From a virus, in the IMG/VR virus record IMGVR_UViG_3300035034_002381, positions 109,507 through 173,506 of that record: a DNA stretch of 64,000 bases; one strand, given 5' to 3'. Shown here one piece after another: positions 1 to 64,000 of the stretch. Under the pieces are notes generated by a model. That model saw nothing but the letters and a program-made list of their open reading frames with translations. It searched no databases and was not told the DNA's origin. The first letter of the stretch is position 1; the number at the start of each line of letters is the position of its first letter. The position numbers and the translations under genes are program-made.

Positions 1-1
1 T

Positions 2-40
2 GCGTTAGGATCAGCCCTGACCAAAAACTTACGTAAATGA
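2..40 (+). CDS. 3' end of an upstream CDS (partial)
   Basis: An open frame enters from the left edge and ends in a TGA that overlaps the next ATG as ATGA, the usual gene junction in this genome. Only about 12 codons are visible, ending in ALTKNLRK. A second frame is also open and stops with TAA at 34-36, so the frame is not certain. No function can be read. Confidence 0.3.
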   Translation, partial: ALGSALTKNLRK

Positions 41-708
41 TTATATCAATAGATTTTAGTATTCTCTCACCTGGTGTATGTATTTTAGACAATGATCAAA
101 AAATACATTTCGCTTGTTTCCCATATAAAGATGTAGTTAAACAACATATTGTAGATTCTTTAAGAGATTCTGGTGTTTACTGTGATATTAGAGAAAGAAA
201 TGAAGATAAATCTAATCTAAATACACAGTCTAGATTTCATACTGAGGAAGCTATCAATCTAGGTAAATTAATGGCCAAATACATTGAAACATTCGATTAC
301 GATAAAGAAAATATTGTAATATTTGAAGGATTCTCGTTCAATTCAGGTGGTAATAGACTTGCGCAAATTTCTGGTTATCAATATCTATCCCGATACTTCT
401 TACTTGATAAATTTTCAAAAATTGATTCTTTGTTTATCTATGCCCCACAATCAGTCAAATCTACTGCCAGAGCTGCCAAGAAAGGAATGGGTAAAGTCGA
501 TATGATTACATCATTTATTGATGATGATAGTTCAATTTTAAAAGGAAATAAATTTCATGAAGATATTTCTGATGATCCGATGAAATTCAAAAATATTCCT
601 ACTAAAAGAACAAAAAAGATAGTCTTTCAGAAACCTATTGATGATATTGTTGATTCTTATTGGTTATTAAAAACATATTTCAAAAAGGAAAACTTTATCC
701 TAAAATAA
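37..708 (+). CDS. RuvC-like Holliday junction endonuclease
   Basis: The 223-residue protein has the layout of the RuvC/RNase H fold. It has an N-terminal strand with Asp6 (IISIDFS), a second acidic strand with Glu97 (IVIFEGFSF) followed by a Gly-rich turn, and a C-terminal helix with Asp202, Asp203 and Asp206 (IDDIVDSY). These would be the metal-binding carboxylates of a junction resolvase. In T4 the packaging-linked junction cutter is the unrelated gp49 (endonuclease VII), so here a RuvC-type enzyme may do that job: resolving branched replicative DNA before or during packaging. It lies just upstream of the gp32-primase region. The family call rests on motif order, not on an alignment. Confidence 0.6.
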   Translation: MIISIDFSILSPGVCILDNDQKIHFACFPYKDVVKQHIVDSLRDSGVYCDIRERNEDKSNLNTQSRFHTEEAINLGKLMAKYIETFDYDKENIVIFEGFSFNSGGNRLAQISGYQYLSRYFLLDKFSKIDSLFIYAPQSVKSTARAAKKGMGKVDMITSFIDDDSSILKGNKFHEDISDDPMKFKNIPTKRTKKIVFQKPIDDIVDSYWLLKTYFKKENFILK

Positions 709-716
709 GAATATAA
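691..716 (+). promoter_or_regulatory. Candidate middle-type promoter, AACTT-N14-AATATAA
   Basis: AACTT at 691-695, 14 bases, then AATATAA at 710-716, 21 bases before the ATG at 737. The same box pair and spacing recurs at seven other replication operon heads. The leader ATTTAAATCAC-AAAAAGTAA downstream is nearly repeated before the gene at 14508. Confidence 0.55.
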
Positions 717-736
717 ATTTAAATCACCAAAAAGTA

Positions 737-895
737 ATGGAAAATAATAAATATAGTTTAAAAACAAAATCTGGAGAAGTTATAAAAAGTCTTTATGCTC
801 AGGATTATCAACTTGCTGTAATAAAATTTTCCATTATTAAAAATCTTGAACCTACCAAATTAACCAAAATTTACGATGTCACTATCTCAAATTAG
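737..895 (+). CDS. Small conserved-looking protein, 52 aa
   Basis: The gene encodes 52 residues (MENNKYSLKTKSGEVIKSLY at the start) and ends in TAG at 893-895, overlapping the next gene by 20 bases. It is the first gene after a candidate promoter, and an A-rich leader precedes the ATG. The mixed polar/hydrophobic pattern looks like a small folded alpha/beta protein. No family is recognised. Confidence 0.55.
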   Translation: MENNKYSLKTKSGEVIKSLYAQDYQLAVIKFSIIKNLEPTKLTKIYDVTISN

Positions 896-1145
896 AATAG
901 ATTCTAGTATTATCTGTGAAATTTATAATGAATATGCAGAATTGCATAAAGGCGCAGACTCTATTAAAAAACAAATCAAAGCGCTAGAAGATAAACTTAG
1001 TGAATTTCATTCTAAAACTCAACATATTAGAGAACAAGAAGAATCTTTTTATAACAGTATTTCTAAAAAGTATAATGTTCCAGTCGAAGAAGTCAAAAAA
1101 TTTGTCGGGGATGCAATTCTGAGAATTAAAACACATAATGAATAA
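876..1145 (+). CDS. Hypothetical coiled-coil protein
   Basis: The 89-residue protein is mostly helical. A heptad-like, Lys/Glu-rich stretch from about residue 22 to 60 (KKQIKALEDKLSEF and following) predicts a coiled coil. Its C-terminal part (YNVPVEEVKKFVGDAI) looks like a short helical cap. It overlaps both neighbours, so it is probably translated with them. T4 has gp33 and gp59 just upstream of gene 32, but no similarity to either is visible. Confidence 0.55.
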   Translation: MSLSQIRIDSSIICEIYNEYAELHKGADSIKKQIKALEDKLSEFHSKTQHIREQEESFYNSISKKYNVPVEEVKKFVGDAILRIKTHNE

Positions 1146-1491
1146 AGATAATCTAATTATTGCATTAGATCATTACATGCAAAATTTTAAAGATTCACTG
1201 AATTCTCAAGTAGAATTATATTCTTTAATAGAATCAGCATTTATTGATAAAGAAATTTTCTTTGAAAAAATCAGAGAAGTCGCACTGGAAAACTATAAAT
1301 TCACTAATGATTTTGTAGTTAATGTTGGCCAATTTAAAAAAGTTTATATGGAATGCATACATAATAAGGTAAAATCAGAGTACGATTCTCTAGTAGATGA
1401 AGGTTATATTTCTGTCGAAAATGCAGTAACTATGATGACTCAAAAAGGAAAAAAAGAATTAAAAATACACAAAAATACACAAAACAATTAA
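1138..1491 (+). CDS. Hypothetical helical protein upstream of gp32
   Basis: The 117-residue, mainly helical protein overlaps the preceding gene by eight bases. The C-terminus is Lys-rich and low in complexity (KGKKELKIHKNTQNN). It occupies the place that gp59, the helicase loader, holds next to gene 32 in T4, but it is about half that length and no gp59 motif was seen. I leave the function open. Confidence 0.55.
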   Translation: MNKDNLIIALDHYMQNFKDSLNSQVELYSLIESAFIDKEIFFEKIREVALENYKFTNDFVVNVGQFKKVYMECIHNKVKSEYDSLVDEGYISVENAVTMMTQKGKKELKIHKNTQNN

Positions 1492-1508
1492 CAAAAAAGG
1501 ATATATAA
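1483..1508 (+). promoter_or_regulatory. Candidate middle-type promoter for gene 32
   Basis: AACAA at 1483-1487, 14 bases, TATATAA at 1502-1508, a slight variant of the AACTT-N14-AATATAA pair. It overlaps the end of the upstream ORF and leaves a leader of about 55 bases before gp32, long enough for autogenous translational control like that known for T4 gp32 (inference). Confidence 0.45.
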
Positions 1509-1565
1509 TATCTAATATATTAACAACAGTAACTAGCGCTAATTACTAAAAACTAAAACTAAAAA

Positions 1566-2528
1566 ATGGAAAATCAATTACAAGATTTATTTAATCTCTC
1601 CGCGGACGATCTAGTCCAAACAAAAAAAACAACAAACACAGATCTTTATAAACCTACTCCTGAAAAAGGAAAGGAAAATGTTTATTCTTCTGTGATTCGT
1701 TTTATTCCTTGGCACAGTGACGCAAAAAAGTCTATTATGCAAAAATGGACTGCATGGCTAACTGATCCTTTATCTGAAAAGTCACGTTACGTTGACTGTC
1801 CTTCAAGTGTAGGCAAAGAATCCATATTACGTAATGTATGGAACAAACTTAATTACTCTGATAGTGCTGCTGATCAGCAGTTGGCGAAAGCATTTTCACG
1901 AAGACGTCAGTTTGCATCTTTAATACAAATTATTAAAGATGATAATAATCCTGACTTGGTGGGTAAAATCCTGGTTTATACTTATGGTGTTAAAATCCAT
2001 GACAAAATCCAAGAAAAGCTTAAACCAGAATTTGGTGAGTCTCATAATCCTTTCGATGTCTTTGAAGGTAAAGCATTTCACTTAAAACTTACAAAAGTTG
2101 GTGGTTATAATAACTATGACAGCTGTAAATTTTTAGATAATGGTGCACCGATTATGATCGATGGTCAACCTGCTGTTAAAACAGAAGAAGGAATGAAACA
2201 AGTTGTCGAATTTCTTAAAACTGAATCTCCAGATCTTGCAAAATATGATTATCAAGAATGGGATGAGCAAACTCACGAGTTTGTAAATAACGTTGTAAGA
2301 AACACTATTCCTGCTGGTCGCAAAATTGCTGGCGTACAGACTGAAAATGTAGGTGCTCCTGCTTCTGCATCAAAGGCTGTTGTTACAGATGATCCGTTAG
2401 GAGACGAGAATGATGCTCCTTTGGAAGATAAGCTACCAAAAATCGAAAATGCAGAATCTGGTGGTTTAGATGATCTAGATGATCTAGAAGATGAAGATTT
2501 CGATGAATCACTTTATGACGACATGTAA
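1566..2528 (+). CDS. 32: Single-stranded DNA-binding protein gp32
   Basis: The protein coats single-stranded DNA during replication and recombination and contacts the polymerase, primase and recombinase. The 320-residue product has the gp32 plan: a short N-terminal self-association segment, a central OB-fold core beginning near VIRFIPW at about residues 42-50, and a strongly acidic tail (DDLDDLEDEDFDESLYDDM). T4 gp32 is 301 residues. Only two cysteines are present, near residues 78 and 190, so the His-Cys3 zinc site of T4 gp32 appears to be missing. Primase gp61 follows after two bases. Clear assignment by length, core and tail. Confidence 0.92.
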   Translation: MENQLQDLFNLSADDLVQTKKTTNTDLYKPTPEKGKENVYSSVIRFIPWHSDAKKSIMQKWTAWLTDPLSEKSRYVDCPSSVGKESILRNVWNKLNYSDSAADQQLAKAFSRRRQFASLIQIIKDDNNPDLVGKILVYTYGVKIHDKIQEKLKPEFGESHNPFDVFEGKAFHLKLTKVGGYNNYDSCKFLDNGAPIMIDGQPAVKTEEGMKQVVEFLKTESPDLAKYDYQEWDEQTHEFVNNVVRNTIPAGRKIAGVQTENVGAPASASKAVVTDDPLGDENDAPLEDKLPKIENAESGGLDDLDDLEDEDFDESLYDDM

Positions 2529-2530
2529 AA

Positions 2531-3664
2531 ATGTCTGATCCACAAACTAAGAGAACACCAAATTCGGTGTTCTCTTTTTCTCTTGAAGACGAAAAATCTT
2601 ACTCTGTAACTGAGTTTGTTGATATTGCACAAACTAAACTTGGTAAAGTATTACGAGAAAGATTTAACGGTCTAACTCCAAAACAGTCAATTAAAGTAAT
2701 GACGGACAGGCTTAATTTTGCTTGTCCCTATTGTGGTGATTCCCATGAAAACCCATACAAAAAACGAGGTAATTTATATTTCGAGGGTTTTAATTTTCAT
2801 TGTTTTAATTGTCATGAACATACGTCGTTTGAGTCATTACTTAAAGATTTCGATGAAAAAGTTACACACAACGAACTTTCATTTCTAATTGACCAGCATG
2901 AAAAACATGCAATCGAAAGTTCAGTATCGAAAGTAAATTCTCAGGTATTTTTAGATTCATCAAGTGTGGACATGTGGGCCATAGATAGAAATGAACTAAT
3001 TAAGGTTATGGGTTTTCAAGAAATAAAAGGAAGTTCAATTGAAAAATATCTTCTTAAACGTAACCAAAAAAGATTTCATAAATTTGCCTGGAATCCTAAT
3101 ACACAAAAATTGGCCCTTTTTAATCTGAACCCAGATAATACAAAGGTCATAGGAATGCAACTTAGAAATTTTGATAAATCCAAGAAAGGAGAACCAAAGT
3201 ATTTAACGTTTAAATTATCGAAAATCTATGAAGACATTCTAAAATATGAAAGTTTACCTCAAGATTCAAGATTTCAATATGCTGACGAAATCTCGACAGT
3301 CTTTGAATTGTTACATATAGATATTAGTAAAGATATTTATGTATTTGAAGGGCCAATGGATGCTTTTCTTCTAAAAAATGCTGTTGCGTTATGTACAGCA
3401 GGAAGAGATTTTCCATTTAATCTTCCAGTAAAATGGATTTTTGATGATGATAAAACAGGTCAAAGAGAATCTATTAAAAGAATTAAACAAGGTCAGCCTG
3501 TATTCCTCTGGAAAAAATATATAGAAGAGATACATATTAAAATACATAATAAGTATAAAACTGATTTTAATGATCTTGTGAATATTGCAAAATCACAAAA
3601 TATAAAATTACCTTCGATCAAAAAATACTTTTCGACTGATAAATACGATTTATATTACTTATAA
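2531..3664 (+). CDS. 61: DNA primase gp61
   Basis: Makes RNA primers for lagging-strand synthesis with the gp41 helicase. The 377-residue protein starts with a zinc ribbon: Cys65 and Cys68 in CPYCGDS, Cys91 and Cys94 in CFNCHEH. A TOPRIM-type catalytic region follows, with IYVFEGPMDAFLL near residues 268-280 and an acidic DDDKTG about 40 residues later, the expected metal-binding pair. The size is close to T4 gp61 (342). It sits two bases behind gp32, so the two are probably co-transcribed. Confidence 0.9.
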   Translation: MSDPQTKRTPNSVFSFSLEDEKSYSVTEFVDIAQTKLGKVLRERFNGLTPKQSIKVMTDRLNFACPYCGDSHENPYKKRGNLYFEGFNFHCFNCHEHTSFESLLKDFDEKVTHNELSFLIDQHEKHAIESSVSKVNSQVFLDSSSVDMWAIDRNELIKVMGFQEIKGSSIEKYLLKRNQKRFHKFAWNPNTQKLALFNLNPDNTKVIGMQLRNFDKSKKGEPKYLTFKLSKIYEDILKYESLPQDSRFQYADEISTVFELLHIDISKDIYVFEGPMDAFLLKNAVALCTAGRDFPFNLPVKWIFDDDKTGQRESIKRIKQGQPVFLWKKYIEEIHIKIHNKYKTDFNDLVNIAKSQNIKLPSIKKYFSTDKYDLYYL

Positions 3665-3680
3665 AAAAAAATTAAAAGTT

Positions 3681-3813
3681 ATGAATAAATTAGAAGTTTA
3701 CGACAGATCCTTTATTAAAAGAATCAAAACATTTACATAATCATTTCATTGGAAAGTATAGCTTAACTGCAAAACCAGATCACATTGAAAGCACTATTAA
3801 AAGATTAAAATGA
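3681..3813 (+). pseudogene. Small ORF broken by a one-base frameshift
   Basis: ATG at 3681 opens a frame that stops after 19 codons at 3738-3740. The +1 frame over the second half is protein-like (HLHNHFIGKYSLTAKPDHIE), and its TGA at 3811-3813 overlaps the next ATG, as real gene junctions here do. That frame has no start of its own, because a TAG lies at 3691-3693. Removing one base (or adding two) around 3700-3706 would give one protein of about 43 residues. It is either a sequence error or a decayed gene. In T4 small ORFs also lie beside uvsY. Confidence 0.45.
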
Positions 3814-4025
3814 TGACCGATATTGATATACCAAGCGAAATAGATATGGGACTTTCTGAAGAGGATGATAAAATTAAGACTAGTATTGTAATTAAGTCTA
3901 AAGACTATGAAAAGTCTAATGCCAAAAATTTTACACCTGAACCTCCTAAGAAAAAAACTAACGCAATTGTAATCACTCAATCAAATGGAAGAAGAAAACA
4001 TAAAAAATCATCCCCTCTTTTTTGA
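3810..4025 (+). CDS. Hypothetical short charged protein
   Basis: The 71-residue product is acidic in its first third (EIDMGLSEEDDK) and basic at the end (NGRRKHKKSSPLF), with no predicted membrane segment. It overlaps the uvsY frame by about 40 bases. T4 has small ORFs next to uvsY, but no sequence relation is visible. Most likely real because of the tight ATGA junction on its left side. Confidence 0.5.
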   Translation: MMTDIDIPSEIDMGLSEEDDKIKTSIVIKSKDYEKSNAKNFTPEPPKKKTNAIVITQSNGRRKHKKSSPLF

Positions 4026-4485
4026 TAATCCTCCACCTAATGAAGATGATCAAGGAGGAGAAGAAGATTCTTTAAGCATTAGACTTGAAAAAGAACGTAC
4101 AGATCGTATGAAAACTATTCAGGAATTATCTAAAAGAATAAAGGATATTAATTTTATTCATGAACTACAAGTTGATGTTTATTCAGAAAGACAAAATCTT
4201 CTTGAGCGATATCATTATCTATTTACATTATTGGCAAAACAAAATGCTAAGATCAGAGCAAAAAAGAAAAAAAGATTTGAGTATTATGCAAATGAATATC
4301 AATATAATGCGACACCTAAACAAAGAGAAGAAATGATTCGAGTAGATTTAGAATCAGAATATGATGTTCGTGATGAATTGGATAATCAAATGAAATATAT
4401 TAGTGGCTCAATGTCAACTATAGATAATATCATTTTTGGTATAAAACATAGAATAGATGTAGAAGAGTATAGAAGAAGGATGTAA
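3985..4485 (+). CDS. uvsY: Recombination mediator UvsY
   Basis: UvsY loads the UvsX recombinase onto gp32-coated DNA. From about residue 42 the protein follows the T4 UvsY pattern: an N-terminal helix (MKTIQELSKRIKDI), a basic central stretch with KIRAKKKKRFEYYANEY, and a C-terminal helical part with GSMSTIDNIIFGIKHRI. T4 UvsY has 137 residues; this ORF has 166 because of a Pro/Glu-rich extension. The internal ATG at 4108 would give 125 residues and could be the true start. Position next to uvsW supports the call. The overlap of the stop with the next ATG suggests coupled translation. Confidence 0.75.
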   Translation: MEEENIKNHPLFFDNPPPNEDDQGGEEDSLSIRLEKERTDRMKTIQELSKRIKDINFIHELQVDVYSERQNLLERYHYLFTLLAKQNAKIRAKKKKRFEYYANEYQYNATPKQREEMIRVDLESEYDVRDELDNQMKYISGSMSTIDNIIFGIKHRIDVEEYRRRM

Positions 4486-5303
4486 TGTGGGTTTATAAAA
4501 TTACAAATAAAATTAATGGAAAGATTTATGTGGGTCAATCACACAAGAAAAGATCTATGTATTTAGGTAGTGGTAATCTTATAAAAGCCGCAGTGAATAA
4601 ATATGGTAAAGAAAATTTTATTAAAGAGTGGATAGATCAAGCTTTGACACAAGAAGAATTAGACAAAAAGGAAATTTATTGGATAAAGAATTTGAATGCG
4701 CAAGATAAAAATATTGGATATAATATTGCTGACGGTGGATGGAATGCCTTTACGATGAATGATGAAACTAAAAAGAAAATTTCAGAAACATTAAAGGGTA
4801 AGTATGTTGGTGAAAATGCCTTTAGAAAAGGAATAAAACTTAGTGAAGAACACAAGCTTGCAATATCAGAAGCTAATAAAGGAAGAAATAAATTAGTTTC
4901 TGAAGAAACAAGAAGAAAGATGTCTTTATCGAGAATCGGTATTAAATATTCCGATAATACAAGGAGAAAGATGTCCGAAAGCCATAAAGGTAAGAAACTT
5001 TCCATTAGACATAAATTGAAAATATCTGAATCTATAAAAGGAAGACAATTTTCAGCTGTGTCTATAGAAAAAATTCGAAAATCTAATATGGATAAGCAAC
5101 AAAAACATTCAATACCAGTAATTTTAGAAAACCAAGATACTGGAGAAATACTAAATTTTAATAACTTATCTTCAGCCGCAAGATATTTTGATACTTCTAG
5201 ACATATAGTTAAAAATAACAAAATTTCAGGTTGGGAAATACAATTGGGTTACCCAATTGTTAAAATAACACAGCTACGTAATGAAAGCACGCGTGACGGA
5301 TGA
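4485..5303 (+). CDS. GIY-YIG homing endonuclease
   Basis: A site-specific endonuclease that spreads its own gene. The N-terminal 90 residues carry the GIY-YIG nuclease (VYKITNKINGKIYVGQS, then YLGSG and the glutamate of KKEIYWI). The rest has repeated NUMOD3-type DNA-binding units: SEEHKLAISEANKG, SEETRRKMSLSRIG, DNTRRKMSESHKG, RHKLKISESIKG. It is free-standing, not in an intron. It begins on the uvsY stop codon and ends inside the first eight codons of uvsW, so it was inserted exactly at the uvsY-uvsW junction. The T4 Seg enzymes are the closest known parallel. Confidence 0.9.
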   Translation: MWVYKITNKINGKIYVGQSHKKRSMYLGSGNLIKAAVNKYGKENFIKEWIDQALTQEELDKKEIYWIKNLNAQDKNIGYNIADGGWNAFTMNDETKKKISETLKGKYVGENAFRKGIKLSEEHKLAISEANKGRNKLVSEETRRKMSLSRIGIKYSDNTRRKMSESHKGKKLSIRHKLKISESIKGRQFSAVSIEKIRKSNMDKQQKHSIPVILENQDTGEILNFNNLSSAARYFDTSRHIVKNNKISGWEIQLGYPIVKITQLRNESTRDG

Positions 5304-6833
5304 TGGCCGTTTTATACAAATAGTAGAGTGTTCAGAATTGGAACATTCGCAAATGCAACTGTCTTTTCGTAAGAGAATCGGACACTGGAGGTTTCACCCT
5401 CTGGTGAAAAAAAAAAAATATGGGATGGCTATATCAATTTTTATGATAAACATCGAAGAATTCCATTAGGTCTTTGGAATAGACTTCAGTCTGAATGTAA
5501 AAAATATAAGTTTAAGTTAAATTTTCAAGGATCCGAGTTTATTGTTAACAAAGATTTTGATGCAGAAAGCTTTGAAGAGTGGGTATGGGATTTTTTTAAA
5601 GACACACGATATGGTAAAGGAGGATCTCGAGAACTTCGAGATTATCAAATTAAAGCTTGTAAAGACACTTTGACTTTTTATAAGTCAAGATCAGAGCTAG
5701 CGACATCTGCTGGTAAAACTATTATCATGTTTACGGTTTTTGCGTATCTTTTTGAACAACAAAATATTGAGCACCAACTTATAATCGTTCCTAATGTTTC
5801 TTTAGTAATTCAAACACAAGAAGCATTTCTAGAGTATGCCGAAAATACTCGTCTTGAGAATGATTTTAAAATCCAAATGTTTGGTGGTGGTCGCTCGACT
5901 AAAGATAAAAATGCCCAAATTTATATTGGTACTTATCAAACATTGAAAAAATTTGATATTGAGTTTTTTGATAAAATTCAATGTATCTGTGTTGATGAAG
6001 CTCATCATACACATGCAAAAAGTATCAAGGATATTATTATTAAATCTTACGATTCAAAATATCGATATGGATTATCAGGTACACTTGATCAAGGTGATAC
6101 AGTAGAAGCGATGACACTTGATGCTTATTTGGGACCTATTATAAACAAGGTATCAGCAAAATATCTGATCAAAAACAATTTCGCTACAAAAATTCTTGTG
6201 AAGGCTATTTTCTTGGATTATTTCAAAGATGAAGCAAAAGAAAAGCTTTACCAATTAAGAGAACGTAGAGGTAAAGACATTGACGGTACTAAACTTTTAG
6301 ATATTGAAAGAAAACTTGTAATTGAAAATCGCACAAGATTCAAATTTGTATGTGAGACTATTGCTAAAACTAATAAAAATTCTTTAGCATTATTCCTTGA
6401 TGTTAAACATGGATATGGTAAAAGAATATATGACTATCTTCGTGAAAACACGGATAAAACAGTCTTTTATATTGACGGCGGTACAGCATCTGATGCTCGA
6501 GAAGAATATAAAACTGAAATGGAATCGGGATCAAATAAAATCCTGATTGCATCATTTGGTACCTTTGCCACTGGTATTTCTATACATAACTTGCATCATA
6601 TATTTTTCTTAGAATCATATAAGTCAGATAGAATAGTTAGACAATCGATAGGAAGAGGAATGCGATTACTTGAAGGTAAAGATAAAGTTTATCTATGGGA
6701 TTTTATTGATGATTTTTCCTGGGGAAGTGATAATCGCTTTAAAAACAATTATCTAATACGTCATGGAAGAGAAAGACTTAAAACATATAAAGCACAAGGA
6801 TTTCCCTTTAAAAAATATAAAGTAAAATTGTAA
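5281..6833 (+). CDS. uvsW: Recombination helicase UvsW, frameshifted at an A12 run
   Basis: Superfamily 2 helicase that unwinds branched recombination intermediates and R-loops. The frame from 5281 matches the UvsW N-terminus up to VKKKK, then runs through 12 consecutive A at 5407-5418. The continuation is in the -1 frame: IWDGYINFYDKHRRIPLG, then motif I (SAGKT), DEAHH, SGT and QSIGRGMRL, ending at 6833. No stop interrupts that frame between 5418 and 6833. Joined, the product is about 517 residues; T4 UvsW has about 500. Thirteen or ten A would restore one frame. The break may be a sequencing error, transcriptional slippage or a -1 ribosomal shift. Confidence 0.85.
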
Positions 6834-6843
6834 TATATACATT

Positions 6844-7092
6844 ATGGAATATGTTAAACTATACGAAGATTTTAATCCTTCAGTAAGTAGACAAAGAAAT
6901 AATGAACGCAAAAAGAAATTAGTCGAAAGATATAAAAGGCGTGATGAACAAATCAAAAACACCAAAGATAAAGGAGACGAATCTAAAGCTAACTTGTATA
7001 CTAAACGAAAGGAAGTTGATAGATTAGAAATCCAGAAAATTGATGTTAAAAACGAAATTATCAATATCAAGGAAAAAAGAAGAAAGAAATGA
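6844..7092 (+). CDS. Hypothetical basic coiled-coil protein with CTS-like start
   Basis: The 82-residue protein is very rich in Lys, Arg and Glu and predicted to be one long helix (NERKKKLVERYKRRDEQIK). Its first residues, MEYVKLYEDFNPS, resemble the capsid-targeting start of the following genes, but the Asn-Glu cleavage pair is not intact. AATATATAC at 6832-6840 lies only three bases before the ATG. It overlaps the next gene as ATGA. A basic, DNA-compatible internal head protein is possible but unproven. Confidence 0.55.
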   Translation: MEYVKLYEDFNPSVSRQRNNERKKKLVERYKRRDEQIKNTKDKGDESKANLYTKRKEVDRLEIQKIDVKNEIINIKEKRRKK

Positions 7093-7337
7093 AAAAATTT
7101 GAAGAATTTGTAAACGAAAAAATAGTATTTGGTATTTATGACAAATTTAAAAATACATCGGTAGGTGCAAAAGAATTTGCTTCTGCAATCAGCTCAGATG
7201 ATGATGCAGTAGAGGCGTCAATAGATTTTTTAGATGCTATGGAAATTTGGTTTAAAAAAACCCAAAAAGGAAATTGGGAAGATGTTCAACAAGAACTAGC
7301 AGACAATATTCCTAATGATATAGAATCGTATAGATAA
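7089..7337 (+). CDS. Small protein with capsid-targeting-like N-terminus
   Basis: The first ten residues, MKKFEEFVNE, fit the T4 internal-protein pattern (MKTYQEFIAE), in which the prohead protease gp21 cuts after the glutamate of a (L/I/V)-x-E site. The mature part would be about 72 acidic residues (AISSDDDAVEASIDFLDAM) with a Trp-containing helix. The same ten-residue start is repeated word for word in the next ORF. Function in the head or host is unknown. Confidence 0.65.
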   Translation: MKKFEEFVNEKIVFGIYDKFKNTSVGAKEFASAISSDDDAVEASIDFLDAMEIWFKKTQKGNWEDVQQELADNIPNDIESYR

Positions 7338-7351
7338 AAATAAATAAGAAT

Positions 7352-7527
7352 ATGAAAAAATTTGAAGAATTTGTAAACGAAGGATCAACTTTCGATAGTA
7401 TCGCTGATCATTTGAGAAACAAAAAAATATCAGATGCTGTTTATAAAAAGGAACAATGTCATTATTATTAGACGATAATAGCACTCTAGAATTTACATTT
7501 AATGACAATACTAAAATAAAAAGATAA
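7352..7527 (+). pseudogene. Second MKKFEEFVNE protein, one base out of frame
   Basis: ATG at 7352 gives MKKFEEFVNEGSTFDSIADH and stops at 7469-7471 after 39 codons. The -1 frame continues sensibly through MSLLLDDNSTLEFTFNDNTK to a TAA at 7525-7527, three bases before the next gene. One extra A in the A5 run at 7445-7449 would join the two parts into a 57-residue protein. The start shares its first 30 bases with the gene at 7089, which suggests a duplication of the targeting segment. Confidence 0.55.
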
Positions 7528-7529
7528 TT

Positions 7530-7760
7530 ATGAAATCATTTACAAAATTTGTAGAAACAACAAGATCACTTAACGAAAAGGAAGATCTAGAAAAGGAGTA
7601 TAAAGAAGTCTTTGATGCTCTATTAGATAAATACGAAGTATCTTCACCCGCAGAACTTAGCGACGAAAAGAAAGCTGAATTTTTTGATGAAATTAAAAAA
7701 CATTATACTGCAGGTAAAGGCGCAACCGATAAAGGCGAAGATCTTGTAGGAAAGGAGTAA
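7530..7760 (+). CDS. Small acidic helical protein with CTS-like start
   Basis: The 76-residue protein begins MKSFTKFVETTRSLNE, with a candidate gp21 cut after LNE at residue 16. The remainder is helical and rich in Glu and Lys (KEDLEKEYKEVFDALLDKYE), ending GKGATDKGEDLVGKE. It overlaps the next ATG by one base. No enzyme motif is visible. Confidence 0.6.
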   Translation: MKSFTKFVETTRSLNEKEDLEKEYKEVFDALLDKYEVSSPAELSDEKKAEFFDEIKKHYTAGKGATDKGEDLVGKE

Positions 7761-9034
7761 TGCAATACGTCCACGGATATACACAATTTCTTAATGAACA
7801 ATTGATAATGGAAGGTGGCGCTTTTGGTCACCTTCATCATCCATTTGAAGATCATAGTTTAACATTTAATGATTTATCAGAAATGATAGAATTAACTGTA
7901 ACTGGAGCGTTTAATCAAAACAATTTTGTTCAAGAAAAAACTGATGGTCAAAATCTCATGTTTACATGGAAAAATGGCGAAATACGTGGTGCCCGAAGCA
8001 AGAAACATTTAAGAAATCAAGGTGAAAACTCATTATCCAAACAAGAAATAAGTCAAATGTATTCTGGTCGTGGTGAAATTTTTACAGCATTTACAGAAGC
8101 TATTAATGATTTAGAATCAGCAATTAAAAGTCTTTCTTCTAAACAAAAAGATAGAATTTTTTCTGAAGGAAGTAAATTCATGAGTGTAGAAATTATTACA
8201 CCTATGACACAAAACACGGTACCATACGGTTTATCAATGTTAGTCTTCCATGGTACTAATGAATATGATATCGAGGGCAATGTTTTAAATCAATATAAAA
8301 CTGAGGCTAAAATTCTTGCAGGAATGATTAAGCAAATAAACCAAGACGTACAAAATACGTTCTTTATCCGTGGTCCGCAAAATATTAATTTAGAAGCTTT
8401 ACCCAATACTGCTAAAAAGAAAAATTACTATCAAGGTAAGCTACGTAAATTAGTAAATAAATACAATTTGTCTATGTCAGATTCTATACCAGATTATTTG
8501 TATAAAGTATGGCGAGATAAAACTATTGACATTTTATCTAATAAAAATTATACAGAAGAAATAATCGATGGATTAGCTATGCGCTGGGGTAAAAAACAAA
8601 AATCATATTCAATACCTAATATCAAAAAAGATCTTGGTTCAGAATTTTCTGATTGGGTCAAAAACTTTGAAAAGCGTGGCGGAGAGTATGATAAACTCTG
8701 GAAAGAATATATTGCACCTGTCGAAGGTTTATTTTTAGAACTTGGTGCAGATATTTTAACCAATATTGAAAGTTTCTTAACAGCAGATCAAAGAAATGCG
8801 ACTGAAGAAATGCGTCAAGAAATTGAAAGTACAATAGAAAAGATTAGAAATTCTGATGATGTTACAGCTATTGAAAAGTTGGAACATCAATTACAAAGAA
8901 TTGATACAGCAGGTGGACTAAAAAGATTAGTGCCTTCTGAAGGTATTACATTTTTATATAAAGGAAAACTCTATAAATACACAGGACTATTTGCTGCTAT
9001 TAATCAAATAGGTTCACTCATAAGATATAACTAA
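7760..9034 (+). CDS. Ligase-fold (KxDG) nucleotidyltransferase with CTS
   Basis: The 424-residue protein has the nucleotidyl-lysine motif of ATP/NAD-dependent ligases and capping enzymes, K60-T-D-G63 in QEKTDGQNLMF, followed by GEIRGARSKKH. Later elements that may be motif III (MSVEIITP) and motifs IV-V (EGITFLYKGKLYKYTG near the end) are in the right order. The catalytic residue would be Lys60. The N-terminus, MQYVHGYTQFLNE, is CTS-like, and a second possible cut site LIME-G lies five residues later. It may be a nucleic-acid ligase packaged in the head. Substrate is unknown. A Pol-beta-type transferase follows with a TAATG overlap. Confidence 0.6.
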   Translation: MQYVHGYTQFLNEQLIMEGGAFGHLHHPFEDHSLTFNDLSEMIELTVTGAFNQNNFVQEKTDGQNLMFTWKNGEIRGARSKKHLRNQGENSLSKQEISQMYSGRGEIFTAFTEAINDLESAIKSLSSKQKDRIFSEGSKFMSVEIITPMTQNTVPYGLSMLVFHGTNEYDIEGNVLNQYKTEAKILAGMIKQINQDVQNTFFIRGPQNINLEALPNTAKKKNYYQGKLRKLVNKYNLSMSDSIPDYLYKVWRDKTIDILSNKNYTEEIIDGLAMRWGKKQKSYSIPNIKKDLGSEFSDWVKNFEKRGGEYDKLWKEYIAPVEGLFLELGADILTNIESFLTADQRNATEEMRQEIESTIEKIRNSDDVTAIEKLEHQLQRIDTAGGLKRLVPSEGITFLYKGKLYKYTGLFAAINQIGSLIRYN

Positions 9035-9888
9035 TGACAACTGTTGAAAATACGAAAGTTTTAAAAGAATTTACGCAACCTATTCTTAACTCAGATGTTC
9101 CAGAAGTCTTGGGATTTTTGAATAAATATATTTTGCCTGAAATAGGACTATACGGATTAGATGAAGATGCAACAATAATTGGTTCTGCTGGAAAAAAGTT
9201 ATTAAATCAAACCAGCGGTGATATAGATATTGCAATCTTACGAGGTTCCGTTGCTAAACATTTTGATAGGGATGATGTATTAATGGCTATACATGAAAAA
9301 CTTTCATCAATGGGATATAGAACAAATATTCAGAAAGGATTTAGTCAAGTTAACTTTGCTCTTCCAGCACCAAATGGGTTTGTTCAAGTTGATTTAATGA
9401 TCACTGATAATTTGGATTGGGCAAAATTTGTTTTTCATTCTCCAGATTATACTAAATCTGAATCAAATTATAGGGGTGTCTACCGAGGAATGTTATTAAA
9501 TGCTGTTGCATCTGAAATTGTTAAAAAAACAGTCAAAAAATTAGATGGGGAAATTGAGGAATATGAACAATATGTAATACGTTCTACCTTTGGTTTATTT
9601 AAAGTACGTAAAACTCTTTTAGGAAAAAATGGTAAGCTAATCAAGACACCTAAACTTTTAGATAAATATGAGCAACGCATCTCCAATAATCCTATTGATG
9701 CTGTAAAATTACTTTTTGGTAAAGACGTTAGAATCGATGATATAAGTACATTTGAAAAAATGTTGAATGTAATCAAGAGTCAAAAATTCTTATATCCTGG
9801 AAAGGTTGGAATTATCAAAAATAAATTTATGTGGTATCTTGGAAAAACCAATTTAAATATACCATCAGAAATAACTAATATACCATGA
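9034..9888 (+). CDS. Pol-beta-superfamily nucleotidyltransferase
   Basis: The minimal nucleotidyltransferase signature is clear: IIGSAGKKLL at residues 48-57, the metal-binding pair Asp63/Asp65 in SGDIDIAI, and the third acid Asp120 in FVQVDLMI. This fold includes CCA-adding enzymes, poly(A) polymerases and antibiotic transferases. The 284-residue protein has a helical C-terminal half but no RNA-binding domain I recognise. It has no CTS of its own and is translationally coupled to the ligase-fold protein upstream, so the two may act on the same nucleic-acid end (inference). Confidence 0.7.
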   Translation: MTTVENTKVLKEFTQPILNSDVPEVLGFLNKYILPEIGLYGLDEDATIIGSAGKKLLNQTSGDIDIAILRGSVAKHFDRDDVLMAIHEKLSSMGYRTNIQKGFSQVNFALPAPNGFVQVDLMITDNLDWAKFVFHSPDYTKSESNYRGVYRGMLLNAVASEIVKKTVKKLDGEIEEYEQYVIRSTFGLFKVRKTLLGKNGKLIKTPKLLDKYEQRISNNPIDAVKLLFGKDVRIDDISTFEKMLNVIKSQKFLYPGKVGIIKNKFMWYLGKTNLNIPSEITNIP

Positions 9889-10325
9889 AACATATAAAAT
9901 CATATAAAGAAATTCTTAACGAGTCTATTAATTCTCGAGTACGTTCAAAAATTGTTAAGTTACTCAAGACTCAAGGAATTCAGCATAAAGTAGATTATGA
10001 ATATTCTGCTGGACATTTTTTGGTGCCTACTATAGAAGCAGCTGAAGATATTGCTGATGCGATCGGTGATAAATTTCATGTGACTATTTTAGATAGAAAG
10101 GGTAAAGAAGGAAATACACTTGTAATGATAACTGAAGATGTTAATGAGGCTATCGATTATATGGAAATGGATTATAATTCAAGAAAAGAAATTCTTAAAA
10201 AAACCTTTCCAGATCTTATGGAAGATTCAGTAAAAGATTACGCTTTAAAAACATTTAAAGAATTACCGCCAGAAATGCAAAAAGAAATAGCTGAACAATA
10301 TAACGTAATACTAAAAGATCAATGA
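9885..10325 (+). CDS. CTS-bearing protein of unknown function
   Basis: MKHIKSYKEILNES at the start fits the capsid-targeting pattern with a cut after LNE at residue 14. The 132-residue remainder has an alpha/beta region (KVDYEYSAGHFLVPTIEAAE) followed by helices ending EMQKEIAEQYNVILKDQ. ATGA-type overlaps on both sides place it in the same translation unit as the two nucleotidyltransferases that flank it. Confidence 0.6.
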   Translation: MKHIKSYKEILNESINSRVRSKIVKLLKTQGIQHKVDYEYSAGHFLVPTIEAAEDIADAIGDKFHVTILDRKGKEGNTLVMITEDVNEAIDYMEMDYNSRKEILKKTFPDLMEDSVKDYALKTFKELPPEMQKEIAEQYNVILKDQ

Positions 10326-11065
10326 AAAATTTTGTAAGTTTCTCAAACTTTGTTAATGAATCTCAAAAAGATACACAGGGAAATACACCTGTCAATATTT
10401 TGATTGGTAGATTTGATCCCTTCCATATCGGGCATTATTCTGCTGCGAAAGAATTAGTTGATAAAAATGGCTATCCTGTAGTAATTGTTTCTGTTAGAGG
10501 AAAGGGAGATTTTGGAAAGGGTACAACAGTAAGTAAAGAACTTTTTGATAAAATGGTTTCAAAGCTTGTAAAGACTGTGCCATTTATTAACGGACACATA
10601 GAAATAACTAATGTTTCTTTTGATAAACAATTGTTTGTGAATCTTAGACCTAAGTATGAACCTGTACTTTTAGGAGCAGGCGCAGACAGAATCAAAGGAT
10701 ATACTGCGCAAATGAATTCTTTCAGAGACAAAAAGGGCAATGTAATTAATATGCGCCAAGATTTTGATGTAGTTCAAACTTCACGAAAAGCAAGTGGCAC
10801 TGAGGTCCGTGAAATAATTTCTAAAAAAGATAAAAAGAATTTCTTAAGATTAATGCCTAAAGAACTTCATAATTTTTGGGATGAACTGGTCAAAGAACTT
10901 AATGAGACAAAAAGACCATTATCTTACCATATTGATATATATGATAAGGCCATACAAAAATTGGTAGAAAGTAAGAAAAAAGATAACAAAACTATTTCAA
11001 CAATAGAAAGATTAATAGTGGAGAAGACTAAACTAATCCAAAATTATTCTGATCTTATTAAGTAA
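10322..11065 (+). CDS. NMNAT-like nucleotidyltransferase with CTS
   Basis: Residues 27-40, LIGRFDPFHIGHYS, contain the HxGH motif (HIGH, 35-38) of cytidylyl/adenylyltransferases. SRKASGTEVRE, near residue 155, matches the second phosphate-binding motif (SxTxxR) of NMN adenylyltransferases. The family joins NMN and ATP to NAD, or similar pairs. The first residues, MKNFVSFSNFVNES, are a CTS with a cut after VNE at residue 13, so the mature enzyme would begin just ahead of the catalytic fold. A head-packaged NAD-type enzyme would be unusual. Substrate could also be another nucleotide or phosphorylated sugar. Confidence 0.7.
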   Translation: MKNFVSFSNFVNESQKDTQGNTPVNILIGRFDPFHIGHYSAAKELVDKNGYPVVIVSVRGKGDFGKGTTVSKELFDKMVSKLVKTVPFINGHIEITNVSFDKQLFVNLRPKYEPVLLGAGADRIKGYTAQMNSFRDKKGNVINMRQDFDVVQTSRKASGTEVREIISKKDKKNFLRLMPKELHNFWDELVKELNETKRPLSYHIDIYDKAIQKLVESKKKDNKTISTIERLIVEKTKLIQNYSDLIK

Positions 11066-11070
11066 AAGAC

Positions 11071-12852
11071 ATGCCAGGAATAAAGAAATTAGACAGAATT
11101 TATCAATCAGACGGATTGATCGAAGCTAAAAAACATTTAGAAGGTAACATAACGATTACTGAAAAATTGGATGCTCATAGATTTTCGTTTCAAGTAAATG
11201 AAGATAAAAAAGTTTCGTATTATAAGAAAAACGATAATCGTGAGATTTCTAAAATTGATCGGATTATTACTGATTTATATGAGCGAGCAATAGTTCATAT
11301 CGAATCTTTACCTAAGTCTATTCTTAAAAACATTCCTAAAAATACGAGGTTTGGATTTTCATATTTTCCGAATCAGAAACCTCTTAGAATAAAATATTCA
11401 AAAATTCCAGAAAGCAGATTAGTACTAACTGATATATCATCAAGATCTGATGTAGGTAAAGTCCGCAAGGTTTATGAAGATCAAAAATATTTAGATAATT
11501 GGGCAGATATTCTTAAAGTTTCTAAGCCCCCAATAATTTTTCAGGGTGTACTTGAAGAAAATCAAAGAGATCATATTCTTAATCTTGTGAAGGGAACAGA
11601 TTCTACTGTTGCGTTTTTCTCACAACATATCGAGGGAATATTTGAAAAAACATTTTCTGGCAATAACATTATTGAGGCGCTAGTTTTCAAAAATAAAAAT
11701 GGCTTAACTCAATTAAGGGATCCATCATATAAAATTTTTAATGAAGCTGCTCGACCTACAGTTAGTCGGGATTTTTATGACTTGACAATTATACAAATTC
11801 AAGAATTCATGGAGAATTATGAATTCGGTATTTTTCGAGATAATCTTTCAGAAAATGAACGATATATCAATTTAATATCTGATGCATATAACAAATTTAT
11901 TGATGCCGATTTAATCGATGAAAATTTTAATCCTGAGTTTCTTAAACCTAATATTATTGGCACGCATGGTTGTTTAGGACGCAAATTTATCAGAAATAAC
12001 GAAACTCTTCAAAAAATAAATAGATCAGCTTTAAACGAGGAACTATTTAAAGTATTTTTGATTAGTCTACATCGTAAAAAATCTCCTCATGGATTATTGA
12101 ATCAAAGCATAATCAACAGTTTTAATCAGACTATCGAAAAAATTCAAGAAAGTATAAGTGCAAATGATGGCGAGGGTCTTCTTTCGTATCATGAAACTAT
12201 TAAAATTCTCGAGGGTAATAACGTTAAATTAGACGATCAACAACCTAATTATATCAAGGTAGTTTCTTCATTACAAAAATCATTCAATAAAGAAATTAAA
12301 CATAAAGAAATTGAGCCTTTACCTAAAGCTATATGTATTATTGGCAAATTCGATTTTATTACAAAAAAACATATAGATTTAATCGAAGGATTTTCGGCAG
12401 AAAATGTAATCATTGTCAATCTTTCTAAAAAGAAGTTGAAATTATCTAAAGAACTTTTTCAACTTGAGGATCGTGAGGTTGATAAAATACTTAAATCTTT
12501 ACAAGATGAAAACGATAACATTAAAGAAATTGTTAATTGTTCATATTATTCTCTTGAAAAGATTTTTTACAAAGTTAGAAAAGTGGGATATGAACCGATT
12601 AATTTTTATGTAAATGAAAAATCAATTGCTAATTATTCGATTCAATATAATACGATCAAACATATTTTAGGTGATCGTTTAAAAATCTCAAAGGATTTTG
12701 ATATCTCTGGTTTTTCTATTGATGATAAGCGCACTATTTTCAGATCAATTGAAGATGATGATTATGTAAAATTTAAAGAAGTCTCACCTAAAATTCTTAA
12801 GAACTTCTGGGAGATATATAAATCCAGATATAACATTTGGAAAAAAGAATAA
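11071..12852 (+). CDS. Ligase-like plus degenerate nucleotidyltransferase fusion
   Basis: The 593-residue protein seems to join two modules. The N-terminal part has TEKLDAHRFSF (Lys32, Asp34), a variant of the nucleotidyl-lysine motif KxDG, and later EALVFKNKNGLTQLRDPSYK resembling a motif IV-V region. The C-terminal part from about residue 423 (ICIIGKFDFITKKHIDLIEG) looks like an HxGH nucleotidyltransferase with the histidines lost, and ends like its neighbour (KEVSPKILKNFWE against RLMPKELHNFWD). It was probably built by duplication of the flanking genes. The second module may be inactive. No CTS is present. Confidence 0.5.
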   Translation: MPGIKKLDRIYQSDGLIEAKKHLEGNITITEKLDAHRFSFQVNEDKKVSYYKKNDNREISKIDRIITDLYERAIVHIESLPKSILKNIPKNTRFGFSYFPNQKPLRIKYSKIPESRLVLTDISSRSDVGKVRKVYEDQKYLDNWADILKVSKPPIIFQGVLEENQRDHILNLVKGTDSTVAFFSQHIEGIFEKTFSGNNIIEALVFKNKNGLTQLRDPSYKIFNEAARPTVSRDFYDLTIIQIQEFMENYEFGIFRDNLSENERYINLISDAYNKFIDADLIDENFNPEFLKPNIIGTHGCLGRKFIRNNETLQKINRSALNEELFKVFLISLHRKKSPHGLLNQSIINSFNQTIEKIQESISANDGEGLLSYHETIKILEGNNVKLDDQQPNYIKVVSSLQKSFNKEIKHKEIEPLPKAICIIGKFDFITKKHIDLIEGFSAENVIIVNLSKKKLKLSKELFQLEDREVDKILKSLQDENDNIKEIVNCSYYSLEKIFYKVRKVGYEPINFYVNEKSIANYSIQYNTIKHILGDRLKISKDFDISGFSIDDKRTIFRSIEDDDYVKFKEVSPKILKNFWEIYKSRYNIWKKE

Positions 12853-12858
12853 AAAAAC

Positions 12859-13809
12859 ATGAAAAATATTAGATCATTTCGAGAATTTGAAGCTTTAACC
12901 GAAGCTAAGAAATTTTATACTACAAAGGATATTGTAAAAATGGCAAAAAATGCTGGTGATATTGTCATAGATGCCAAATACGCAATTGAGGATTTGGGAG
13001 TAGCTTATGGAAATAAAGTACCATCAACTGAATTGGATAGAGTTTTGACTCAATATGATTTAGAATTAGAAGATTTAAATGAGGGTCGTAAAAAAATCCA
13101 ACTTAAAAGAAAATATGGAGAACGTTCTGCAGTTACCGCCGGTAAGCGTGCACCTGTCAGAGATAGGATATTAGGAAAAATCGCTGAGTCTGAAGAAGGC
13201 AGAATGTCCAGAAGTTCATTACAAGCATTTATCGCATCCACAAACGAAGATTCAGGTAGAAAAACCACTTTTTCATGGGTCCGAAAAAACTCACGATATT
13301 TTAAAACTGTTAAAGAATCTGGTACAACATACTATAAATTAAGTATGTATGGTAAGCGTGCACTAAAGCGCGGAAATCTTAATGAATCTGAATCTTTAAA
13401 TGAAGGACAGTTTTCTTGGTTGACTCAAGATGGTGGGACTCAAATTGGAAGTGAAAGAAAAAATACTATAACCGTTTATATGTTTGATGACAAAGGAAAT
13501 AAATGGGAAGAAAGAAGTTATGAGGGTTATGGAGAATTTGGTGGAAAAGATTATTTTGATCTTTTAGCTGAAATGAATGGTTATTCTCAAGAAGATGCTA
13601 AAAGTAAAAGTCGTAAAATAGGCGAAGATCTTCGCGAAATAGGTATTGATCTAATGTATGATAAAGGTATTAAACCTAAAAATGGTGGTAAGGTATTATT
13701 TCCAGCTTTAGTTTCAAATAAAAATTACAATTGGAAACGACACGATTTTACAAAACAACCCGAATACGATCCTAACCAAGGTTGGTATACTGAAGATTAC
13801 GGTTGGTAA
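12859..13809 (+). CDS. CTS-bearing polyprotein with several prohead-protease sites
   Basis: Starts MKNIRSFREFEALTEA, with a possible cut after LTE at residue 15. Three more sites of the same kind follow: LNE-G after 75, LNE-S after 176 and LNE-G after 182. Cutting there would release pieces of about 60, 101 and 134 residues. The middle piece is strongly basic (GRKKIQLKRKYGERS) and looks like a winged-helix DNA-binding domain ending KLSMYGKRALKRG. The last piece is beta-rich with acidic and aromatic residues. This organisation suggests a precursor of several internal head proteins. Domain calls are my inference. Confidence 0.6.
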   Translation: MKNIRSFREFEALTEAKKFYTTKDIVKMAKNAGDIVIDAKYAIEDLGVAYGNKVPSTELDRVLTQYDLELEDLNEGRKKIQLKRKYGERSAVTAGKRAPVRDRILGKIAESEEGRMSRSSLQAFIASTNEDSGRKTTFSWVRKNSRYFKTVKESGTTYYKLSMYGKRALKRGNLNESESLNEGQFSWLTQDGGTQIGSERKNTITVYMFDDKGNKWEERSYEGYGEFGGKDYFDLLAEMNGYSQEDAKSKSRKIGEDLREIGIDLMYDKGIKPKNGGKVLFPALVSNKNYNWKRHDFTKQPEYDPNQGWYTEDYGW

Positions 13810-13822
13810 AAAAACAAATATT

Positions 13823-14284
13823 ATGAAAAAATTTAATGAAACTGAAGCAAGTCCAGTAAATACTCCAGGTATGGGAAATGTTGTTCCAGGAGAAGTAGGA
13901 TCTGGTGATGATTTTGGTGATGAAGAAGAAGAAGAAAAAGTTCGCCGAAAAAGACTTAAAAATCTTAGAACATTTGAAGAATTTGAAACAGCAGGTATCA
14001 ACGAGGGTAGAACATATGAGGGACGGCCAATAACTCCTTCAATTTATACTACTGCTGATATTAGAAAACCTATCACTAAGAGATCACAGCTTAAAGATGG
14101 CATGAATGTTATGATATTAGACCATGGATTAAACCAATGGATAGCTTATATGAGATATATCGGATTTGAACAATTTATGCATAAATTTAATTCTGCTAGC
14201 CAATATGAAGACATGGTTTTCGATTATTCGACAGAAGAATTAGAAGATGCTATTAAGAATGGCGAGATTCTTATGATGAAATAA
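13823..14284 (+). CDS. Head-targeted protein with an internal CTS
   Basis: The 153-residue protein begins with a Pro/Gly-rich and then very acidic segment (DDFGDEEEEEK). It then has RLKNLRTFEEFETAGINEG at residues 44-62, which is a CTS displaced inward with a cut after INE at 61. The C-terminal part (from GRTYEGRPITPS) is a compact 90-residue domain with ITKRSQLKDGMNVMILDHG, resembling small beta-barrel folds. It is the last gene of the CTS cluster and is followed by a terminator-like hairpin. Confidence 0.55.
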   Translation: MKKFNETEASPVNTPGMGNVVPGEVGSGDDFGDEEEEEKVRRKRLKNLRTFEEFETAGINEGRTYEGRPITPSIYTTADIRKPITKRSQLKDGMNVMILDHGLNQWIAYMRYIGFEQFMHKFNSASQYEDMVFDYSTEELEDAIKNGEILMMK

Positions 14285-14302
14285 TAAATTCAGTTAAAAA
14301 TT

Positions 14303-14342
14303 AAAGGGATAGAGATTAGGTTCTTTATCCCTTTCTATGTTT
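14303..14342 (+). terminator. Terminator-like hairpin ending the CTS cluster
   Basis: AAAGGGATA at 14303-14311 pairs with TATCCCTTT at 14326-14334 around a 14-base loop, followed by a broken T run (CTATGTTT). It lies 19 bases behind the last CTS gene. Confidence 0.5.
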
Positions 14343-14364
14343 AATCTAGTGATCATTAGATTAA
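14341..14364. repeat. Inverted repeat in the intergenic region
   Basis: TTAATCTA at 14341-14348 and TAGATTAA at 14357-14364 around the loop GTGATCAT. It could be a second, weak or two-directional terminator. The rest of 14365-14453 shows nothing further that I can assign. Confidence 0.4.
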
Positions 14365-14453
14365 CTTTCTACTATTAGATAATAATATACCTATCCATTT
14401 TTAAATAATGTCTTAGATTGAATCTATTGACATATTTTGTTATTCATATGTAA

Positions 14454-14479
14454 AACTTTTATCAAAAAATCTAATAAAA
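14454..14479 (+). promoter_or_regulatory. Candidate middle-type promoter for dUTPase-polymerase operon
   Basis: AACTT at 14454-14458, 14 bases, AATAAAA at 14473-14479, 29 bases before the ATG at 14508. It follows the terminator region, as expected for an operon head. Confidence 0.5.
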
Positions 14480-14507
14480 AAATTTAAATCACAAAAAAGT
14501 AAAATTT

Positions 14508-14975
14508 ATGGCAAACACAGATAATGAATGTAAAGATCTAGAGATAAAAGATTTTTACGAACAATCAAAAACACATCTTGCAGATATTATGGAACATCAA
14601 AAGGAGATGCAAGAAAAAACGTATAATATCGATTTTTCCGAGATGACTATTCGAGAAATTATGGATTTCTGGTTAGTTAATATTCATGCATTAAATGATG
14701 AAATTCATGAAATGGTTGATGCTCTTGGTGGAATTAAAGACGGTTCAGGAAACGCTGTTTGGAAATATTGGAAAAAGGACCATTTCCGTTATGCAAACAT
14801 GACTATAAATGATTTATCAGAAAATGATAAGAAGGAACTTTTTATGGAATGGGTAGACGGTCTACATTTTTTCATGAATTTTCCAGCATCAATTGGTCTT
14901 GACGCAAAAACTGCATACAATTATTATTTTGCAAAAGCCGAAGAAAACAAACGCAGACAAAAAGACGGATATTAA
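14508..14975 (+). CDS. Dimeric dUTPase/dCTPase-like pyrophosphatase (gp56 type)
   Basis: Hydrolyses dUTP (in T4 also dCTP), keeping uracil out of DNA and supplying dUMP for dTTP. The 155-residue all-alpha protein has the paired acidic helices of the dimeric dUTPase/MazG-like fold: ALNDEIHEMVDALGG, KYWKKDHFRY, and MEWVDGLHFFMNFPASIG. T4 gp56 has 171 residues. It stands directly before the polymerase gene and near the ribonucleotide reductase genes, which fits a dNTP-pool role. Whether it accepts dCTP cannot be judged, so host-type cytosine in the phage DNA is not decided. Confidence 0.7.
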   Translation: MANTDNECKDLEIKDFYEQSKTHLADIMEHQKEMQEKTYNIDFSEMTIREIMDFWLVNIHALNDEIHEMVDALGGIKDGSGNAVWKYWKKDHFRYANMTINDLSENDKKELFMEWVDGLHFFMNFPASIGLDAKTAYNYYFAKAEENKRRQKDGY

Positions 14976-14978
14976 AAT

Positions 14979-16370
14979 ATGATAGTAGATATTTCTCAAG
15001 AATTAGGAAAGTTAGAAGTCTCTTATATCGGTGAAGAAGGTGAACTTAGACTTTTACAATTAGATATTCCAGCCAGCGAACAGTATATTTGGGATTATGT
15101 AAATCCTTCGCAGCGCAAAGATCCAAATTTTAAAAGCTGGGATAATAAACCAGTAAAGAAAACCAAAAGTAAATTTCTTAACAAATATAGGATTCAGGAA
15201 TTTCTTTTGAATCAACCTAAACACATAAAGGATAAGTTATATGCAAAACATTTACCTAAAATGTTTTTCTGTGATATTGAAACTGAGGTAACAGATGATG
15301 GATTCCCAGAACCCAAACAAGCAAAAAACGCAGTTACAGCAATAGCGTTTTCAACAGGAAATAAAATCATTGCTTTGGGTACAAAGAAATTAACAACCAA
15401 TGAAATTCTTGGAATTAAAGAAAAAATTAATGTTTATTTCAAAGATTTCAGATCCGAAATAGATTTTAATTATCTTTATTTCGAAACAGAATTTGATATG
15501 CTTTATTCTTTTATGGGTAAAGCAACTCATAAAATGCCGTTAATTACAGGATGGAATTTTATACGATTTGACTGGGAATATTTATTGAATCGTTGTAAAA
15601 GATTAAATATTGATCCAGCAATATCATCACCTAGAAATGAACTTACGTATAAGAACTTACCATTACATAGAATTATAGTCGATTACTTAGAAATTTATAA
15701 AAAGTGGGATAAAAGTATTGACGTTAAGGAAAACAATAGTCTTAACTTCGTGTCACAAGAAGTTCTAGGTATTAAAAAGATTAATTATTCTGGTAGTCTT
15801 CAAGATTTATATGAACAAGATTTCGCAAAGTATATTTATTATAATGCTGTTGATACTTATCTGGTTCAATTAATTCACGAAAAACTACAGACTATTCAAA
15901 CATTTTTTACTTTAGGAATTTTAACAGGCGTCGAATTACAAAAAGTTTATTCGCCAATTAATATGGCAGAAACAGCGATGCTGGCCGAATTCTATAAGCG
16001 TGGATGTATTTTTCCTAGGGTTAAAAAATCTAATGATAACGAGAAAAAGGGTTATAAGGGTGCATTTGTATTTAAACCCAAACCTGATATGTATGAATGG
16101 ATAGCTGCGTTTGACTTTGCATCACTATATCCTTCTATTATGAGACAGTTTAACATTTCTCCAGAGAATTATATCAAAAACATAGAACCAGGAGAAGAAA
16201 TAGAAGCAGGTCAAGTAGTAACTAAATCTGGAGCTGTGTTCGATGATACTGAAGATAGTGTTTTCAGAACTGTTCTTACTGAATATTATGCAAAAAGAAA
16301 GGAAGCTAAAAGTGAAATGTTTGCCATTGAACAGGAAATTGATTTCTTAAAAAAATATATACATCAATAA
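14979..16370 (+). CDS. 43A: DNA polymerase gp43, N-terminal half (43A)
   Basis: Family B polymerase fragment of 463 residues. It holds the 3'-5' exonuclease with Exo I (FFCDIETEV), Exo II (GWNFIRFDWEYL) and Exo III (YYNAVDTYLVQ), and the first palm motif A (FDFASLYPSIMRQF). It stops after the long fingers helix (YYAKRKEAKSEMFAIEQEID, ending KKYIHQ). Motifs B and C are missing here and are found in the ORF at 27265. The two pieces sum to 859 residues; T4 gp43 has 898. A split in the same fingers region is known from some Aeromonas T4-like phages and a split polymerase from Rhodothermus phage RM378, so a two-chain enzyme is plausible. Confidence 0.92.
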   Translation: MIVDISQELGKLEVSYIGEEGELRLLQLDIPASEQYIWDYVNPSQRKDPNFKSWDNKPVKKTKSKFLNKYRIQEFLLNQPKHIKDKLYAKHLPKMFFCDIETEVTDDGFPEPKQAKNAVTAIAFSTGNKIIALGTKKLTTNEILGIKEKINVYFKDFRSEIDFNYLYFETEFDMLYSFMGKATHKMPLITGWNFIRFDWEYLLNRCKRLNIDPAISSPRNELTYKNLPLHRIIVDYLEIYKKWDKSIDVKENNSLNFVSQEVLGIKKINYSGSLQDLYEQDFAKYIYYNAVDTYLVQLIHEKLQTIQTFFTLGILTGVELQKVYSPINMAETAMLAEFYKRGCIFPRVKKSNDNEKKGYKGAFVFKPKPDMYEWIAAFDFASLYPSIMRQFNISPENYIKNIEPGEEIEAGQVVTKSGAVFDDTEDSVFRTVLTEYYAKRKEAKSEMFAIEQEIDFLKKYIHQ

Positions 16371-16391
16371 AATAATTATTTATTATCTATG

Positions 16392-16446
16392 AAACAATGC
16401 CTCTACAATCCAAATATCAACAACACGATTAAAGACTGCATTGTTT
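16392..16446. repeat. Long-loop inverted repeat after 43A
   Basis: AAACAATGC at 16392-16400 and GCATTGTTT at 16438-16446 are perfectly complementary around a 37-base loop, followed by a T-rich stretch. It lies between the truncated polymerase and nrdB. It could be a weak terminator or a relic of the event that split the gene. Confidence 0.45.
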
Positions 16447-16504
16447 TCCTTTTTTATTCTTGGTCCACCTAAGAATAATTTACAATTTTTTCCAAAGATT
16501 TTTC

Positions 16505-16534
16505 AGGATTCTAATTTAGAATCCTTAAATTTTT
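16505..16534 (+). terminator. Intrinsic terminator before nrdB
   Basis: AGGATTCTA at 16505-16513 pairs with TAGAATCCT at 16517-16525 around ATT, followed by TAAATTTTT. It closes the dUTPase-43A operon. Confidence 0.65.
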
Positions 16535-16555
16535 AAGCTCAAAAATAAGAAATTT

Positions 16556-17536
16556 ATGTCAGATATTTTTACTAAACGAGATTCTTATAAGCCCTTCGAA
16601 TTCGGGTATATTACTAATCCTTTAATTAACGCAATGTGGTCAGGTCACTGGACTCACAATGAATTTACTTTTCGGAGTGACGTCCAAGATTTCAAAACAC
16701 AATTAACAATAGAAGAACAACAGGTAATTAAAAGATCTGTATTATTAACATCACAGGTCGAAGTAGCAGTCAAATCTTACTGGTCAAATATTGGTAAATT
16801 AATTCCTAAACCTGAAGTTGCAGACATGGGTGCAGTCTTTGGTGGAGTCGAGGTCATCCATTCAAGAGCTTACAGTGAAATTTTAAGTAAATTAGGATTT
16901 GAAGACGAATTTGATGAGTTATTCAAAGAACCAGTTGTTGTAGGTCGGGTTAATTATTTGAACAAATATTTAAATAAGGTATACAAAAAGGATCATAAAA
17001 ACATTACTTATTCATTAATACTTTTTACATTATTTACAGAATATTGCGCATTATTTTCGCAATTTTATATTATTCTTGGTTTCAATAGATTCAGAGCAAT
17101 TTTTAAAGATATTGCTAACGTTGTACAATATACATCAAAGGAAGAAAACCTTCATGCAGAAGGTGGTATAGCTTTGGTAAACGCTATTCGTAGTGATCAT
17201 CCAGAGATTTTCGACGCCGAGTTCAATGCAAGAATTCAAGAAGAAGTCCAAGAAGCATTTATAGCAGAATCGCAGTTAATAGACTGGATGCTGCAAGATT
17301 ACAGTAACGAATTTCTTTCAAAAGAAATATTAAAAGGATATGTTCAAAGACGGTTGAATGATTGTCTGTTAAAATTAGGATTCAATAAAGTTTTCAATGT
17401 TAACGAAGAAATCATTCAAAAAACTAATTGGATGGAAGAAGAAGTATATGCTTCTGCAATGACAGACTTTTTTCATAAAAAACCTATTGACTATTCTAAA
17501 AATTCAAAATCATATGACACAAATGAATTATTCTAA
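16556..17536 (+). CDS. nrdB: Ribonucleotide reductase class I small subunit NrdB
   Basis: Carries the di-iron centre and tyrosyl radical that start ribonucleotide reduction. The 326-residue protein shows the ligand pattern: an acid in SQVEVAVKSYW, E-x2-H in GGVEVIHSRAY with the radical Tyr four residues after the His, and EENLHAEGG for the second metal site. The C-terminus (SYDTNELF) resembles the usual NrdA-docking tail. Its end overlaps the likely nrdA start. An A-rich leader follows the terminator, with no Shine-Dalgarno sequence. Confidence 0.95.
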   Translation: MSDIFTKRDSYKPFEFGYITNPLINAMWSGHWTHNEFTFRSDVQDFKTQLTIEEQQVIKRSVLLTSQVEVAVKSYWSNIGKLIPKPEVADMGAVFGGVEVIHSRAYSEILSKLGFEDEFDELFKEPVVVGRVNYLNKYLNKVYKKDHKNITYSLILFTLFTEYCALFSQFYIILGFNRFRAIFKDIANVVQYTSKEENLHAEGGIALVNAIRSDHPEIFDAEFNARIQEEVQEAFIAESQLIDWMLQDYSNEFLSKEILKGYVQRRLNDCLLKLGFNKVFNVNEEIIQKTNWMEEEVYASAMTDFFHKKPIDYSKNSKSYDTNELF

Positions 17537-19175
17537 TTTTTATTGGCTAAACGAAAACTCTCGAAAATTTTTAGAACGAGGATATTTACTTCCAGGAGTC
17601 ACAGGTGAAGAACGAGTAAAACAAATAGCAGACAGGGCAGAAGAACTTTTAGGAATAGAGGGTTTTTCTGATAAATTTTATCATTATATGGCTAAAGGCT
17701 ATTTTAGTTTAAGCACACCTGTTTGGACTAACTTTGGATTAGGGAGAGGACTTCCTATTAGTTGTTATGGGATTGATATTCAAGATGACACAGCAGATAT
17801 TTTGCGTGCAGCAGCTGAAATAGGCGTACTCACAAAACAAGGTGGTGGAACTGCTGGTTATTTTGGAAAAATTCGACCACGAGGATCTGTCATTAATAAT
17901 AACGGAGTCACGAATGGTTCAGTTGCAATGATGGAACTTTTCCAGACAGTTACTGGTGTTATTTCGCAAGGTCAAGCAAGAAGAGGCTTTTTTGCTGCAT
18001 ACCAAGACGTTGATCATGGAGATTTTTGGGAATTTATTAAATGTCGTGACGAGGGACACGCTATACAAGATTTAGCTATTGGAGTTTGTATTTCTGATGA
18101 TTTTATGATACGAGCAAAGGATGGTGATCCTGAGGCTAGGAAAAGACTGATGGCTATTCATAAAAAGAGAGACGAATCTGGATTTCCTTATATTTTCTTT
18201 AGTGATAATGTTGAACGTGGAAAACCCCAAGTTTATAAAGATAAAAAAATGCGAATTAATCATTCGCAAATGTGTACAGAAATAATCGAATATACTGATG
18301 CAGAAAAAACATTCGTTTGTTGTTTATCATCGGTTAATCTTTTACATTGGGATGAAATTAAACATACTGATGCAATTGAAACATTGACATATTTTTTAGA
18401 TGCAGTCTATAGTGAGTTCATTGAAAAGGCTGATGGGTTACCATTTATGGAAAAAGCTGTTAAATTTGCTAAAGAACATCGCAGTATTGGAGTCGGAGTT
18501 CTTGGATGGCATTCGTATTTACAAAGAAATATGATAGAATTTGAGGGTATGAATGCGAAATTTAAAAATAATGAAATATTCAAAACTTTAAACGAAAGAA
18601 CATTAAAGGCCAGTAAAGAATTAGCAAACAAATTTGGTGAACCAAAAATGTTGGAAGGATATGGCGAAAGATTTACCACAAGAATGGCACCTGCACCTAC
18701 TACATCAAGTTCATTTATACTTGGTCAAGTTTCACCAACATTTGAACCTTTACATTCCAATTATTTTGTAAAGGATCTTTCTAAAATTAAAGTCACATAT
18801 AAAAATCCATTTTTAGGAGAATTATTAACCACCAAGGGTAAAAATACGAATGATACATGGGATTCCATTATGAAGCGAGGTGGATCTGTACAACATTTAG
18901 ATTTTTTGAATCAACTTGAAAAAAATGTATTTAAAACATTTGGTGAACTAAGTCAATTAGAAATTATACAACAAGCGGCACAAAGGCAAACATATATTGA
19001 TCAAGCCCAGTCACTTAATTTAATGATTTCTCCTGACGCACCACTCAAGGATAAAAACAAGTTGTTATATGAAGCTTGGGAAATGGGTATTAAAACTTTA
19101 TACTATCAAAGAAGTGTAAATGCAGCGCAACAGGTTTCGAGAAATTTATTAGAATGTGTATCTTGTGAAGCTTAG
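17514..19175 (+). CDS. nrdA: Ribonucleotide reductase class I large subunit NrdA
   Basis: Reduces ribonucleoside diphosphates. A frame is open from an ATG at 17487, but the ATG at 17514 (MTQMNYSNFYWLNENSRKF) gives a more usual 23-base overlap with nrdB and is preferred. The protein is short (553 residues) and has no N-terminal ATP-cone, so overall activity control is probably absent, as in other short phage NrdA. Visible are the first redox Cys (ISCYGIDIQ), the thiyl site (HSQMCTEII), its partner (TFVCCLSSVNL), the radical-path tyrosines (TLYYQR) and the C-terminal CVSCEA. The usual Asn of the NxCxE motif is Gln here. Confidence 0.93.
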   Translation: MTQMNYSNFYWLNENSRKFLERGYLLPGVTGEERVKQIADRAEELLGIEGFSDKFYHYMAKGYFSLSTPVWTNFGLGRGLPISCYGIDIQDDTADILRAAAEIGVLTKQGGGTAGYFGKIRPRGSVINNNGVTNGSVAMMELFQTVTGVISQGQARRGFFAAYQDVDHGDFWEFIKCRDEGHAIQDLAIGVCISDDFMIRAKDGDPEARKRLMAIHKKRDESGFPYIFFSDNVERGKPQVYKDKKMRINHSQMCTEIIEYTDAEKTFVCCLSSVNLLHWDEIKHTDAIETLTYFLDAVYSEFIEKADGLPFMEKAVKFAKEHRSIGVGVLGWHSYLQRNMIEFEGMNAKFKNNEIFKTLNERTLKASKELANKFGEPKMLEGYGERFTTRMAPAPTTSSSFILGQVSPTFEPLHSNYFVKDLSKIKVTYKNPFLGELLTTKGKNTNDTWDSIMKRGGSVQHLDFLNQLEKNVFKTFGELSQLEIIQQAAQRQTYIDQAQSLNLMISPDAPLKDKNKLLYEAWEMGIKTLYYQRSVNAAQQVSRNLLECVSCEA

Positions 19176-19185
19176 AATTTTATAA

Positions 19186-19211
19186 AACAATTAGTATTTT
19201 AGGTAATATAA
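19186..19211 (+). promoter_or_regulatory. Candidate middle-type promoter for the ligase operon
   Basis: AACAA at 19186-19190, 14 bases, AATATAA at 19205-19211, 18 bases before the ATG at 19229. The upstream box is a partial match. Confidence 0.4.
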
Positions 19212-19228
19212 AATAAAAAGAAATAATA

Positions 19229-19933
19229 ATGGCATACATAATAGGAATCGACGGAAACTTAAATAAACTTGAACCGAAAGGAGATAAGTTTAACGTTGAG
19301 GAAATTAAAGAAATCACAAATGGGTGGTTTCTTCCTGATAAAGTAGGACCTATTTGGGTAATAGTTAATGAAAATTTAAATCTTAAAAAAGATAAAGATT
19401 TCCAAATTTATAATGAAAGAGCATCCTCATTTTTTCTTAGGGACATTTTTGGTCAAGTTTTAATAATGTCTTCACATGAATTACCTGCTGAATGGGATAT
19501 TACTGATGAACTCGATGAAAATCATACTCAAAAAGAAATAGAAGAAGGTTTTTTAAATTTGTATAAACATTTTATGTTAAGTGTTTATCCACAAGATTCA
19601 CCATTTATTAGTGGTGCAGAGAATCTTAATTTTAGTAACGAGAAAAAACAGTTTTACTTTAGACCTGACCAAGTAGATATAACCAATGCTAAAAAACCCG
19701 ACGATTTCAGAAAGTTTTTAATGTCGTCATATGATTTTATTGTCAATTCCTCAGAAAAGGATGAATCTATAGTAATGCTAGAAGATGAGTTTAATGTTAT
19801 CAAAATTGAAACTAAACCTGAACAAATCAAGGCTATTGATCAAGTGATACAGGTTTTTGAAGAAAAAGAGGAATATGAAAAATGTAGTAAACTTTCAAAT
19901 GTTAGAGGAAAAATCCAAGAATCTATAAAATGA
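19229..19933 (+). CDS. Hypothetical protein, DUF3846-like N-terminus
   Basis: The 234-residue protein has an N-terminal beta-rich part (AYIIGIDGNLNKLEP through GPIWVIVNENLNL and FLRDIFGQVLIMSS) that resembles the small DUF3846-type phage proteins. The C-terminal helix pair (EQIKAIDQVIQVFEEKEEY, then EKCSKLSNVRGKIQE) looks like a UVR interaction motif of the UvrB/UvrC type. Function is unknown. It is the first gene of an operon leading to DNA ligase and overlaps the next small ORF as ATGA. Confidence 0.5.
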   Translation: MAYIIGIDGNLNKLEPKGDKFNVEEIKEITNGWFLPDKVGPIWVIVNENLNLKKDKDFQIYNERASSFFLRDIFGQVLIMSSHELPAEWDITDELDENHTQKEIEEGFLNLYKHFMLSVYPQDSPFISGAENLNFSNEKKQFYFRPDQVDITNAKKPDDFRKFLMSSYDFIVNSSEKDESIVMLEDEFNVIKIETKPEQIKAIDQVIQVFEEKEEYEKCSKLSNVRGKIQESIK

Positions 19934-20103
19934 AAAATGAATTTTTAATAGAAGCTGAAAAGTTACTAGCAACAGAAGAAAGAAATTATGAAATTGAGAA
20001 AGGTTGGAGAGGTATGGATGAGCATTACACAATACATGGCAAGATAAACGGCATGAAAAAAATTATTGACTTATACAAAAAGGTTAACATTGAGATAACA
20101 TGA
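19930..20103 (+). CDS. Small hypothetical protein, 57 aa
   Basis: The 57-residue helical protein (MKNEFLIEAEKLLATEERNY at the start, KKIIDLYKKVNIEIT at the end) overlaps the upstream stop as ATGA. Codon use is like its neighbours. No family is recognised. Confidence 0.55.
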   Translation: MKNEFLIEAEKLLATEERNYEIEKGWRGMDEHYTIHGKINGMKKIIDLYKKVNIEIT

Positions 20104-20125
20104 TATACTTGCAGTTGTCAATTAA

Positions 20126-20152
20126 ATTGATTATATTTATATTGTAATCAAT
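20126..20152. repeat. Inverted repeat just before the ligase gene
   Basis: ATTGATTA at 20126-20133 and TAATCAAT at 20145-20152 around an 11-base AT loop, ending 9 bases before the ligase ATG. It may be an operator or a hairpin in the leader. No T run follows. Confidence 0.35.
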
Positions 20153-20161
20153 AATTAACAA

Positions 20162-22036
20162 ATGAATAAATACGAAAAATTTAAAGAGACCTATATAAAA
20201 GCCAAAGAGGCTTATTATAATGGGCAACCTATCATGTCGGATTTTGAATTCGATACCCTTGAATCTCAATTAAAAATTGAGGCTGATGTTTTAGGAATAA
20301 ATTTTAAAAGTATTGTTGGATTCAGTGATGATAATCGCAACAAGAAATTTACCCATCCTTCAAGAATGGGTAGCTTGGATAAAATCCAATCAAATGCTGA
20401 CAGGACTGCTCCTCTTTCATCCTTTATTGATTGGTCATTTAAATACCCCTCACTAATTTATTACGCCACTCCAAAATTTGATGGTAACGCAGTCAATATA
20501 ATTTATCGAAACGGTAAGCTTGATTCTATACTTTCAAGAGGTAATGGAGACGCAGGAAGAGATTACTCTGATAAACTAGATCTGATAATTCCGGATAATA
20601 TTAATGCCACCGCCAAAATTACAGAAATTCGCGGTGAGGTTGTAATTTCTACTGAAGTTTTTAACAGAAAATATTCTGAATATAAAAACGAAAGAAACTT
20701 TGTTGCAGGGATTCTTAATCGAGATGAAGATGTTTCAGAAATTATCAAGGATTTTTCTTTTTTGCCTATTGAAGTAAGGGTTCACCGAGACGATGAATAT
20801 GGATCATATGAATTTCATGAAGTAAAAGAATTTTTAGGAACTCATGGAGGTTTCGAAATACCGCATGAATTGGAATTTAATACACCAGAATTCGAGTTCA
20901 TATTTGAATCCATGTTATCATATCGAAAGTCTTGTTATTACCGACTAGACGGATTTGTAATAAAAACAAATATTGATAAGAGAAATGAATATGGAGAAAC
21001 TTCACATCATCCCAATTGGGCAATAGCAATTAAATTTCCACCTGAAGAAGCTTTTACTGAAATTGTAGAAATACGATGGAATTTCGGTAAAACTGGGGAA
21101 TTAACTCCAATCGCAATTATGAATCCTACTCCGCTTGACGGAACTACAGTTCGAAGAGCAACCATTCATAATATTGGATGGCTAAAAAGTAAAGGATGTG
21201 CTCCAGGCGCAAAAGTCATCATTGCGAAAAAGGGAGATATTATTCCGCAAATAATCAAAGTGGTTGAACCATCAACACAAGATTACCAACATCCAGAACA
21301 TTGTCCAAAATGTGATACAAAATTAGAAATCGAAAATAAAATTCGCTTACAATGCCCCAATATTAATTGTGAAGGAAAGGCTTATAAACATTTTCAAGAT
21401 GGCTTTAATAAATTAGGGCTGTATGGAATTGGGCCAGCAATTGCAGAAAAATTATGGGATATAGGATTTACATCTCCTATTGATATTTTGGATAAAGAAC
21501 AATTTAATAAAGCCAATCTTATCGAATCAGGCGAATTTAAATCCGGAAGATCTTTGGAGATACTTTTAAACGCTGTATCTGATATAAAATCTTTACCCCT
21601 AAGAAATATTATTGCTATGATGGGAGTCGAAAATCTAGGGAAATCAATGTCCAAACAAATCGCCAACGAAATCGCTGGAATAGAATATTCTTATCATGGC
21701 TTACAAAAAAATATCGTTGATCTTTTCAGACCTGGTTCAGAAAAACGTCAATTATTGGCTACCAATATCGAAATGTTGAAAGAGAATAATATCAAAATTG
21801 ATTATCCTGTGGCTGAAAGTACTGATATTACTCGATACGAAATGACTGGATCTCCATCAAACTTTGGATATAAAACTAAAAAGGATTTTATAGCGTATGC
21901 AAAGGAAAACGGATATTCTCATTCTAAATTATCTGAAGCCAGTATTTTATTCACGGATAATTTAAATTCTTCTTCAAGTAAAATGAAAACAGCAGCTAAA
22001 AAGGGTGTTAAAATTATGTTATACTCACAAATTTAA
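20162..22036 (+). CDS. ligA: NAD-dependent DNA ligase (LigA type)
   Basis: Seals nicks using NAD rather than ATP. The 624-residue protein has the LigA order: an Ia-like N-terminal helical part (KEAYYNGQPIMSDFEFD), the adenylation lysine in ATPKFDGNAV, LSRGNGDAGRDYS, EIRGEVVIS, LDGFVIKTN and AIKFPPEEAFT. Then come the OB fold (RRATIHNIGWLK, KGDIIPQI), a four-Cys zinc finger (HCPKCDTK with LQCPNINCEG), helix-hairpin-helix repeats and a BRCT-like end (MTGSPSNFGYKTKKDF). T4 itself encodes an ATP-dependent ligase, gp30, so this is a replacement. The enzyme makes the phage dependent on the NAD pool. Confidence 0.93.
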   Translation: MNKYEKFKETYIKAKEAYYNGQPIMSDFEFDTLESQLKIEADVLGINFKSIVGFSDDNRNKKFTHPSRMGSLDKIQSNADRTAPLSSFIDWSFKYPSLIYYATPKFDGNAVNIIYRNGKLDSILSRGNGDAGRDYSDKLDLIIPDNINATAKITEIRGEVVISTEVFNRKYSEYKNERNFVAGILNRDEDVSEIIKDFSFLPIEVRVHRDDEYGSYEFHEVKEFLGTHGGFEIPHELEFNTPEFEFIFESMLSYRKSCYYRLDGFVIKTNIDKRNEYGETSHHPNWAIAIKFPPEEAFTEIVEIRWNFGKTGELTPIAIMNPTPLDGTTVRRATIHNIGWLKSKGCAPGAKVIIAKKGDIIPQIIKVVEPSTQDYQHPEHCPKCDTKLEIENKIRLQCPNINCEGKAYKHFQDGFNKLGLYGIGPAIAEKLWDIGFTSPIDILDKEQFNKANLIESGEFKSGRSLEILLNAVSDIKSLPLRNIIAMMGVENLGKSMSKQIANEIAGIEYSYHGLQKNIVDLFRPGSEKRQLLATNIEMLKENNIKIDYPVAESTDITRYEMTGSPSNFGYKTKKDFIAYAKENGYSHSKLSEASILFTDNLNSSSSKMKTAAKKGVKIMLYSQI

Positions 22037-22046
22037 TCAAAACTAA

Positions 22047-22469
22047 ATGAACAAATCAATGAAAACACAAGACCGAATCAATAAAGATTTTATGATAGCC
22101 CTTAAAGGTGGTGAAAGAGACAAAAAGACATTTTTAGGTCTTGTTAGAACAGAAATCATATTAAACGAGGGTCGTGGTATAGAAGCCACTGACGAAAATG
22201 TGATAAAGGTTCTCAAAAAATTAGCAAAAAGCATCAAAGAAAACATTGATAATGGTGATCAAGATGCAGAACAAGAACTTAAATGGCTTTCTCCATATTT
22301 ACCAAAATTAATGTCTGAGTCTGAAATCCAGAAAGAACTACATTTATTTCTAAGTACATGTCCAGCAGACAAAATGAATATTGGATATATCATGGGACAT
22401 TTCAATAAGAATTTTAGTGGTAAAATTGATAATAAGATTCTATCTGGACTTATTCGAGAAATGATATGA
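22047..22469 (+). CDS. GatB/YqeY domain protein
   Basis: The 140-residue helical protein has the YqeY layout: an N-terminal helix with DRINKDFMIALKGGERDKK, a middle ELKWLSPYLPKLMSESEIQ, and a C-terminal MGHFNKNFSGKIDNKILSGL. YqeY domains resemble the tRNA-binding tail of amidotransferase subunit GatB; their role in phages is not known. Two nearby ATG codons (22047, 22059) could both serve. It overlaps the next tiny ORF as ATGA. Confidence 0.65.
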   Translation: MNKSMKTQDRINKDFMIALKGGERDKKTFLGLVRTEIILNEGRGIEATDENVIKVLKKLAKSIKENIDNGDQDAEQELKWLSPYLPKLMSESEIQKELHLFLSTCPADKMNIGYIMGHFNKNFSGKIDNKILSGLIREMI

Positions 22470-22570
22470 TTGTATACGAATTAGAATTTTGGGACAAAGT
22501 AAATCTTTTCTTTGGGAGACACAGGTTTTGTGAAGATTTATTAAAACTTAATTCAACTTTCATTATATAA
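22466..22570 (+). CDS. Tiny ORF, 34 aa
   Basis: MIVYELEFWDKVNLFFGRHR opens a 34-residue frame that overlaps the upstream stop and ends six bases before the topoisomerase gene. It fills the only gap between two real genes and has a plausible protein composition. It could be the remnant of a longer gene. Nothing else supports it. Confidence 0.3.
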   Translation: MIVYELEFWDKVNLFFGRHRFCEDLLKLNSTFII

Positions 22571-22576
22571 ACAATA

Positions 22577-24391
22577 ATGGCAAATAAAAAAGAAATTGTA
22601 AGTCTCGATGATATCGAGCATGTATTACTTAGACCCACAATGTATATTGGGTCTATTGAAAATTCTGAAGAAAAGGTTCCTATAGTTAAGGATGGAAAAC
22701 TAGTAGCAGAAAGTAAAAATATATCAGTAGGATTTTATAAGTTAATGAATGAAATTCTCGATAATTCTTTTGATGAAGCTAAAAGATTAAATGGAAAAAT
22801 GCCTAAAATTGAGGCACATTTTGATTCAAAAACAAAAAAAGTTTCGATTAGAGATTATGGTGAGGGATTCTATAAAGGTACTGACTTAAATTCTAAAACA
22901 GGTCTTAATAATATTGAGACTGCAATGTCAGAATTAAAGGCAGGATCCAATTTTTTCGATGTTAATGAAGAGGATGCGTTAATAGGAACTAATGGAGTTG
23001 GAGCTTCATTGGTAAACATGCTATCATCAGAATTTACTATTGAAACAATTAACAGTTCTACTTATTATAAAAGAACATGGCTCAATTTTGAACCACAAGA
23101 AAAAATAGAACGCAAAAGAAAACGAGGCGAGAAATTGGGTACCATGATTTCATTCATTCCTCGAGATCGCGCACAAGTACATAATGAAAAAATTTCATTA
23201 TTTGAAAAATGTACTTGGGATAAAGAATATATCGCATCATTAATGATTTTTAAGAATTATCTTAAGAATAATGATGAACAAATCAAAAATTTAGAATTTT
23301 CTGTAACATTTGATGGAAAAGAATTAGATCTTGATCAATCCTTTTTACCAGAAAATCATATTTTAATCCAAACAAAATTAGGTATTTTTGCGTTCTGGGA
23401 AAGATATGAAAATGCTGCTTCATTATCATTTATAAATGGCGCGCAATGTAGTGGTATTCAACAAAAGATTTTTAACGATTGGATCAATGATATGTTTGAT
23501 TACAATCTAGCGCATCATTTTTATGAAACCCTGGTCATCTTAAATTTACCTCCTAAATTAGTCAGGTTTGCCGATCAGAATAAAACTCGTTATGCTGTAG
23601 GTAGATGGGAAATTGAAGATCTTTTTAAGCGATCGTTTTATAAAAAAATCAATCGCCATGTAAAAAACTCCAACATTTTTCAATCAATACAAGAAAGAAT
23701 TGATGAAAGATTATTTAAGGAAAACATCAATACAATCAAAAAGAAAACTAAAGCTGCAAAGAAAAAAATATCTGATAAATACTTTGCACCTTCAAAAGTT
23801 AAAGATACTCTTTTTATTGTTGAGGGAAACTCAGCTCGGGGTAGTATTTTACAAAAAAGAAATCCAGAACAGGATGGCGTGTATACATTAAAGGGCAAAA
23901 TTAAAAATGCTAAGAAGATCAGCGATTTATCATCAAACAATGAAATAATTGATCTAATGTCGATATTAGGTATCGAGCCCAAAACAGTAACAAAGTGTCA
24001 ATACGATAAAGTCGTAATTGCTACTGACTGGGATCCTGATGGTATTGGTCATATTGCATCATTGTTGATTAATTTATTTTACAAATGGTTTCCACATATC
24101 ATTGAAAATCACAAACTTAAGATTCTCATCACACCATTAGTATCTGCAGACAAAGTTGGTAAACGAGATTACTTTTATTCAATTGAAGAATTTAGGAAAC
24201 AATCGGAAAAAGAATCTTATAAAAATATTAGATATCTTAAAGGATTAGGATCACTTTCAAAAGAAGATTGGGAATGGGTAATGAAACAGCGGAGAATGTT
24301 TGCAATTTATAAAGATAGATCTTCCAAAAAATATATCAACATTGCTTTTGGAAATTCTTCAGAATCTAGAAAAAAATGGTTACAAAACTAA
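22577..24391 (+). CDS. 39: DNA topoisomerase II large subunit gp39
   Basis: The ATP-binding and TOPRIM subunit of the phage type II topoisomerase. At 604 residues it matches the single-chain form found in many T4 relatives, rather than the split gp39/gp60 of T4 itself. Visible are the GHKL ATPase motifs (MNEILDNSFDEA, RDYGEGF, IGTNGVGASLVNML), the ATP-lid lysine region (RFADQNKTRYAVG), and TOPRIM (FIVEGNSARGS, ATDWDPDGIGHI). It works with gp52, two genes downstream, in fork progression. Confidence 0.93.
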   Translation: MANKKEIVSLDDIEHVLLRPTMYIGSIENSEEKVPIVKDGKLVAESKNISVGFYKLMNEILDNSFDEAKRLNGKMPKIEAHFDSKTKKVSIRDYGEGFYKGTDLNSKTGLNNIETAMSELKAGSNFFDVNEEDALIGTNGVGASLVNMLSSEFTIETINSSTYYKRTWLNFEPQEKIERKRKRGEKLGTMISFIPRDRAQVHNEKISLFEKCTWDKEYIASLMIFKNYLKNNDEQIKNLEFSVTFDGKELDLDQSFLPENHILIQTKLGIFAFWERYENAASLSFINGAQCSGIQQKIFNDWINDMFDYNLAHHFYETLVILNLPPKLVRFADQNKTRYAVGRWEIEDLFKRSFYKKINRHVKNSNIFQSIQERIDERLFKENINTIKKKTKAAKKKISDKYFAPSKVKDTLFIVEGNSARGSILQKRNPEQDGVYTLKGKIKNAKKISDLSSNNEIIDLMSILGIEPKTVTKCQYDKVVIATDWDPDGIGHIASLLINLFYKWFPHIIENHKLKILITPLVSADKVGKRDYFYSIEEFRKQSEKESYKNIRYLKGLGSLSKEDWEWVMKQRRMFAIYKDRSSKKYINIAFGNSSESRKKWLQN

Positions 24392-24401
24392 AAACTAAAA
24401 C

Positions 24402-24570
24402 ATGTCATTATTAGAAACAGAAACTGGTGAAATGATATATGTTATTGATTATTCTGATCAATTTACAAAGTCTATAAAATCTCACAAAAGAAATTGAACT
24501 TATATTAACAAAACTTAAGAAAATAGCAATAAAACATAATGTTGCTATTATATTAGGAAAACAAAAATAA
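24402..24570 (+). pseudogene. Small ORF broken by a frameshift between gp39 and gp52
   Basis: ATG at 24402 gives MSLLETETGEMIYVIDYSDQ and stops at 24495-24497 after 31 codons. The +1 frame continues as LTKEIELILTKLKKIAIKHN and ends in TAA at 24568-24570, three bases before gp52. Removing one base in AAAAT at about 24476-24480 joins them into a protein of roughly 55 residues. Either a sequence error or gene decay. Confidence 0.5.
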
Positions 24571-24573
24571 TAT

Positions 24574-25986
24574 ATGGCGAAGAAATATAAGAAAGGTGTT
24601 GAAATAAGATTACCAATTTCAAAACATATTGATATAAATTTTAGAGATTATGCTCTTTATGTTTTAGAAAACCGTGGAATACCTTCATTTTATGACGGTC
24701 TTACAAATGTTCAAAAATTCATATTGCAAAATGCACCATCTAATTTTAACAAAACAATATCATTAGTTGGGGACTGTATTTCAGCAGGATACCATCATGG
24801 GGATTCTTCTGTGAAAGGTGCCATTAATAAATTGGCAAGACCCTTTGGATGCGCGCAACAAATGCTTGAAGGTGATGGATTTTTCGGGACACCGGTAAAT
24901 CACGAAGCTGCGGCCCCTAGGTATACATCTGTGAAAATCAATAAAGATGTCCAAGGTATTATAAAGGAGAATAGTTTCCTTAATTCTAAGGATGAAGAGG
25001 GACTTTGGAATCCTCTTTGGACTCGATTGCCCTTGGGTTTAACAACTACAATTATAGGAATAGCTGTAGGATACAAAACTACTATACTTCCTAGATCAAT
25101 CGAAGATATCGAAAATTATTTACAAGGTAAATCCAAAGAAGTTATTCCAAGTTTTATTGGTTTTAGTGGAAAGGTTACAAGATTTCAAAATTTAGATCGT
25201 TCATGGTTGATTCAGGGCAATTATAAAATTGATCAAAAACATAAATCAATTCATATTACTTCTTTGCCACCTATGATGAAATATAAAAAGTTTCTAAGTA
25301 AAGTGGATGGATTACTCACAAAATATGAAGACAAGTTTACAATCAAGAATAATTCCTCAGATGACATAGATATGCTTATCACATTTAGAGGTCGTTCCCA
25401 AGATCAATTCGTAGAATTTACTAAAGACATCGAAAAAAATGTCAAAATGTTAGTAACAGAGACTCCAGTATTTGTGAAAGATGGGAGTGTTTTGGTATAT
25501 GAAAAAATCGAAGATTATCTTGATGATTTTAAATATAGACTTCAAGAACTTGAGTTAAGAAAACAAGAATATTATTTGAATAAGACAAGTTTTGAACTTG
25601 AATTTCAGCGAGCTAAACTTGATTATCTCAAATTCATGTTGGTTAAGAAAAGGTCAGAAGATGAAATTTTTGAATTCTTTGAATCTTACGATAAAAAAAT
25701 TGCTACAAGATTAGATACTATAAAGCTTAGAAATTTAACTGATGAGGAAATTATCAGGGTCAAAGATAAAATTAAAGAACTTGAAAAAGAAGAAAAATCT
25801 TTGATCAGACTGGTTGATAAATTAAATAAGGCTTTCGATAAATTAATTGATCCTACGATCAAGAGAAAAACAGATAACCGCGTTAACCAAACTGATTTGT
25901 TTGATGATAGTGATTTTGAGGATTATGATGGTATAGAAATTTTCGGTAATGAAAAACGAGAAATGGCCGAAGACTTAAACGAATAA
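24574..25986 (+). CDS. 52: DNA topoisomerase II medium subunit gp52
   Basis: The DNA-breaking, GyrA/ParC-like subunit. The 470-residue protein has the winged-helix catalytic region with GDCISAGYHHGDSSVKGAI and the active-site tyrosine in AAAPRYTSVKI at about residue 115. The tower and a long coiled coil (RLQELELRKQEYYLNKTS and onward) follow. T4 gp52 has 442 residues. The acidic tail (DLFDDSDFEDYDG) is a small addition. The partner is gp39. Confidence 0.93.
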   Translation: MAKKYKKGVEIRLPISKHIDINFRDYALYVLENRGIPSFYDGLTNVQKFILQNAPSNFNKTISLVGDCISAGYHHGDSSVKGAINKLARPFGCAQQMLEGDGFFGTPVNHEAAAPRYTSVKINKDVQGIIKENSFLNSKDEEGLWNPLWTRLPLGLTTTIIGIAVGYKTTILPRSIEDIENYLQGKSKEVIPSFIGFSGKVTRFQNLDRSWLIQGNYKIDQKHKSIHITSLPPMMKYKKFLSKVDGLLTKYEDKFTIKNNSSDDIDMLITFRGRSQDQFVEFTKDIEKNVKMLVTETPVFVKDGSVLVYEKIEDYLDDFKYRLQELELRKQEYYLNKTSFELEFQRAKLDYLKFMLVKKRSEDEIFEFFESYDKKIATRLDTIKLRNLTDEEIIRVKDKIKELEKEEKSLIRLVDKLNKAFDKLIDPTIKRKTDNRVNQTDLFDDSDFEDYDGIEIFGNEKREMAEDLNE

Positions 25987-25991
25987 AAAAT

Positions 25992-26066
25992 ATGAATTTT
26001 AAAGATTACCTAGAATTAAAACCAGTACCCGGCGAAAGATTTTGCATGAATATAAACAAACAATAA
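25992..26066 (+). CDS. Tiny ORF, 24 aa
   Basis: MNFKDYLELKPVPGERFCMN opens a 24-residue frame between gp52 and the next gene. The sequence is protein-like, but the ORF is short and may be the truncated start of a lost gene. Low support. Confidence 0.25.
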   Translation: MNFKDYLELKPVPGERFCMNINKQ

Positions 26067-26081
26067 ACTATAAAACAGAAA

Positions 26082-26471
26082 ATGGAAAAAATCAGAAAGG
26101 TAACAGATATTAGTAACAATAGACTAACTAGTCAAATGCAAGAATATATGTTCATGGAAAATCTAAAACCAAGCGTAGATTTAAGCAGCAAGTCTTGGAC
26201 ATTAATCAGAGTGTTAAAAACAGAAACAGCTAATGTTCCATGGTTAATAATGTATGATGACATGTTTTATGTTGCAATACAGTCAGACAATAGAAGATTT
26301 GGAAGTAATGGAGTTTCATTTTATCCTTCTAATGAAAAGGGTCGCTATACAATATCACTCAAAACACAAATAACTAGGCTTTATAATTATGTAGATTTGG
26401 AAGCTGCGTGTGACCAATTTACAGATAATTTATATGCTCAAAAAATGAAAGAAAGCTTAGAAATTAACTAA
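26082..26471 (+). CDS. Hypothetical protein before the clamp operon
   Basis: The 129-residue protein has a central beta-rich part (SWTLIRVLKTETANVPWLIM) and an Arg/Gly turn (NRRFGSNGVSFYPSNEKGRY), ending in helices. It lies just before a candidate promoter for gp45 and is separated from gp52 by about 95 bases. No family recognised. Confidence 0.55.
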   Translation: MEKIRKVTDISNNRLTSQMQEYMFMENLKPSVDLSSKSWTLIRVLKTETANVPWLIMYDDMFYVAIQSDNRRFGSNGVSFYPSNEKGRYTISLKTQITRLYNYVDLEAACDQFTDNLYAQKMKESLEIN

Positions 26472-26497
26472 AACTTATTAACATATTTTTAATATAA
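26472..26497 (+). promoter_or_regulatory. Candidate middle-type promoter for gp45-43B-uvsX
   Basis: AACTT at 26472-26476, 14 bases, AATATAA at 26491-26497, 19 bases before the gp45 ATG. A full match to the shared box pair. Confidence 0.6.
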
Positions 26498-26515
26498 ACT
26501 ATAAACACACTAAAC

Positions 26516-27265
26516 ATGGCAAAAACAGTATTTAAGGTGGTATCACCCAGTAATTTTAGCGCTTTTTTAAAGCGATTTTCATCAATCGAAGAAAGTCTAC
26601 TTGTTGAAATTGAGGAAGGCGAAATGAAAGCAAAATCATTTACGCCTGAACGAGCAGTAGTCAAATTTTCTAGAATAGGTTTAAACGAAATTTTTGATCA
26701 TATTGAAGGTCCCGAAGAATTACTTTTCGGCATTTATAAAATGCCTCAACTTATGGGAGCATTCAAACATTTTTTTGGTGAATTTGAAATTATAATTAAC
26801 CACGAAAAACTTGACGGTAAAAATATCGCGACCGATATTATTCTTAAATCACCTGATAATAAACTTAAGGTCACTTTAGAATGTGCTTCGTACCGTTTAT
26901 TTAAACACTTATCTGATGAATTGTTTTTAGATAATATTGCAAATATCAAGGATGATGTTCAGGCAAAATTTTCTTTTAGCAAAGAAACTTATTCTCAAAT
27001 TAATTCATTAACAGGTATTGATACTGATGATAAAATAATTGGGTTCGAAAATACAGATACTGGAGTCTCGGTTAAAGGATCAGCATTTGAAATGGAAGTA
27101 GTCGAAGGAAAATTTGATGTATTTTCTATTAATGTATACAAACAACATTTTAATTTAATTGATAGTGAAGATGTTGAATTATACATTTTATCTGATAAAA
27201 TTGTTTGTCATAGTAATGACGAGAATACAATAACAGTAATCGGCGAAACACAAGGAGATGATTAA
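26516..27265 (+). CDS. 45: Sliding clamp gp45
   Basis: Trimeric ring that tethers the polymerase to DNA and, in T4, also activates late promoters. The 249-residue length is close to T4 gp45 (228), and the order of elements matches: FKVVSPSNFSAFLKRFSSIE, a MKAKSFTPERAVVKF strand, GIYKMPQLMGAFKHFFGEFE and the ending NTITVIGETQGDD. The stop overlaps the 43B start (TAATG), so clamp and polymerase C-half are coupled. Confidence 0.85.
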   Translation: MAKTVFKVVSPSNFSAFLKRFSSIEESLLVEIEEGEMKAKSFTPERAVVKFSRIGLNEIFDHIEGPEELLFGIYKMPQLMGAFKHFFGEFEIIINHEKLDGKNIATDIILKSPDNKLKVTLECASYRLFKHLSDELFLDNIANIKDDVQAKFSFSKETYSQINSLTGIDTDDKIIGFENTDTGVSVKGSAFEMEVVEGKFDVFSINVYKQHFNLIDSEDVELYILSDKIVCHSNDENTITVIGETQGDD

Positions 27266-28455
27266 TGGAATTAGTACACTGCAATTTAAATATAGAAAAT
27301 TCTTCGCGTGAAGAAATACTTAAAGAAATAGATCGACTCGAAGCTATCAGAAATGAAAAAGCTAACGAGGAACAAGGAATCAAAATTTTCATTAACTCGA
27401 TTTATGGGGCTTCTGCATCTGCATACTTTATAGGATTTAATCTTCGGGTTGCGGAATCGATAACTTTACAGGGACAAGATCTAATTTTCTTTGCAACTAA
27501 AATCCTTAATACATACTTTCAAAACAAGTGGCATAAAGATACAAAATTACATAAAGCTTTAGGTATCACTACTAAGGTTGAAAAAGTATTATCTGAAGTT
27601 GTAGTATATGGCGATACAGATTCTACTTATCTATCATTCCATGATGTAATGAAATCTTGTGATTGGCCTTTGGGCGATGGTAAAAATTTCGTATTAGGTT
27701 TATATAAACACAGACTCAAGGATTATATTGAACAATGTTTCAATCTTTATGCGAAACGTTCAGGCACAGATAATATTCAAAAGCTAGAGCTTGAAAAAAT
27801 TGCTTGGTCAGGTATTGTATTAGCAAAGAAAAAATATGTACTTGATTTAGCATGGAAAGATCCAGGTATTTCCTATGATCATTTAGCAAAAATCAGTCCG
27901 ACTGGTGTTGAATTAGTGCAATCATCGACGCCCAAGTTTTGTCGAACACACCTCATGGATTTGTTGGAAATATTATTCAGAGAAAAACAAGATCTTAATC
28001 TTGTCAAGTTCACAGAAAAATTGCGCGAACTTAAAGAGCAATTTAAACTTTCTGATGTAACTGAAATATCCAAAAACACGAGTATTTCTGATTATAACAA
28101 ATACATCATACAAGATAAGGATAAATTGTCTATTGCTAAAAAATGTCCGGCTCATGTTCGTGCCGCTGGAATCTATAATTATAAAATCAACAATAATCAA
28201 AAACTTAAGAGAAAATATCCACTGATTAAATCCGGTGATAAGGTTTCTTGGTATTACGCAAAGGCACCATTTAATGAAAAAGAGTTTGATGTTTTTGCAT
28301 ACACACCTGCCCATCATCCATATGAAATGGCACCCGAAGTTGATTATGATCGACAATTTTCTAAAGTAGTTATTGAACCTATCAATAGATTTGTTCAAAC
28401 TATGAAATTTGGTGCAATACCGCCAAACTTAATAACGTCAAAAAGATTATTTTGA
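27265..28455 (+). CDS. 43B: DNA polymerase gp43, C-terminal half (43B)
   Basis: Completes the split polymerase. The 396 residues begin in the fingers with a fresh start region (MELVHCNLNIENSSREEILK), then carry motif B (KIFINSIYGASAS), the second palm carboxylates in motif C (VVYGDTDSTYLSF), and the KKKY-type contact (LAKKKYVLDLAWKD). The thumb follows, with ISPTGVELVQSSTPKF. The exonuclease and motif A are absent and lie in 43A. Being co-translated with the clamp may help the halves assemble at the replisome (inference). Confidence 0.92.
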   Translation: MELVHCNLNIENSSREEILKEIDRLEAIRNEKANEEQGIKIFINSIYGASASAYFIGFNLRVAESITLQGQDLIFFATKILNTYFQNKWHKDTKLHKALGITTKVEKVLSEVVVYGDTDSTYLSFHDVMKSCDWPLGDGKNFVLGLYKHRLKDYIEQCFNLYAKRSGTDNIQKLELEKIAWSGIVLAKKKYVLDLAWKDPGISYDHLAKISPTGVELVQSSTPKFCRTHLMDLLEILFREKQDLNLVKFTEKLRELKEQFKLSDVTEISKNTSISDYNKYIIQDKDKLSIAKKCPAHVRAAGIYNYKINNNQKLKRKYPLIKSGDKVSWYYAKAPFNEKEFDVFAYTPAHHPYEMAPEVDYDRQFSKVVIEPINRFVQTMKFGAIPPNLITSKRLF

Positions 28456-28476
28456 CAATAAAATAAAAATCAAAAA

Positions 28477-29775
28477 ATGGCTAAAAAATTATCTTTCGCT
28501 GACTTAGACAGCAAATTAACAAAAATATCGCCTTATGGTTCTGTATTAACAAAAAATTCATTTTCCAAAATAGATGAATGGATTCCTACCGGGAATTATA
28601 TGTTTAATGCACAAATATCCGGTTCTATTTTTGGTGGAGTCCCTAACTGCAGATCATTTTGTATTGCTGGAGATTCAGGTACAGGAAAAACATTTCTTAC
28701 ATTAAATATCTGTAGAGAAGCACAAAATATGGGTTATGATATTATTTATTGTGATTCTGAAGCAGCAGTTGATCAAGATGTCTTTGAAAAATTCGGTATG
28801 GATCCCGAAAGAGTTAGATATCAACCTGTCAGTACAATCCAAGAATTCATGACATTTGTGAATAATTTAGTAAAAATGTTATCAGAAACTAGAGCTGCAG
28901 GTGGAGAAACGCCTAAAGTGTTTCTCGTACTTGATTCGTTGGGTAACTTGGCGTCATCAAAAGAAAAAGATGATGCAGTTACTGGTAGAGGCGTAAGAGA
29001 CATGACAAAACAACAAATCATCAGGTCTCTTTTCAGAACAGCTACTGTAGATTTAGCTGCTAACAAAGTTCCCTTTATAATTACAAATCATACTTATCAA
29101 GGAATTGGTATGTTTGCTAAAAAGGAAATCTCTGGTGGTGGTGGTATCGCATTTAATCCATCTATTATTGTAATGCTTGGAAAGTCTAAGCTTAAAGAAG
29201 AAACAAAAAGTTCTAAAAATGCTGAAATGGCAAGTACAGGAATTATTGTGACTTCTAGACCTAGAAAAAACAGATTTGCTAAACCTATTCCTGTCAGATT
29301 TCACATATCGTTTTTCAAGGGGATGAATAAATACACAGGACTAGAGAAATATATCAACTGGGATTCTTGTGGTATTGAAAAGGGCGATATGCTTGATCAA
29401 AAATGGTTTGATAAGTTATCTAAAGAAAAACAAGCGGCATTCGATCTGGACAGATATTCGTGGGTTGAGAAAAAACCTATTATGAAGAAAAATAAAGATG
29501 GTGAGGAAACAGAGTCGGGTGAATTCGAAGAAATTACCAGATATTTTGTGCCTAAGCCAACAGCAAGATCTATAGTAGTTAGACATTTAAATGAAAGACT
29601 ACCTAAAAAAGAATTATTTACACCAAAAGTAATTACTGACGATATATTACATCAAATAGATGATAATCTGATTAAACCATTGTTTATGCTGCCTGAAATT
29701 GGAAGCTTGGAAGATTTATCTGAAATTGAGGATCTTGATGAATCAAGTTTAGATGAAGAATTAGAAGAACTATAG
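28477..29775 (+). CDS. uvsX: RecA-like recombinase UvsX
   Basis: Catalyses strand invasion for recombination-dependent replication. The 432-residue protein has Walker A AGDSGTGKTFL near residue 66, Walker B KVFLVLDSLGNL, the glutamate-bearing DSEAAVD segment, and the DNA-binding loop region GRGVRDMTKQQIIRS. The acidic C-terminus (DLDESSLDEELEEL) is typical. T4 UvsX has 391 residues. It follows 43B in the gp45 operon. Confidence 0.93.
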   Translation: MAKKLSFADLDSKLTKISPYGSVLTKNSFSKIDEWIPTGNYMFNAQISGSIFGGVPNCRSFCIAGDSGTGKTFLTLNICREAQNMGYDIIYCDSEAAVDQDVFEKFGMDPERVRYQPVSTIQEFMTFVNNLVKMLSETRAAGGETPKVFLVLDSLGNLASSKEKDDAVTGRGVRDMTKQQIIRSLFRTATVDLAANKVPFIITNHTYQGIGMFAKKEISGGGGIAFNPSIIVMLGKSKLKEETKSSKNAEMASTGIIVTSRPRKNRFAKPIPVRFHISFFKGMNKYTGLEKYINWDSCGIEKGDMLDQKWFDKLSKEKQAAFDLDRYSWVEKKPIMKKNKDGEETESGEFEEITRYFVPKPTARSIVVRHLNERLPKKELFTPKVITDDILHQIDDNLIKPLFMLPEIGSLEDLSEIEDLDESSLDEELEEL

Positions 29776-29778
29776 TCT

Positions 29779-30072
29779 ATGATAGAAATAGATTACGATA
29801 AAGTAAAAATGAAACATTATCTCTATGTCCAGCTCGATAAAGAAAAGCTGGACATAGAGTATGCTTTATATGAATTGTTGCATATTTTCAAAGAAAAAGC
29901 TTATAAGAAGAGTAAAACTATTAAGCAATTAATATGGGATGGGTATTCATATAAAACAGAAAAACATAGTACCCAGGAAATATTTGATATGATGGAATCA
30001 AAAGGTTGGGTAGAAACAGAAATTAAAAGAGGCAGAACTTATTATAGTATTCTTGATCATCCATGGAAATAA
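29779..30072 (+). CDS. Hypothetical protein with winged-helix-like end
   Basis: The 97-residue protein sits where T4 has gene 40 (between uvsX and 41) but shows no likeness to it. The C-terminal half (STQEIFDMMESKGWVETEIK then RGRTYYSIL) reads like a winged-helix recognition helix and wing. Codons 15-27 hold a perfect 14-bp inverted repeat that would fold into a strong hairpin in the mRNA. Confidence 0.55.
   Translation: MIEIDYDKVKMKHYLYVQLDKEKLDIEYALYELLHIFKEKAYKKSKTIKQLIWDGYSYKTEKHSTQEIFDMMESKGWVETEIKRGRTYYSILDHPWK
29821..29859. repeat. Perfect 14-bp inverted repeat inside a CDS
   Basis: CTCTATGTCCAGCT at 29821-29834 and AGCTGGACATAGAG at 29846-29859 around an 11-base loop. It is much stronger than expected by chance in coding DNA, and there is no T run. 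It may be a regulatory or processing hairpin between uvsX and gp41. Confidence 0.75.
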
Positions 30073-30076
30073 AGTA

Positions 30077-30102
30077 AACTTTTTACAAAAAAAGTAATAT
30101 AA
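30077..30102 (+). promoter_or_regulatory. Candidate middle-type promoter for gp41
   Basis: AACTT at 30077-30081, 14 bases, AATATAA at 30096-30102. The ATG is at 30111, so a transcript starting about 7 bases behind the -10 box would be nearly leaderless. Confidence 0.55.
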
Positions 30103-30110
30103 ACTTTAAT

Positions 30111-31412
30111 ATGGTAAATGTAAATTTAGAAAAAATATTTTATTCATATATTCTTGAAAGTAAAGAATATATTCATGTAGTCAATTCGGGATTTTTTGAA
30201 TCTGAAGAAATAGGTGGATTATTTAAAGTCGCAAGAGAATTTTTTAGTGATTACAATAAAACTCCATCAAGAGACCAAATAAAGGAACTAGTATTATTAA
30301 AAGGTCTAGAAGAAACACTCAATGAAAAGAAAATCGATATTATTTACGATGTCGATATGTCACAATATGATGAAGAATGGCTTCAGTCTAGTGTTGAAAC
30401 ATGGATAGAGTATAAAAATCTTGATAAGTCAGTATTTGATCTTATCAATTATATGAAGACTACTAATGTCACTACTGAAAATATCAAAGAAGTAGTCGAA
30501 ACTGCCAAGTCTATTATATTAGAAAAGAATAATCTTGATTTTAAATTTGATGAAGGTTTAGATTTCTACAATCCTGATTCCCATGATCAACCAATATCTG
30601 ATACATTTTCTACTGGATATCCACACCTAGATCTTGTGACTGGTGGAGGATTCTCTATTAAAACATTGTGGGTATTTTTGGGCCAAGCAAAAGTTGGAAA
30701 AAGTATTTGGCTAGCAAATATGGCAACAAGTTCTATTCGAATGGGATATAACGCGGCATATATTTCTATGGAAATGCGAGATAGAAAGGTTATTAAAAGA
30801 CTAGGTGCCAACTTACTCGGTATTAAAATGTCTGATTATAACCAGATAGCTCGTGATAAAGATAAAATCAAAAATAAGATTAAGAATATACAGTTTGATA
30901 ATCTTACAACACCTGGAAGACTTTATGTAAAAGAATATCCAACTTCTACAGCTTCAGTACAAGATATTGAAAGATGGCTTAAGAAAATGGAAGAGATGAA
31001 AGGTATTAGATTTAAAACAGTTTTTGTCGATTACATAAATATTATGAGAAACTGGAGAAATCCAAACTCAGAAAATACATACATGAAAATTAAGCAATTG
31101 GCCGAAGATTTACGGGCAATGGCAGTTAGAAACGAGTGGTGTGTTGTGACAGCTACTCAAGTAAATAGAGGGGGATTTGATAGCTCTGACTTGTCCTTTT
31201 CAAACGTATCTGAATCAGCAGCATTAATACATACTATTGATGCCATGTGGGGTATTATTCAAGAACCTACAATGCATGCGGATTGCAAATATATACTTAA
31301 ATTATTGGCAAACCGAGATGATGGATACAAAAATTCAAAAAAGAGATTCGATATAAATTATGAATACATGAGGATTACAGAAGATGAATCTCAAATGTGG
31401 AGCGATGAATAA
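30111..31412 (+). CDS. 41: Replicative DNA helicase gp41
   Basis: DnaB-type hexameric helicase that opens the fork and partners primase gp61. The 433-residue protein has a helical N-terminal domain and a RecA-like core: STGYPHLDLVTGGGF, Walker A FLGQAKVGKSIW, AAYISMEMRDRKVIKR, Walker B VFVDYINIM, and the TATQVNRGGF motif. T4 gp41 has 475 residues. Confidence 0.92.
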   Translation: MVNVNLEKIFYSYILESKEYIHVVNSGFFESEEIGGLFKVAREFFSDYNKTPSRDQIKELVLLKGLEETLNEKKIDIIYDVDMSQYDEEWLQSSVETWIEYKNLDKSVFDLINYMKTTNVTTENIKEVVETAKSIILEKNNLDFKFDEGLDFYNPDSHDQPISDTFSTGYPHLDLVTGGGFSIKTLWVFLGQAKVGKSIWLANMATSSIRMGYNAAYISMEMRDRKVIKRLGANLLGIKMSDYNQIARDKDKIKNKIKNIQFDNLTTPGRLYVKEYPTSTASVQDIERWLKKMEEMKGIRFKTVFVDYINIMRNWRNPNSENTYMKIKQLAEDLRAMAVRNEWCVVTATQVNRGGFDSSDLSFSNVSESAALIHTIDAMWGIIQEPTMHADCKYILKLLANRDDGYKNSKKRFDINYEYMRITEDESQMWSDE

Positions 31413-31415
31413 ACT

Positions 31416-31862
31416 ATGGTATATAAGAAAAAGAAAACAAACAAGGTATTTGACAATGATTATAACACGGGAAATTTAGACTTTGAATTTTTTGGTGAAA
31501 TTAGTGTCAAGAGTGAAATTTCCGAAAAATTCACTGATGGTTCATACACAGAATACGAGCGTAAAGAATTAAGAACGGAACTATATGATATTTTCATAGA
31601 AGCAGATTTCTATAAAAAATATTCTGTGATTAAAAAAGTTCCAAAAAATGACATGCAAACAATTTACTATTACTTTGCAAGTCGTATAACACAAAATAAA
31701 TATTCGTCAGTTCAGACATTTACTGAAATTGCTGATTTTATGAAACTTGATTATAAAGCTATGTTTCAGAAATTGATGCCAATAGAAAAACAATTAATTA
31801 TAGCTGAACTTGATAAAGATTTCGATATTATCGAAAAGAAGAATATAAAAAGACTTTTTTAA
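31416..31862 (+). CDS. Hypothetical protein between gp41 and gp47
   Basis: The 148-residue protein has a disordered basic N-terminus (MVYKKKKTNKVFDNDYN), a hydrophobic-acidic patch NLDFEFFGE, then a helical body (QTIYYYFASRITQNKYSS, KLDYKAMFQKLMPIEKQL). The LDFEFF patch recalls clamp-binding peptides of T4 gp33 and gp55 but is not at the C-terminus, so I do not call it gp33. Function unknown. Confidence 0.5.
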   Translation: MVYKKKKTNKVFDNDYNTGNLDFEFFGEISVKSEISEKFTDGSYTEYERKELRTELYDIFIEADFYKKYSVIKKVPKNDMQTIYYYFASRITQNKYSSVQTFTEIADFMKLDYKAMFQKLMPIEKQLIIAELDKDFDIIEKKNIKRLF

Positions 31863-31865
31863 TTT

Positions 31866-32996
31866 ATGGTAGATTATAAAGCACCTATTGAAAAATACCC
31901 TGACATTAAAAGATTTTTTATCCTTAGTGACACACACTTTGGTGTAAGATCTAATTCTGTAGAATGGTTAGAAATTCAACGAGATTATTTCTATAACTGG
32001 TTCATTCCGATGATAAAAGAAAATTATCGAGAAGGTGATGCGTTAATTCATTGTGGTGATGTATTTGATTCAAGACAAAGTCTTAATCTTCGAGTTATGA
32101 ATACTGCTATGGAAATTTTTGAAGAACTATCTAAAATACTTCCTGTTTTTATTATATGTGGTAATCATGACATATATCATAAAAAATCAAACGAAATTAA
32201 TTCTATTAAAATCTTTAATTGGTTAGATAATGTCCATGTTTATGAACAACCTGTAGTTTTGAATATTAACAGTGGGGACACAAACGCATTATTGATGCCA
32301 TGGAAAGACACGCAAGAAGAAGAACAAAGCGTCATTAATGCTAATCCGGCAGATTATTTATTTTGTCATACTGATATTCGAGGTCTCAAATTTAATTCTT
32401 ATGTTGAGGTAGAGCATGGTTTAGGTGCAGCAGAATTCACAACATTCAAAAAGGTTTATTCTGGCCATATACATTTTGCACAAACTAATGGAAATATTAG
32501 AATGGTAGGTTGTCCATTACCTATGACTCGTAGTGACATTGGAAACACTAAGTCAATATGGACTATTAATTTTGAAAATGACGAAGATTCTAGTGTGGAA
32601 AATCATTATTCACCAAAATTTATTAGAATGAAATTGGAAAACGTTCTTGAAAAAAATTATGGCGAACTTAAAGAAATATTCAAAAATAATTTTGTTGATA
32701 TTCTTGTGCATTCCAGTTTAGGTCAATCCTTTCCGTTTAGTAGCTTTCTTGATGCATTTGCTGAAGTTAATTATCGTAAACTTAATTACATTATTACAAC
32801 GATGGGTGATGGAGACGAAATTGATTTAGAAGATTATAATGAAGAAATGGAAAAAGAAATTGATCTTCTTAAACTTATTTCTTTGTATATCGATAACCTA
32901 GCATATAGTGATTCTATCAAAGGAAAACTTAAAAAAATATCTAATCGCTTCTATCATGAAAGTATACGTTCAGCTGAGGAAGAAGTTATAGGCTAA
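31866..32996 (+). CDS. 47: Recombination nuclease subunit gp47 (Mre11/SbcD-like)
   Basis: Nuclease half of the complex that resects DNA ends for recombination. The calcineurin-like phosphoesterase motifs are in order: LSDTHFG, HCGDVFDSRQ, ICGNHDIYH, CHTDIRG and YSGHIHFAQ. The 376 residues compare with 339 in T4. gp46, the ATPase partner, follows after three bases. Confidence 0.93.
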   Translation: MVDYKAPIEKYPDIKRFFILSDTHFGVRSNSVEWLEIQRDYFYNWFIPMIKENYREGDALIHCGDVFDSRQSLNLRVMNTAMEIFEELSKILPVFIICGNHDIYHKKSNEINSIKIFNWLDNVHVYEQPVVLNINSGDTNALLMPWKDTQEEEQSVINANPADYLFCHTDIRGLKFNSYVEVEHGLGAAEFTTFKKVYSGHIHFAQTNGNIRMVGCPLPMTRSDIGNTKSIWTINFENDEDSSVENHYSPKFIRMKLENVLEKNYGELKEIFKNNFVDILVHSSLGQSFPFSSFLDAFAEVNYRKLNYIITTMGDGDEIDLEDYNEEMEKEIDLLKLISLYIDNLAYSDSIKGKLKKISNRFYHESIRSAEEEVIG

Positions 32997-32999
32997 AAT

Positions 33000-34673
33000 A
33001 TGAAAATTAAAAAAATAGAATGGAAAAATTTTGGAAGTTATGGAAATAAACTTCAAAGTTTAGAATTTACTAATAATGAAGGAAATTTTTATCTTGTCCT
33101 AGGACAAAACGGCTCAGGTAAAAGTACAATTTCGGACGTAATTAAATTTTCTTTGTATGGTAAATTACAAAAGAAAAAATTAAAGGATATCCCGAATAGA
33201 TTTAATGGTGCTGCTTGGTGTAGAATAACTTTAGATAAAGATGCATTTACCGAGGTTATTATAGAACGTGGAGTAAATCCAGGTATTCTTAATTGTTTTG
33301 TGAATGCCCAGGAATATGATCAAGCAGGAAAAAGAAATGTTCAACAATATATTGAGGAAGAAGTTATTGGACTCCCGTTTTATGTGTTTAACAACATTAT
33401 ATCATTGTCTATAAATGATTTCAAGTCATTTTTGAGTATGCGCCCTTCCGATAAAAGAGCTATTATTGACAAAATATTTAGTTTAGAAATAATTAATAGA
33501 ATCAGAACACATGTAAAATCTGAAATTAGAAAAATCAGAGACTCGATTTTAGTACTTGATAAAGAAATTGATGTACTTACAAGTTCTATGATAAATTCGG
33601 AAAATGAATTAAGAAAATTAGAAGAATTTGTTCAAGAAGATAATGAAAACAAAATATCTGAGTATAAAAATAAGATAGTCGAATTTAATGCATTTCTTGA
33701 TGTGAAAAGAAATGAGCTTGTTTCATTGGAAGAAAAGAAAGCTACAGTAGATGAGAAAAACCTTAATGTTAGTACAATCATCAAAAAATTACAAAATAAT
33801 ATTTACCATATTGAGCAGCGTGAAAAAGTTTATGAAAACGACAAATGTCCTACATGTGAAAGTGATTTAACAACGGATGATCATAAAAACCGACATGATG
33901 AATGGTTATCTAAAAAGTCAGATATGCGGGAAAGATTAGATAAAGTTTCTGAAAATAAGCGTAAAATCAAAGAAGCGACTGTTAAAATAGATAACGTTAG
34001 AAAAACATTAAACGCACATATTCAGAGAGCTAAAATCAATATTGAAAGTTATCAAAAAGAACTGAAAAAACTTGATACTCAAGATAATGATAAACAAACA
34101 GAGTATTTAGGAAATATTATCAATGATCTTAAAAGCAAACAAGTAGTTTCTAAGAAAAGAAAAGGTACAGAAGAGAAAAAATCAAATTTTTTTAAAATTC
34201 TAGAAGATATATTTGGAGATAAAGGTGTTAAACAACTTGCGATTAAAAGAATTCTTCCAAGTTTAAATACAGAAATCAATAGAATCATTAAAGAGCTTAA
34301 TATGGAATATCGTGTTATGTTTAATGAAGAGTTTGATGCAGAAATCAACCACCTCGGATACCCAGTATCTTCTGATATGCTTAGTACAGGAGAACGCAAA
34401 AAGGTTGATTTCGCAGTATTGATATCTTTGATAAGATTAATGAAACTAAAGTTCCAAGGACTCAATATAATATTTCTCGATGAAATTTTTAGTTCAATAG
34501 ATTCAGATGGAATACATCATATATTGAAGATATTGGCAAACACTTGTAAAGAATTAAATTTAAATACATTTGTGATTAATCACAGTCAGTTACCTGTTGA
34601 AATTTTTGATTATACTCTTAATGTAGAAAAAACGAATAATTTTTCAAATATAGAATTGGAAAAAGTAGAATAG
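33000..34673 (+). CDS. 46: Recombination nuclease subunit gp46 (Rad50/SbcC-like)
   Basis: ATPase partner of gp47. The protein has Walker A LGQNGSGKSTISD at about residue 36, the two arms of a coiled coil, the zinc-hook CPTCESDL in the middle, a signature region SSDMLSTGERKKVDFA, and Walker B NIIFLDEIFSSID. The 557 residues match T4 gp46 (560). It ends the gp41-47-46 operon. Confidence 0.93.
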   Translation: MKIKKIEWKNFGSYGNKLQSLEFTNNEGNFYLVLGQNGSGKSTISDVIKFSLYGKLQKKKLKDIPNRFNGAAWCRITLDKDAFTEVIIERGVNPGILNCFVNAQEYDQAGKRNVQQYIEEEVIGLPFYVFNNIISLSINDFKSFLSMRPSDKRAIIDKIFSLEIINRIRTHVKSEIRKIRDSILVLDKEIDVLTSSMINSENELRKLEEFVQEDNENKISEYKNKIVEFNAFLDVKRNELVSLEEKKATVDEKNLNVSTIIKKLQNNIYHIEQREKVYENDKCPTCESDLTTDDHKNRHDEWLSKKSDMRERLDKVSENKRKIKEATVKIDNVRKTLNAHIQRAKINIESYQKELKKLDTQDNDKQTEYLGNIINDLKSKQVVSKKRKGTEEKKSNFFKILEDIFGDKGVKQLAIKRILPSLNTEINRIIKELNMEYRVMFNEEFDAEINHLGYPVSSDMLSTGERKKVDFAVLISLIRLMKLKFQGLNIIFLDEIFSSIDSDGIHHILKILANTCKELNLNTFVINHSQLPVEIFDYTLNVEKTNNFSNIELEKVE

Positions 34674-34685
34674 ATATATATATTA
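34671..34685 (+). promoter_or_regulatory. Candidate late promoter before gp15
   Basis: TAGATATATATATTA overlaps the end of gp46 and fits the AGATATATAC motif seen ahead of several structural genes. It lies just upstream of the first of two duplicated start codons. Confidence 0.4.
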
Positions 34686-34688
34686 CTA

Positions 34689-34754
34689 ATGAATATAGGC
34701 AACAAACATAATTCCGATGATATGAATATAGGCAACAAACATAATTCCGATGAT
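34689..34754 (+). repeat. 33-bp tandem duplication containing the start codon
   Basis: Two identical 33-base units (34689-34721, 34722-34754), each encoding MNIGNKHNSDD. The duplication is in frame and includes the ATG and its leader-proximal sequence, so either copy could start translation. Confidence 0.95.
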
Positions 34755-35975
34755 GTATTTTCCAGGGCTATTGTAGTAGGTTTGATAAACCTGTTAAACA
34801 ATAAAATTCAATATGAAAATTATCTTTCAGAAACAGATAAAAAAGATATAATTGAAGTACCATGGTTTTTCAATCAATCTGGTGATGAAAGATTTATGCA
34901 AGATTTTTTTCAACACTGGGATAATTGCATTCATCCTAAACTTGCTACAGGGAATTATGATATAATCCCAAGAGGGGTCGTAACTTTAATTGATGAAACT
35001 ATTGACACTGGTTCTATGACGAACAGATTTGTCCGCGGATCAAGAGTCAAAGAAGTTAATGGTCAATTGCAAACATTTAGTGCATTTTTAAATTCTATAC
35101 CATTAAATATAAGTTTTGATTGTGTCATTGAAACTGATACTTATTTAGATTCATTGAAAATTAGACAAACGATTATTGAAACATTTTATGCTGTACAAGT
35201 TTATCACGTAACTTACAAAGGCGTTAAGATACCTTGTCAGGTCGGATTTCCCGAGCAAGTCGGAATTGATAAGACGTTTGAATACTCGTATGGTGACGAT
35301 ACTAAAACAAGACTGACATTTGATCTGTCTTTACAAACATTTCAACCAGTATTTGATAAAACTACAGAAAGACATAATGCTAACAGAATGAATTCAATTT
35401 CAGTAGGAATGGATACTGGTAGTCAAGATTTTAAAAGCATCACCATTACTAGTCCAGAAATAAATGATGAATTTTATTCATATCAGGATATGAGATTGGA
35501 ATGGCAAGATACAGGTACAATTCTTAGGGTTAATTTATCATATCAAATAGACAATTCTGGTGATTGGAAGCCGATAGAAAATTCTGTTATTAATTCGGGT
35601 TCATATTTATGGGCGGTACCAACATTTCAAGATACTTATCCCAGTGCAGTATTTTCTCAGAATTCTAATTATCCTGCGATACTAAAAGTTTTTGTAAATG
35701 GGTTAGGTGAAATTGAAGAAATTAAAATTATAGAAGGTGGTGATACATACACAAACGAACTAAAAATAACAATTGAAGAAAATAAAGATGGTAAAGATGG
35801 TATTACACCAGCTCAAATTAATCCTATTATTGTTGGTGGGTCAATTATCGATGTAGAAATAATTTCCCCAGGATTAGGCTATACACCTACAGAGGAATTT
35901 ACTGCCAAATTTAGAATTGAAAATACTACAGACCCGTCAATATATGACGAAATAGACAATATTAAATTAAGATAA
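34689..35975 (+). CDS. 15: Tail completion/sheath stabiliser, gp15-like
   Basis: T4 gp15 caps the tail and joins it to the head. The N-terminal 240 residues follow the gp15 outline: an early hydrophobic helix (AIVVGLINLLNNKIQYENY), IIEVPWFFNQSGDERFMQDF, IPRGVVTLIDETIDTG, NIPLNISF-type strand (SIPLNISFDCVIETD), and RLTFDLSLQTFQPVF. The remainder is a beta-rich extension with ITIEENKDGKDGITP. It has 428 residues against 272 in T4. The duplicated start could add or remove 11 residues. The call is by pattern and is moderate. Confidence 0.55.
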   Translation: MNIGNKHNSDDMNIGNKHNSDDVFSRAIVVGLINLLNNKIQYENYLSETDKKDIIEVPWFFNQSGDERFMQDFFQHWDNCIHPKLATGNYDIIPRGVVTLIDETIDTGSMTNRFVRGSRVKEVNGQLQTFSAFLNSIPLNISFDCVIETDTYLDSLKIRQTIIETFYAVQVYHVTYKGVKIPCQVGFPEQVGIDKTFEYSYGDDTKTRLTFDLSLQTFQPVFDKTTERHNANRMNSISVGMDTGSQDFKSITITSPEINDEFYSYQDMRLEWQDTGTILRVNLSYQIDNSGDWKPIENSVINSGSYLWAVPTFQDTYPSAVFSQNSNYPAILKVFVNGLGEIEEIKIIEGGDTYTNELKITIEENKDGKDGITPAQINPIIVGGSIIDVEIISPGLGYTPTEEFTAKFRIENTTDPSIYDEIDNIKLR

Positions 35976-35990
35976 AAAATTAATTTAAGT

Positions 35991-36004
35991 TAGATATATA
36001 CATT
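35991..36004 (+). promoter_or_regulatory. Candidate late promoter before the acidic repeat protein
   Basis: TAGATATATACATT, a clear instance of the late-type motif, with a leader of about 28 bases to the ATG at 36033. Confidence 0.45.
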
Positions 36005-36032
36005 AGAAATAAACCGAAAATAATACACTATA

Positions 36033-38654
36033 ATGGTTAAATTAAGTGCTCGAATTGAAGATCTTCAAAAAAACACAGGATCTTTAGAAGTAAAGAAAAT
36101 TTGCGAAAACGCATTATCAGAAATCTCAAAAATTAACAAAACTAGAATCTCGCCTTCTGCAAAAAAAGAGTTGGCAATTTCTATAACAGAAAATGTTATT
36201 GACGAACTTTCTGGATTTGATGAATCAATTGTGGAATCCTTTATTAAAAAGGAAAAGACTGCATTGACTCTTGATAATCTAGGTATTAGTGAAGCAATGG
36301 ACAAAATTGCTGAAAGTGATTTGAAAAATCATCCGGCAATTTCATATGCCATTAGAGGATTCCAAGATAAACTCTCAAACCCTGATTATTTGATTGCTGA
36401 AGAATTTTATAGCAAATTTAAGCCATTCGATTGGCATCCACAAGTCAAATCCGAACTTGATAATATATTTGAAAAGGTAACAATATACAAAGACGATATT
36501 ATCATCCAAAAGGCTGTTCATGGTTTAAAAAATTCTAAGTCTTCATATTTACTAAAAGGTATTAATGAGACTCTTGAAGCTTATTTGGAAGAAAGAACAA
36601 AGAAAAACAAAGAAGAACTTGTTGAAAGACTTGATCGTTTCTCTTTTGATCATATGATCAGAAACCTGAAAAATGCTGTTCAATCGTCAAATGATAATGA
36701 ACTTGTAATTAAAGAAGGTAAAGGACAAGCTATACCGAAGGATATTTATTCACTCGTTTTTATAAATGAAAATAACGAAATATTTGGTACAGGTAAAGAA
36801 TTTTACGCAAAATCCGGAAATACTCTTATTAAGCTTAATGAAAGTGATGTTTCTTCTCTTTCACATGATTTTGTAAAAGTCAATGAGTTTTTAAATAGTG
36901 ATTCTGTAAAAATTGTTGGAGACACAATGACTATTTATGGATCAGATAGAAAATTTGTACTTGAATCTGTGAATGGCAATGTTAGTATTACTGTCAATGA
37001 CAAGAAGATGACCAATGAAGAATTCCAAAGTATCTATATGAAATCTGGAGTTTTATCAAGAAGAAATTCTGACCAAGTCGGAATGATTAATTATATTGTT
37101 GAAAACTTTGATTCAATTACCAAAATAGACTTCGGAAAAAGAATTTTATCTCCGAATATGGCAAACAGAAGAGTTGATATATTCAAACTTGATGAAAACA
37201 TTTTTATTACTAAAGAAGATCCTATGATGGGTCGTGTTGATTTTTTCAAAAATCTTAATGCAACACAATCAAAAAACTTGGTAATAGAATATCTTAATTA
37301 TGATATTTCAGAATCTTTTACTGAAATGATTTCTTCTGAAGATAAACAATTAAAAGAATATTCTAAAGCTAAACAAAGTTATATCAAAGCTATTTCTAAA
37401 CTTGAAGAAAAAGTAAAAGAGTTGAGTTCAATCAATGATCCTGCTATTTTAGAATCTGAAGAATTTCAGAATATTCTTTCCATTTTAAATCAAGAAATTG
37501 ATTCTTTAAAAGAAGAATATAATTCTTATGTGGCTTCAATTGTTGAAATGGAAACGGCACCTACAGCATCGCCTGAAGAAGATGCCGGTAAAGATTTAGG
37601 AACAGAAACTGAAAGGGGAGATTTTACAGTAGATGATAAAGTCAAATGTCTTAAACTAGAATGTTGTGGAACAATTACTGGTGTTAACGGTGATGCATAT
37701 ACAATATTAACTGACGATGGAAAAACTGAAATATGTAAAGCTGAAGATTTAGAATTACTTGAGGTTTCTGAATCTGATGGACTTGAAGATAAAATCGACA
37801 AAGTTACAAAGTTTATTGATAAATTAGGAGACGGCGAATCTGATGACGAAGAGGAAGATGATGATGAAGAAGAGGGAGACGATGATGATGATGATGAGGA
37901 TGATGAGGATGAAGAAGATGAGGATGAAGAAGGAGATGATGATGAAGAATTTGATGTTGATGGACTTGATGCAAAGGATCCTGATCTTACTACCGAGGCC
38001 GAAACCGCTCCTCCCACTACCGATGTAAATGACGCCTCAAAAGAAGTTGTTGATGCAAACGATACTGATCTCACACCATTAACCGCAGGCGACAAAATTA
38101 ATAAATCTGGAAAAATTGGAACTGTCCAAGGAGTAAAGGATGAAATTGCGACTGTATTATTTGATGATGGTTCAACAGAAACAGTAAAAACATCTGAAGT
38201 TTCTTTACAAATGAAACATGAAGATTCAATTACTGAAGATCATTCTGATGTTGCCGGAGCGGCTCCTATCGAAGATCTTAATTCACTCACACCCGGCGAT
38301 CGAGTAGAAACTGAGGATGATGTATATGGTTCAGTTCAAGGCGTACGTGATGATATTGTAACTGTATTACATGATGATGGTTCAACAGAATCTTATGGTC
38401 CTGGTGAATTATACTTTGTTAAGAAACACGAAGAAGCAATATCTGAAGATTTTTCAGCAGGAGATGAAGTTGAATTGACTGATGGTTCTAGAGCTAAAGT
38501 TACTAGCACAATTGATGATAAAGTGATGATTATTGACGACCAAGGAAAAACTTCAACGGTCCCAAAATCTGATCTTAATCTTATCAAGGGAATCGGTACA
38601 CAAGCAGATGAAGTCGAAGGTAAAGAAAACGATGGAAAATCTGTAGATGTATAA
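36033..38654 (+). CDS. Large acidic protein with four SH3/KOW-like repeats
   Basis: An 873-residue protein of unknown family. Residues 1-510 are helical with a beta-rich middle (ETMTIYGS-type strands, e.g. VGDTMTIYGSDRKFVLESV). Then come four similar units of about 45 residues, near 531, 687, 750 and 809, each with a GDxV/I start, a hydrophobic TV strand and DDGSTE or DDGKTE. They look like small KOW/SH3 barrels. An Asp/Glu tract occupies about 600-645. DNA of the middle units is nearly identical (GATGATGGTTCAACAGAA at 38166 and 38373), so they duplicated recently. Possibly a virion or scaffold protein, as it sits among late genes. Confidence 0.55.
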   Translation: MVKLSARIEDLQKNTGSLEVKKICENALSEISKINKTRISPSAKKELAISITENVIDELSGFDESIVESFIKKEKTALTLDNLGISEAMDKIAESDLKNHPAISYAIRGFQDKLSNPDYLIAEEFYSKFKPFDWHPQVKSELDNIFEKVTIYKDDIIIQKAVHGLKNSKSSYLLKGINETLEAYLEERTKKNKEELVERLDRFSFDHMIRNLKNAVQSSNDNELVIKEGKGQAIPKDIYSLVFINENNEIFGTGKEFYAKSGNTLIKLNESDVSSLSHDFVKVNEFLNSDSVKIVGDTMTIYGSDRKFVLESVNGNVSITVNDKKMTNEEFQSIYMKSGVLSRRNSDQVGMINYIVENFDSITKIDFGKRILSPNMANRRVDIFKLDENIFITKEDPMMGRVDFFKNLNATQSKNLVIEYLNYDISESFTEMISSEDKQLKEYSKAKQSYIKAISKLEEKVKELSSINDPAILESEEFQNILSILNQEIDSLKEEYNSYVASIVEMETAPTASPEEDAGKDLGTETERGDFTVDDKVKCLKLECCGTITGVNGDAYTILTDDGKTEICKAEDLELLEVSESDGLEDKIDKVTKFIDKLGDGESDDEEEDDDEEEGDDDDDDEDDEDEEDEDEEGDDDEEFDVDGLDAKDPDLTTEAETAPPTTDVNDASKEVVDANDTDLTPLTAGDKINKSGKIGTVQGVKDEIATVLFDDGSTETVKTSEVSLQMKHEDSITEDHSDVAGAAPIEDLNSLTPGDRVETEDDVYGSVQGVRDDIVTVLHDDGSTESYGPGELYFVKKHEEAISEDFSAGDEVELTDGSRAKVTSTIDDKVMIIDDQGKTSTVPKSDLNLIKGIGTQADEVEGKENDGKSVDV
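37838..37955 (+). repeat. Low-complexity GAT/GAA tract encoding Asp/Glu
   Basis: About 120 bases of GAT, GAC, GAA and GAG codons encode an almost pure acidic stretch. The reverse strand gives a spurious Ser-rich ORF here. The tract is prone to length change. Confidence 0.85.
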
Positions 38655-38923
38655 TGATAAGAGAATTCCAAGAATATCTTAAAGATAGAATAGGTAGTCA
38701 AGAGCAAGAACAAGAATTATATGACGATAAGTATAATTCTCATGTCGAAATTGCAATTATAAAAGTAGATAAAATCATTGAGCTTTTAGAAGATCTTCAA
38801 AGGGATCTTCTAAAAGCTACTATTTCATATTCAGACATTGATAACAAAATCAAATATTTTAAAGATTTGAAAGAAGAAATCAAAACTGAAGACACTAACA
38901 CTAAACAAACTAAAAGCACATAA
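38654..38923 (+). CDS. Small coiled-coil protein
   Basis: The 89-residue product begins MIREFQEYLKDRIG, loosely like a CTS but without a cut site. It then forms helices (HVEIAIIKVDKIIELLEDLQ, SYSDIDNKIKYFKDLKEEI) and a Thr/Lys-rich tail. It overlaps the upstream stop (TAATG-like junction) and precedes the sigma factor. Function unknown. Confidence 0.55.
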   Translation: MIREFQEYLKDRIGSQEQEQELYDDKYNSHVEIAIIKVDKIIELLEDLQRDLLKATISYSDIDNKIKYFKDLKEEIKTEDTNTKQTKST

Positions 38924-38927
38924 AAAT

Positions 38928-39275
38928 ATGCCAGTATATTGCCCACCCGATAAATTTAAAGCAGCTATTCTAGAATCACTTGAACAAGATGAACTGACTC
39001 CAGATGCATTAATGTATCTAATGAGAATAGCAAATGAAGCAAGTAAAAAATTGAAATACAAAAATCCTAAAGATCGAGAAGATTGTATAGGTACAGCTCA
39101 AGAAGTAATTCTCAAATATTGGAGAGGATATAACCCAGAAAAATCATCATACCCATTTGCATATTATACACAAATGGTAGTACATGGATTAGCTAAAGGA
39201 TGGCATGAGCTTCATCCAATCAAAACAATTAACAAAGTTTCATTATCCCACGAGAATATTCACAGTTTTGAATAA
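38928..39275 (+). CDS. 55: Late transcription sigma factor gp55-like
   Basis: T4 gp55 directs host RNA polymerase to late promoters. The 115-residue protein has the sigma region 2 pattern in a gp55-like form: LMRIANEASKKLKYKN, CIGTAQEVILKYWRGYNPEK, SYPFAYYTQMVVHGLAKGW. T4 gp55 has 185 residues, so this one is shortened and lacks the C-terminal clamp-binding tail that can be seen in T4 (LDFLYE). It is the likely reader of the AGATATATAC motifs in the window (inference). Confidence 0.7.
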   Translation: MPVYCPPDKFKAAILESLEQDELTPDALMYLMRIANEASKKLKYKNPKDREDCIGTAQEVILKYWRGYNPEKSSYPFAYYTQMVVHGLAKGWHELHPIKTINKVSLSHENIHSFE

Positions 39276-39280
39276 GTCTA

Positions 39281-39784
39281 ATGTCATCCTCAGATTATAA
39301 AAACAAAAACAAGCCAACTAAAAACAGTAGATATAGACAAGGATACTACAGACCTGAAAACAGTGAAAAGTATTTGGGTGATGTAACTAAAATAATCTAT
39401 AGATCTACATACGAATACAAATTCTGTAGATTTTGCGATAATTCTACAGATGTATTAAGTTGGTCATCCGAACCATTTTCAGTAAAATATTATGATCCTG
39501 TTAAGCAGAAAAAACGTGATTATTTTATAGACTTTTATATGAAATATAAGAGAGCTGATACAATCAATGATTATTTAATAGAAGTTAAACCTAAAAAGAA
39601 ACTTGTTATGCCAGTTTTTGAAGGTAAACAAACTCTAAAAAGATTAAAATCTTACAATTCTGAAGTCGAAGAATTTTTGACAAATAAATCTAAAATTGAA
39701 GCTGCAAAAGATTATGCTCGTAGCTTAGGTTATAAATTTATAGTAGTAACAGAAGACTTTTTGTATAACAATGATCTAGAATAA
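39281..39784 (+). CDS. 4: Head completion nuclease-like gp4
   Basis: Needed to finish DNA-filled heads. The 167-residue protein matches gp4 well: YRPENSEKYLGDVTKIIYRS, KFCRFCDNSTDVLSWSSEP, VKYYDPVKQKKRDYFIDFYM and the nuclease-like DYLIEVKPKK. T4 gp4 has about 150 residues. The D-EVK spacing is that of the restriction-endonuclease fold. It is placed before the portal. Confidence 0.85.
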   Translation: MSSSDYKNKNKPTKNSRYRQGYYRPENSEKYLGDVTKIIYRSTYEYKFCRFCDNSTDVLSWSSEPFSVKYYDPVKQKKRDYFIDFYMKYKRADTINDYLIEVKPKKKLVMPVFEGKQTLKRLKSYNSEVEEFLTNKSKIEAAKDYARSLGYKFIVVTEDFLYNNDLE

Positions 39785-40479
39785 TGGAAAATCCGATAAT
39801 AACATATAGAGATAATCTATTAGCACCTGGTAATATGAATCAAGAAATGACTAAAAGATTTCTTGATTTGTATGTTTTAAACATAAGACCGAAAACAGAT
39901 TTTCTAGAAACTGATGAAGAAACTAAAGTTATACAATTTGGTAAATTTCTTCCTGGAAAAATTTATACATTTAAATATGATCCACTTTACAAGAATAAAC
40001 TGGATTTCTTTGATAAAAGACCAGTAATATTATGCAACCAAGTATTCTTTGCAAAAGGTACAAAGAATCTTATTTTGTCTGGCCTAAATCTAAATTTTTT
40101 ACCTGAAGAAATAGTTACACAATTATTATCAAAATTTTATGAACTTTTCGATAAAGAAATAGATTTAAGTTATAATATGGCAGGTTCAAATAATGTCAAT
40201 TTTGATATCCGAGAAATTGCTATGTTTTTTAAAGAATGGAAAGAGGTCTTGGCATACTTTGGAGGTCTAAATGGTTTAGGTTATCAGTTTGCATATAGAC
40301 ATTATATTATTGATAGAATTGAATTTTTAAGATATGTTGAATATCAACATTGGGAAATGCTACCCTTTCTAATGACAGAAGAAATAGAAGGTAAATCTGT
40401 AAAGGAGATATATACTTTATATTGGAAAACTTTAATTAGTAATGTAAACAAGTCAATAAACAAATCAAAAAAGAGATAA
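39784..40479 (+). CDS. Probable virion protein, unassigned
   Basis: The 231-residue protein is conserved-looking and sits between gp4 and the portal, where T4 has gp53, but it does not resemble gp53. Notable parts are FGKFLPGKIYTFKYDPLYK, the D-rich DFFDKRPVIL, and ILSGLNLNFLPEEIV, a combination I associate with a structural protein of other T4-like phages but cannot name. A helical C-terminus ends in a Lys-rich tail. It starts on the gp4 stop (TAATG). Confidence 0.5.
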   Translation: MENPIITYRDNLLAPGNMNQEMTKRFLDLYVLNIRPKTDFLETDEETKVIQFGKFLPGKIYTFKYDPLYKNKLDFFDKRPVILCNQVFFAKGTKNLILSGLNLNFLPEEIVTQLLSKFYELFDKEIDLSYNMAGSNNVNFDIREIAMFFKEWKEVLAYFGGLNGLGYQFAYRHYIIDRIEFLRYVEYQHWEMLPFLMTEEIEGKSVKEIYTLYWKTLISNVNKSINKSKKR

Positions 40480-40498
40480 ATATCTAAATTAAAATATT

Positions 40499-42097
40499 AT
40501 GGCAGGATTTCTAAATAGAGGTAACCCAACATCAATTTTTGGTACTATTGGAAAGGCATTAAAACGTCTTTCTAATCTTGGAATGGATTATGATGATATG
40601 GTCGTCAAACAATCCAGAGCCGTTGGTGTAACAGAGTCAGAATTCGGAAACTCGGGATATTTACCTAAAGAGTACTTATATTCTTTGGCAATGTCAGACA
40701 TTGGTCAAAAGAAATTTATTGCATATTTCGAAAAAGATTATCAATCTCGAAGAGATTATTTAAGAAGATTTGCGATGAATGGGGAAATTGATTATATCGT
40801 TGAAACTATCGTTGATGAATCTATAGTATATGATGAGAAAAATTATTTCTGTCGACCAGATACAACATCAATTGGTGAGTATTTGAATGATGATAAAGAA
40901 GCTGAAATTAAGGAAATTATTAATGGTAGTTTTAAGAAAATCTATAGCGCCTTTAAATTTAAGGAATCGCATGATTCTTGGCATTACTTTAAAAAGTTTT
41001 TGATCGATGGATTTTTAACATTTGAAATCATTTTTGATAAAGAAGGAAAGGAAATTATTGGATTTAAAGAACTTGACGCATTATCGTTAAGACCTGCCGT
41101 ACAAGAAATGGATGATGGTTCTTACAAAAAAATATGGTTACAATATGAAGATGTTCCCACATTAAAAAGAGAACTACTTGATAGTTCAATTATCTATATT
41201 TCATACGCCAAAGGAAATTTTGTTGGAAGACTATCGTATACTGAAAGATTAGTGAGATCATTTAATCTTTTGAGAATCATGGAAAATTCGAGAATTATTT
41301 GGAACGTAATGAATTCATCCTATCGATTAAAAATGGTAGTACCTATCGGAACTAAATCTCGTCAGAAAGCTAAAGAATCTCTTGCTGATATGCTATCAGT
41401 TTATAAAGAAGATATTTCATTAGACTTTGATTCAGGTGAATTAACCGTAAATGGTAAACCTACCATGCAATTCTATAAAAACTATCTACTACCAAGTAAA
41501 AATGGTGAACAACCTGAAATTGATGTCATGGGTGGTGAAGGTCCTGACTTATCAGATACCGACGCACTTAAATATTTCTATGATAAATTAAGAATGGACT
41601 CTAAAGTTCCATTTAATCGATTAGAATTTGATGGTGGCGGTGGAGGCCAAATACAATTTGAAGCTTCTAGTATGGATAGGGATGAAATTAGATTTTCTAA
41701 ATTTATTCGAAGATTGCGAGCGATTTATCAGGAAATTTTACTCAAGCCCTTGTGGATTCAATTATGTTTACAAAAGCCAGAATTGGCTAATGATCGACTG
41801 CTCGAATCTAACTTAGGACTTATCTTTAATTCAGATAATATCTTTGAAGAAGCTAAAAATATGGATATTAATGAACGTAGAGCTAACTTTATCTCGACCA
41901 TGCAACAAATTACTGTTCCTGAACTTGACGAATCTGGTATGATTACTGAGGTGCCTTATTTTAACGCCAAGTTCTTGATTCAGAAATATATGAAACTTCC
42001 TGATGCTGATATTAAACGTAATGAAAAATTACAAACTAAGAAAAAGGAAGAAGATGAGAAAAAAGCAAAAGAAATTGCTAAGCAACAAGGATTTTAA
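40499..42097 (+). CDS. 20: Portal vertex protein gp20
   Basis: Twelve copies form the DNA entry channel and the start point of head assembly. The 532 residues equal T4 gp20 (524). Typical segments are YLRRFAMNGEIDYIVETIVD, SWHYFKKFLIDGFLTFEII, VPIGTKSRQKAKESLADML and FDGGGGGQIQFEASSMDRDE, then KFIRRLRAIYQEI. In T4, genes 67, 68, 21, 22 and 23 follow; here a glycosyltransferase and a sulfotransferase follow instead. Confidence 0.95.
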   Translation: MAGFLNRGNPTSIFGTIGKALKRLSNLGMDYDDMVVKQSRAVGVTESEFGNSGYLPKEYLYSLAMSDIGQKKFIAYFEKDYQSRRDYLRRFAMNGEIDYIVETIVDESIVYDEKNYFCRPDTTSIGEYLNDDKEAEIKEIINGSFKKIYSAFKFKESHDSWHYFKKFLIDGFLTFEIIFDKEGKEIIGFKELDALSLRPAVQEMDDGSYKKIWLQYEDVPTLKRELLDSSIIYISYAKGNFVGRLSYTERLVRSFNLLRIMENSRIIWNVMNSSYRLKMVVPIGTKSRQKAKESLADMLSVYKEDISLDFDSGELTVNGKPTMQFYKNYLLPSKNGEQPEIDVMGGEGPDLSDTDALKYFYDKLRMDSKVPFNRLEFDGGGGGQIQFEASSMDRDEIRFSKFIRRLRAIYQEILLKPLWIQLCLQKPELANDRLLESNLGLIFNSDNIFEEAKNMDINERRANFISTMQQITVPELDESGMITEVPYFNAKFLIQKYMKLPDADIKRNEKLQTKKKEEDEKKAKEIAKQQGF

Positions 42098-42103
42098 TTT
42101 TCA

Positions 42104-43213
42104 GTGAAAAATAACAGCACACAAATGCCACTACCTATAATATTATTAATACTGTTTTCATTTTTGGCAGTTTTCTATTTATTCTATAAACTTATAAAAT
42201 ATTGTAGACATCTTTGTTATTGTCCAGGCAGTGGCTCAGGCGGTTCAGGTAGTGGCTCAGGTTCCGGATGTCCAACAGGTTATCATTCAATAAAACTTAA
42301 AAGGCTTCCAGGAAATAGCGATATCATAGGTAAAGGTTTTCATAGAAGTGGATGGCCTTATGTAGTTAATCATTTATATCCTTTACATTCAGAAAGTGGA
42401 ATTTTATTTGATGATTTTGTCGAACAAAATTTTTGTTATGTAGACAAACCAGAAATATATACTGAGCCATGGGTCGGAGTTTTTCATCACCCACCAAATA
42501 TGCCGTATTTTGGGAATCGCCCTGAAAAATTTGAGGTTTTTACAAAGACTAAAGAATTCCAAGAATCAATTAAAATGTTGAAACTGGCTATAACTTTAAC
42601 CGAGTTTCATGCTGTGGAATTAAGAAAAATAGTAGATTGTCCTGTTATTGTTATTGCACACCCAGCTAAACAAGGATTTCCTGAATGGTCTGAAGAGGAG
42701 TGGGAAGCAAATCCACGGAAAGAATTAATACAAATTGGTTTTTATCTTAGAAACACACAACTTATTAATCAGATACCTATCATTAAAAATGTCCGAAAGA
42801 TTAGATTATGGATAGACAGATTTTGGATAAATGCATATGATTCCCGAGTTAAAAAATATTGGAATGCCGAATCTACTAGGAAAAATTATGGAGAATTTAG
42901 GGATAGATATTTCGTAACACCAAGGAACTTTGATAAGATGTTATCTAAAAACGTCGTTGTTATGGAATTCTTTACTTGCTCTGCAACTAATGGATTATTA
43001 GATTGTTTAGTAAGAAATACACCGTTGATTGTAAATAGACATCCTGCAGTTGTTGAATATTTAGGCGAAGATTATCCTTTATATTTTGATAATCCAGAAG
43101 AAATACCTGGATTAGTAGAACAGGCAGTAGAAGGACATAGGTACATGAAGAACATGAATAAGGAATTCTTAAAACCTATCAACTTTATAAACAAATTATT
43201 GGATAATTTATGA
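42104..43213 (+). CDS. Membrane-anchored glycosyltransferase-like protein
   Basis: Begins with GTG. Residues 9-29 (LPIILLILFSFLAVFYLFY) are one membrane helix, followed by a Cys-rich stretch and a flexible Gly/Ser linker at 42-55. The soluble part ends with a GT-B type donor-site region: VVVMEFFTCSATNGLLDCLV, TPLIVNRHPAVVEYLG and YPLYFDNPEEIP. It would sit in the inner membrane with its catalytic part in one compartment. Overlaps the sulfotransferase start by four bases. It may modify host surface glycans or the virion. The donor sugar cannot be told. Confidence 0.65.
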   Translation: MKNNSTQMPLPIILLILFSFLAVFYLFYKLIKYCRHLCYCPGSGSGGSGSGSGSGCPTGYHSIKLKRLPGNSDIIGKGFHRSGWPYVVNHLYPLHSESGILFDDFVEQNFCYVDKPEIYTEPWVGVFHHPPNMPYFGNRPEKFEVFTKTKEFQESIKMLKLAITLTEFHAVELRKIVDCPVIVIAHPAKQGFPEWSEEEWEANPRKELIQIGFYLRNTQLINQIPIIKNVRKIRLWIDRFWINAYDSRVKKYWNAESTRKNYGEFRDRYFVTPRNFDKMLSKNVVVMEFFTCSATNGLLDCLVRNTPLIVNRHPAVVEYLGEDYPLYFDNPEEIPGLVEQAVEGHRYMKNMNKEFLKPINFINKLLDNL

Positions 43214-43857
43214 GAAAATATGCAGTAATGTGTGGCAGTCGCAGCGGCAGCTCTTACTTATGTGATCTTTTAAAATCTACAAATAGGTGTGGTAATCCCA
43301 ATGAATATTTTAATCCTGAATTAAAGTATAGTTGGATGGAGAAATTTGGCTATAAACCAAGTTATGTTGATCGCCTAATTAATAAAACTAAGACTGAAAA
43401 TGATGTTTTCGGAGTCAAAATCGTAGGTGTAAAAGATCAGTTGGAAACATATAACAATTCCATTCTTAATCTTTCACATTGGATATGGTTAAGAAGAGAA
43501 AATCAAATTTTACAAGCAATTTCGAGATATAGAGCATGGGAAACTGGAATTTGGCATATGAAACATCCTAATCATAAAAAGACTGTCGAATATAATAAAG
43601 GTGGTATTCAATGGTGCTTAGATGAAATTAGATCAGAGGAAAAGTTTTATGAAGAATATTTCAATGATAAAGATCATATAGAAATTTGGTATGAAGATGA
43701 TCTGGTGGATGCTCCTGAACAAACTGTAGTTTCTATATTATCATATTTAAAAATAAGTACTGAGGAGATTCCCGCATTAAAAACTACGCAGATAATATCT
43801 AGAGATAAAATCTCAGAAGAATGGCAAAATAGATTTACGTCTGATTTAACAAATTGA
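43210..43857 (+). CDS. Stf0-type sulfotransferase
   Basis: Transfers sulfate from PAPS to a sugar hydroxyl. The 215-residue protein opens with the 5'-phosphosulfate-binding loop CGSRSGSSYLCDLL, and has GVKIVGVKDQ, the WIWLRRENQILQAISRYRAW segment typical of Stf0 and WYEDDLVDAPEQTV near the end. The overlap with the glycosyltransferase upstream suggests a two-step glycan modification. It ends just before a strong terminator. Confidence 0.75.
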   Translation: MRKYAVMCGSRSGSSYLCDLLKSTNRCGNPNEYFNPELKYSWMEKFGYKPSYVDRLINKTKTENDVFGVKIVGVKDQLETYNNSILNLSHWIWLRRENQILQAISRYRAWETGIWHMKHPNHKKTVEYNKGGIQWCLDEIRSEEKFYEEYFNDKDHIEIWYEDDLVDAPEQTVVSILSYLKISTEEIPALKTTQIISRDKISEEWQNRFTSDLTN

Positions 43858-43861
43858 TAAC

Positions 43862-43890
43862 ATGGGATACTTTAGAGTATCCCATTTTTT
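43862..43890 (+). terminator. Strong intrinsic terminator
   Basis: ATGGGATACT at 43862-43871 pairs perfectly with AGTATCCCAT at 43876-43885 around TTAG, followed by five more T. It ends the portal-glycosyltransferase-sulfotransferase unit. Confidence 0.9.
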
Positions 43891-43914
43891 GATTATATTT
43901 AATAAATCTTCTAA

Positions 43915-43940
43915 AACTTATCACAACTTTCTTAATATAA
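43915..43940 (+). promoter_or_regulatory. Candidate middle-type promoter for gp44
   Basis: AACTT at 43915-43919, 14 bases, AATATAA at 43934-43940, 28 bases before the ATG. It lies directly behind the terminator, which supports its role as an operon head. Confidence 0.6.
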
Positions 43941-43967
43941 TATTTAAACAATAAAGAAAAATATTAT

Positions 43968-44918
43968 ATGGTTGATCAGTTATTTACAGAAAAGTTTAGA
44001 CCCAAGAAACTCGAACATGTTATTCTTCCAACAAGAATTATGGATCATGTTAAATCCGGAGAAGTTCATCAAAATCTTTTATTACATGGACCTCCAGGTT
44101 TAGGAAAAACTTCACTAGCAAAAGTATTAACAATGGATCGTCCTACATTATACGTCAATGTTTCTGATGAAACTGGTGTTGATGTAATTCGTGAAAAAAT
44201 TAAAAAATGGTGCTCAACATCATCAGTTATCGATGGTAAAGAATCTACAAAGTTTGTTTTATTAGATGAGATGGACGGAGCTTCTGATCAATTTTATAAA
44301 GCTCTACGTGCAACAATTGAAAAATTTGCAGAAAACGCCAGATTCATAGGTACTTGTAATTACATCAACAAAGTTCCTGCGCCGATTCAATCGAGATTCG
44401 AAATGATCGATTTTAATTTCATAAATAAAGAAGAAGAAAAAGAAGTGATGATTAATGTTATCAAAAGAACTTCTGCAATTATCAAATCTTTAGATATCAA
44501 AATTGAAAAGGCAGCGCTAATTGAGCTTGTAAAGAGAAATTTCCCCGACATGCGTGGAATTCTAAATAAACTTCAAAGTTGGAAAATCCAAGGTATTAAG
44601 GAAGTTACACTAGAAAATATTAAACAGCTCAATTATTCATTTGCAGATGTTTTTAAAATTCTTTGTGAAAAACCTGATCCTCATGGCAACTATAAATTTT
44701 TGGTAGCAAATTATTCATCCAAAGTCGATGAAGTTCTTGCATCAATTGGTACAGAGTTTCCGGAATATCTTAAGGAAAATAAGGAATCAGAAATTTCCAA
44801 ATTACCAATGATAATTGTTAAGACTGCTGAGCACCAGGCACAAAGAACAATGGTTATAGATCCTGTGATCACAATGTTATCTTTGGTATTCACTATTCAA
44901 GGTATCATCAATTCATGA
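43968..44918 (+). CDS. 44: Clamp loader large subunit gp44
   Basis: AAA+ ATPase that opens and loads gp45. The 316 residues match T4 gp44 (319). Motifs: Walker A LHGPPGLGKTSLAK at 40-53, Walker B FVLLDEMDGAS, sensor I FIGTCNYINK, and arginine finger APIQSRFEMIDF. The gp62 partner does not follow directly; a candidate is three kilobases downstream. Confidence 0.93.
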   Translation: MVDQLFTEKFRPKKLEHVILPTRIMDHVKSGEVHQNLLLHGPPGLGKTSLAKVLTMDRPTLYVNVSDETGVDVIREKIKKWCSTSSVIDGKESTKFVLLDEMDGASDQFYKALRATIEKFAENARFIGTCNYINKVPAPIQSRFEMIDFNFINKEEEKEVMINVIKRTSAIIKSLDIKIEKAALIELVKRNFPDMRGILNKLQSWKIQGIKEVTLENIKQLNYSFADVFKILCEKPDPHGNYKFLVANYSSKVDEVLASIGTEFPEYLKENKESEISKLPMIIVKTAEHQAQRTMVIDPVITMLSLVFTIQGIINS

Positions 44919-45115
44919 TAGTAGATAATTCATCGATAATAAAGGGTATAGATTATATCGAAAATACCCGAGAACTGATTATTGATTTCAAAACAGGAAA
45001 AACTTATACGTATTCAAATGTACCAGGAGTCGTAGCATTATCATTTTTTGATAGTGAGTCTAAGGGTCATTTTTTTACTAAGCATATCAAAGGTAAATAT
45101 GAAGAGAGTAACTGA
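44915..45115 (+). CDS. KTSC domain protein
   Basis: The 66-residue protein fits the KTSC pattern: NSSIIKGIDYIENTRELIID, FKTGKTYTYSNVP, then FFDSESKGHFFTKHIKGKY. The domain is common in phages and lysyl-tRNA synthetase fusions, with no settled role. It overlaps gp44 as ATGA. Confidence 0.7.
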   Translation: MIVDNSSIIKGIDYIENTRELIIDFKTGKTYTYSNVPGVVALSFFDSESKGHFFTKHIKGKYEESN

Positions 45116-45356
45116 CGTTAAGGAATATATAATATCCAGGTATCCATTACATCCAGATAAATTTGATGTCATTAAAGTAGGTAGTTCTATATGGCTTTAT
45201 GTTATTGATAGAAAAATTCAGTTAACGCGGTATCAGATATTCAAAGGTTCTTTAGGTACTATAGATGAATCTGAGGCACTTAAAAATTATTTATTAGGTA
45301 ATATACATAAAGCCATAATAGACCTCGGATATGTTAACCCAGGTTATTCTGTGTAA
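45099..45356 (+). CDS. Hypothetical small protein
   Basis: The frame is open from 45048, but the ATG at 45099 (MKRVTDVKEYIISRYPLHPD) gives the usual short overlap with the KTSC gene and a sensible 85-residue product, so I prefer it. Beta-rich middle (FDVIKVGSSIWLYVID), helical end (ALKNYLLGNIHKAIIDLGYV). No family recognised. Confidence 0.5.
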   Translation: MKRVTDVKEYIISRYPLHPDKFDVIKVGSSIWLYVIDRKIQLTRYQIFKGSLGTIDESEALKNYLLGNIHKAIIDLGYVNPGYSV

Positions 45357-45383
45357 CTATTTGGACCCAATTAAAAGAAAAAT

Positions 45384-46520
45384 ATGACAAATATAATATT
45401 CGATGGTAATTATCTTTTTTATAAAACTTTGTTTGCAGTATTGCACACAATGAAACTTAATAAAGATGAAAATTTTTTATCTTCTGATGATCATCAACAA
45501 ATTTTCATGCAAAAGATATCTGTCGATATGGCTTTCGCAATTAGGCAGTTTGGTAATCCCACCCGCATCATTTTTACAATTGATGGTAAGTCTTGGAGAA
45601 ACGAAGTGGAAATTGAAGAAAATGATGGATACAAATCTGGTCGTTCTAAAGATTTAAAAATTGATTGGGATGCGTTTTATAAAATGATGAATGAATTTGC
45701 GACTATTATTGAGCGCAAAGGTTTTATAGTATCTAGGATCGATAGAGCAGAAGGTGATGATGTTATGTATTTCTGGGCTCAATTATTTTTAGCCAAAAAA
45801 CAAAATAGTATAATTGTAACTGGAGATAAAGATTTACGACAAATAGTTAGGTTGAATAACGATAATTACACAGTTGTATTCGATAATAATTCTCAACGAA
45901 GATCAATATGCGCAGCCGAAGGGTTACAAGATTGGCTAAAAACTGAAGATGAGATTGATATATTTTCAACCGAAACATATATGAATACATCCAAAGATCT
46001 TATCCATAATGTATCTAAAAAAATCAAAATAATCGAAATCGATCCCCATGATTTCATTTTACAAAAAGCATTAATTGGTGACGACGGAGATGATGTACCA
46101 CCGTTATTTATTTGGCCAACAAAAAATGGAAAAAAATTCAATCGCATAACCCCAAAAAGAGCCGAGGTGATATTAAACCATGTAAGAGAATCCATTGATG
46201 AAAAATTAACAATCAAAAATATCACTACATATGCCGATAAAATAACTGAAGGTATTAGAAAAGTTTCGAAGGTTAAAGAAATTGATGCCGAGTCTATTGA
46301 ATCCAAGCTTAAACGAAACATTAAGCTTATGTATCTACATAAAAGTGTTATACCTAACGAAATCTTTAAAGATTTTATAGTTCATGCCAAGGAAAATTAT
46401 AAAAAGAAACTTGGCGCGAAATCATATTCTAAACATATGTTAATTGAAGGCACAAAATACGATAAGCCGCCAGAGTCATTTACAGACGGCATCTTTGGAA
46501 AATTGGATAGAAAAAAATGA
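45384..46520 (+). CDS. rnh: RNase H / 5'-3' exonuclease (T4 Rnh, FEN family)
   Basis: Removes RNA primers and flaps on the lagging strand. The FEN active-site acids appear in order: IIFDGNYLFYK, FTIDGKSWR, DRAEGDDVMYF, IVTGDKDLRQ and GDDGDDVPPL. The 378-residue length exceeds T4 RNase H (305) by a C-terminal Lys-rich region. It is in the gp44 group of replication genes. Confidence 0.88.
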   Translation: MTNIIFDGNYLFYKTLFAVLHTMKLNKDENFLSSDDHQQIFMQKISVDMAFAIRQFGNPTRIIFTIDGKSWRNEVEIEENDGYKSGRSKDLKIDWDAFYKMMNEFATIIERKGFIVSRIDRAEGDDVMYFWAQLFLAKKQNSIIVTGDKDLRQIVRLNNDNYTVVFDNNSQRRSICAAEGLQDWLKTEDEIDIFSTETYMNTSKDLIHNVSKKIKIIEIDPHDFILQKALIGDDGDDVPPLFIWPTKNGKKFNRITPKRAEVILNHVRESIDEKLTIKNITTYADKITEGIRKVSKVKEIDAESIESKLKRNIKLMYLHKSVIPNEIFKDFIVHAKENYKKKLGAKSYSKHMLIEGTKYDKPPESFTDGIFGKLDRKK

Positions 46521-46765
46521 CAAATACACAGGACATTATTGAATATAAAGGATTTCTGTGGACCGTGGAAGCTATTTACCCACCTCGTATAGGCAAAACT
46601 GATGGTTATGATTACGATTTTCTCAGAGATAAATATAATGCGGATATCATCCTAAAAAGATCGAATAAATTACTTGTGTGTAAAATTGTCGAGGAAATTG
46701 AATTTGAAGAAATAAAGGAAAAGACTAAAGAAATAGAAGAAAAAATAAAAGAAGATAATGAATGA
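46517..46765 (+). CDS. Hypothetical protein with Glu/Lys tail
   Basis: The 82-residue protein has a short beta-rich domain (IIEYKGFLWTVEAIYPPRIG, NADIILKRSNKLLVCKIVEE) and a tail of repeated EEIKEKTKEIEEKIKE. ATGA overlap with the RNase H gene. Unrecognised. Confidence 0.5.
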   Translation: MTNTQDIIEYKGFLWTVEAIYPPRIGKTDGYDYDFLRDKYNADIILKRSNKLLVCKIVEEIEFEEIKEKTKEIEEKIKEDNE

Positions 46766-46994
46766 AAAAATGACAGAATTACTTACACAACTATTTAGAT
46801 TTTATCAAAAAATGTTTGAATATGATCTAGAAGTTTTTAGTCAATCGTGGATTTATATCTGCTTATTAATACCTGCCTTTATGTACCTTTGTATTTTTTT
46901 ACTTAAATGGACTATACTTACTGCACCATTTTGGATACCTGTTCGCCTTGCCTTTGAAGGAATTGCTAGTATTATTAAAGCAATTAAAGAATAA
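46758..46994 (+). CDS. Small membrane protein
   Basis: 78 residues with a strong hydrophobic segment (WIYICLLIPAFMYLCIFLLK) followed by a second, weaker one (WTILTAPFWIPVRLAFEGIA). Probably two inner-membrane helices. It may alter the host membrane or superinfection behaviour, but nothing specific shows this. Confidence 0.55.
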   Translation: MNEKMTELLTQLFRFYQKMFEYDLEVFSQSWIYICLLIPAFMYLCIFLLKWTILTAPFWIPVRLAFEGIASIIKAIKE

Positions 46995-47020
46995 AACTAT
47001 TCACAATTTAGAAAATATAA
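46995..47020 (+). promoter_or_regulatory. Candidate middle-type promoter before the gp62 candidate
   Basis: AACTA at 46995-46999, 14 bases, AATATAA at 47014-47020; ATG at 47027, so the transcript would be near leaderless. Confidence 0.5.
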
Positions 47021-47026
47021 AAATAT

Positions 47027-47443
47027 ATGGATCATACCAAGTTATTTGACTTTACCAAAATTCTTTTTACAAGACCAGATATTTATAAAAAAATGAAGTC
47101 TTATGAGAAAGCTCGTCATTATTTCATGACTCAAAGATTTATGTCAATAAATTTTCCAGTACAAGCTAATCATATTCAGCATATAAAAATAAACCCTTCC
47201 GAAGTTTTAGATTATTGGCACCGCGCTCTTTCTGCCATGTATAATAGAGTTCCTGGATGGATGTATGTTAAAACTGCCAAAGCTAAAAAGGAAGTCAAAA
47301 ATAAATATATCTCTGAAAACGTCATGCGAGAATACTGTAGTAGATTTGGGTATTCTATGGACCAAGTTCAAACAGCTATTGATATGTTCGGAGAAAAAAT
47401 GATAAAGGAACTTAAACAATTTGAAAAAATGACAAAGCAATGA
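47027..47443 (+). CDS. 62: Probable clamp loader small subunit gp62
   Basis: gp62 binds the gp44 tetramer. The 138-residue helical protein shows the pattern I know from gp62 of T4 relatives: HYFMTQRFMSINFPVQANHI, DYWHRALSAMYNRVPGWMYV with a following KTAKAKK, and a late FGYSMDQVQTAIDMF repeat region. T4 gp62 has 187 residues, so this would be a short form. It has its own candidate promoter and lies near gp44 and RNase H. The similarity is weak and the call uncertain. Confidence 0.45.
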   Translation: MDHTKLFDFTKILFTRPDIYKKMKSYEKARHYFMTQRFMSINFPVQANHIQHIKINPSEVLDYWHRALSAMYNRVPGWMYVKTAKAKKEVKNKYISENVMREYCSRFGYSMDQVQTAIDMFGEKMIKELKQFEKMTKQ

Positions 47444-48308
47444 ATCCACTGAAAAATTTTGAATATCGTAATTGGCAAGGAAAAAGTCTAAGAGAACACC
47501 CAATTATACAACCTGGTAATTATGATGGTTTATGGTCTGGGTATTTTGTAGAAATATTATTTGAAATAAGAGTTCCAATATATCATTTAGAGGCTTTGTT
47601 AATGAAAACAAACGTCAAGCAAAGCAATATTTGCAACAAGGTAAAATTACAAAGGACGAATTAAAGACATTTGTCGATATGGACCCGTCAGGCACAAAAA
47701 ACAAGTATGTTAGTTGGATGGCGAAAGTGTATGTTAAAGAGAAGCCTAGTATTGATCAGTTGCGAAGCTATGTCGAAGAGTTTGATGTACTACTTAATCG
47801 TCGCAAAACAAAAACAAAAGACATTTACCAAATCAAAACGTTTCAAGCACTTGTTGATGAAGTCGATGAAATTAATAACACCGGCGCAAATTTGTCAACT
47901 AAGGACCTTGAAAACGACTATGAAGTTATTCAGGACGACAAAGATTTGCTAGTTATTTGTCCGTACACTCACGAAGCATCAAGAAAGCTAGGAATCACAA
48001 AGTTTGCATATAGAAAATGTTCTGATGGAAAAACTGATAGCGCATGGTGCACAACATATAAATCTGCTGATCACTTTAACTCGTACTACTTTAAGCATAA
48101 GGTAACGTTTTATTATGTAAAAGTCGTATCTGAGAGATTAAAGCAACAATTAATACGTGAATTTGGTGCAGATCAAGGCGACAGACTAACAATTAGTGCA
48201 ATTGCAGTACTTAGTGGCAATAATATGGATGGCTATGATGGTATGGATGGTCGATTAAATGCATCTGATTTGAAAAAATACATTCGAATAATTGGCTTAG
48301 ATGATTAA
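47440..48308 (+). pseudogene. Frameshifted fusion of a small protein and a CTS-type protein
   Basis: ATG at 47440 opens MNPLKNFEYRNWQGKSLREH... and after VEILFE drifts into unlikely sequence, stopping at 47662-47664. With one extra A in GAAAT at about 47561-47565 the frame continues as NKSSNISFRGFVNENKRQAK and runs through to 48308. That part includes ENDYEVIQDDKDLLVICPYT and ACWCTTYK-like SAWCTTYKSADHF, and can otherwise start only at the ATG at 47631. FRGFVNE looks like the end of a CTS. Two genes appear fused by a deletion. Base and codon use of the second half look different (more G and C) from the surroundings. Confidence 0.5.
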
Positions 48309-48480
48309 CAACAATTTGAATGGCAAAGAAAACTAAATGATGATATGTCAAAGCATAACATTTATCATGTTTCTTTGGCGAGGCAAAGTTGCATATTTAC
48401 GCAATAGTTGACAATGTAGAAAAGAGACGATGAGTTTGGGCAAAATCAAGTTTCTTGATAGTTTAGTGTAAAATTAAATA
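48309..48480 (+). pseudogene. Degenerate coding remnant
   Basis: Short protein-like pieces lie in different frames: QQFEWQRKLNDDMSKHNIYH in one, then FGEAKLHIYAIVDNVEKRR with a stop (TGA at 48431-48433) in another. There is no open frame over the whole. It looks like a decayed gene or a patch of poor sequence following the frameshifted gene. Confidence 0.35.
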
Positions 48481-48486
48481 TACTTT

Positions 48487-48525
48487 AAGGATTGTTGATA
48501 TATACTATCAATAATCCTTTTTTTT
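48487..48525 (+). terminator. Terminator hairpin with embedded late-type motif
   Basis: AAGGATTGTTGATA at 48487-48500 pairs with TATCAATAATCCTT at 48506-48519 (one G-U pair) around TATAC, followed by six T; the next ATG is immediately at 48526. The hairpin also contains GATATATAC at 48497-48505, the candidate late promoter motif. Confidence 0.75.
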
Positions 48526-50481
48526 ATGCAAGAACTTAGCAATATTGGTGACTATGTAATATATGATCAAAAAGAAGCATTTCTGAATGTTATACGCATC
48601 AGAGATTTCTTTTTGGAGGTTTCCGGTGAAAACATTTCAAAGGAATTTAGATGGTCAACAGACAATAAAATATACTCAGCGTGGACAGCAATGACCATGG
48701 ATACTTTGAGAGAAGTAGAATTAAATATTTTAGAAGAATTGTGGGTCGAAGTCAAATTCACATTAATCGAATCGGGTGCTGTAACTATCAATTCTTTTTC
48801 ATTAGATCTAGAAATTAAAAAGGCGAATAAGAATGACTCGATAACATCACCCATATTTACATGCTCAGAAAATGGTAATTTATTAAGCACTGTCGATCTT
48901 CAGAGTCTTTGTTTTAATCCTTACGATGTTAATCCTGCTGCATGTCTTTACCAAGAATTAAGTTATGCTGTCAATAATCTTTTTGGTCATGAAGTTGAAT
49001 ATTTTAAATGTGATCCAGACGTAAAATCTAAAGATATCACATTTAATGAATATTCAATTTATTCTGTAACTCAACAAAAATGTCTTAAAGTGCTAGTCGA
49101 TAATAACGAGTTTCCTGATGCAGCTCTTCAACATAATCCATTTGGTATAGATTTTGAATTACCTTTCGAGGTTCATATTGATAAGAATTATTGGGAAGAA
49201 ATTTTTGGTCGTTCTACAGCACCGCAAAAAAGAGATGTTCTTTATTTTAAACTTAACAATAGAGTTTATGAAGTCATAAGTTCATATCTTTTCAAAGCAT
49301 TTATGGAAAGAGATTCATATTGGAAAGTGAGTTTGATTAAATATCAACCTAAAGCAAATAGATATGAATCTCAAGAAATACGAGATACTTTAGACGCATT
49401 AACTACAGATTCGTCAGAACTTTTTGAACAAGAATATCGAGAACAAGAAGAGAAAATTGCTAAACCTGATCAATATAGTAGATTTAAGGGAGATGGTAAA
49501 TACGATCCATCTAGAAGCAAGATTCATGAGGATATAGAAATTTCCGAGTATAAACTAGAAAACTACTCAACCATCATTTCCGAATATCAATATAGACTTT
49601 CAAGTCTGGTAAATCTTTCAAATACTGAACAAGAACCTGCCATAGTTTACCGCGAAGTCGGTAATTTATCTAAAGATGCAGAATTTTCATATAGTTCATG
49701 GTTTGCTACTGACAAGTTCAAATTTTATGCACCACAGGATAACTTACTATCACAAGCATTAGATACAAACACTAACGAATTATTGATCACGATTAATAAA
49801 AATAGATCATATAATGTTGGTGATTATCTTAAATTTTCTAGAGTACCAGAAATAACATTTTACGGGAAAATTATAACAGTCAATTCTCCGACTTCTTTTA
49901 CACTCAAGATTAATTCTGATATCGTTAACTATCTTGATAATTTCAATAGTATGTGGAGTGGAATGTCAAATTATACAGTAGAAAAAATAGTACCAAACAA
50001 CTTTTTAAGTGGCTATTCAAATAATCAAGGTATTAAAATAGATCTTTTTGCAAATCGTTATTTCATAATCACACTTAATTCAGAAGAATATTTAATACCA
50101 CTAAATAAAAATCTAATCAATGGCGAATTCCATGGATTGTTCATAAATATCTCAAACAAATTTAAACAAATAAGTTTACATTTATGGGAAAGAAAATGGA
50201 TATCCGGAGTTTTAAGCTCTCCACAAACCACCGATCTATACAACAATTTTTCCATGACAATAAATAATGTGACTTCTGAAGAAAGAATCTCAGACACAAA
50301 TTACGAAATAAATGCATCTAATTTGATATTAACAAATATCAGAGTATATGACCAAACATTAGAAGCAGAAAAGCAGGCAAATTTGTTAAACCAAAATATA
50401 GTACAAGACGAACAGCGTACTATAATAATTGATAACGCATTTCCTTCTTCACAGCTTCCATTTATAGCACACACAAAATGA
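48526..50481 (+). CDS. Neck/structural protein with gp14-like region
   Basis: The 651-residue late protein stands before gp16-gp17, where neck genes 13-15 lie in T4. Residues near 220-290 (FGIDFELPFEVHIDKNYWEE, QKRDVLYFKLNNRVYEVIS) resemble the part of T4 gp14 with a 'GDLIYFP-N-LFEI' strand. The C-terminal 250 residues are beta-rich and read like a laminin-G/concanavalin-type domain (LTNIRVYDQTLEAEKQANLL). So it may be a gp14 analogue with an added carbohydrate-binding-like domain. Weak similarity only. Confidence 0.45.
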   Translation: MQELSNIGDYVIYDQKEAFLNVIRIRDFFLEVSGENISKEFRWSTDNKIYSAWTAMTMDTLREVELNILEELWVEVKFTLIESGAVTINSFSLDLEIKKANKNDSITSPIFTCSENGNLLSTVDLQSLCFNPYDVNPAACLYQELSYAVNNLFGHEVEYFKCDPDVKSKDITFNEYSIYSVTQQKCLKVLVDNNEFPDAALQHNPFGIDFELPFEVHIDKNYWEEIFGRSTAPQKRDVLYFKLNNRVYEVISSYLFKAFMERDSYWKVSLIKYQPKANRYESQEIRDTLDALTTDSSELFEQEYREQEEKIAKPDQYSRFKGDGKYDPSRSKIHEDIEISEYKLENYSTIISEYQYRLSSLVNLSNTEQEPAIVYREVGNLSKDAEFSYSSWFATDKFKFYAPQDNLLSQALDTNTNELLITINKNRSYNVGDYLKFSRVPEITFYGKIITVNSPTSFTLKINSDIVNYLDNFNSMWSGMSNYTVEKIVPNNFLSGYSNNQGIKIDLFANRYFIITLNSEEYLIPLNKNLINGEFHGLFINISNKFKQISLHLWERKWISGVLSSPQTTDLYNNFSMTINNVTSEERISDTNYEINASNLILTNIRVYDQTLEAEKQANLLNQNIVQDEQRTIIIDNAFPSSQLPFIAHTK

Positions 50482-50630
50482 TAATTAAAAAACCGAATAA
50501 TACAATGAGTCTTCTTATGCAAAATATGCGGGAAGAAGACAAGAATTCTGATAAATCAAGAGCCTTGATTGCTTTTCATTTGAGATTAAAGCAACTCAGC
50601 TTTTTAATACAAACCACCGATGGCAAATAA
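50478..50630 (+). CDS. Small protein, 50 aa, overlapping gp16
   Basis: MIIKKPNNTMSLLMQNMREE starts on the upstream stop (ATGA) and the frame ends at 50628-50630, 11 bases inside gp16. The double overlap and protein-like sequence (SRALIAFHLRLKQLSFLIQT) support a real gene. Function unknown. Confidence 0.55.
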   Translation: MIIKKPNNTMSLLMQNMREEDKNSDKSRALIAFHLRLKQLSFLIQTTDGK

Positions 50631-51300
50631 TTCAAAAGTCGATCAAGACGAAAGAGATAGAGAAATAAAAAAACGTAAAGAACTTGAAAAGCTTATACAA
50701 CAGACTGGAGATGAATTGAAAGTTGATGTTGACCGTGCTAGCAAAACACTCAAAAGACATGATCCAGGGTTTCTTAATTATCACGATGTTAAGGAAATTG
50801 TAGACAATGAAGCTACAGAAATAGTTTTATCGATTGCAGAGTTTTATCTTAATCCTGAAATCATCGAAAAAGTCAATTACGTTAAACAAAAAACCAAAGT
50901 TGATAAAATAACTGTATCATCATTGTTATTTCAGATGAAAACTGCTGAACATGCAATCATTAAACTTTTGGGTGAGATTGACGACGGTAATTTACACCCA
51001 AGAACATTTGAAGTTTTAGCATCTCTACAAAGGTCAAAAATGGAAATTGTTAAACACATGGCCCAATTCATGTTAGTAATGGAAAATGCGTATAAAAGTT
51101 TCCATGAAGATTATAGAATCAAAAAATCAGAAAATCGAATTGATGATAGTGAAGAAATTGAAGAAGTAGAAAGATTTAAGACTCGGGGTTCTAAGGCATT
51201 GATTAAAGCTTTAACGGAATTAAAAGATGATGAGATGAGTGAAATGGAAGCCATGAACAAAATGGGCGAAATGGGCGAAATGGGCGACGAAGATAAATAA
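50620..51300 (+). CDS. 16: Terminase small subunit gp16
   Basis: Regulates packaging by gp17. The 226-residue helical protein directly precedes the large terminase, as in T4 (gp16 has 164 residues). The central part FYLNPEIIEKVNYVKQKTKV with KTAEHAIIKLLGEIDDG forms the expected coiled-coil pair. The C-terminus has a short tandem repeat, MGEMGEMGDEDK, from three 9-base units at 51262-51288. Identified mainly by position and helical pattern. Confidence 0.75.
   Translation: MANNSKVDQDERDREIKKRKELEKLIQQTGDELKVDVDRASKTLKRHDPGFLNYHDVKEIVDNEATEIVLSIAEFYLNPEIIEKVNYVKQKTKVDKITVSSLLFQMKTAEHAIIKLLGEIDDGNLHPRTFEVLASLQRSKMEIVKHMAQFMLVMENAYKSFHEDYRIKKSENRIDDSEEIEEVERFKTRGSKALIKALTELKDDEMSEMEAMNKMGEMGEMGDEDK
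51262..51288 (+). repeat. Three 9-bp tandem units at the gp16 end
   Basis: ATGGGCGAA, ATGGGCGAA, ATGGGCGAC encode Met-Gly-Glu repeats just before the stop. Confidence 0.85.
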
Positions 51301-51303
51301 AAA

Positions 51304-53064
51304 ATGGCAATAAGTAATAAAGTATGGACCAGTACAATGGTCGAAGAAAATGTTAAGGCTATTGAGGAAGGTCGACAAGCAGACACATCGTGTTTCTGGT
51401 CAAGTAATCCACAATACAGAGCGGCAAATATTAATTTTGAGCTAACAGATATAGAATTAAAGGAGTTTGTTAAATGTTCTAAGGATGTAGTTTATTTTGC
51501 TAATAAATATTGTTATGCGATGACTGATGAAGGTGTTGCGAATATTGTATTAAGACCTTATCAGGAAGATATGCTTAAAACGTTTAAGGATAAAAGATTT
51601 GTTATCATGCTTGCTAGTAGACAAATTGGTAAAACTATTACATCAGGTATTTTTTTAGCTTGGTATGCATGTTTTCATTTTGATAGAAATATTCTAATTG
51701 TTGCGAATAAACAAGCTACTGCTGGAGAAATTGTAAGTAAAATCAAGGAAATTATTAAAAATCTTCCATTTTTCTTAAAGCCTGGAATTATTTCAGGTGG
51801 GGCTCTGGGACTTAGTTTCGATAATGGATGCCGTCTTTTCTCACAAGCAACAACAAAAACAGCAGCTCTTGGTTTCGCGATCCACTTATTATATGCTGAT
51901 GAGTTTGCACACATTCAAAGAAATTTTGTTGTGCCCTTTTATAGATCTATTTATCCTACATTATCCTCATCAAAAATATCAAAAATAATTATTAGTTCGA
52001 CTCCTAACGGTGCTAATTTATTTAAGCAATTGTATATGGGTGCAATTAATGGTGCTAATACATACACGCCTATCAGAGTTGACTGGTGGGAGGTACCTGG
52101 TCGTGATGAAGAATGGAAAGAACAAGAAATTCAAAACCTTGGTTCTCCTGAATTATTTGAACAAGAATACGGTAATAAGTTTGTAGCAAGTTCTACGATG
52201 CTCTTGACTGCAAGAATTGTTGAGTTTGCAAATAGAATAGCTAAAACTTATGAATGGAAAGATATTGAAGATACTGATTTAATTCCAGAGGATTACATTG
52301 ATTTGACTTGGCATCCTGACTTTGATCCAGATAATATATGGGAAGAAGATGACAAATTTACAATAAGTATAGATTTAGCAGATGGTGTAGGTCGAGATTA
52401 TACAGTTTTGAATATTTTTAAAATTGAAGCTATGTCACCAGCACAAATCAGAACAACAAAGAATTTTAGTGAAGAGCACGATTTTTTTAGACTTATACAG
52501 GTTGGGAAATTTCACTCAAATTTGCGTTCTATAGAAGAAGTCACTAAAGTTCTTGAGTTACTTGTATATGATGTATTCGACCCTGAAATTGTGACAATAG
52601 TTCTCGAAATAAATTTTAAAGGACATTATCTTTATGAAAAAATGTCTAAACATCCGGAATTCGTTGAAGAAATGTTTATGTATAGCAAACATTCGTTAAA
52701 GGCTAGTAGTGAATCTGTGGGAATAAAACTTAATAAGGATAATAAACAAACTTATTGTAGAGAATTAAAAAGAGAAATGCAAAATAAAAGAATTATTGTT
52801 ACTGATGAAGATACAGTGGAAGAATTATCGTCGTTTGGACTAAACGATAGAGGACAATATGAGGGTCAAGGGAGTCATGATGATTTAGCTATGTCTTGCG
52901 TTGATTTATTACCCTATTTTGAAAGTGAAGATTTTTATGAACATGTAGAAGATATCATTGATTTAGTCGATGAGCGAAGAAGAGAAGCAATGTTTAAAAG
53001 AATAGAAGAATATGATGGAGGTGACGGATACCTTGACACAATTAAGGTATTATCATCATTATAA
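51304..53064 (+). CDS. 17: Terminase large subunit gp17
   Basis: Packaging motor and headful nuclease. The 586-residue protein (T4: 610) has the adenine-binding LRPYQEDML, Walker A MLASRQIGKTITSG at about residues 102-115, Walker B LLYADEFAHI, the coupling motif IISSTPNG, and the RNase H-like nuclease beginning SIDLADGVGRDYTV with a later Asp in GSHDDLAMSCVDLL. Strong call. Confidence 0.96.
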   Translation: MAISNKVWTSTMVEENVKAIEEGRQADTSCFWSSNPQYRAANINFELTDIELKEFVKCSKDVVYFANKYCYAMTDEGVANIVLRPYQEDMLKTFKDKRFVIMLASRQIGKTITSGIFLAWYACFHFDRNILIVANKQATAGEIVSKIKEIIKNLPFFLKPGIISGGALGLSFDNGCRLFSQATTKTAALGFAIHLLYADEFAHIQRNFVVPFYRSIYPTLSSSKISKIIISSTPNGANLFKQLYMGAINGANTYTPIRVDWWEVPGRDEEWKEQEIQNLGSPELFEQEYGNKFVASSTMLLTARIVEFANRIAKTYEWKDIEDTDLIPEDYIDLTWHPDFDPDNIWEEDDKFTISIDLADGVGRDYTVLNIFKIEAMSPAQIRTTKNFSEEHDFFRLIQVGKFHSNLRSIEEVTKVLELLVYDVFDPEIVTIVLEINFKGHYLYEKMSKHPEFVEEMFMYSKHSLKASSESVGIKLNKDNKQTYCRELKREMQNKRIIVTDEDTVEELSSFGLNDRGQYEGQGSHDDLAMSCVDLLPYFESEDFYEHVEDIIDLVDERRREAMFKRIEEYDGGDGYLDTIKVLSSL

Positions 53065-53090
53065 GAAAGTTAAAAATTATCTTTTTAGAA

Positions 53091-53102
53091 TGAATATATA
53101 CA
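53091..53102 (+). promoter_or_regulatory. Candidate late promoter before tail sheath
   Basis: TGAATATATACA, a variant of the late-type motif, 45 bases before the sheath ATG. Confidence 0.4.
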
Positions 53103-53146
53103 ACAGGTATATTATAACATACTCACTAAAAATAATTTTTTGATCA

Positions 53147-56100
53147 ATGGCTAAGATCACACTTGATTTAAATTCATTTAAAGCATCTGGTGTTTACACT
53201 GTAGAATTCGATACATCTGAAAGAATAGTTCTTTCGACAGAAACAATAAGATTAGTAGTAGGATTTTCAAGAAAAGGACCATTTAATGCTCCAGTATTCT
53301 TGAGAGATCTTCGAACTTCTCGACAAATATTCGGACAAACTGATACCTTTTTGGAAAAAAGAGGATCATTTTTCCATAGAGCAATAGAGACTTGTTTACA
53401 AACAGGTCCTGTATTTGCCTTAAATCTACTACCACTTAACAACGTTCCAATTAATGAAGGTGGTGATGCAGTAGATTACAAATCTTTTTCTGTAAATACA
53501 ACTGGAGAAAATGGACCTGTATCTCAGGATCTATTAACTTCTTTCTATAATAAAGAACGTTTCTGGTTTCCAGATACTGAAAACTTTATTGCAATCACAG
53601 AAAATAATCCACTAAATAAAGGAAGATTATTCAACCTTGTGAATTTAGGACAGACTCCACTATCATTTATAGTGAGAAAACCTAATCCTAAAGTTGCAGG
53701 ATATAACATAACTGCTAGAGAATATTACGGTTCAAGTAATGTTCCAGATTATGTTTATGAATTTGATTTCATGGAAGATTATTTCGTAGAAATTATTATG
53801 ATCGAAGGTGATTGGACTGATTATAAGAGACTTGGCGAAGATCCAGTATACTCTAGTTTCTTTGATGCAAGAGGAGTAAAAGTTGAAAGACTAAACGAAT
53901 TTTTAACTCTTACTGAAACAACTGTAATTGGAAGTTTTGTAGGATCAATAATACCTGACTTTATTGATGGTAATGGTTCTAATCAATTTATTGAGATCTT
54001 AGTAAATAACGCTGTTGCTTCAACTGGTGTATTCTTGTCAGTAAACAGAGAACAGCTTGATGATTATACAAATTCAGAATATAAAGTTGATATGATCGGA
54101 CATAATCTGATCAGTACTACTGATGATACTGTAGACTTTTTATCATACAACACACCAATATCTAAAGCAATAGCTTATGACGATCTTGATATTAACGCAC
54201 AACTTGCTACTCCTACCTTTGTAACTACTGATTATGCGGCAGGAACTTATGCTGCGGCATACGTTGAATCATCACCAATCGGTGGAAATTCTGGAGTATT
54301 TGGAAATGTTTTAGTGGTTCCGAAACCGGCGCCAAATCAAACTGTTTTCACTGTTGCGAAATACCAAGAATTACTAGATACTTTATCTAATATTTCATTA
54401 ATTGCTACTAATGGTTCAACTTATGGAAACGATTATGTAAAAGTTGATAAAGTAATTGACAACGGTTCAGAATTTAGAGTGGTTCTTTCTAATCCAGAAG
54501 GTGTCGCAGAATCTTATATAACTGAAACTACTGCATCACTTATAGTTGGTGGAGGTACTAATCAAATTACTGTACCAGAAGGCGAAGCATTAAGTACAGG
54601 TTCAGGAAACGGAATTATTTTAGTTGAAGCACCAGGATTCAAACATTATTTTGAAGTTGATGCTGTAACTGCACCTGGTGGTGGATCACCTGATGTGATC
54701 GATATTTCTATCACACCAACTGCTGTATCGATGGCACATTCGCCACTAGAATATGTAGGCGGTCAAGAAGAAATTGATGAACTTGCTGCAGCTTTAGCAA
54801 TAGCGACATTTGATTATTCAGATATTAAAATTACACAATGGGCAGCATATTCAAACAATAACGACTATGTTCCAAACCTATTAACATCTGTAGGTGGAGC
54901 TGATGGAGTATCAGTTGTATATGAACCAGCGAGTGTATTTGTTCATACTGATGATAATTTAGCAGGAGATAATTCAAATGAGGATTATATTGAAGCTTAC
55001 CCAGGATCTAAACTTGCAAGAGACATTAAAGCTGCAAGAGTTATTGATGGAGACTTAATCTATTATGCTGCAAACGCATTTAGTTATATCGATATTGATG
55101 ATGCATGGGGTTCTGATTTTGATGTAACATCTAATCTTAAATATGGTTCACTCGGAGTAAGATTAAGACAATATTCAAATGCTGGACTCACTTCTCAGAT
55201 AGTAGGAAAAACAAATGACTTTGTAACTGGTGAAACAGGTGCAGAAACATTCATGAATGGTTCTACTGCATATGGATCTGGTGATGATATATTACTTTAT
55301 TCTGCAGCAATTGAAGATCTAAAAACTGTAGTTGATATTATTCCTGGTTCATTAAATGGGTCTAATACATCATTCAGAATTGCTGAAGCTGATGCATCAA
55401 AAATAGAAATTGGTTATTTCTTAGTAAATGCTGCTGGAGATTATCTAGTAAGAGTAACAGGAAAGATTAAATCTATTAATGCATCAACAGGAGTTGTAGA
55501 ATATGAGATAAGTGCACCATCAGCAGTCGGAGTTACTGCAGATACTGTAACCGCATTTACACCTATTAATGATTATGTTGATAGATTACATTTTACTTAC
55601 CTCAGTGGTTTTAAACTAACAGAATTTCATTTACCTAAAAACCAAGATCAAGCTAAAAAGATCTACGGTGTAATTGAAAATACTAACTTGGCTGATACAT
55701 TAGCAAGTAAGGACATTATAAGTTTCCGATATATTATCGATACCATGAAATTTGGAGTTGATACTATGATGGGACCTAAGGCTGTTCTTGCAAGACTTGC
55801 TAAGAAGAGACAAAAATGTATGGCAATCTTAAATGCGCCATCGATTAAAGAGTTTATGGAGTCAACTGATCCTAGATTTACTGACGATCCTCAACCATTA
55901 ATTGGGAATCCTAAACCAACACTGAAAGCTGAATATATTGCTTCAGGTGGAAACTTATCATTAGGACCATCATTTAGATTTACACTACCTGATGAAGAAA
56001 ATGGTGCTAAGTTTATGGGAGTATTCTCACCGTTTGTAACATACAGAGATAATAACAAAAATATTTCTGTACCACCAGCGGCTGATGTATCAAACAACTT

Positions 56101-56653
56101 TATCAGAAAATTCTTAAATGGTCAACCTTATGCAATTGTTGCAGGACCAAGAAGAGGTATTCTTTCAAATCCTAAATTAGTAGGTCTTGAATATGAATAC
56201 ACACTTGCTGATAGAGAATTCTTAGAACCATTTGGAATTAACCCAATTGTAACTATAAGAAACGTAGGTATAATGATATTCGGAAATCAAACTGCATACC
56301 AAAGAACATTATCTGCATTTAATAATCTGCACGTTAGAGATCTATTAATTACAGTAGAAAATGCTATTGAAGATGTTCTTATTCAATACTTATACGAATT
56401 CAATGATGCTACAACACGATTAGAAATTAAATCAATTGTAGAAAATTATCTTGAAAGTGTAAGAAATGCTGGTGGAGTATTTGATTATGAAGTCATCATG
56501 GATGGAACTAATAATACACCAGAAACAATCGATCAAAACTTCGGAATTATCGATGTAGGAATTGAGCCAGCACGAGGAATGCAGAAATTCGTAAACAGAA
56601 TTACTGTTCTTAAAACTGGAGCAATATCTTCTGGTGGATTTACAATAGCATAA
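53147..56653 (+). CDS. 18: Tail sheath protein gp18, enlarged
   Basis: Contractile sheath subunit. Residues 1-270 carry the usual start (GVYTVEFDTSERIVLSTETI, VGFSRKGPFNAPVFL), and from about residue 875 the conserved C-terminal core (MGPKAVLARLAKKRQKC, SPFVTYRDNN, VAGPRRGILSN, IRNVGIMIFGNQTAYQRTL). The product has 1168 residues against 659 in T4. The extra 500 residues form a beta-rich, Ser/Thr/Gly-rich middle that probably makes added surface domains. The end VLKTGAISSGGFTIA is typical. Confidence 0.93.
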   Translation: MAKITLDLNSFKASGVYTVEFDTSERIVLSTETIRLVVGFSRKGPFNAPVFLRDLRTSRQIFGQTDTFLEKRGSFFHRAIETCLQTGPVFALNLLPLNNVPINEGGDAVDYKSFSVNTTGENGPVSQDLLTSFYNKERFWFPDTENFIAITENNPLNKGRLFNLVNLGQTPLSFIVRKPNPKVAGYNITAREYYGSSNVPDYVYEFDFMEDYFVEIIMIEGDWTDYKRLGEDPVYSSFFDARGVKVERLNEFLTLTETTVIGSFVGSIIPDFIDGNGSNQFIEILVNNAVASTGVFLSVNREQLDDYTNSEYKVDMIGHNLISTTDDTVDFLSYNTPISKAIAYDDLDINAQLATPTFVTTDYAAGTYAAAYVESSPIGGNSGVFGNVLVVPKPAPNQTVFTVAKYQELLDTLSNISLIATNGSTYGNDYVKVDKVIDNGSEFRVVLSNPEGVAESYITETTASLIVGGGTNQITVPEGEALSTGSGNGIILVEAPGFKHYFEVDAVTAPGGGSPDVIDISITPTAVSMAHSPLEYVGGQEEIDELAAALAIATFDYSDIKITQWAAYSNNNDYVPNLLTSVGGADGVSVVYEPASVFVHTDDNLAGDNSNEDYIEAYPGSKLARDIKAARVIDGDLIYYAANAFSYIDIDDAWGSDFDVTSNLKYGSLGVRLRQYSNAGLTSQIVGKTNDFVTGETGAETFMNGSTAYGSGDDILLYSAAIEDLKTVVDIIPGSLNGSNTSFRIAEADASKIEIGYFLVNAAGDYLVRVTGKIKSINASTGVVEYEISAPSAVGVTADTVTAFTPINDYVDRLHFTYLSGFKLTEFHLPKNQDQAKKIYGVIENTNLADTLASKDIISFRYIIDTMKFGVDTMMGPKAVLARLAKKRQKCMAILNAPSIKEFMESTDPRFTDDPQPLIGNPKPTLKAEYIASGGNLSLGPSFRFTLPDEENGAKFMGVFSPFVTYRDNNKNISVPPAADVSNNFIRKFLNGQPYAIVAGPRRGILSNPKLVGLEYEYTLADREFLEPFGINPIVTIRNVGIMIFGNQTAYQRTLSAFNNLHVRDLLITVENAIEDVLIQYLYEFNDATTRLEIKSIVENYLESVRNAGGVFDYEVIMDGTNNTPETIDQNFGIIDVGIEPARGMQKFVNRITVLKTGAISSGGFTIA

Positions 56654-56682
56654 GAAAAAAGAAAAAATAAATAAATAACACA

Positions 56683-57243
56683 ATGGCTGGAGCACCACAT
56701 TATAAAACAAGTAGAACTTCAACATCTAATTATGAACCTCTATATGTTGCGCATTTTCAGATTATTTTGACACCACCACCCGCGGTATCGAACTGGGATC
56801 TGGTGATTGAAAACGTTAAGAAAGTTTCTGGATTAGATACAAACAAGATGCCAGAAATCCAAACACAAAAATACAAAGGCACAACTAGAAGTTTTGCTGG
56901 AGGTGCGGTCGATGAGACCTCAATAGATTTAATGTTGGATTTTGAGGTTAACTTGAACGACAATAATTCAGCATTTGTCTATAAAGCACTTAGACAATGG
57001 ACTGATATAATTTACGATCCATTAACTGGGCGACAAGGTCTTAAAAAGGACTATATTGGTGGACCTATGGTAGTTTCATGGTTTAATAAAGAAGGTGATA
57101 TTCACCAACAATGGAAATTCCCGACAGTATTTCCTTCTGCCGCATTACCAGGGGTTGCTGAACTTAATTATGAAGAAGCAGGTATATTTGCAATCGAAGG
57201 ATTCCAATTACGAGCTGACTATTGGGAAGAAACAATTCTGTAA
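56683..57243 (+). CDS. 19: Tail tube protein gp19
   Basis: Forms the inner tube. The 186 residues (T4: 163) show the tube pattern: YVAHFQIILTPPPAV, VKKVSGLDTNKMPEIQTQKY, KALRQWTDIIYDPLTGRQG, and VFPSAALPGVAELNYEEAGI. It follows the sheath gene as in T4. Confidence 0.93.
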   Translation: MAGAPHYKTSRTSTSNYEPLYVAHFQIILTPPPAVSNWDLVIENVKKVSGLDTNKMPEIQTQKYKGTTRSFAGGAVDETSIDLMLDFEVNLNDNNSAFVYKALRQWTDIIYDPLTGRQGLKKDYIGGPMVVSWFNKEGDIHQQWKFPTVFPSAALPGVAELNYEEAGIFAIEGFQLRADYWEETIL

Positions 57244-57255
57244 TAATTTAAAAAT

Positions 57256-57444
57256 ATGAAAAACCTTAAAACATTCGATGAGTTATTGAATGAGTCTAAA
57301 GAGTATCAAGAAGACGAGTCTATTGAGTTTTTAAAAAAAAAACTGAAAAATAAAATAAAGTTTTCGCCTGAAGAAATGAAACATATAGATAATCTAATGT
57401 TGATGTATAAAAAGGGTTCGAAATCTTCTAAAAATAAAATATAG
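57256..57444 (+). CDS. Small CTS-bearing protein behind the tube gene
   Basis: 62 residues beginning MKNLKTFDELLNES, a CTS with a cut after LNE at 13. The mature part is Lys-rich (IEFLKKKLKNKIKFS, YKKGSKSSKNKI), as expected for a DNA-binding internal head protein. It is the only CTS gene directly inside the tail module. A terminator follows. Confidence 0.6.
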   Translation: MKNLKTFDELLNESKEYQEDESIEFLKKKLKNKIKFSPEEMKHIDNLMLMYKKGSKSSKNKI

Positions 57445-57482
57445 AATTTAAACTAAAAATTTTAGATACAAATATTCACAAG

Positions 57483-57508
57483 TGGAGATCGCAAGATCTC
57501 CATTTTTT
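57483..57508 (+). terminator. Intrinsic terminator after the tail tube unit
   Basis: TGGAGATC at 57483-57490 pairs with GATCTCCA at 57495-57502 around GCAA, then six T. Confidence 0.9.
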
Positions 57509-57537
57509 ATGCTCCAAAGCAAATTCATTTCTAGATA

Positions 57538-57548
57538 AAGATATATAG
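57538..57548 (+). promoter_or_regulatory. Candidate late promoter before gp26-like gene
   Basis: AAGATATATAG, the late-type motif, about 35 bases before the ATG at 57585 and directly behind a terminator. Confidence 0.45.
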
Positions 57549-57584
57549 ATTATAAACAAATAAACCATTTAAAATCGCATTAAT

Positions 57585-58478
57585 ATGCCAGACACAGAAA
57601 AAATAGAACAATACGTTAAAGATCAAGAACAAAAAACATCTTTAGGTAAAGTTAATTTAAACAAAGACAGACCTATGGTCGGTGAAATTGGATACATCGA
57701 GGTACCAATTAAGGATTTACCATCACAAGGATTATTTTATCCAGAAGGTACACAAATAGTTATTAGAGCTGCATCTGTTGCAGAAATTAGACATTGGTCA
57801 ACTATTGACGAAACTAACTATTCCAATATGGATGACATTCTTAATTTTGTCATCGAGAAATGTGTTAAAATCAAATTCCCAGATAGACCAAGTACATGGA
57901 AAGATATTAAAGATATTGACAGATTTTATCTAATTTTTGCTGTTAGAGAATTTACATTCAAAAACGGTGAAAATAAACTTTATGTACCAGGTAAAGAATC
58001 AGAAAGAATTGAAGTAACTAAAGATATGATTAGTTATTTTACCATGGAAGATAGAATTAAAAAGTTTTATGACCATGAATCAAAAAGTTTTATAGTTAGA
58101 AAAAACGAAAGAATATCACATGATGTTCAGTTCTTTATTCCTTCAATTGGAGTAGCACAATTCATTAAAAGCTATGTGCAGGGAAAACAAAGAGAAAATA
58201 AAGAATTTGACGAGTCATTCATTAAATTTGGAAACTTTATTTTCGAAGATTGGAGATCATTAACGCTCAACAGTTATGAAAAAGCAGTTTCCGACTCAAT
58301 TGGTTGGGACATCGGTACAATATCATTATATGATAAATTCACAGAATTATTGGCAAGTGGAGTTGATCCAAAAATAATCTATAAATCGGGAGGTATGGAG
58401 CAAGAAGCTCCACTTAACTTTTCAGGCGGGATCAAATCTCTTTTCATTATTTCAGATATCCTTGACGAATTGGTATGA
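57585..58478 (+). CDS. 26: Baseplate hub protein gp26-like
   Basis: The 297-residue protein has the T4_gp26-type start: EVPIKDLPSQGLFYPEGTQI then IRAASVAEIRHWSTIDE, followed by a short helix ILNFVIEKCVKI and a second region SFIKFGNFIFEDWRSLTLNS. T4 gp26 has 208 residues and works in hub assembly. The tape-measure gene lies two genes on. The end overlaps the following frame, which has no ATG start. Confidence 0.6.
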   Translation: MPDTEKIEQYVKDQEQKTSLGKVNLNKDRPMVGEIGYIEVPIKDLPSQGLFYPEGTQIVIRAASVAEIRHWSTIDETNYSNMDDILNFVIEKCVKIKFPDRPSTWKDIKDIDRFYLIFAVREFTFKNGENKLYVPGKESERIEVTKDMISYFTMEDRIKKFYDHESKSFIVRKNERISHDVQFFIPSIGVAQFIKSYVQGKQRENKEFDESFIKFGNFIFEDWRSLTLNSYEKAVSDSIGWDIGTISLYDKFTELLASGVDPKIIYKSGGMEQEAPLNFSGGIKSLFIISDILDELV

Positions 58479-58713
58479 AGTAGAATTCGTTCTTCTTAAA
58501 CAATTAGGTATAACTCCATTAGAATTAGATCAACTAGAGTTTTACCGTATTGAATATCTTATGGATAATTTCAAAGATTATTCAGAAAAGAAAAATAAAC
58601 AAAGGGAAACGCAAGAGCAAAGTCAAAAATTTGACCAATCTTCGATTCTTAAAAATTCCCAAAGTTCCTTTAAGAAATATCTCTCACAGAATCAACTCAA
58701 AGGACTCAAATAA
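58462..58713 (+). CDS. Possible tail assembly chaperone, TTG start or frameshift product
   Basis: The 83-residue frame has no early ATG; the first in-frame candidate is TTG at 58462, 17 bases before the gp26 stop. Its sequence WYEVEFVLLKQLGITPLELD and LEFYRIEYLMDNF, then a Lys/Gln tail, is typical of small proteins preceding tape-measure genes. The frame stays open at least 80 bases upstream inside gp26. So it may be made as a +1 frameshift extension of gp26, as with other tail chaperones, or from the TTG. Confidence 0.5.
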   Translation: MTNWYEVEFVLLKQLGITPLELDQLEFYRIEYLMDNFKDYSEKKNKQRETQEQSQKFDQSSILKNSQSSFKKYLSQNQLKGLK

Positions 58714-58731
58714 AATGAAAAAGTTGCCTGG

Positions 58732-58745
58732 GTAGATATATACTA
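58732..58745 (+). promoter_or_regulatory. Candidate late promoter before the tape measure
   Basis: GTAGATATATACTA lies inside an imperfect inverted repeat (CCTGGGTAG and CTACTCAGG), about 18 bases before the ATG at 58763. Confidence 0.45.
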
Positions 58746-58762
58746 CTCAGGTAATTTACTTT

Positions 58763-61700
58763 ATGGCTACTCCATCAGAAAAAATGCTAAATGCGTTATT
58801 AGGCTCGGTTCAAAGAATCGAGAAAATAATTTCGCAAAAGACTTCAGACTCCAAAAAGGCTGAAACAAGTTCTGTTGACCCATCAATTTTTTCTTCAGGA
58901 TTTGGTGGGATGGCTAAATCATTAGAAAAAATTGAGTCTGAATCCCGAAAAACCAACGATCTTCTAAGAGAACTTATTGAAATTAATTCAATGAGAAACA
59001 AAGATATTCTTGCTGATATAAGTGATGGTGCAAGCAAAATCAATAAGCTTGTTCAATCGTTACCTAAATTTTTTAGTGCGATTAAGAATATTAGCAAACT
59101 ACCTGAAAATTCTGTTGATAGACTCAAGAATGTTCTGATGTTAACAGCATTTATTGATCCTGAAACTGGTGATCCTTTAGTAGATCAAAACCAATTAGAC
59201 AAGGCAGCCAAACTAATGGAAAATATTCATTCATTAGCCGGAGGTATTATTAAGTATGGTTTAGCTATGTCAGCATTCTTAATTATCTCACCATTAGCAA
59301 TCGCGGGCGCTGCTGCTTTCGGTCTTTCTCTAAGATTACTTGACCTTGCCATGGGGAAACATATTGATACCGAAAGAATTAGTGAATCAATGGGTGGGTT
59401 AAAAGATTTAGGTATGGCAATAGCTTTATTTGGTATTACAATGGTCGGATTTAGTTATGTTCTTCCACAAATTGCCAAAGGAGCTTTAGGTTTTATTACA
59501 GTAGTTGCAGGATTAGGTGTAGCACTTTGGACTTTATCAAAAGTATTACAATGGGGATCAGGAGGATTTAGAGATACCAGCCCATTAAAAACTCTATCAC
59601 ATCTAGGATATAGTATAGCTGTTTTCGGTGTCACTATGGCATTAATGTCTTATGCCGCTCCTCAAATATTTGCTGGAGCATTAGTATTCACAACAGTAGT
59701 CGCTACTTTAGGTCTTACTGTTTTCTTACTTTATAAAGTATTAGGTAATAATAAACTTTTTGGTGGTAAAGATAGTGCAGTCAAAAGTTCTGGTCCATTA
59801 TCGACATTAATTAAACTTGGGTGGTCCATTGCAGCATTTTCGGCATCACTAGTCTTGGTAGGTTTGTTTGTTAAACCTTTTGCACTTGGTGCTCTTGCCG
59901 TCACATTAGCGATAAGTGCAATGGGAATATCATTAAGGCTTTTAGGTAATGCATCAGCAAGAAGAGGAACACAAAATCTTCAAAGACTTTCTATATCTCT
60001 TGGAATATTTACATTAGTGATGGCAGGTTGGGTACATTTAGTACAACCTAAACTTACATGGGAAGGACTTGGAATGTTAGGCGCTGCAATTGGTGGAATG
60101 GGCTTAATCGCGACTGTATTAGGTTTACCTGCAGTCGATAAATCTGCCAAAAAGGGTGCAGCCAATTTGATTTTATTAGGTGGCGCATTAGCTACCTTCT
60201 CAATAGGTTTAGCAATCTATGCACAATTAGCTGCCGAAAAACTTTCATGGGATTCACTAGCGATGTTAGGAGCAACAATAGGGACCATGGCACTTGTGGG
60301 TACTATACTAGGAATACCCGCAGTTTTTCCTTTAGTACTTTCTGGTTCAATAGCCTTAATTGCTTTGGGTGCTTCATTAACAGCATTTTCAATAGGATTA
60401 GGAGTTTATGCAAATACTGTTGCTGGTAAAATGACCATGACAGACTTAGCGATATTAGCAGGTACAGTAACAGCAATGGGATTAATTGGAAGTGTTGTAG
60501 GTATCATTTCGCCATTAGTAATCGCAGGTTCAGCAGCGTTAGTTGTGGCAGGAGGCGCGCTAATATCAATTTCTACTGGGTTGTCTATATTCGCGAAATC
60601 TAACTTTACTAAAGAAAACGGGGAAAATCTTAATTATGCTTTACGCAGTATGATGGCAGGATTCTTAGGATATGAATCATTAGACGATGTCGGACTTTCT
60701 TCATTGGCAAAAGTTCCAGTTCAGGCTGGGCTGGTCGCAACAATGTCAGCTTCCATGTTATTAGCTTCATCTGCATTGCTTCCAATTACTAAATCATTAA
60801 AAATATTTAAAGAAGCTAATTGGCAAGAAGGCGATTCTAAAATACTCAAAGAAGTTATCGGGTCAATTATCGGTGCGTTTACTGAAAACTTGAAAGATGT
60901 TGATTGGGTAGATCTTTGGTTTGGTTTGAATTCTTTAAACAATGTTGGAAACGTACTTACTGGTTTGGCAGAAGGAGTCGGTGCGTTTGCTAATTTATCT
61001 TTTATTGAACAAGAATTTGATGAAAAGGCAGGGAAATTAATTCCTAAAAGAGTAGTTAGGCTTTCCTCGCCAGATATCACAAATGCGGGTATATCTATTG
61101 GAAATGTAATTACTGCTATGGTTGAACCTGTTGCAAAATTCGGAAATGAAATTACCTCAGGCATTGGATCATTCATTGGTATTCCATTAGCAATAAACTC
61201 GCTTGAAACTTTAGGTTCAGGTTTAGTTAACTTAGCAACAGGAGTACAGGATTGGTCAAATATGACTGTGACTTCTTGGGGTGTACAAAAGGATCCTAAA
61301 ACTGGATTAAATAAATTAGTACCTACTGGAAAAACTAAATTGACTGACCCACAGTTAGATTCAGCAAAAAGTAACATTGGTAAAGTCTTACTAGCATTAA
61401 CAAAACCTTTAAGTGATTTCGGGAAAATATTCTCGTCTGATAGTGTATTAGATTTCTTTGGGGGATTAATTGATAAAACAAGCGTAGAAAAAGGAATTGC
61501 ATCAATGGCTTCATTAGGTACAGGCCTTGCTAACATGGCATTAGGAGTTTCTTACTGGGGAAATATGAAATATGCTCCAATGATTCTAGGTAAAAATAAA
61601 GAGACTGGTCTAAATGAATTAATGCCAGGTAAACCAATACCACTCGATATAGAAAATGCGGGAAAAAATATTGGTTCTGTTTTAACCGCATTGGCCAAAC

Positions 61701-62782
61701 CTTTAAGTGATTTTGGAAAAATATTTAGTGGTGGTGTTATTAGCGGTCTATCTGGTGGTGTTACAGGTGATGATATTATTACTGGTATCGAACAAATGGG
61801 AGTCATTTCTAATAATCTTGCAGAAATGGGAAAAATGGTGGGTTCTTGGAACAGATTTTCTTTCACTGAAATGGAAGTCAAAGATGGAAGATTAGTTCCT
61901 AAAAAAGTTCATCCCCTAGGAAGTGATGCGATTGAAGTTGCTCGACAAAATATTCTTAAAATCATAGGAATTTTACCTGAAGCCTTGGGCAAATATGATT
62001 CCATGGTCGAAGGATTAGGAATTGATCGAGAAGACATTGGGGGAATCATTTCTGAAATGTCAACTATTCAAAATACATTAGGATTTTTAGCTAAAGATAT
62101 TCAGGATAATTGGTCAGGTTCTGAAATGGTAGATTCTGCAAATAATTATAAACTTTGGTTATACGAAGTTGCTGATCCAATTATTGGACAAATGGCAGAT
62201 AGATACAAACATCTAGGTCAGAGTATTACATTATTCGATAAGCATTTCAGTAATTTTAATAAGCCAGTAAAATCTAAAGAATATCATACATTCACTGATA
62301 AGTTAATTCAGTTATCTCAGCATGCAAAAGACTTTAAACTTTTTGCAGATTCCTTTGATAGAATGGCTGATTCAATGGGTAAGTTTTCGAAAAACTTTTC
62401 CGTTATGAATGCAGATGGTCTGGCAGCATTTTCAATATGGACAGATAGTTTATTACAAGCAATAGAAGTAGGAAAAGAAGGTGACGCATTTGGTAATTTC
62501 TTAGATTCTGCAGACACAGCAGTAAATTCGGCATTTAAATTTGGGAACAAAAAACTCGGTTTTTCTGATGATAATGAAGTAAGCCAAGGTGATAAAAAAT
62601 CTGTAATAGATCAAACATTAGCCCAAAATGATAGCCAACAAGCTAGAGAAATTAGAAAACTTAACTCGTCTATAATTTCCCTACATAATGAAATTTCAAC
62701 ATTAAAGGCAGTAATGTCAGGTACACTGGATGTTAATATAGAAAGTGTAAGTTCAGTAGCAAAATTTAAAATAGATGAATAG
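58763..62782 (+). CDS. Tape measure protein with two sets of internal repeats
   Basis: The 1339-residue protein sets tail length and probably helps DNA entry. After an N-terminal coiled coil, residues 160-610 hold seven hydrophobic units of about 55-90 residues, each like 'L..LG.SIA.FG..M' (LKDLGMAIALFGITM, LSHLGYSIAVFGVTM, LIKLGWSIAAFSASL, ALIALGASLTAFSIGL). Residues 710-1075 hold four units of about 110 residues with NIGxVLxALxKPLSDFGKIF. T4's tape measure gp29 has 590 residues, so this tail may be longer. The first block could form membrane-spanning hairpins on ejection. Confidence 0.85.
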   Translation: MATPSEKMLNALLGSVQRIEKIISQKTSDSKKAETSSVDPSIFSSGFGGMAKSLEKIESESRKTNDLLRELIEINSMRNKDILADISDGASKINKLVQSLPKFFSAIKNISKLPENSVDRLKNVLMLTAFIDPETGDPLVDQNQLDKAAKLMENIHSLAGGIIKYGLAMSAFLIISPLAIAGAAAFGLSLRLLDLAMGKHIDTERISESMGGLKDLGMAIALFGITMVGFSYVLPQIAKGALGFITVVAGLGVALWTLSKVLQWGSGGFRDTSPLKTLSHLGYSIAVFGVTMALMSYAAPQIFAGALVFTTVVATLGLTVFLLYKVLGNNKLFGGKDSAVKSSGPLSTLIKLGWSIAAFSASLVLVGLFVKPFALGALAVTLAISAMGISLRLLGNASARRGTQNLQRLSISLGIFTLVMAGWVHLVQPKLTWEGLGMLGAAIGGMGLIATVLGLPAVDKSAKKGAANLILLGGALATFSIGLAIYAQLAAEKLSWDSLAMLGATIGTMALVGTILGIPAVFPLVLSGSIALIALGASLTAFSIGLGVYANTVAGKMTMTDLAILAGTVTAMGLIGSVVGIISPLVIAGSAALVVAGGALISISTGLSIFAKSNFTKENGENLNYALRSMMAGFLGYESLDDVGLSSLAKVPVQAGLVATMSASMLLASSALLPITKSLKIFKEANWQEGDSKILKEVIGSIIGAFTENLKDVDWVDLWFGLNSLNNVGNVLTGLAEGVGAFANLSFIEQEFDEKAGKLIPKRVVRLSSPDITNAGISIGNVITAMVEPVAKFGNEITSGIGSFIGIPLAINSLETLGSGLVNLATGVQDWSNMTVTSWGVQKDPKTGLNKLVPTGKTKLTDPQLDSAKSNIGKVLLALTKPLSDFGKIFSSDSVLDFFGGLIDKTSVEKGIASMASLGTGLANMALGVSYWGNMKYAPMILGKNKETGLNELMPGKPIPLDIENAGKNIGSVLTALAKPLSDFGKIFSGGVISGLSGGVTGDDIITGIEQMGVISNNLAEMGKMVGSWNRFSFTEMEVKDGRLVPKKVHPLGSDAIEVARQNILKIIGILPEALGKYDSMVEGLGIDREDIGGIISEMSTIQNTLGFLAKDIQDNWSGSEMVDSANNYKLWLYEVADPIIGQMADRYKHLGQSITLFDKHFSNFNKPVKSKEYHTFTDKLIQLSQHAKDFKLFADSFDRMADSMGKFSKNFSVMNADGLAAFSIWTDSLLQAIEVGKEGDAFGNFLDSADTAVNSAFKFGNKKLGFSDDNEVSQGDKKSVIDQTLAQNDSQQAREIRKLNSSIISLHNEISTLKAVMSGTLDVNIESVSSVAKFKIDE

Positions 62783-63095
62783 AATTAAAACGTTTAAACA
62801 ATTTCTTTTTGAGAAAAATACATCAGAATATGAACCGCCGAAACATTTGGTTTCTCCAGCATTAGATCCAGAAACACAAGAACCTGATGATAAGATGTAT
62901 GATTATATGCGTGGTGAACTTGACAAGACTACAAAATACTTTGAACCTAGTATAAGCTCGATCGATGAAAAAATCAAAGGTGATTCTATTGAATGTGATA
63001 ATTGTGGATGGACATGGGAGATAAAAGAAGGTGGAAGTGATTTGTTTGTTTGTCATGAATGTGGACACGATAATTTAAATAAAGTTAACATTTAG
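62775..63095 (+). CDS. CTS-bearing zinc-ribbon protein
   Basis: 106 residues. MNRIKTFKQFLFEKN is a CTS-like start with a possible cut after LFE at 13. The C-terminal ribbon has four Cys: CDNCGWTWEIKEGG and CHECGHDN. It overlaps the tape measure gene by eight bases. The zinc ribbon may bind nucleic acid. Role unknown. Confidence 0.6.
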   Translation: MNRIKTFKQFLFEKNTSEYEPPKHLVSPALDPETQEPDDKMYDYMRGELDKTTKYFEPSISSIDEKIKGDSIECDNCGWTWEIKEGGSDLFVCHECGHDNLNKVNI

Positions 63096-63127
63096 ATAAT
63101 ACTACTTTCGAATATTTTATTTACTTT

Positions 63128-63135
63128 TATAAATA
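63128..63135 (+). promoter_or_regulatory. T4-type late promoter sequence TATAAATA
   Basis: An exact TATAAATA, the T4 late consensus, 24 bases before the ATG at 63159 and 53 before the ATG at 63188. Confidence 0.4.
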
Positions 63136-63187
63136 CAATCATTCATTAAAATTATCAAATGTCAAAAACAAAAACTTACCAATCAAC

Positions 63188-63742
63188 ATGGGGGTCACTC
63201 AATTCTACGAATCTTCTAGAAGTTGTCAACAATGTATTTTAGAACGTAGACGAAAAAGATATGCAAATCCAGAAAAAAGAGCGATGGATGGCAAGTATCA
63301 AGAATCTTGGTTAGAAAAAAATCCAGGATACATGAAACAAAATGACGCTGAACGCAGAGAGGCAACTAAAAAGAAAAAACAGACTATCTATAGTAAATTA
63401 ATAGATAGAATTAATCGACTTGTTGATCATTATCAAATTGAGTTTCCTACCAATGTGATAATGCTAAAAATTAAAGCTGATAAGACTCCCGAAGAAAACT
63501 TTGGTTCTATCTATCAAGCTTATTTAAGACGTGTTAAATCTAATGTTAAGAATTATGAACAATTTAGATTGACTGGTGTTTACACACATGAGTATCGCCA
63601 TACCGTACCTAAACAAGAATGGGAAGGCAATTTCCGCCCAAATTACTCTCAACTACCACAAAATATCAAAGATCAATTAAAACAAGAAGCGATCGACAAC
63701 GGCCAACAAATATTTGAAAAATTAGTAAAATCTGAATCATAA
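63188..63742 (+). CDS. Hypothetical basic protein with Cys pair
   Basis: 184 residues with an early CQQCILERRRKRY, then WLEKNPGYMKQNDAERRE and a helical, basic body. The pattern is a little like HNH-type phage nucleases, but no catalytic His pair is visible. An ATG at 63159 (MSKTKTYQSTWG) leads in a frame that would join this one if the G5 run at 63190-63194 had one more G, giving a longer start. I keep 63188 as the safe start. Confidence 0.5.
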   Translation: MGVTQFYESSRSCQQCILERRRKRYANPEKRAMDGKYQESWLEKNPGYMKQNDAERREATKKKKQTIYSKLIDRINRLVDHYQIEFPTNVIMLKIKADKTPEENFGSIYQAYLRRVKSNVKNYEQFRLTGVYTHEYRHTVPKQEWEGNFRPNYSQLPQNIKDQLKQEAIDNGQQIFEKLVKSES

Positions 63743-63753
63743 ACAAAATTCGA

Positions 63754-63878
63754 ATGGAAAACGAATCAATAGATTAAAAGACATTAGATTAAGTAATCTA
63801 GAAAAGGCCCGAAATACTTTTATAGCCATAAGTATTACTTTTGCAATTTGTTTAAGTGCCGTAATTTTAGAATTATGA
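63754..63878 (+). pseudogene. Small membrane protein, one base out of frame
   Basis: ATG at 63754 gives MENESID and stops at once. The -1 frame then reads LKDIRLSNLEKARNTFIAIS and a hydrophobic helix ITFAICLSAVILEL, ending in TGA at 63876-63878 that overlaps the next ATG. One extra T at 63774-63775 would give a 41-residue single-pass membrane protein. Confidence 0.5.
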
Positions 63879-64000
63879 AATACCGAATTACAATTAGAAC
63901 TTACTATGGCTCATTTGAAATTGATGACATTGAGGCAGAAGATGAAGATGATGCTTTTGACAAAGCTTGTGAAGAAGCAAAGAAAGAAATTGATTGTGCT
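63875..64000 (+). CDS. Acidic protein, 5' part only
   Basis: The frame MKYRITIRTYYGSFEIDDIE runs off the right edge after 42 codons. It starts as a beta strand and then is acidic (AEDEDDAFDKACEEAKKEID). It resembles the beginning of small phage proteins of unknown role. Confidence 0.5.
   Translation, partial: MKYRITIRTYYGSFEIDDIEAEDEDDAFDKACEEAKKEIDCA

Follow-up and report, generated by a model that had tools for sequence, protein, structure and literature searches.

The closest described system is that of phage T4, whose internal proteins IPI, IPII and IPIII and the Alt protein carry an N-terminal propeptide of 10–19 residues with aromatic residues at positions 4 and 7 and a hydrophobic-x-Glu site cut by an S77 prohead protease, ahead of otherwise unrelated bodies (Mullaney and Black 1996; PMC9026906; PMC12373910). 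Residues 4 and 7 of the 10-residue T4 capsid-targeting sequence (CTS) act mainly in targeting and residues 8 and 10 in processing, the gp21 protease cleaves after (L/I)-x-E, and a review has already proposed that, by means of the CTS, T4-like phages can load a variety of proteins (PMC9026906). Polyvalent proteins combine many unrelated domains (e.g. ART and a Zeta/PNK-like kinase) in injected multi-domain proteins (Iyer et al. 2017, PMC5512222), and the large anti-restriction protein DarB of P1 is sent into the head by an N-terminal signal (PMC9024508). Five adjacent genes of Agrobacterium phage Atu_ph07 (i.e. gp53-57) start with M[KR]W[EN][DQ]L[TN]E and gp53 contains a Zeta/PNK-like kinase; mass spectrometry assigned 29 virion proteins to the enclosing cluster of CDS 31-76, a count for the whole cluster (PMC6102473).

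The DNA analysed here (the window, 64,000 nucleotides) corresponds to positions 109507-173506 of a 173.5-kb virus record, whose major capsid protein (MCP) resembles those of Bacteroidota phages, Lak and PTm1 among them, so that its host is probably a member of this phylum. A preliminary description had listed nine ORFs with capsid-targeting-like N-termini (i.e. those at 7089, 7352, 7530, 7760, 9885, 10322, 12859, 57256 and 62775), and all nine were present as described. Alignment of these N-termini produced one motif, [FY]xx[FIL](L/V/I)xE, with the window tags following MKNxKxFxEFxNE and including short forms such as MKKFEEFVNE. Very probably this motif is a CTS of the T4 internal-protein type and marks an expanded system in which, by analogy with T4, the tagged proteins would be packaged, cleaved by an S77 protease and injected.

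The distribution of the motif was examined with a profile of 14 tags (i.e. those of the window and four from near the capsid gene) searched in all reading frames, following a check proposed in the preliminary description. Twenty-two matches of at least 12 bits were found in the parts of the record examined; all were on the + strand, 21 coincided with a start codon and eight were absent from the training set. Neither the reversed profile (n = 1) nor column-shuffled profiles (n = 5) gave any match at this threshold. A whole-record search returned 25 matches, giving a tag set of at least 22–25 in this genome, which is a lower bound because the genome-wide count was made on stretches of the record. 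When each tag was left out in turn and scored against 470 ORF starts, 20 of 24 outscored every other start, and seven of the nine listed ORFs, as well as the internal tag of 13823, were unmatched; 7530 (9.9 bits) and 7760 (9.3 bits) were weak, relatives of the latter being likewise tagged. When IMG/VR was scanned with a degenerate DNA version of the tag, at least 119 stretches matched, as compared to none for a codon-permuted control. A chance origin of the tags was excluded by the reversed and shuffled profiles, the codon-permuted scan and the leave-one-out scores. The tagged set is therefore larger than the nine ORFs first seen, and includes a second block outside the window, shortly downstream of the MCP gene, where four to five tagged genes follow a homing-endonuclease-like gene.

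The resemblance to T4 extended to individual residues. MKKFEEFVNE aligns without gaps to MKTYQEFIAE, a sequence read from T4 ipII and ipIII, and the window tags place aromatic residues at the equivalents of CTS positions 4 and 7 and hydrophobic-x-Glu at positions 8-10. The sites anticipated from the first reading (VNE, LNE, INE and LTE), and also LFE, follow the second aromatic residue in most tags; a few deviate (i.e. 46797, 25806 and 7530). The same profile found one match in the T4 genome, the packaged internal protein IPII, and no match in T7, PTm1 or Mel-JY01, while Lak-A2 gave a single borderline 12-codon match (E 0.13). As the distant PTm1 and Mel-JY01 both bear S77 proteases, these results indicate that possession of such a protease does not imply the tag motif. 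A gp21-type protease was looked for and is encoded in this genome outside the window, as an S77 protease-scaffold fusion (G000:C1:17120-19195; Pfam E 7e-14; phrog_207 head maturation protease, 3e-40); a similar fusion is annotated in Tenacibaculum phage PTm1, and S77 was encoded in 11/11 tag-bearing contigs of >150 kb. The scaffold-protease contains 13 [LIV][NT]E sites in 666 residues as compared to 62 in the 26,838 residues of 101 untagged proteins, and the N-terminal region of the MCP reads SLNE|AFTAP, with LNE at residues 41-43, the expected place. The register, the sole T4 match to IPII, the S77 protease and the MCP and scaffold sites all support the reading of these N-termini as T4-type CTSs. 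The present system differs from that of T4 in having >20 tagged genes as compared to three internal proteins and Alt, in a cargo that includes multi-domain enzymes and probable polyproteins, in the usual site (i.e. (L/V/I)NE) and in the fusion of protease and scaffold into one protein.

The main cluster of the window (6844-14284) adjoins a DNA polymerase gene and not head genes, a location that counts against the CTS reading. All of its genes lie on the + strand. Most, as previously described, are tagged, but 9034 and 11071 are not, and the first gene (6844..7092; 82 aa, MEYVKLYEDFNPS) starts with what may at most be a decayed tag lacking the Glu for cleavage, which falls below the 12-bit threshold and can be compared with the tagged MQYVKLYEDFLNE of a relative (locus L207). 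The next gene (7089..7337) encodes an 82-aa protein with the tag MKKFEEFVNE|KIVF, identical in length and register to that of T4 and scoring 23.7 bits in leave-one-out with no equal among other starts. It is followed by a 39-aa mini-ORF (7352..7471; MKKFEEFVNE|GSTF, 21.6 bits) and a 76-aa weak member (7530..7760; MKSFTKFVETTRSLNE|KED). Within 7352-7528, another frame reads LLLDDNSTLEFTFNDNTKIKR and then a stop after the mini-ORF, which may possibly be a frameshifted small gene; the reading was unchanged in a near-identical contig (L004). The 424-aa product of 7760..9034 is an RNA/DNA-ligase-like nucleotidyltransferase with the tag MQYVHGYTQFLNE|QLIME|GGAFGHL and a predicted mature start at G19. 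Tags are also carried by a 146-aa protein (9885..10325; MKHIKSYKEILNE|SINS, 20.6 bits), a 247-aa NMNAT/cytidylyltransferase-like enzyme (10322..11065; MKNFVSFSNFVNE|SQKD, 17.0 bits) and a 316-aa probable polyprotein (12859..13809; MKNIRSFREFEALTE|AKKF...EDLNE|GRKK...ESLNE|GQFSW). In the 153-aa product of 13823..14284 the tag is internal, as first noted, and occupies residues 45-61 (LKNLRTFEEFETAGINE|GRTY) after an MCP-N-arm-like segment (NTPGMGNVVPG..GSGDDF). This segment (13823-13920; compare L002:11374 and L252, minus strand near 9342) closely resembles the mature MCP N-arm (NTPGMGNVTPAG..GSGDKF), recurs in a relative and is possibly a capsid-lattice-binding peptide. Two further tagged genes of the window lie outside this cluster on the + strand and encode a 62-aa protein (57256..57444; MKNLKTFDELLNE|SKEY, 26.0 bits), whose gene immediately follows one of 186 aa at the tail-sheath/tube position, and a 106-aa protein (62775..63095; MNRIKTFKQFLFE|KNTS, 19.4 bits).

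The two untagged neighbours argue against uniform packaging of the block. The 284-aa protein of 9034..9888 had neither a Pfam match nor a useful PDB match and is probably a pol-beta-type nucleotidyltransferase, as judged by the motif GSAGKKLLNQTSGDIDIA alone. The 593-aa protein of 11071..12852 contains, by eye, ligase-like (EKLDA) and NMNAT-like (GKFDFITKKH) stretches and was without a match in family searches. A scan of viral contigs for homologues of both detected none besides the near-identical contig.

Promoter sequences were also examined. A T4-type late promoter (TATAAATA) was not consistently present before tagged genes. An octamer, GATATATA, was found 20–66 nt upstream of the protease-scaffold gene, genes of the tail/baseplate region and tagged genes, with copies at 12813, 57540 and 58735 of the window and at L002:9092, L109:16263, L110:1767 and L111:6547. 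Its nine copies in the window all fall on the coding strand, and the octamer was not over-represented overall, 16 of 100 shuffles reaching nine; as a candidate late promoter it is suggestive only.

The cargo had been described as a large set of enzymes. Within the window this held for the ligase-like 7760 and the NMNAT-like 10322, while no function could be assigned to the other tagged proteins. Clearer examples of enzymes and anti-defence-like cargo come from relatives and from other parts of the genome. The ligase-like protein contains EKTDG (motif I), EGITF (motif IV) and KLYKYTG (motif V), and E59, K60, D62, G63, E394, G395 and K406 were invariant in 16 such sequences. In an AlphaFold2 model, residues 1-24 were unordered (pLDDT <50) and the body was confident, as would be expected of a removable leader. 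The top 14 Foldseek matches to the model were all RNA/DNA ligases, albeit weak (best E 0.035). In cellular genomes, the ligase was found in only seven short MAG contigs, which are probably viral. At two loci (L077:9995-11779 and L078) an insertion resembling an intein or intron (..CLSPGTIINL...VHN-TDGQQ) breaks the ligase gene inside motif I (EK/TDG). The NMNAT-like enzyme matched PF01467 (E 1.8e-5) and phrog_3041 (E 2.4e-8), and a PDB search with it returned nothing useful. PADLOC detected nothing convincing.

Elsewhere in the genome, a PGA_cap metallophosphatase (79112; E 7e-39) was found, and a 2H phosphoesterase that scores above the cut-off for Acb1 lies at 81.9-82.3 kb, within a probable multi-site polyprotein. 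PF23474 (Acb1) scores were 27.3 (cut-off 27) and 29.6 bits, HCT and HMT were invariant so that the 2H HxT/HxT tetrad was present, and a PDB profile search gave 7t26 (Acb1) as the single, weak match (E 0.034). Among fold matches, a phage phosphodiesterase ranked ahead of Acb1 (7t27; E 1.5e-4). Acb1-like matches occurred in 11 of the 51 records searched, nine over the family cut-off, and every N-terminus read was tagged. Tad3-like proteins were found in three records, with a tag on both of those read, and ART-PolyVal, Zeta/PNK, GNAT, ATP-grasp and RNA-ligase families were also represented among tagged proteins. Some tagged proteins are probably anti-immune or RNA-repair enzymes, and the Acb1-like and Tad3-like bodies point indirectly to an action on host defence.

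The loci examined from relatives contained 347 tagged ORFs, with a maximum of 13 per locus, and two ligase-related lake phages gave 13 and 21 profile matches, essentially all at ORF starts. Alignment of 108 tagged proteins revealed conservation only over MKxxKxFEEFxNE, and 173 long tagged proteins fell into 72 families. The bodies are unrelated and vary between phages, as with the T4 internal proteins. These properties bear on an alternative in which the motif binds scaffold or capsid and so recruits the tagged proteins as assembly helpers that are cleaved and expelled and not injected. The location of several tagged genes near the MCP or tail/baseplate genes, the mimicry of the MCP N-arm by 13823 and the many small tagged proteins without assignable function would all fit such helpers. 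We consider this alternative improbable since the bodies are unrelated and variable, as in T4 internal proteins, and include catalytic domains without an assembly role (i.e. ligase-like, NMNAT-like, 2H/Acb1-like, Tad3-like, ART, PNK and GNAT).

Sequences resembling the cleavage site also occur within the tagged proteins. In this genome, the tagged proteins have 15 copies of [LIV][NT]E[AGS] past residue 25 (4,066 aa) and the remaining proteins nine (26,838 aa; odds 11, p 2e-8); a control with Asp for Glu was not enriched and an order-swapped control was not significant (p 0.06). The same site was 1.8-fold enriched in the tagged proteins of relatives (p 2e-5), with flat controls. Many tagged proteins are probably polyproteins, a feature absent from the preliminary description. 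In three families (ligase, kinase and the FSW module) the predicted cut coincided with an exact domain boundary. In marine T4-like phages the ligase forms the C-terminal part of proteins that reach 1,600 aa, and 44 distinct sequences have the junction (L/I/V/M)xE|GGAYGHL. A further 12 sequences have Met for Glu (M|GGAYGHL), most with an AAGGAG-like sequence ~9 nt upstream, and the same N-terminus could therefore be made by internal initiation. All 20 contexts of the kinase module, whose leaders differ, place its start after Glu-Gly (E|G). The C-terminal module of 12859 (ESLNE|GQFSW) occurs behind its own tag in L201, within large proteins in L160 and L161 and as a standalone untagged ORF starting MGFFSW in L163. 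Kinase, NMNAT and ligase are joined in single proteins of marine relatives, none so large being present in the window. At L161:4977-8204, a locus syntenic with the window cluster, a 1,075-aa protein comprises approximately ten small modules with ESVVTE|A- or ESVINE|A-type sites between them.

The position of these internal sites also counts against the view that the shared N-terminus is a recombination seam, i.e. a conserved 5' gene end for cassette swaps with no role in the protein. Cassette exchange is frequent, and the tag-only mini-ORFs at 7352, 7416 and 82854 are as expected of such a seam; those at G000:C1:7416 (23 codons, MKTFKEFINESEYMVVNGKKTPR) and 82854 (10 codons, MKTFKEFLNV) are possibly remnants that have lost their cargo. 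A seam is nevertheless very unlikely, as codons vary at several tag residues (e.g. GAA 23/GAG 12 and AAC 12/AAT 18), tag length varies whilst register is kept, the motif coincides with that of T4 IPII and the Glu site is repeated internally at domain starts. Targeting elsewhere (i.e. to the membrane, the nucleoid or a host protease), of which amphipathic N-terminal helices are generally capable, has an equally slight probability given that the tags are without a hydrophobic core or signal peptide, that the Glu site is common to the MCP and scaffold of the same phage and that the profile finds a T4 virion protein.

Under the favoured reading, i.e. a CTS of the T4 type, the paired aromatic residues of the tag would draw tagged proteins into the scaffold core of the prohead late in infection, and the scaffold-fused S77 protease would cut after the Glu of (L/V/I)xE and, in longer proteins, at additional sites of this type that separate the modules. 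The enzymes and small proteins so matured would be retained in the head and enter the next host with the DNA, with immediate effects on host immunity, RNA damage or host takeover. Since the tag is present on >20 unrelated proteins per genome, a ready-made toolkit is probably injected with the DNA. A more specific proposal, which we rate as only a little better than even, is that the prohead protease of this T4-like clade has become a polyprotein processor: strings of unrelated modules behind one tag, each with an (L/V/I)(N/T)E site ahead of it, would be cut in the head and injected, prior to any phage gene expression, against second-messenger immunity (CBASS and Thoeris) and against RNA damage and NAD loss. 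In a sister lineage, an internal ribosome-binding site and start codon would have taken the place of the ligase cut site and yield the same protein.

Such a system would share with polyvalent proteins the many unrelated domains but would differ in that modules are divided by prohead-protease sites, and not by a metallopeptidase of their own, and in having a T4-type CTS as N-terminus; no polyvalent-type metallopeptidase (MPTase) was found in the window or in the Pfam-scanned proteins of relatives. The mechanism is also unlike that of DarB, whose signal lies within the first 30 residues in a phage apparently without a separate scaffold. The Acb1-like proteins of this genome and its relatives share the 2H fold, the HxT/HxT tetrad and a Pfam match with the anti-CBASS nuclease Acb1, but bear the predicted head-packaging tag; the paper on Acb1 makes no mention of virion packaging (PMC9117128). 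The gp53-57 proteins of Atu_ph07 offer an independent hint, with a different tag consensus. The bodies of these five proteins (L156) share an RGM stretch that by eye could be ADP-ribosyltransferase-like; Pfam gave no ART match in the two scanned.

No publication on such a CTS expansion was found in the literature searched. The CTS mechanism itself is known, and what appears to be new, as far as this literature shows, is its scale, its occurrence in a distant clade, a cargo of enzymes and anti-immune proteins, and the presence of multi-site polyproteins. If correct, the tag would be a simple label by which injected phage proteins could be searched for, and would convert hundreds of functionally unassigned proteins of uncultivated phages into a defined class of pre-made, early-acting cargo whose mature N-termini are predictable to the residue. 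Anti-CBASS- and anti-Thoeris-type proteins would then be delivered from the virion prior to transcription, and the head of a tailed phage would act as a polyprotein-processing compartment.
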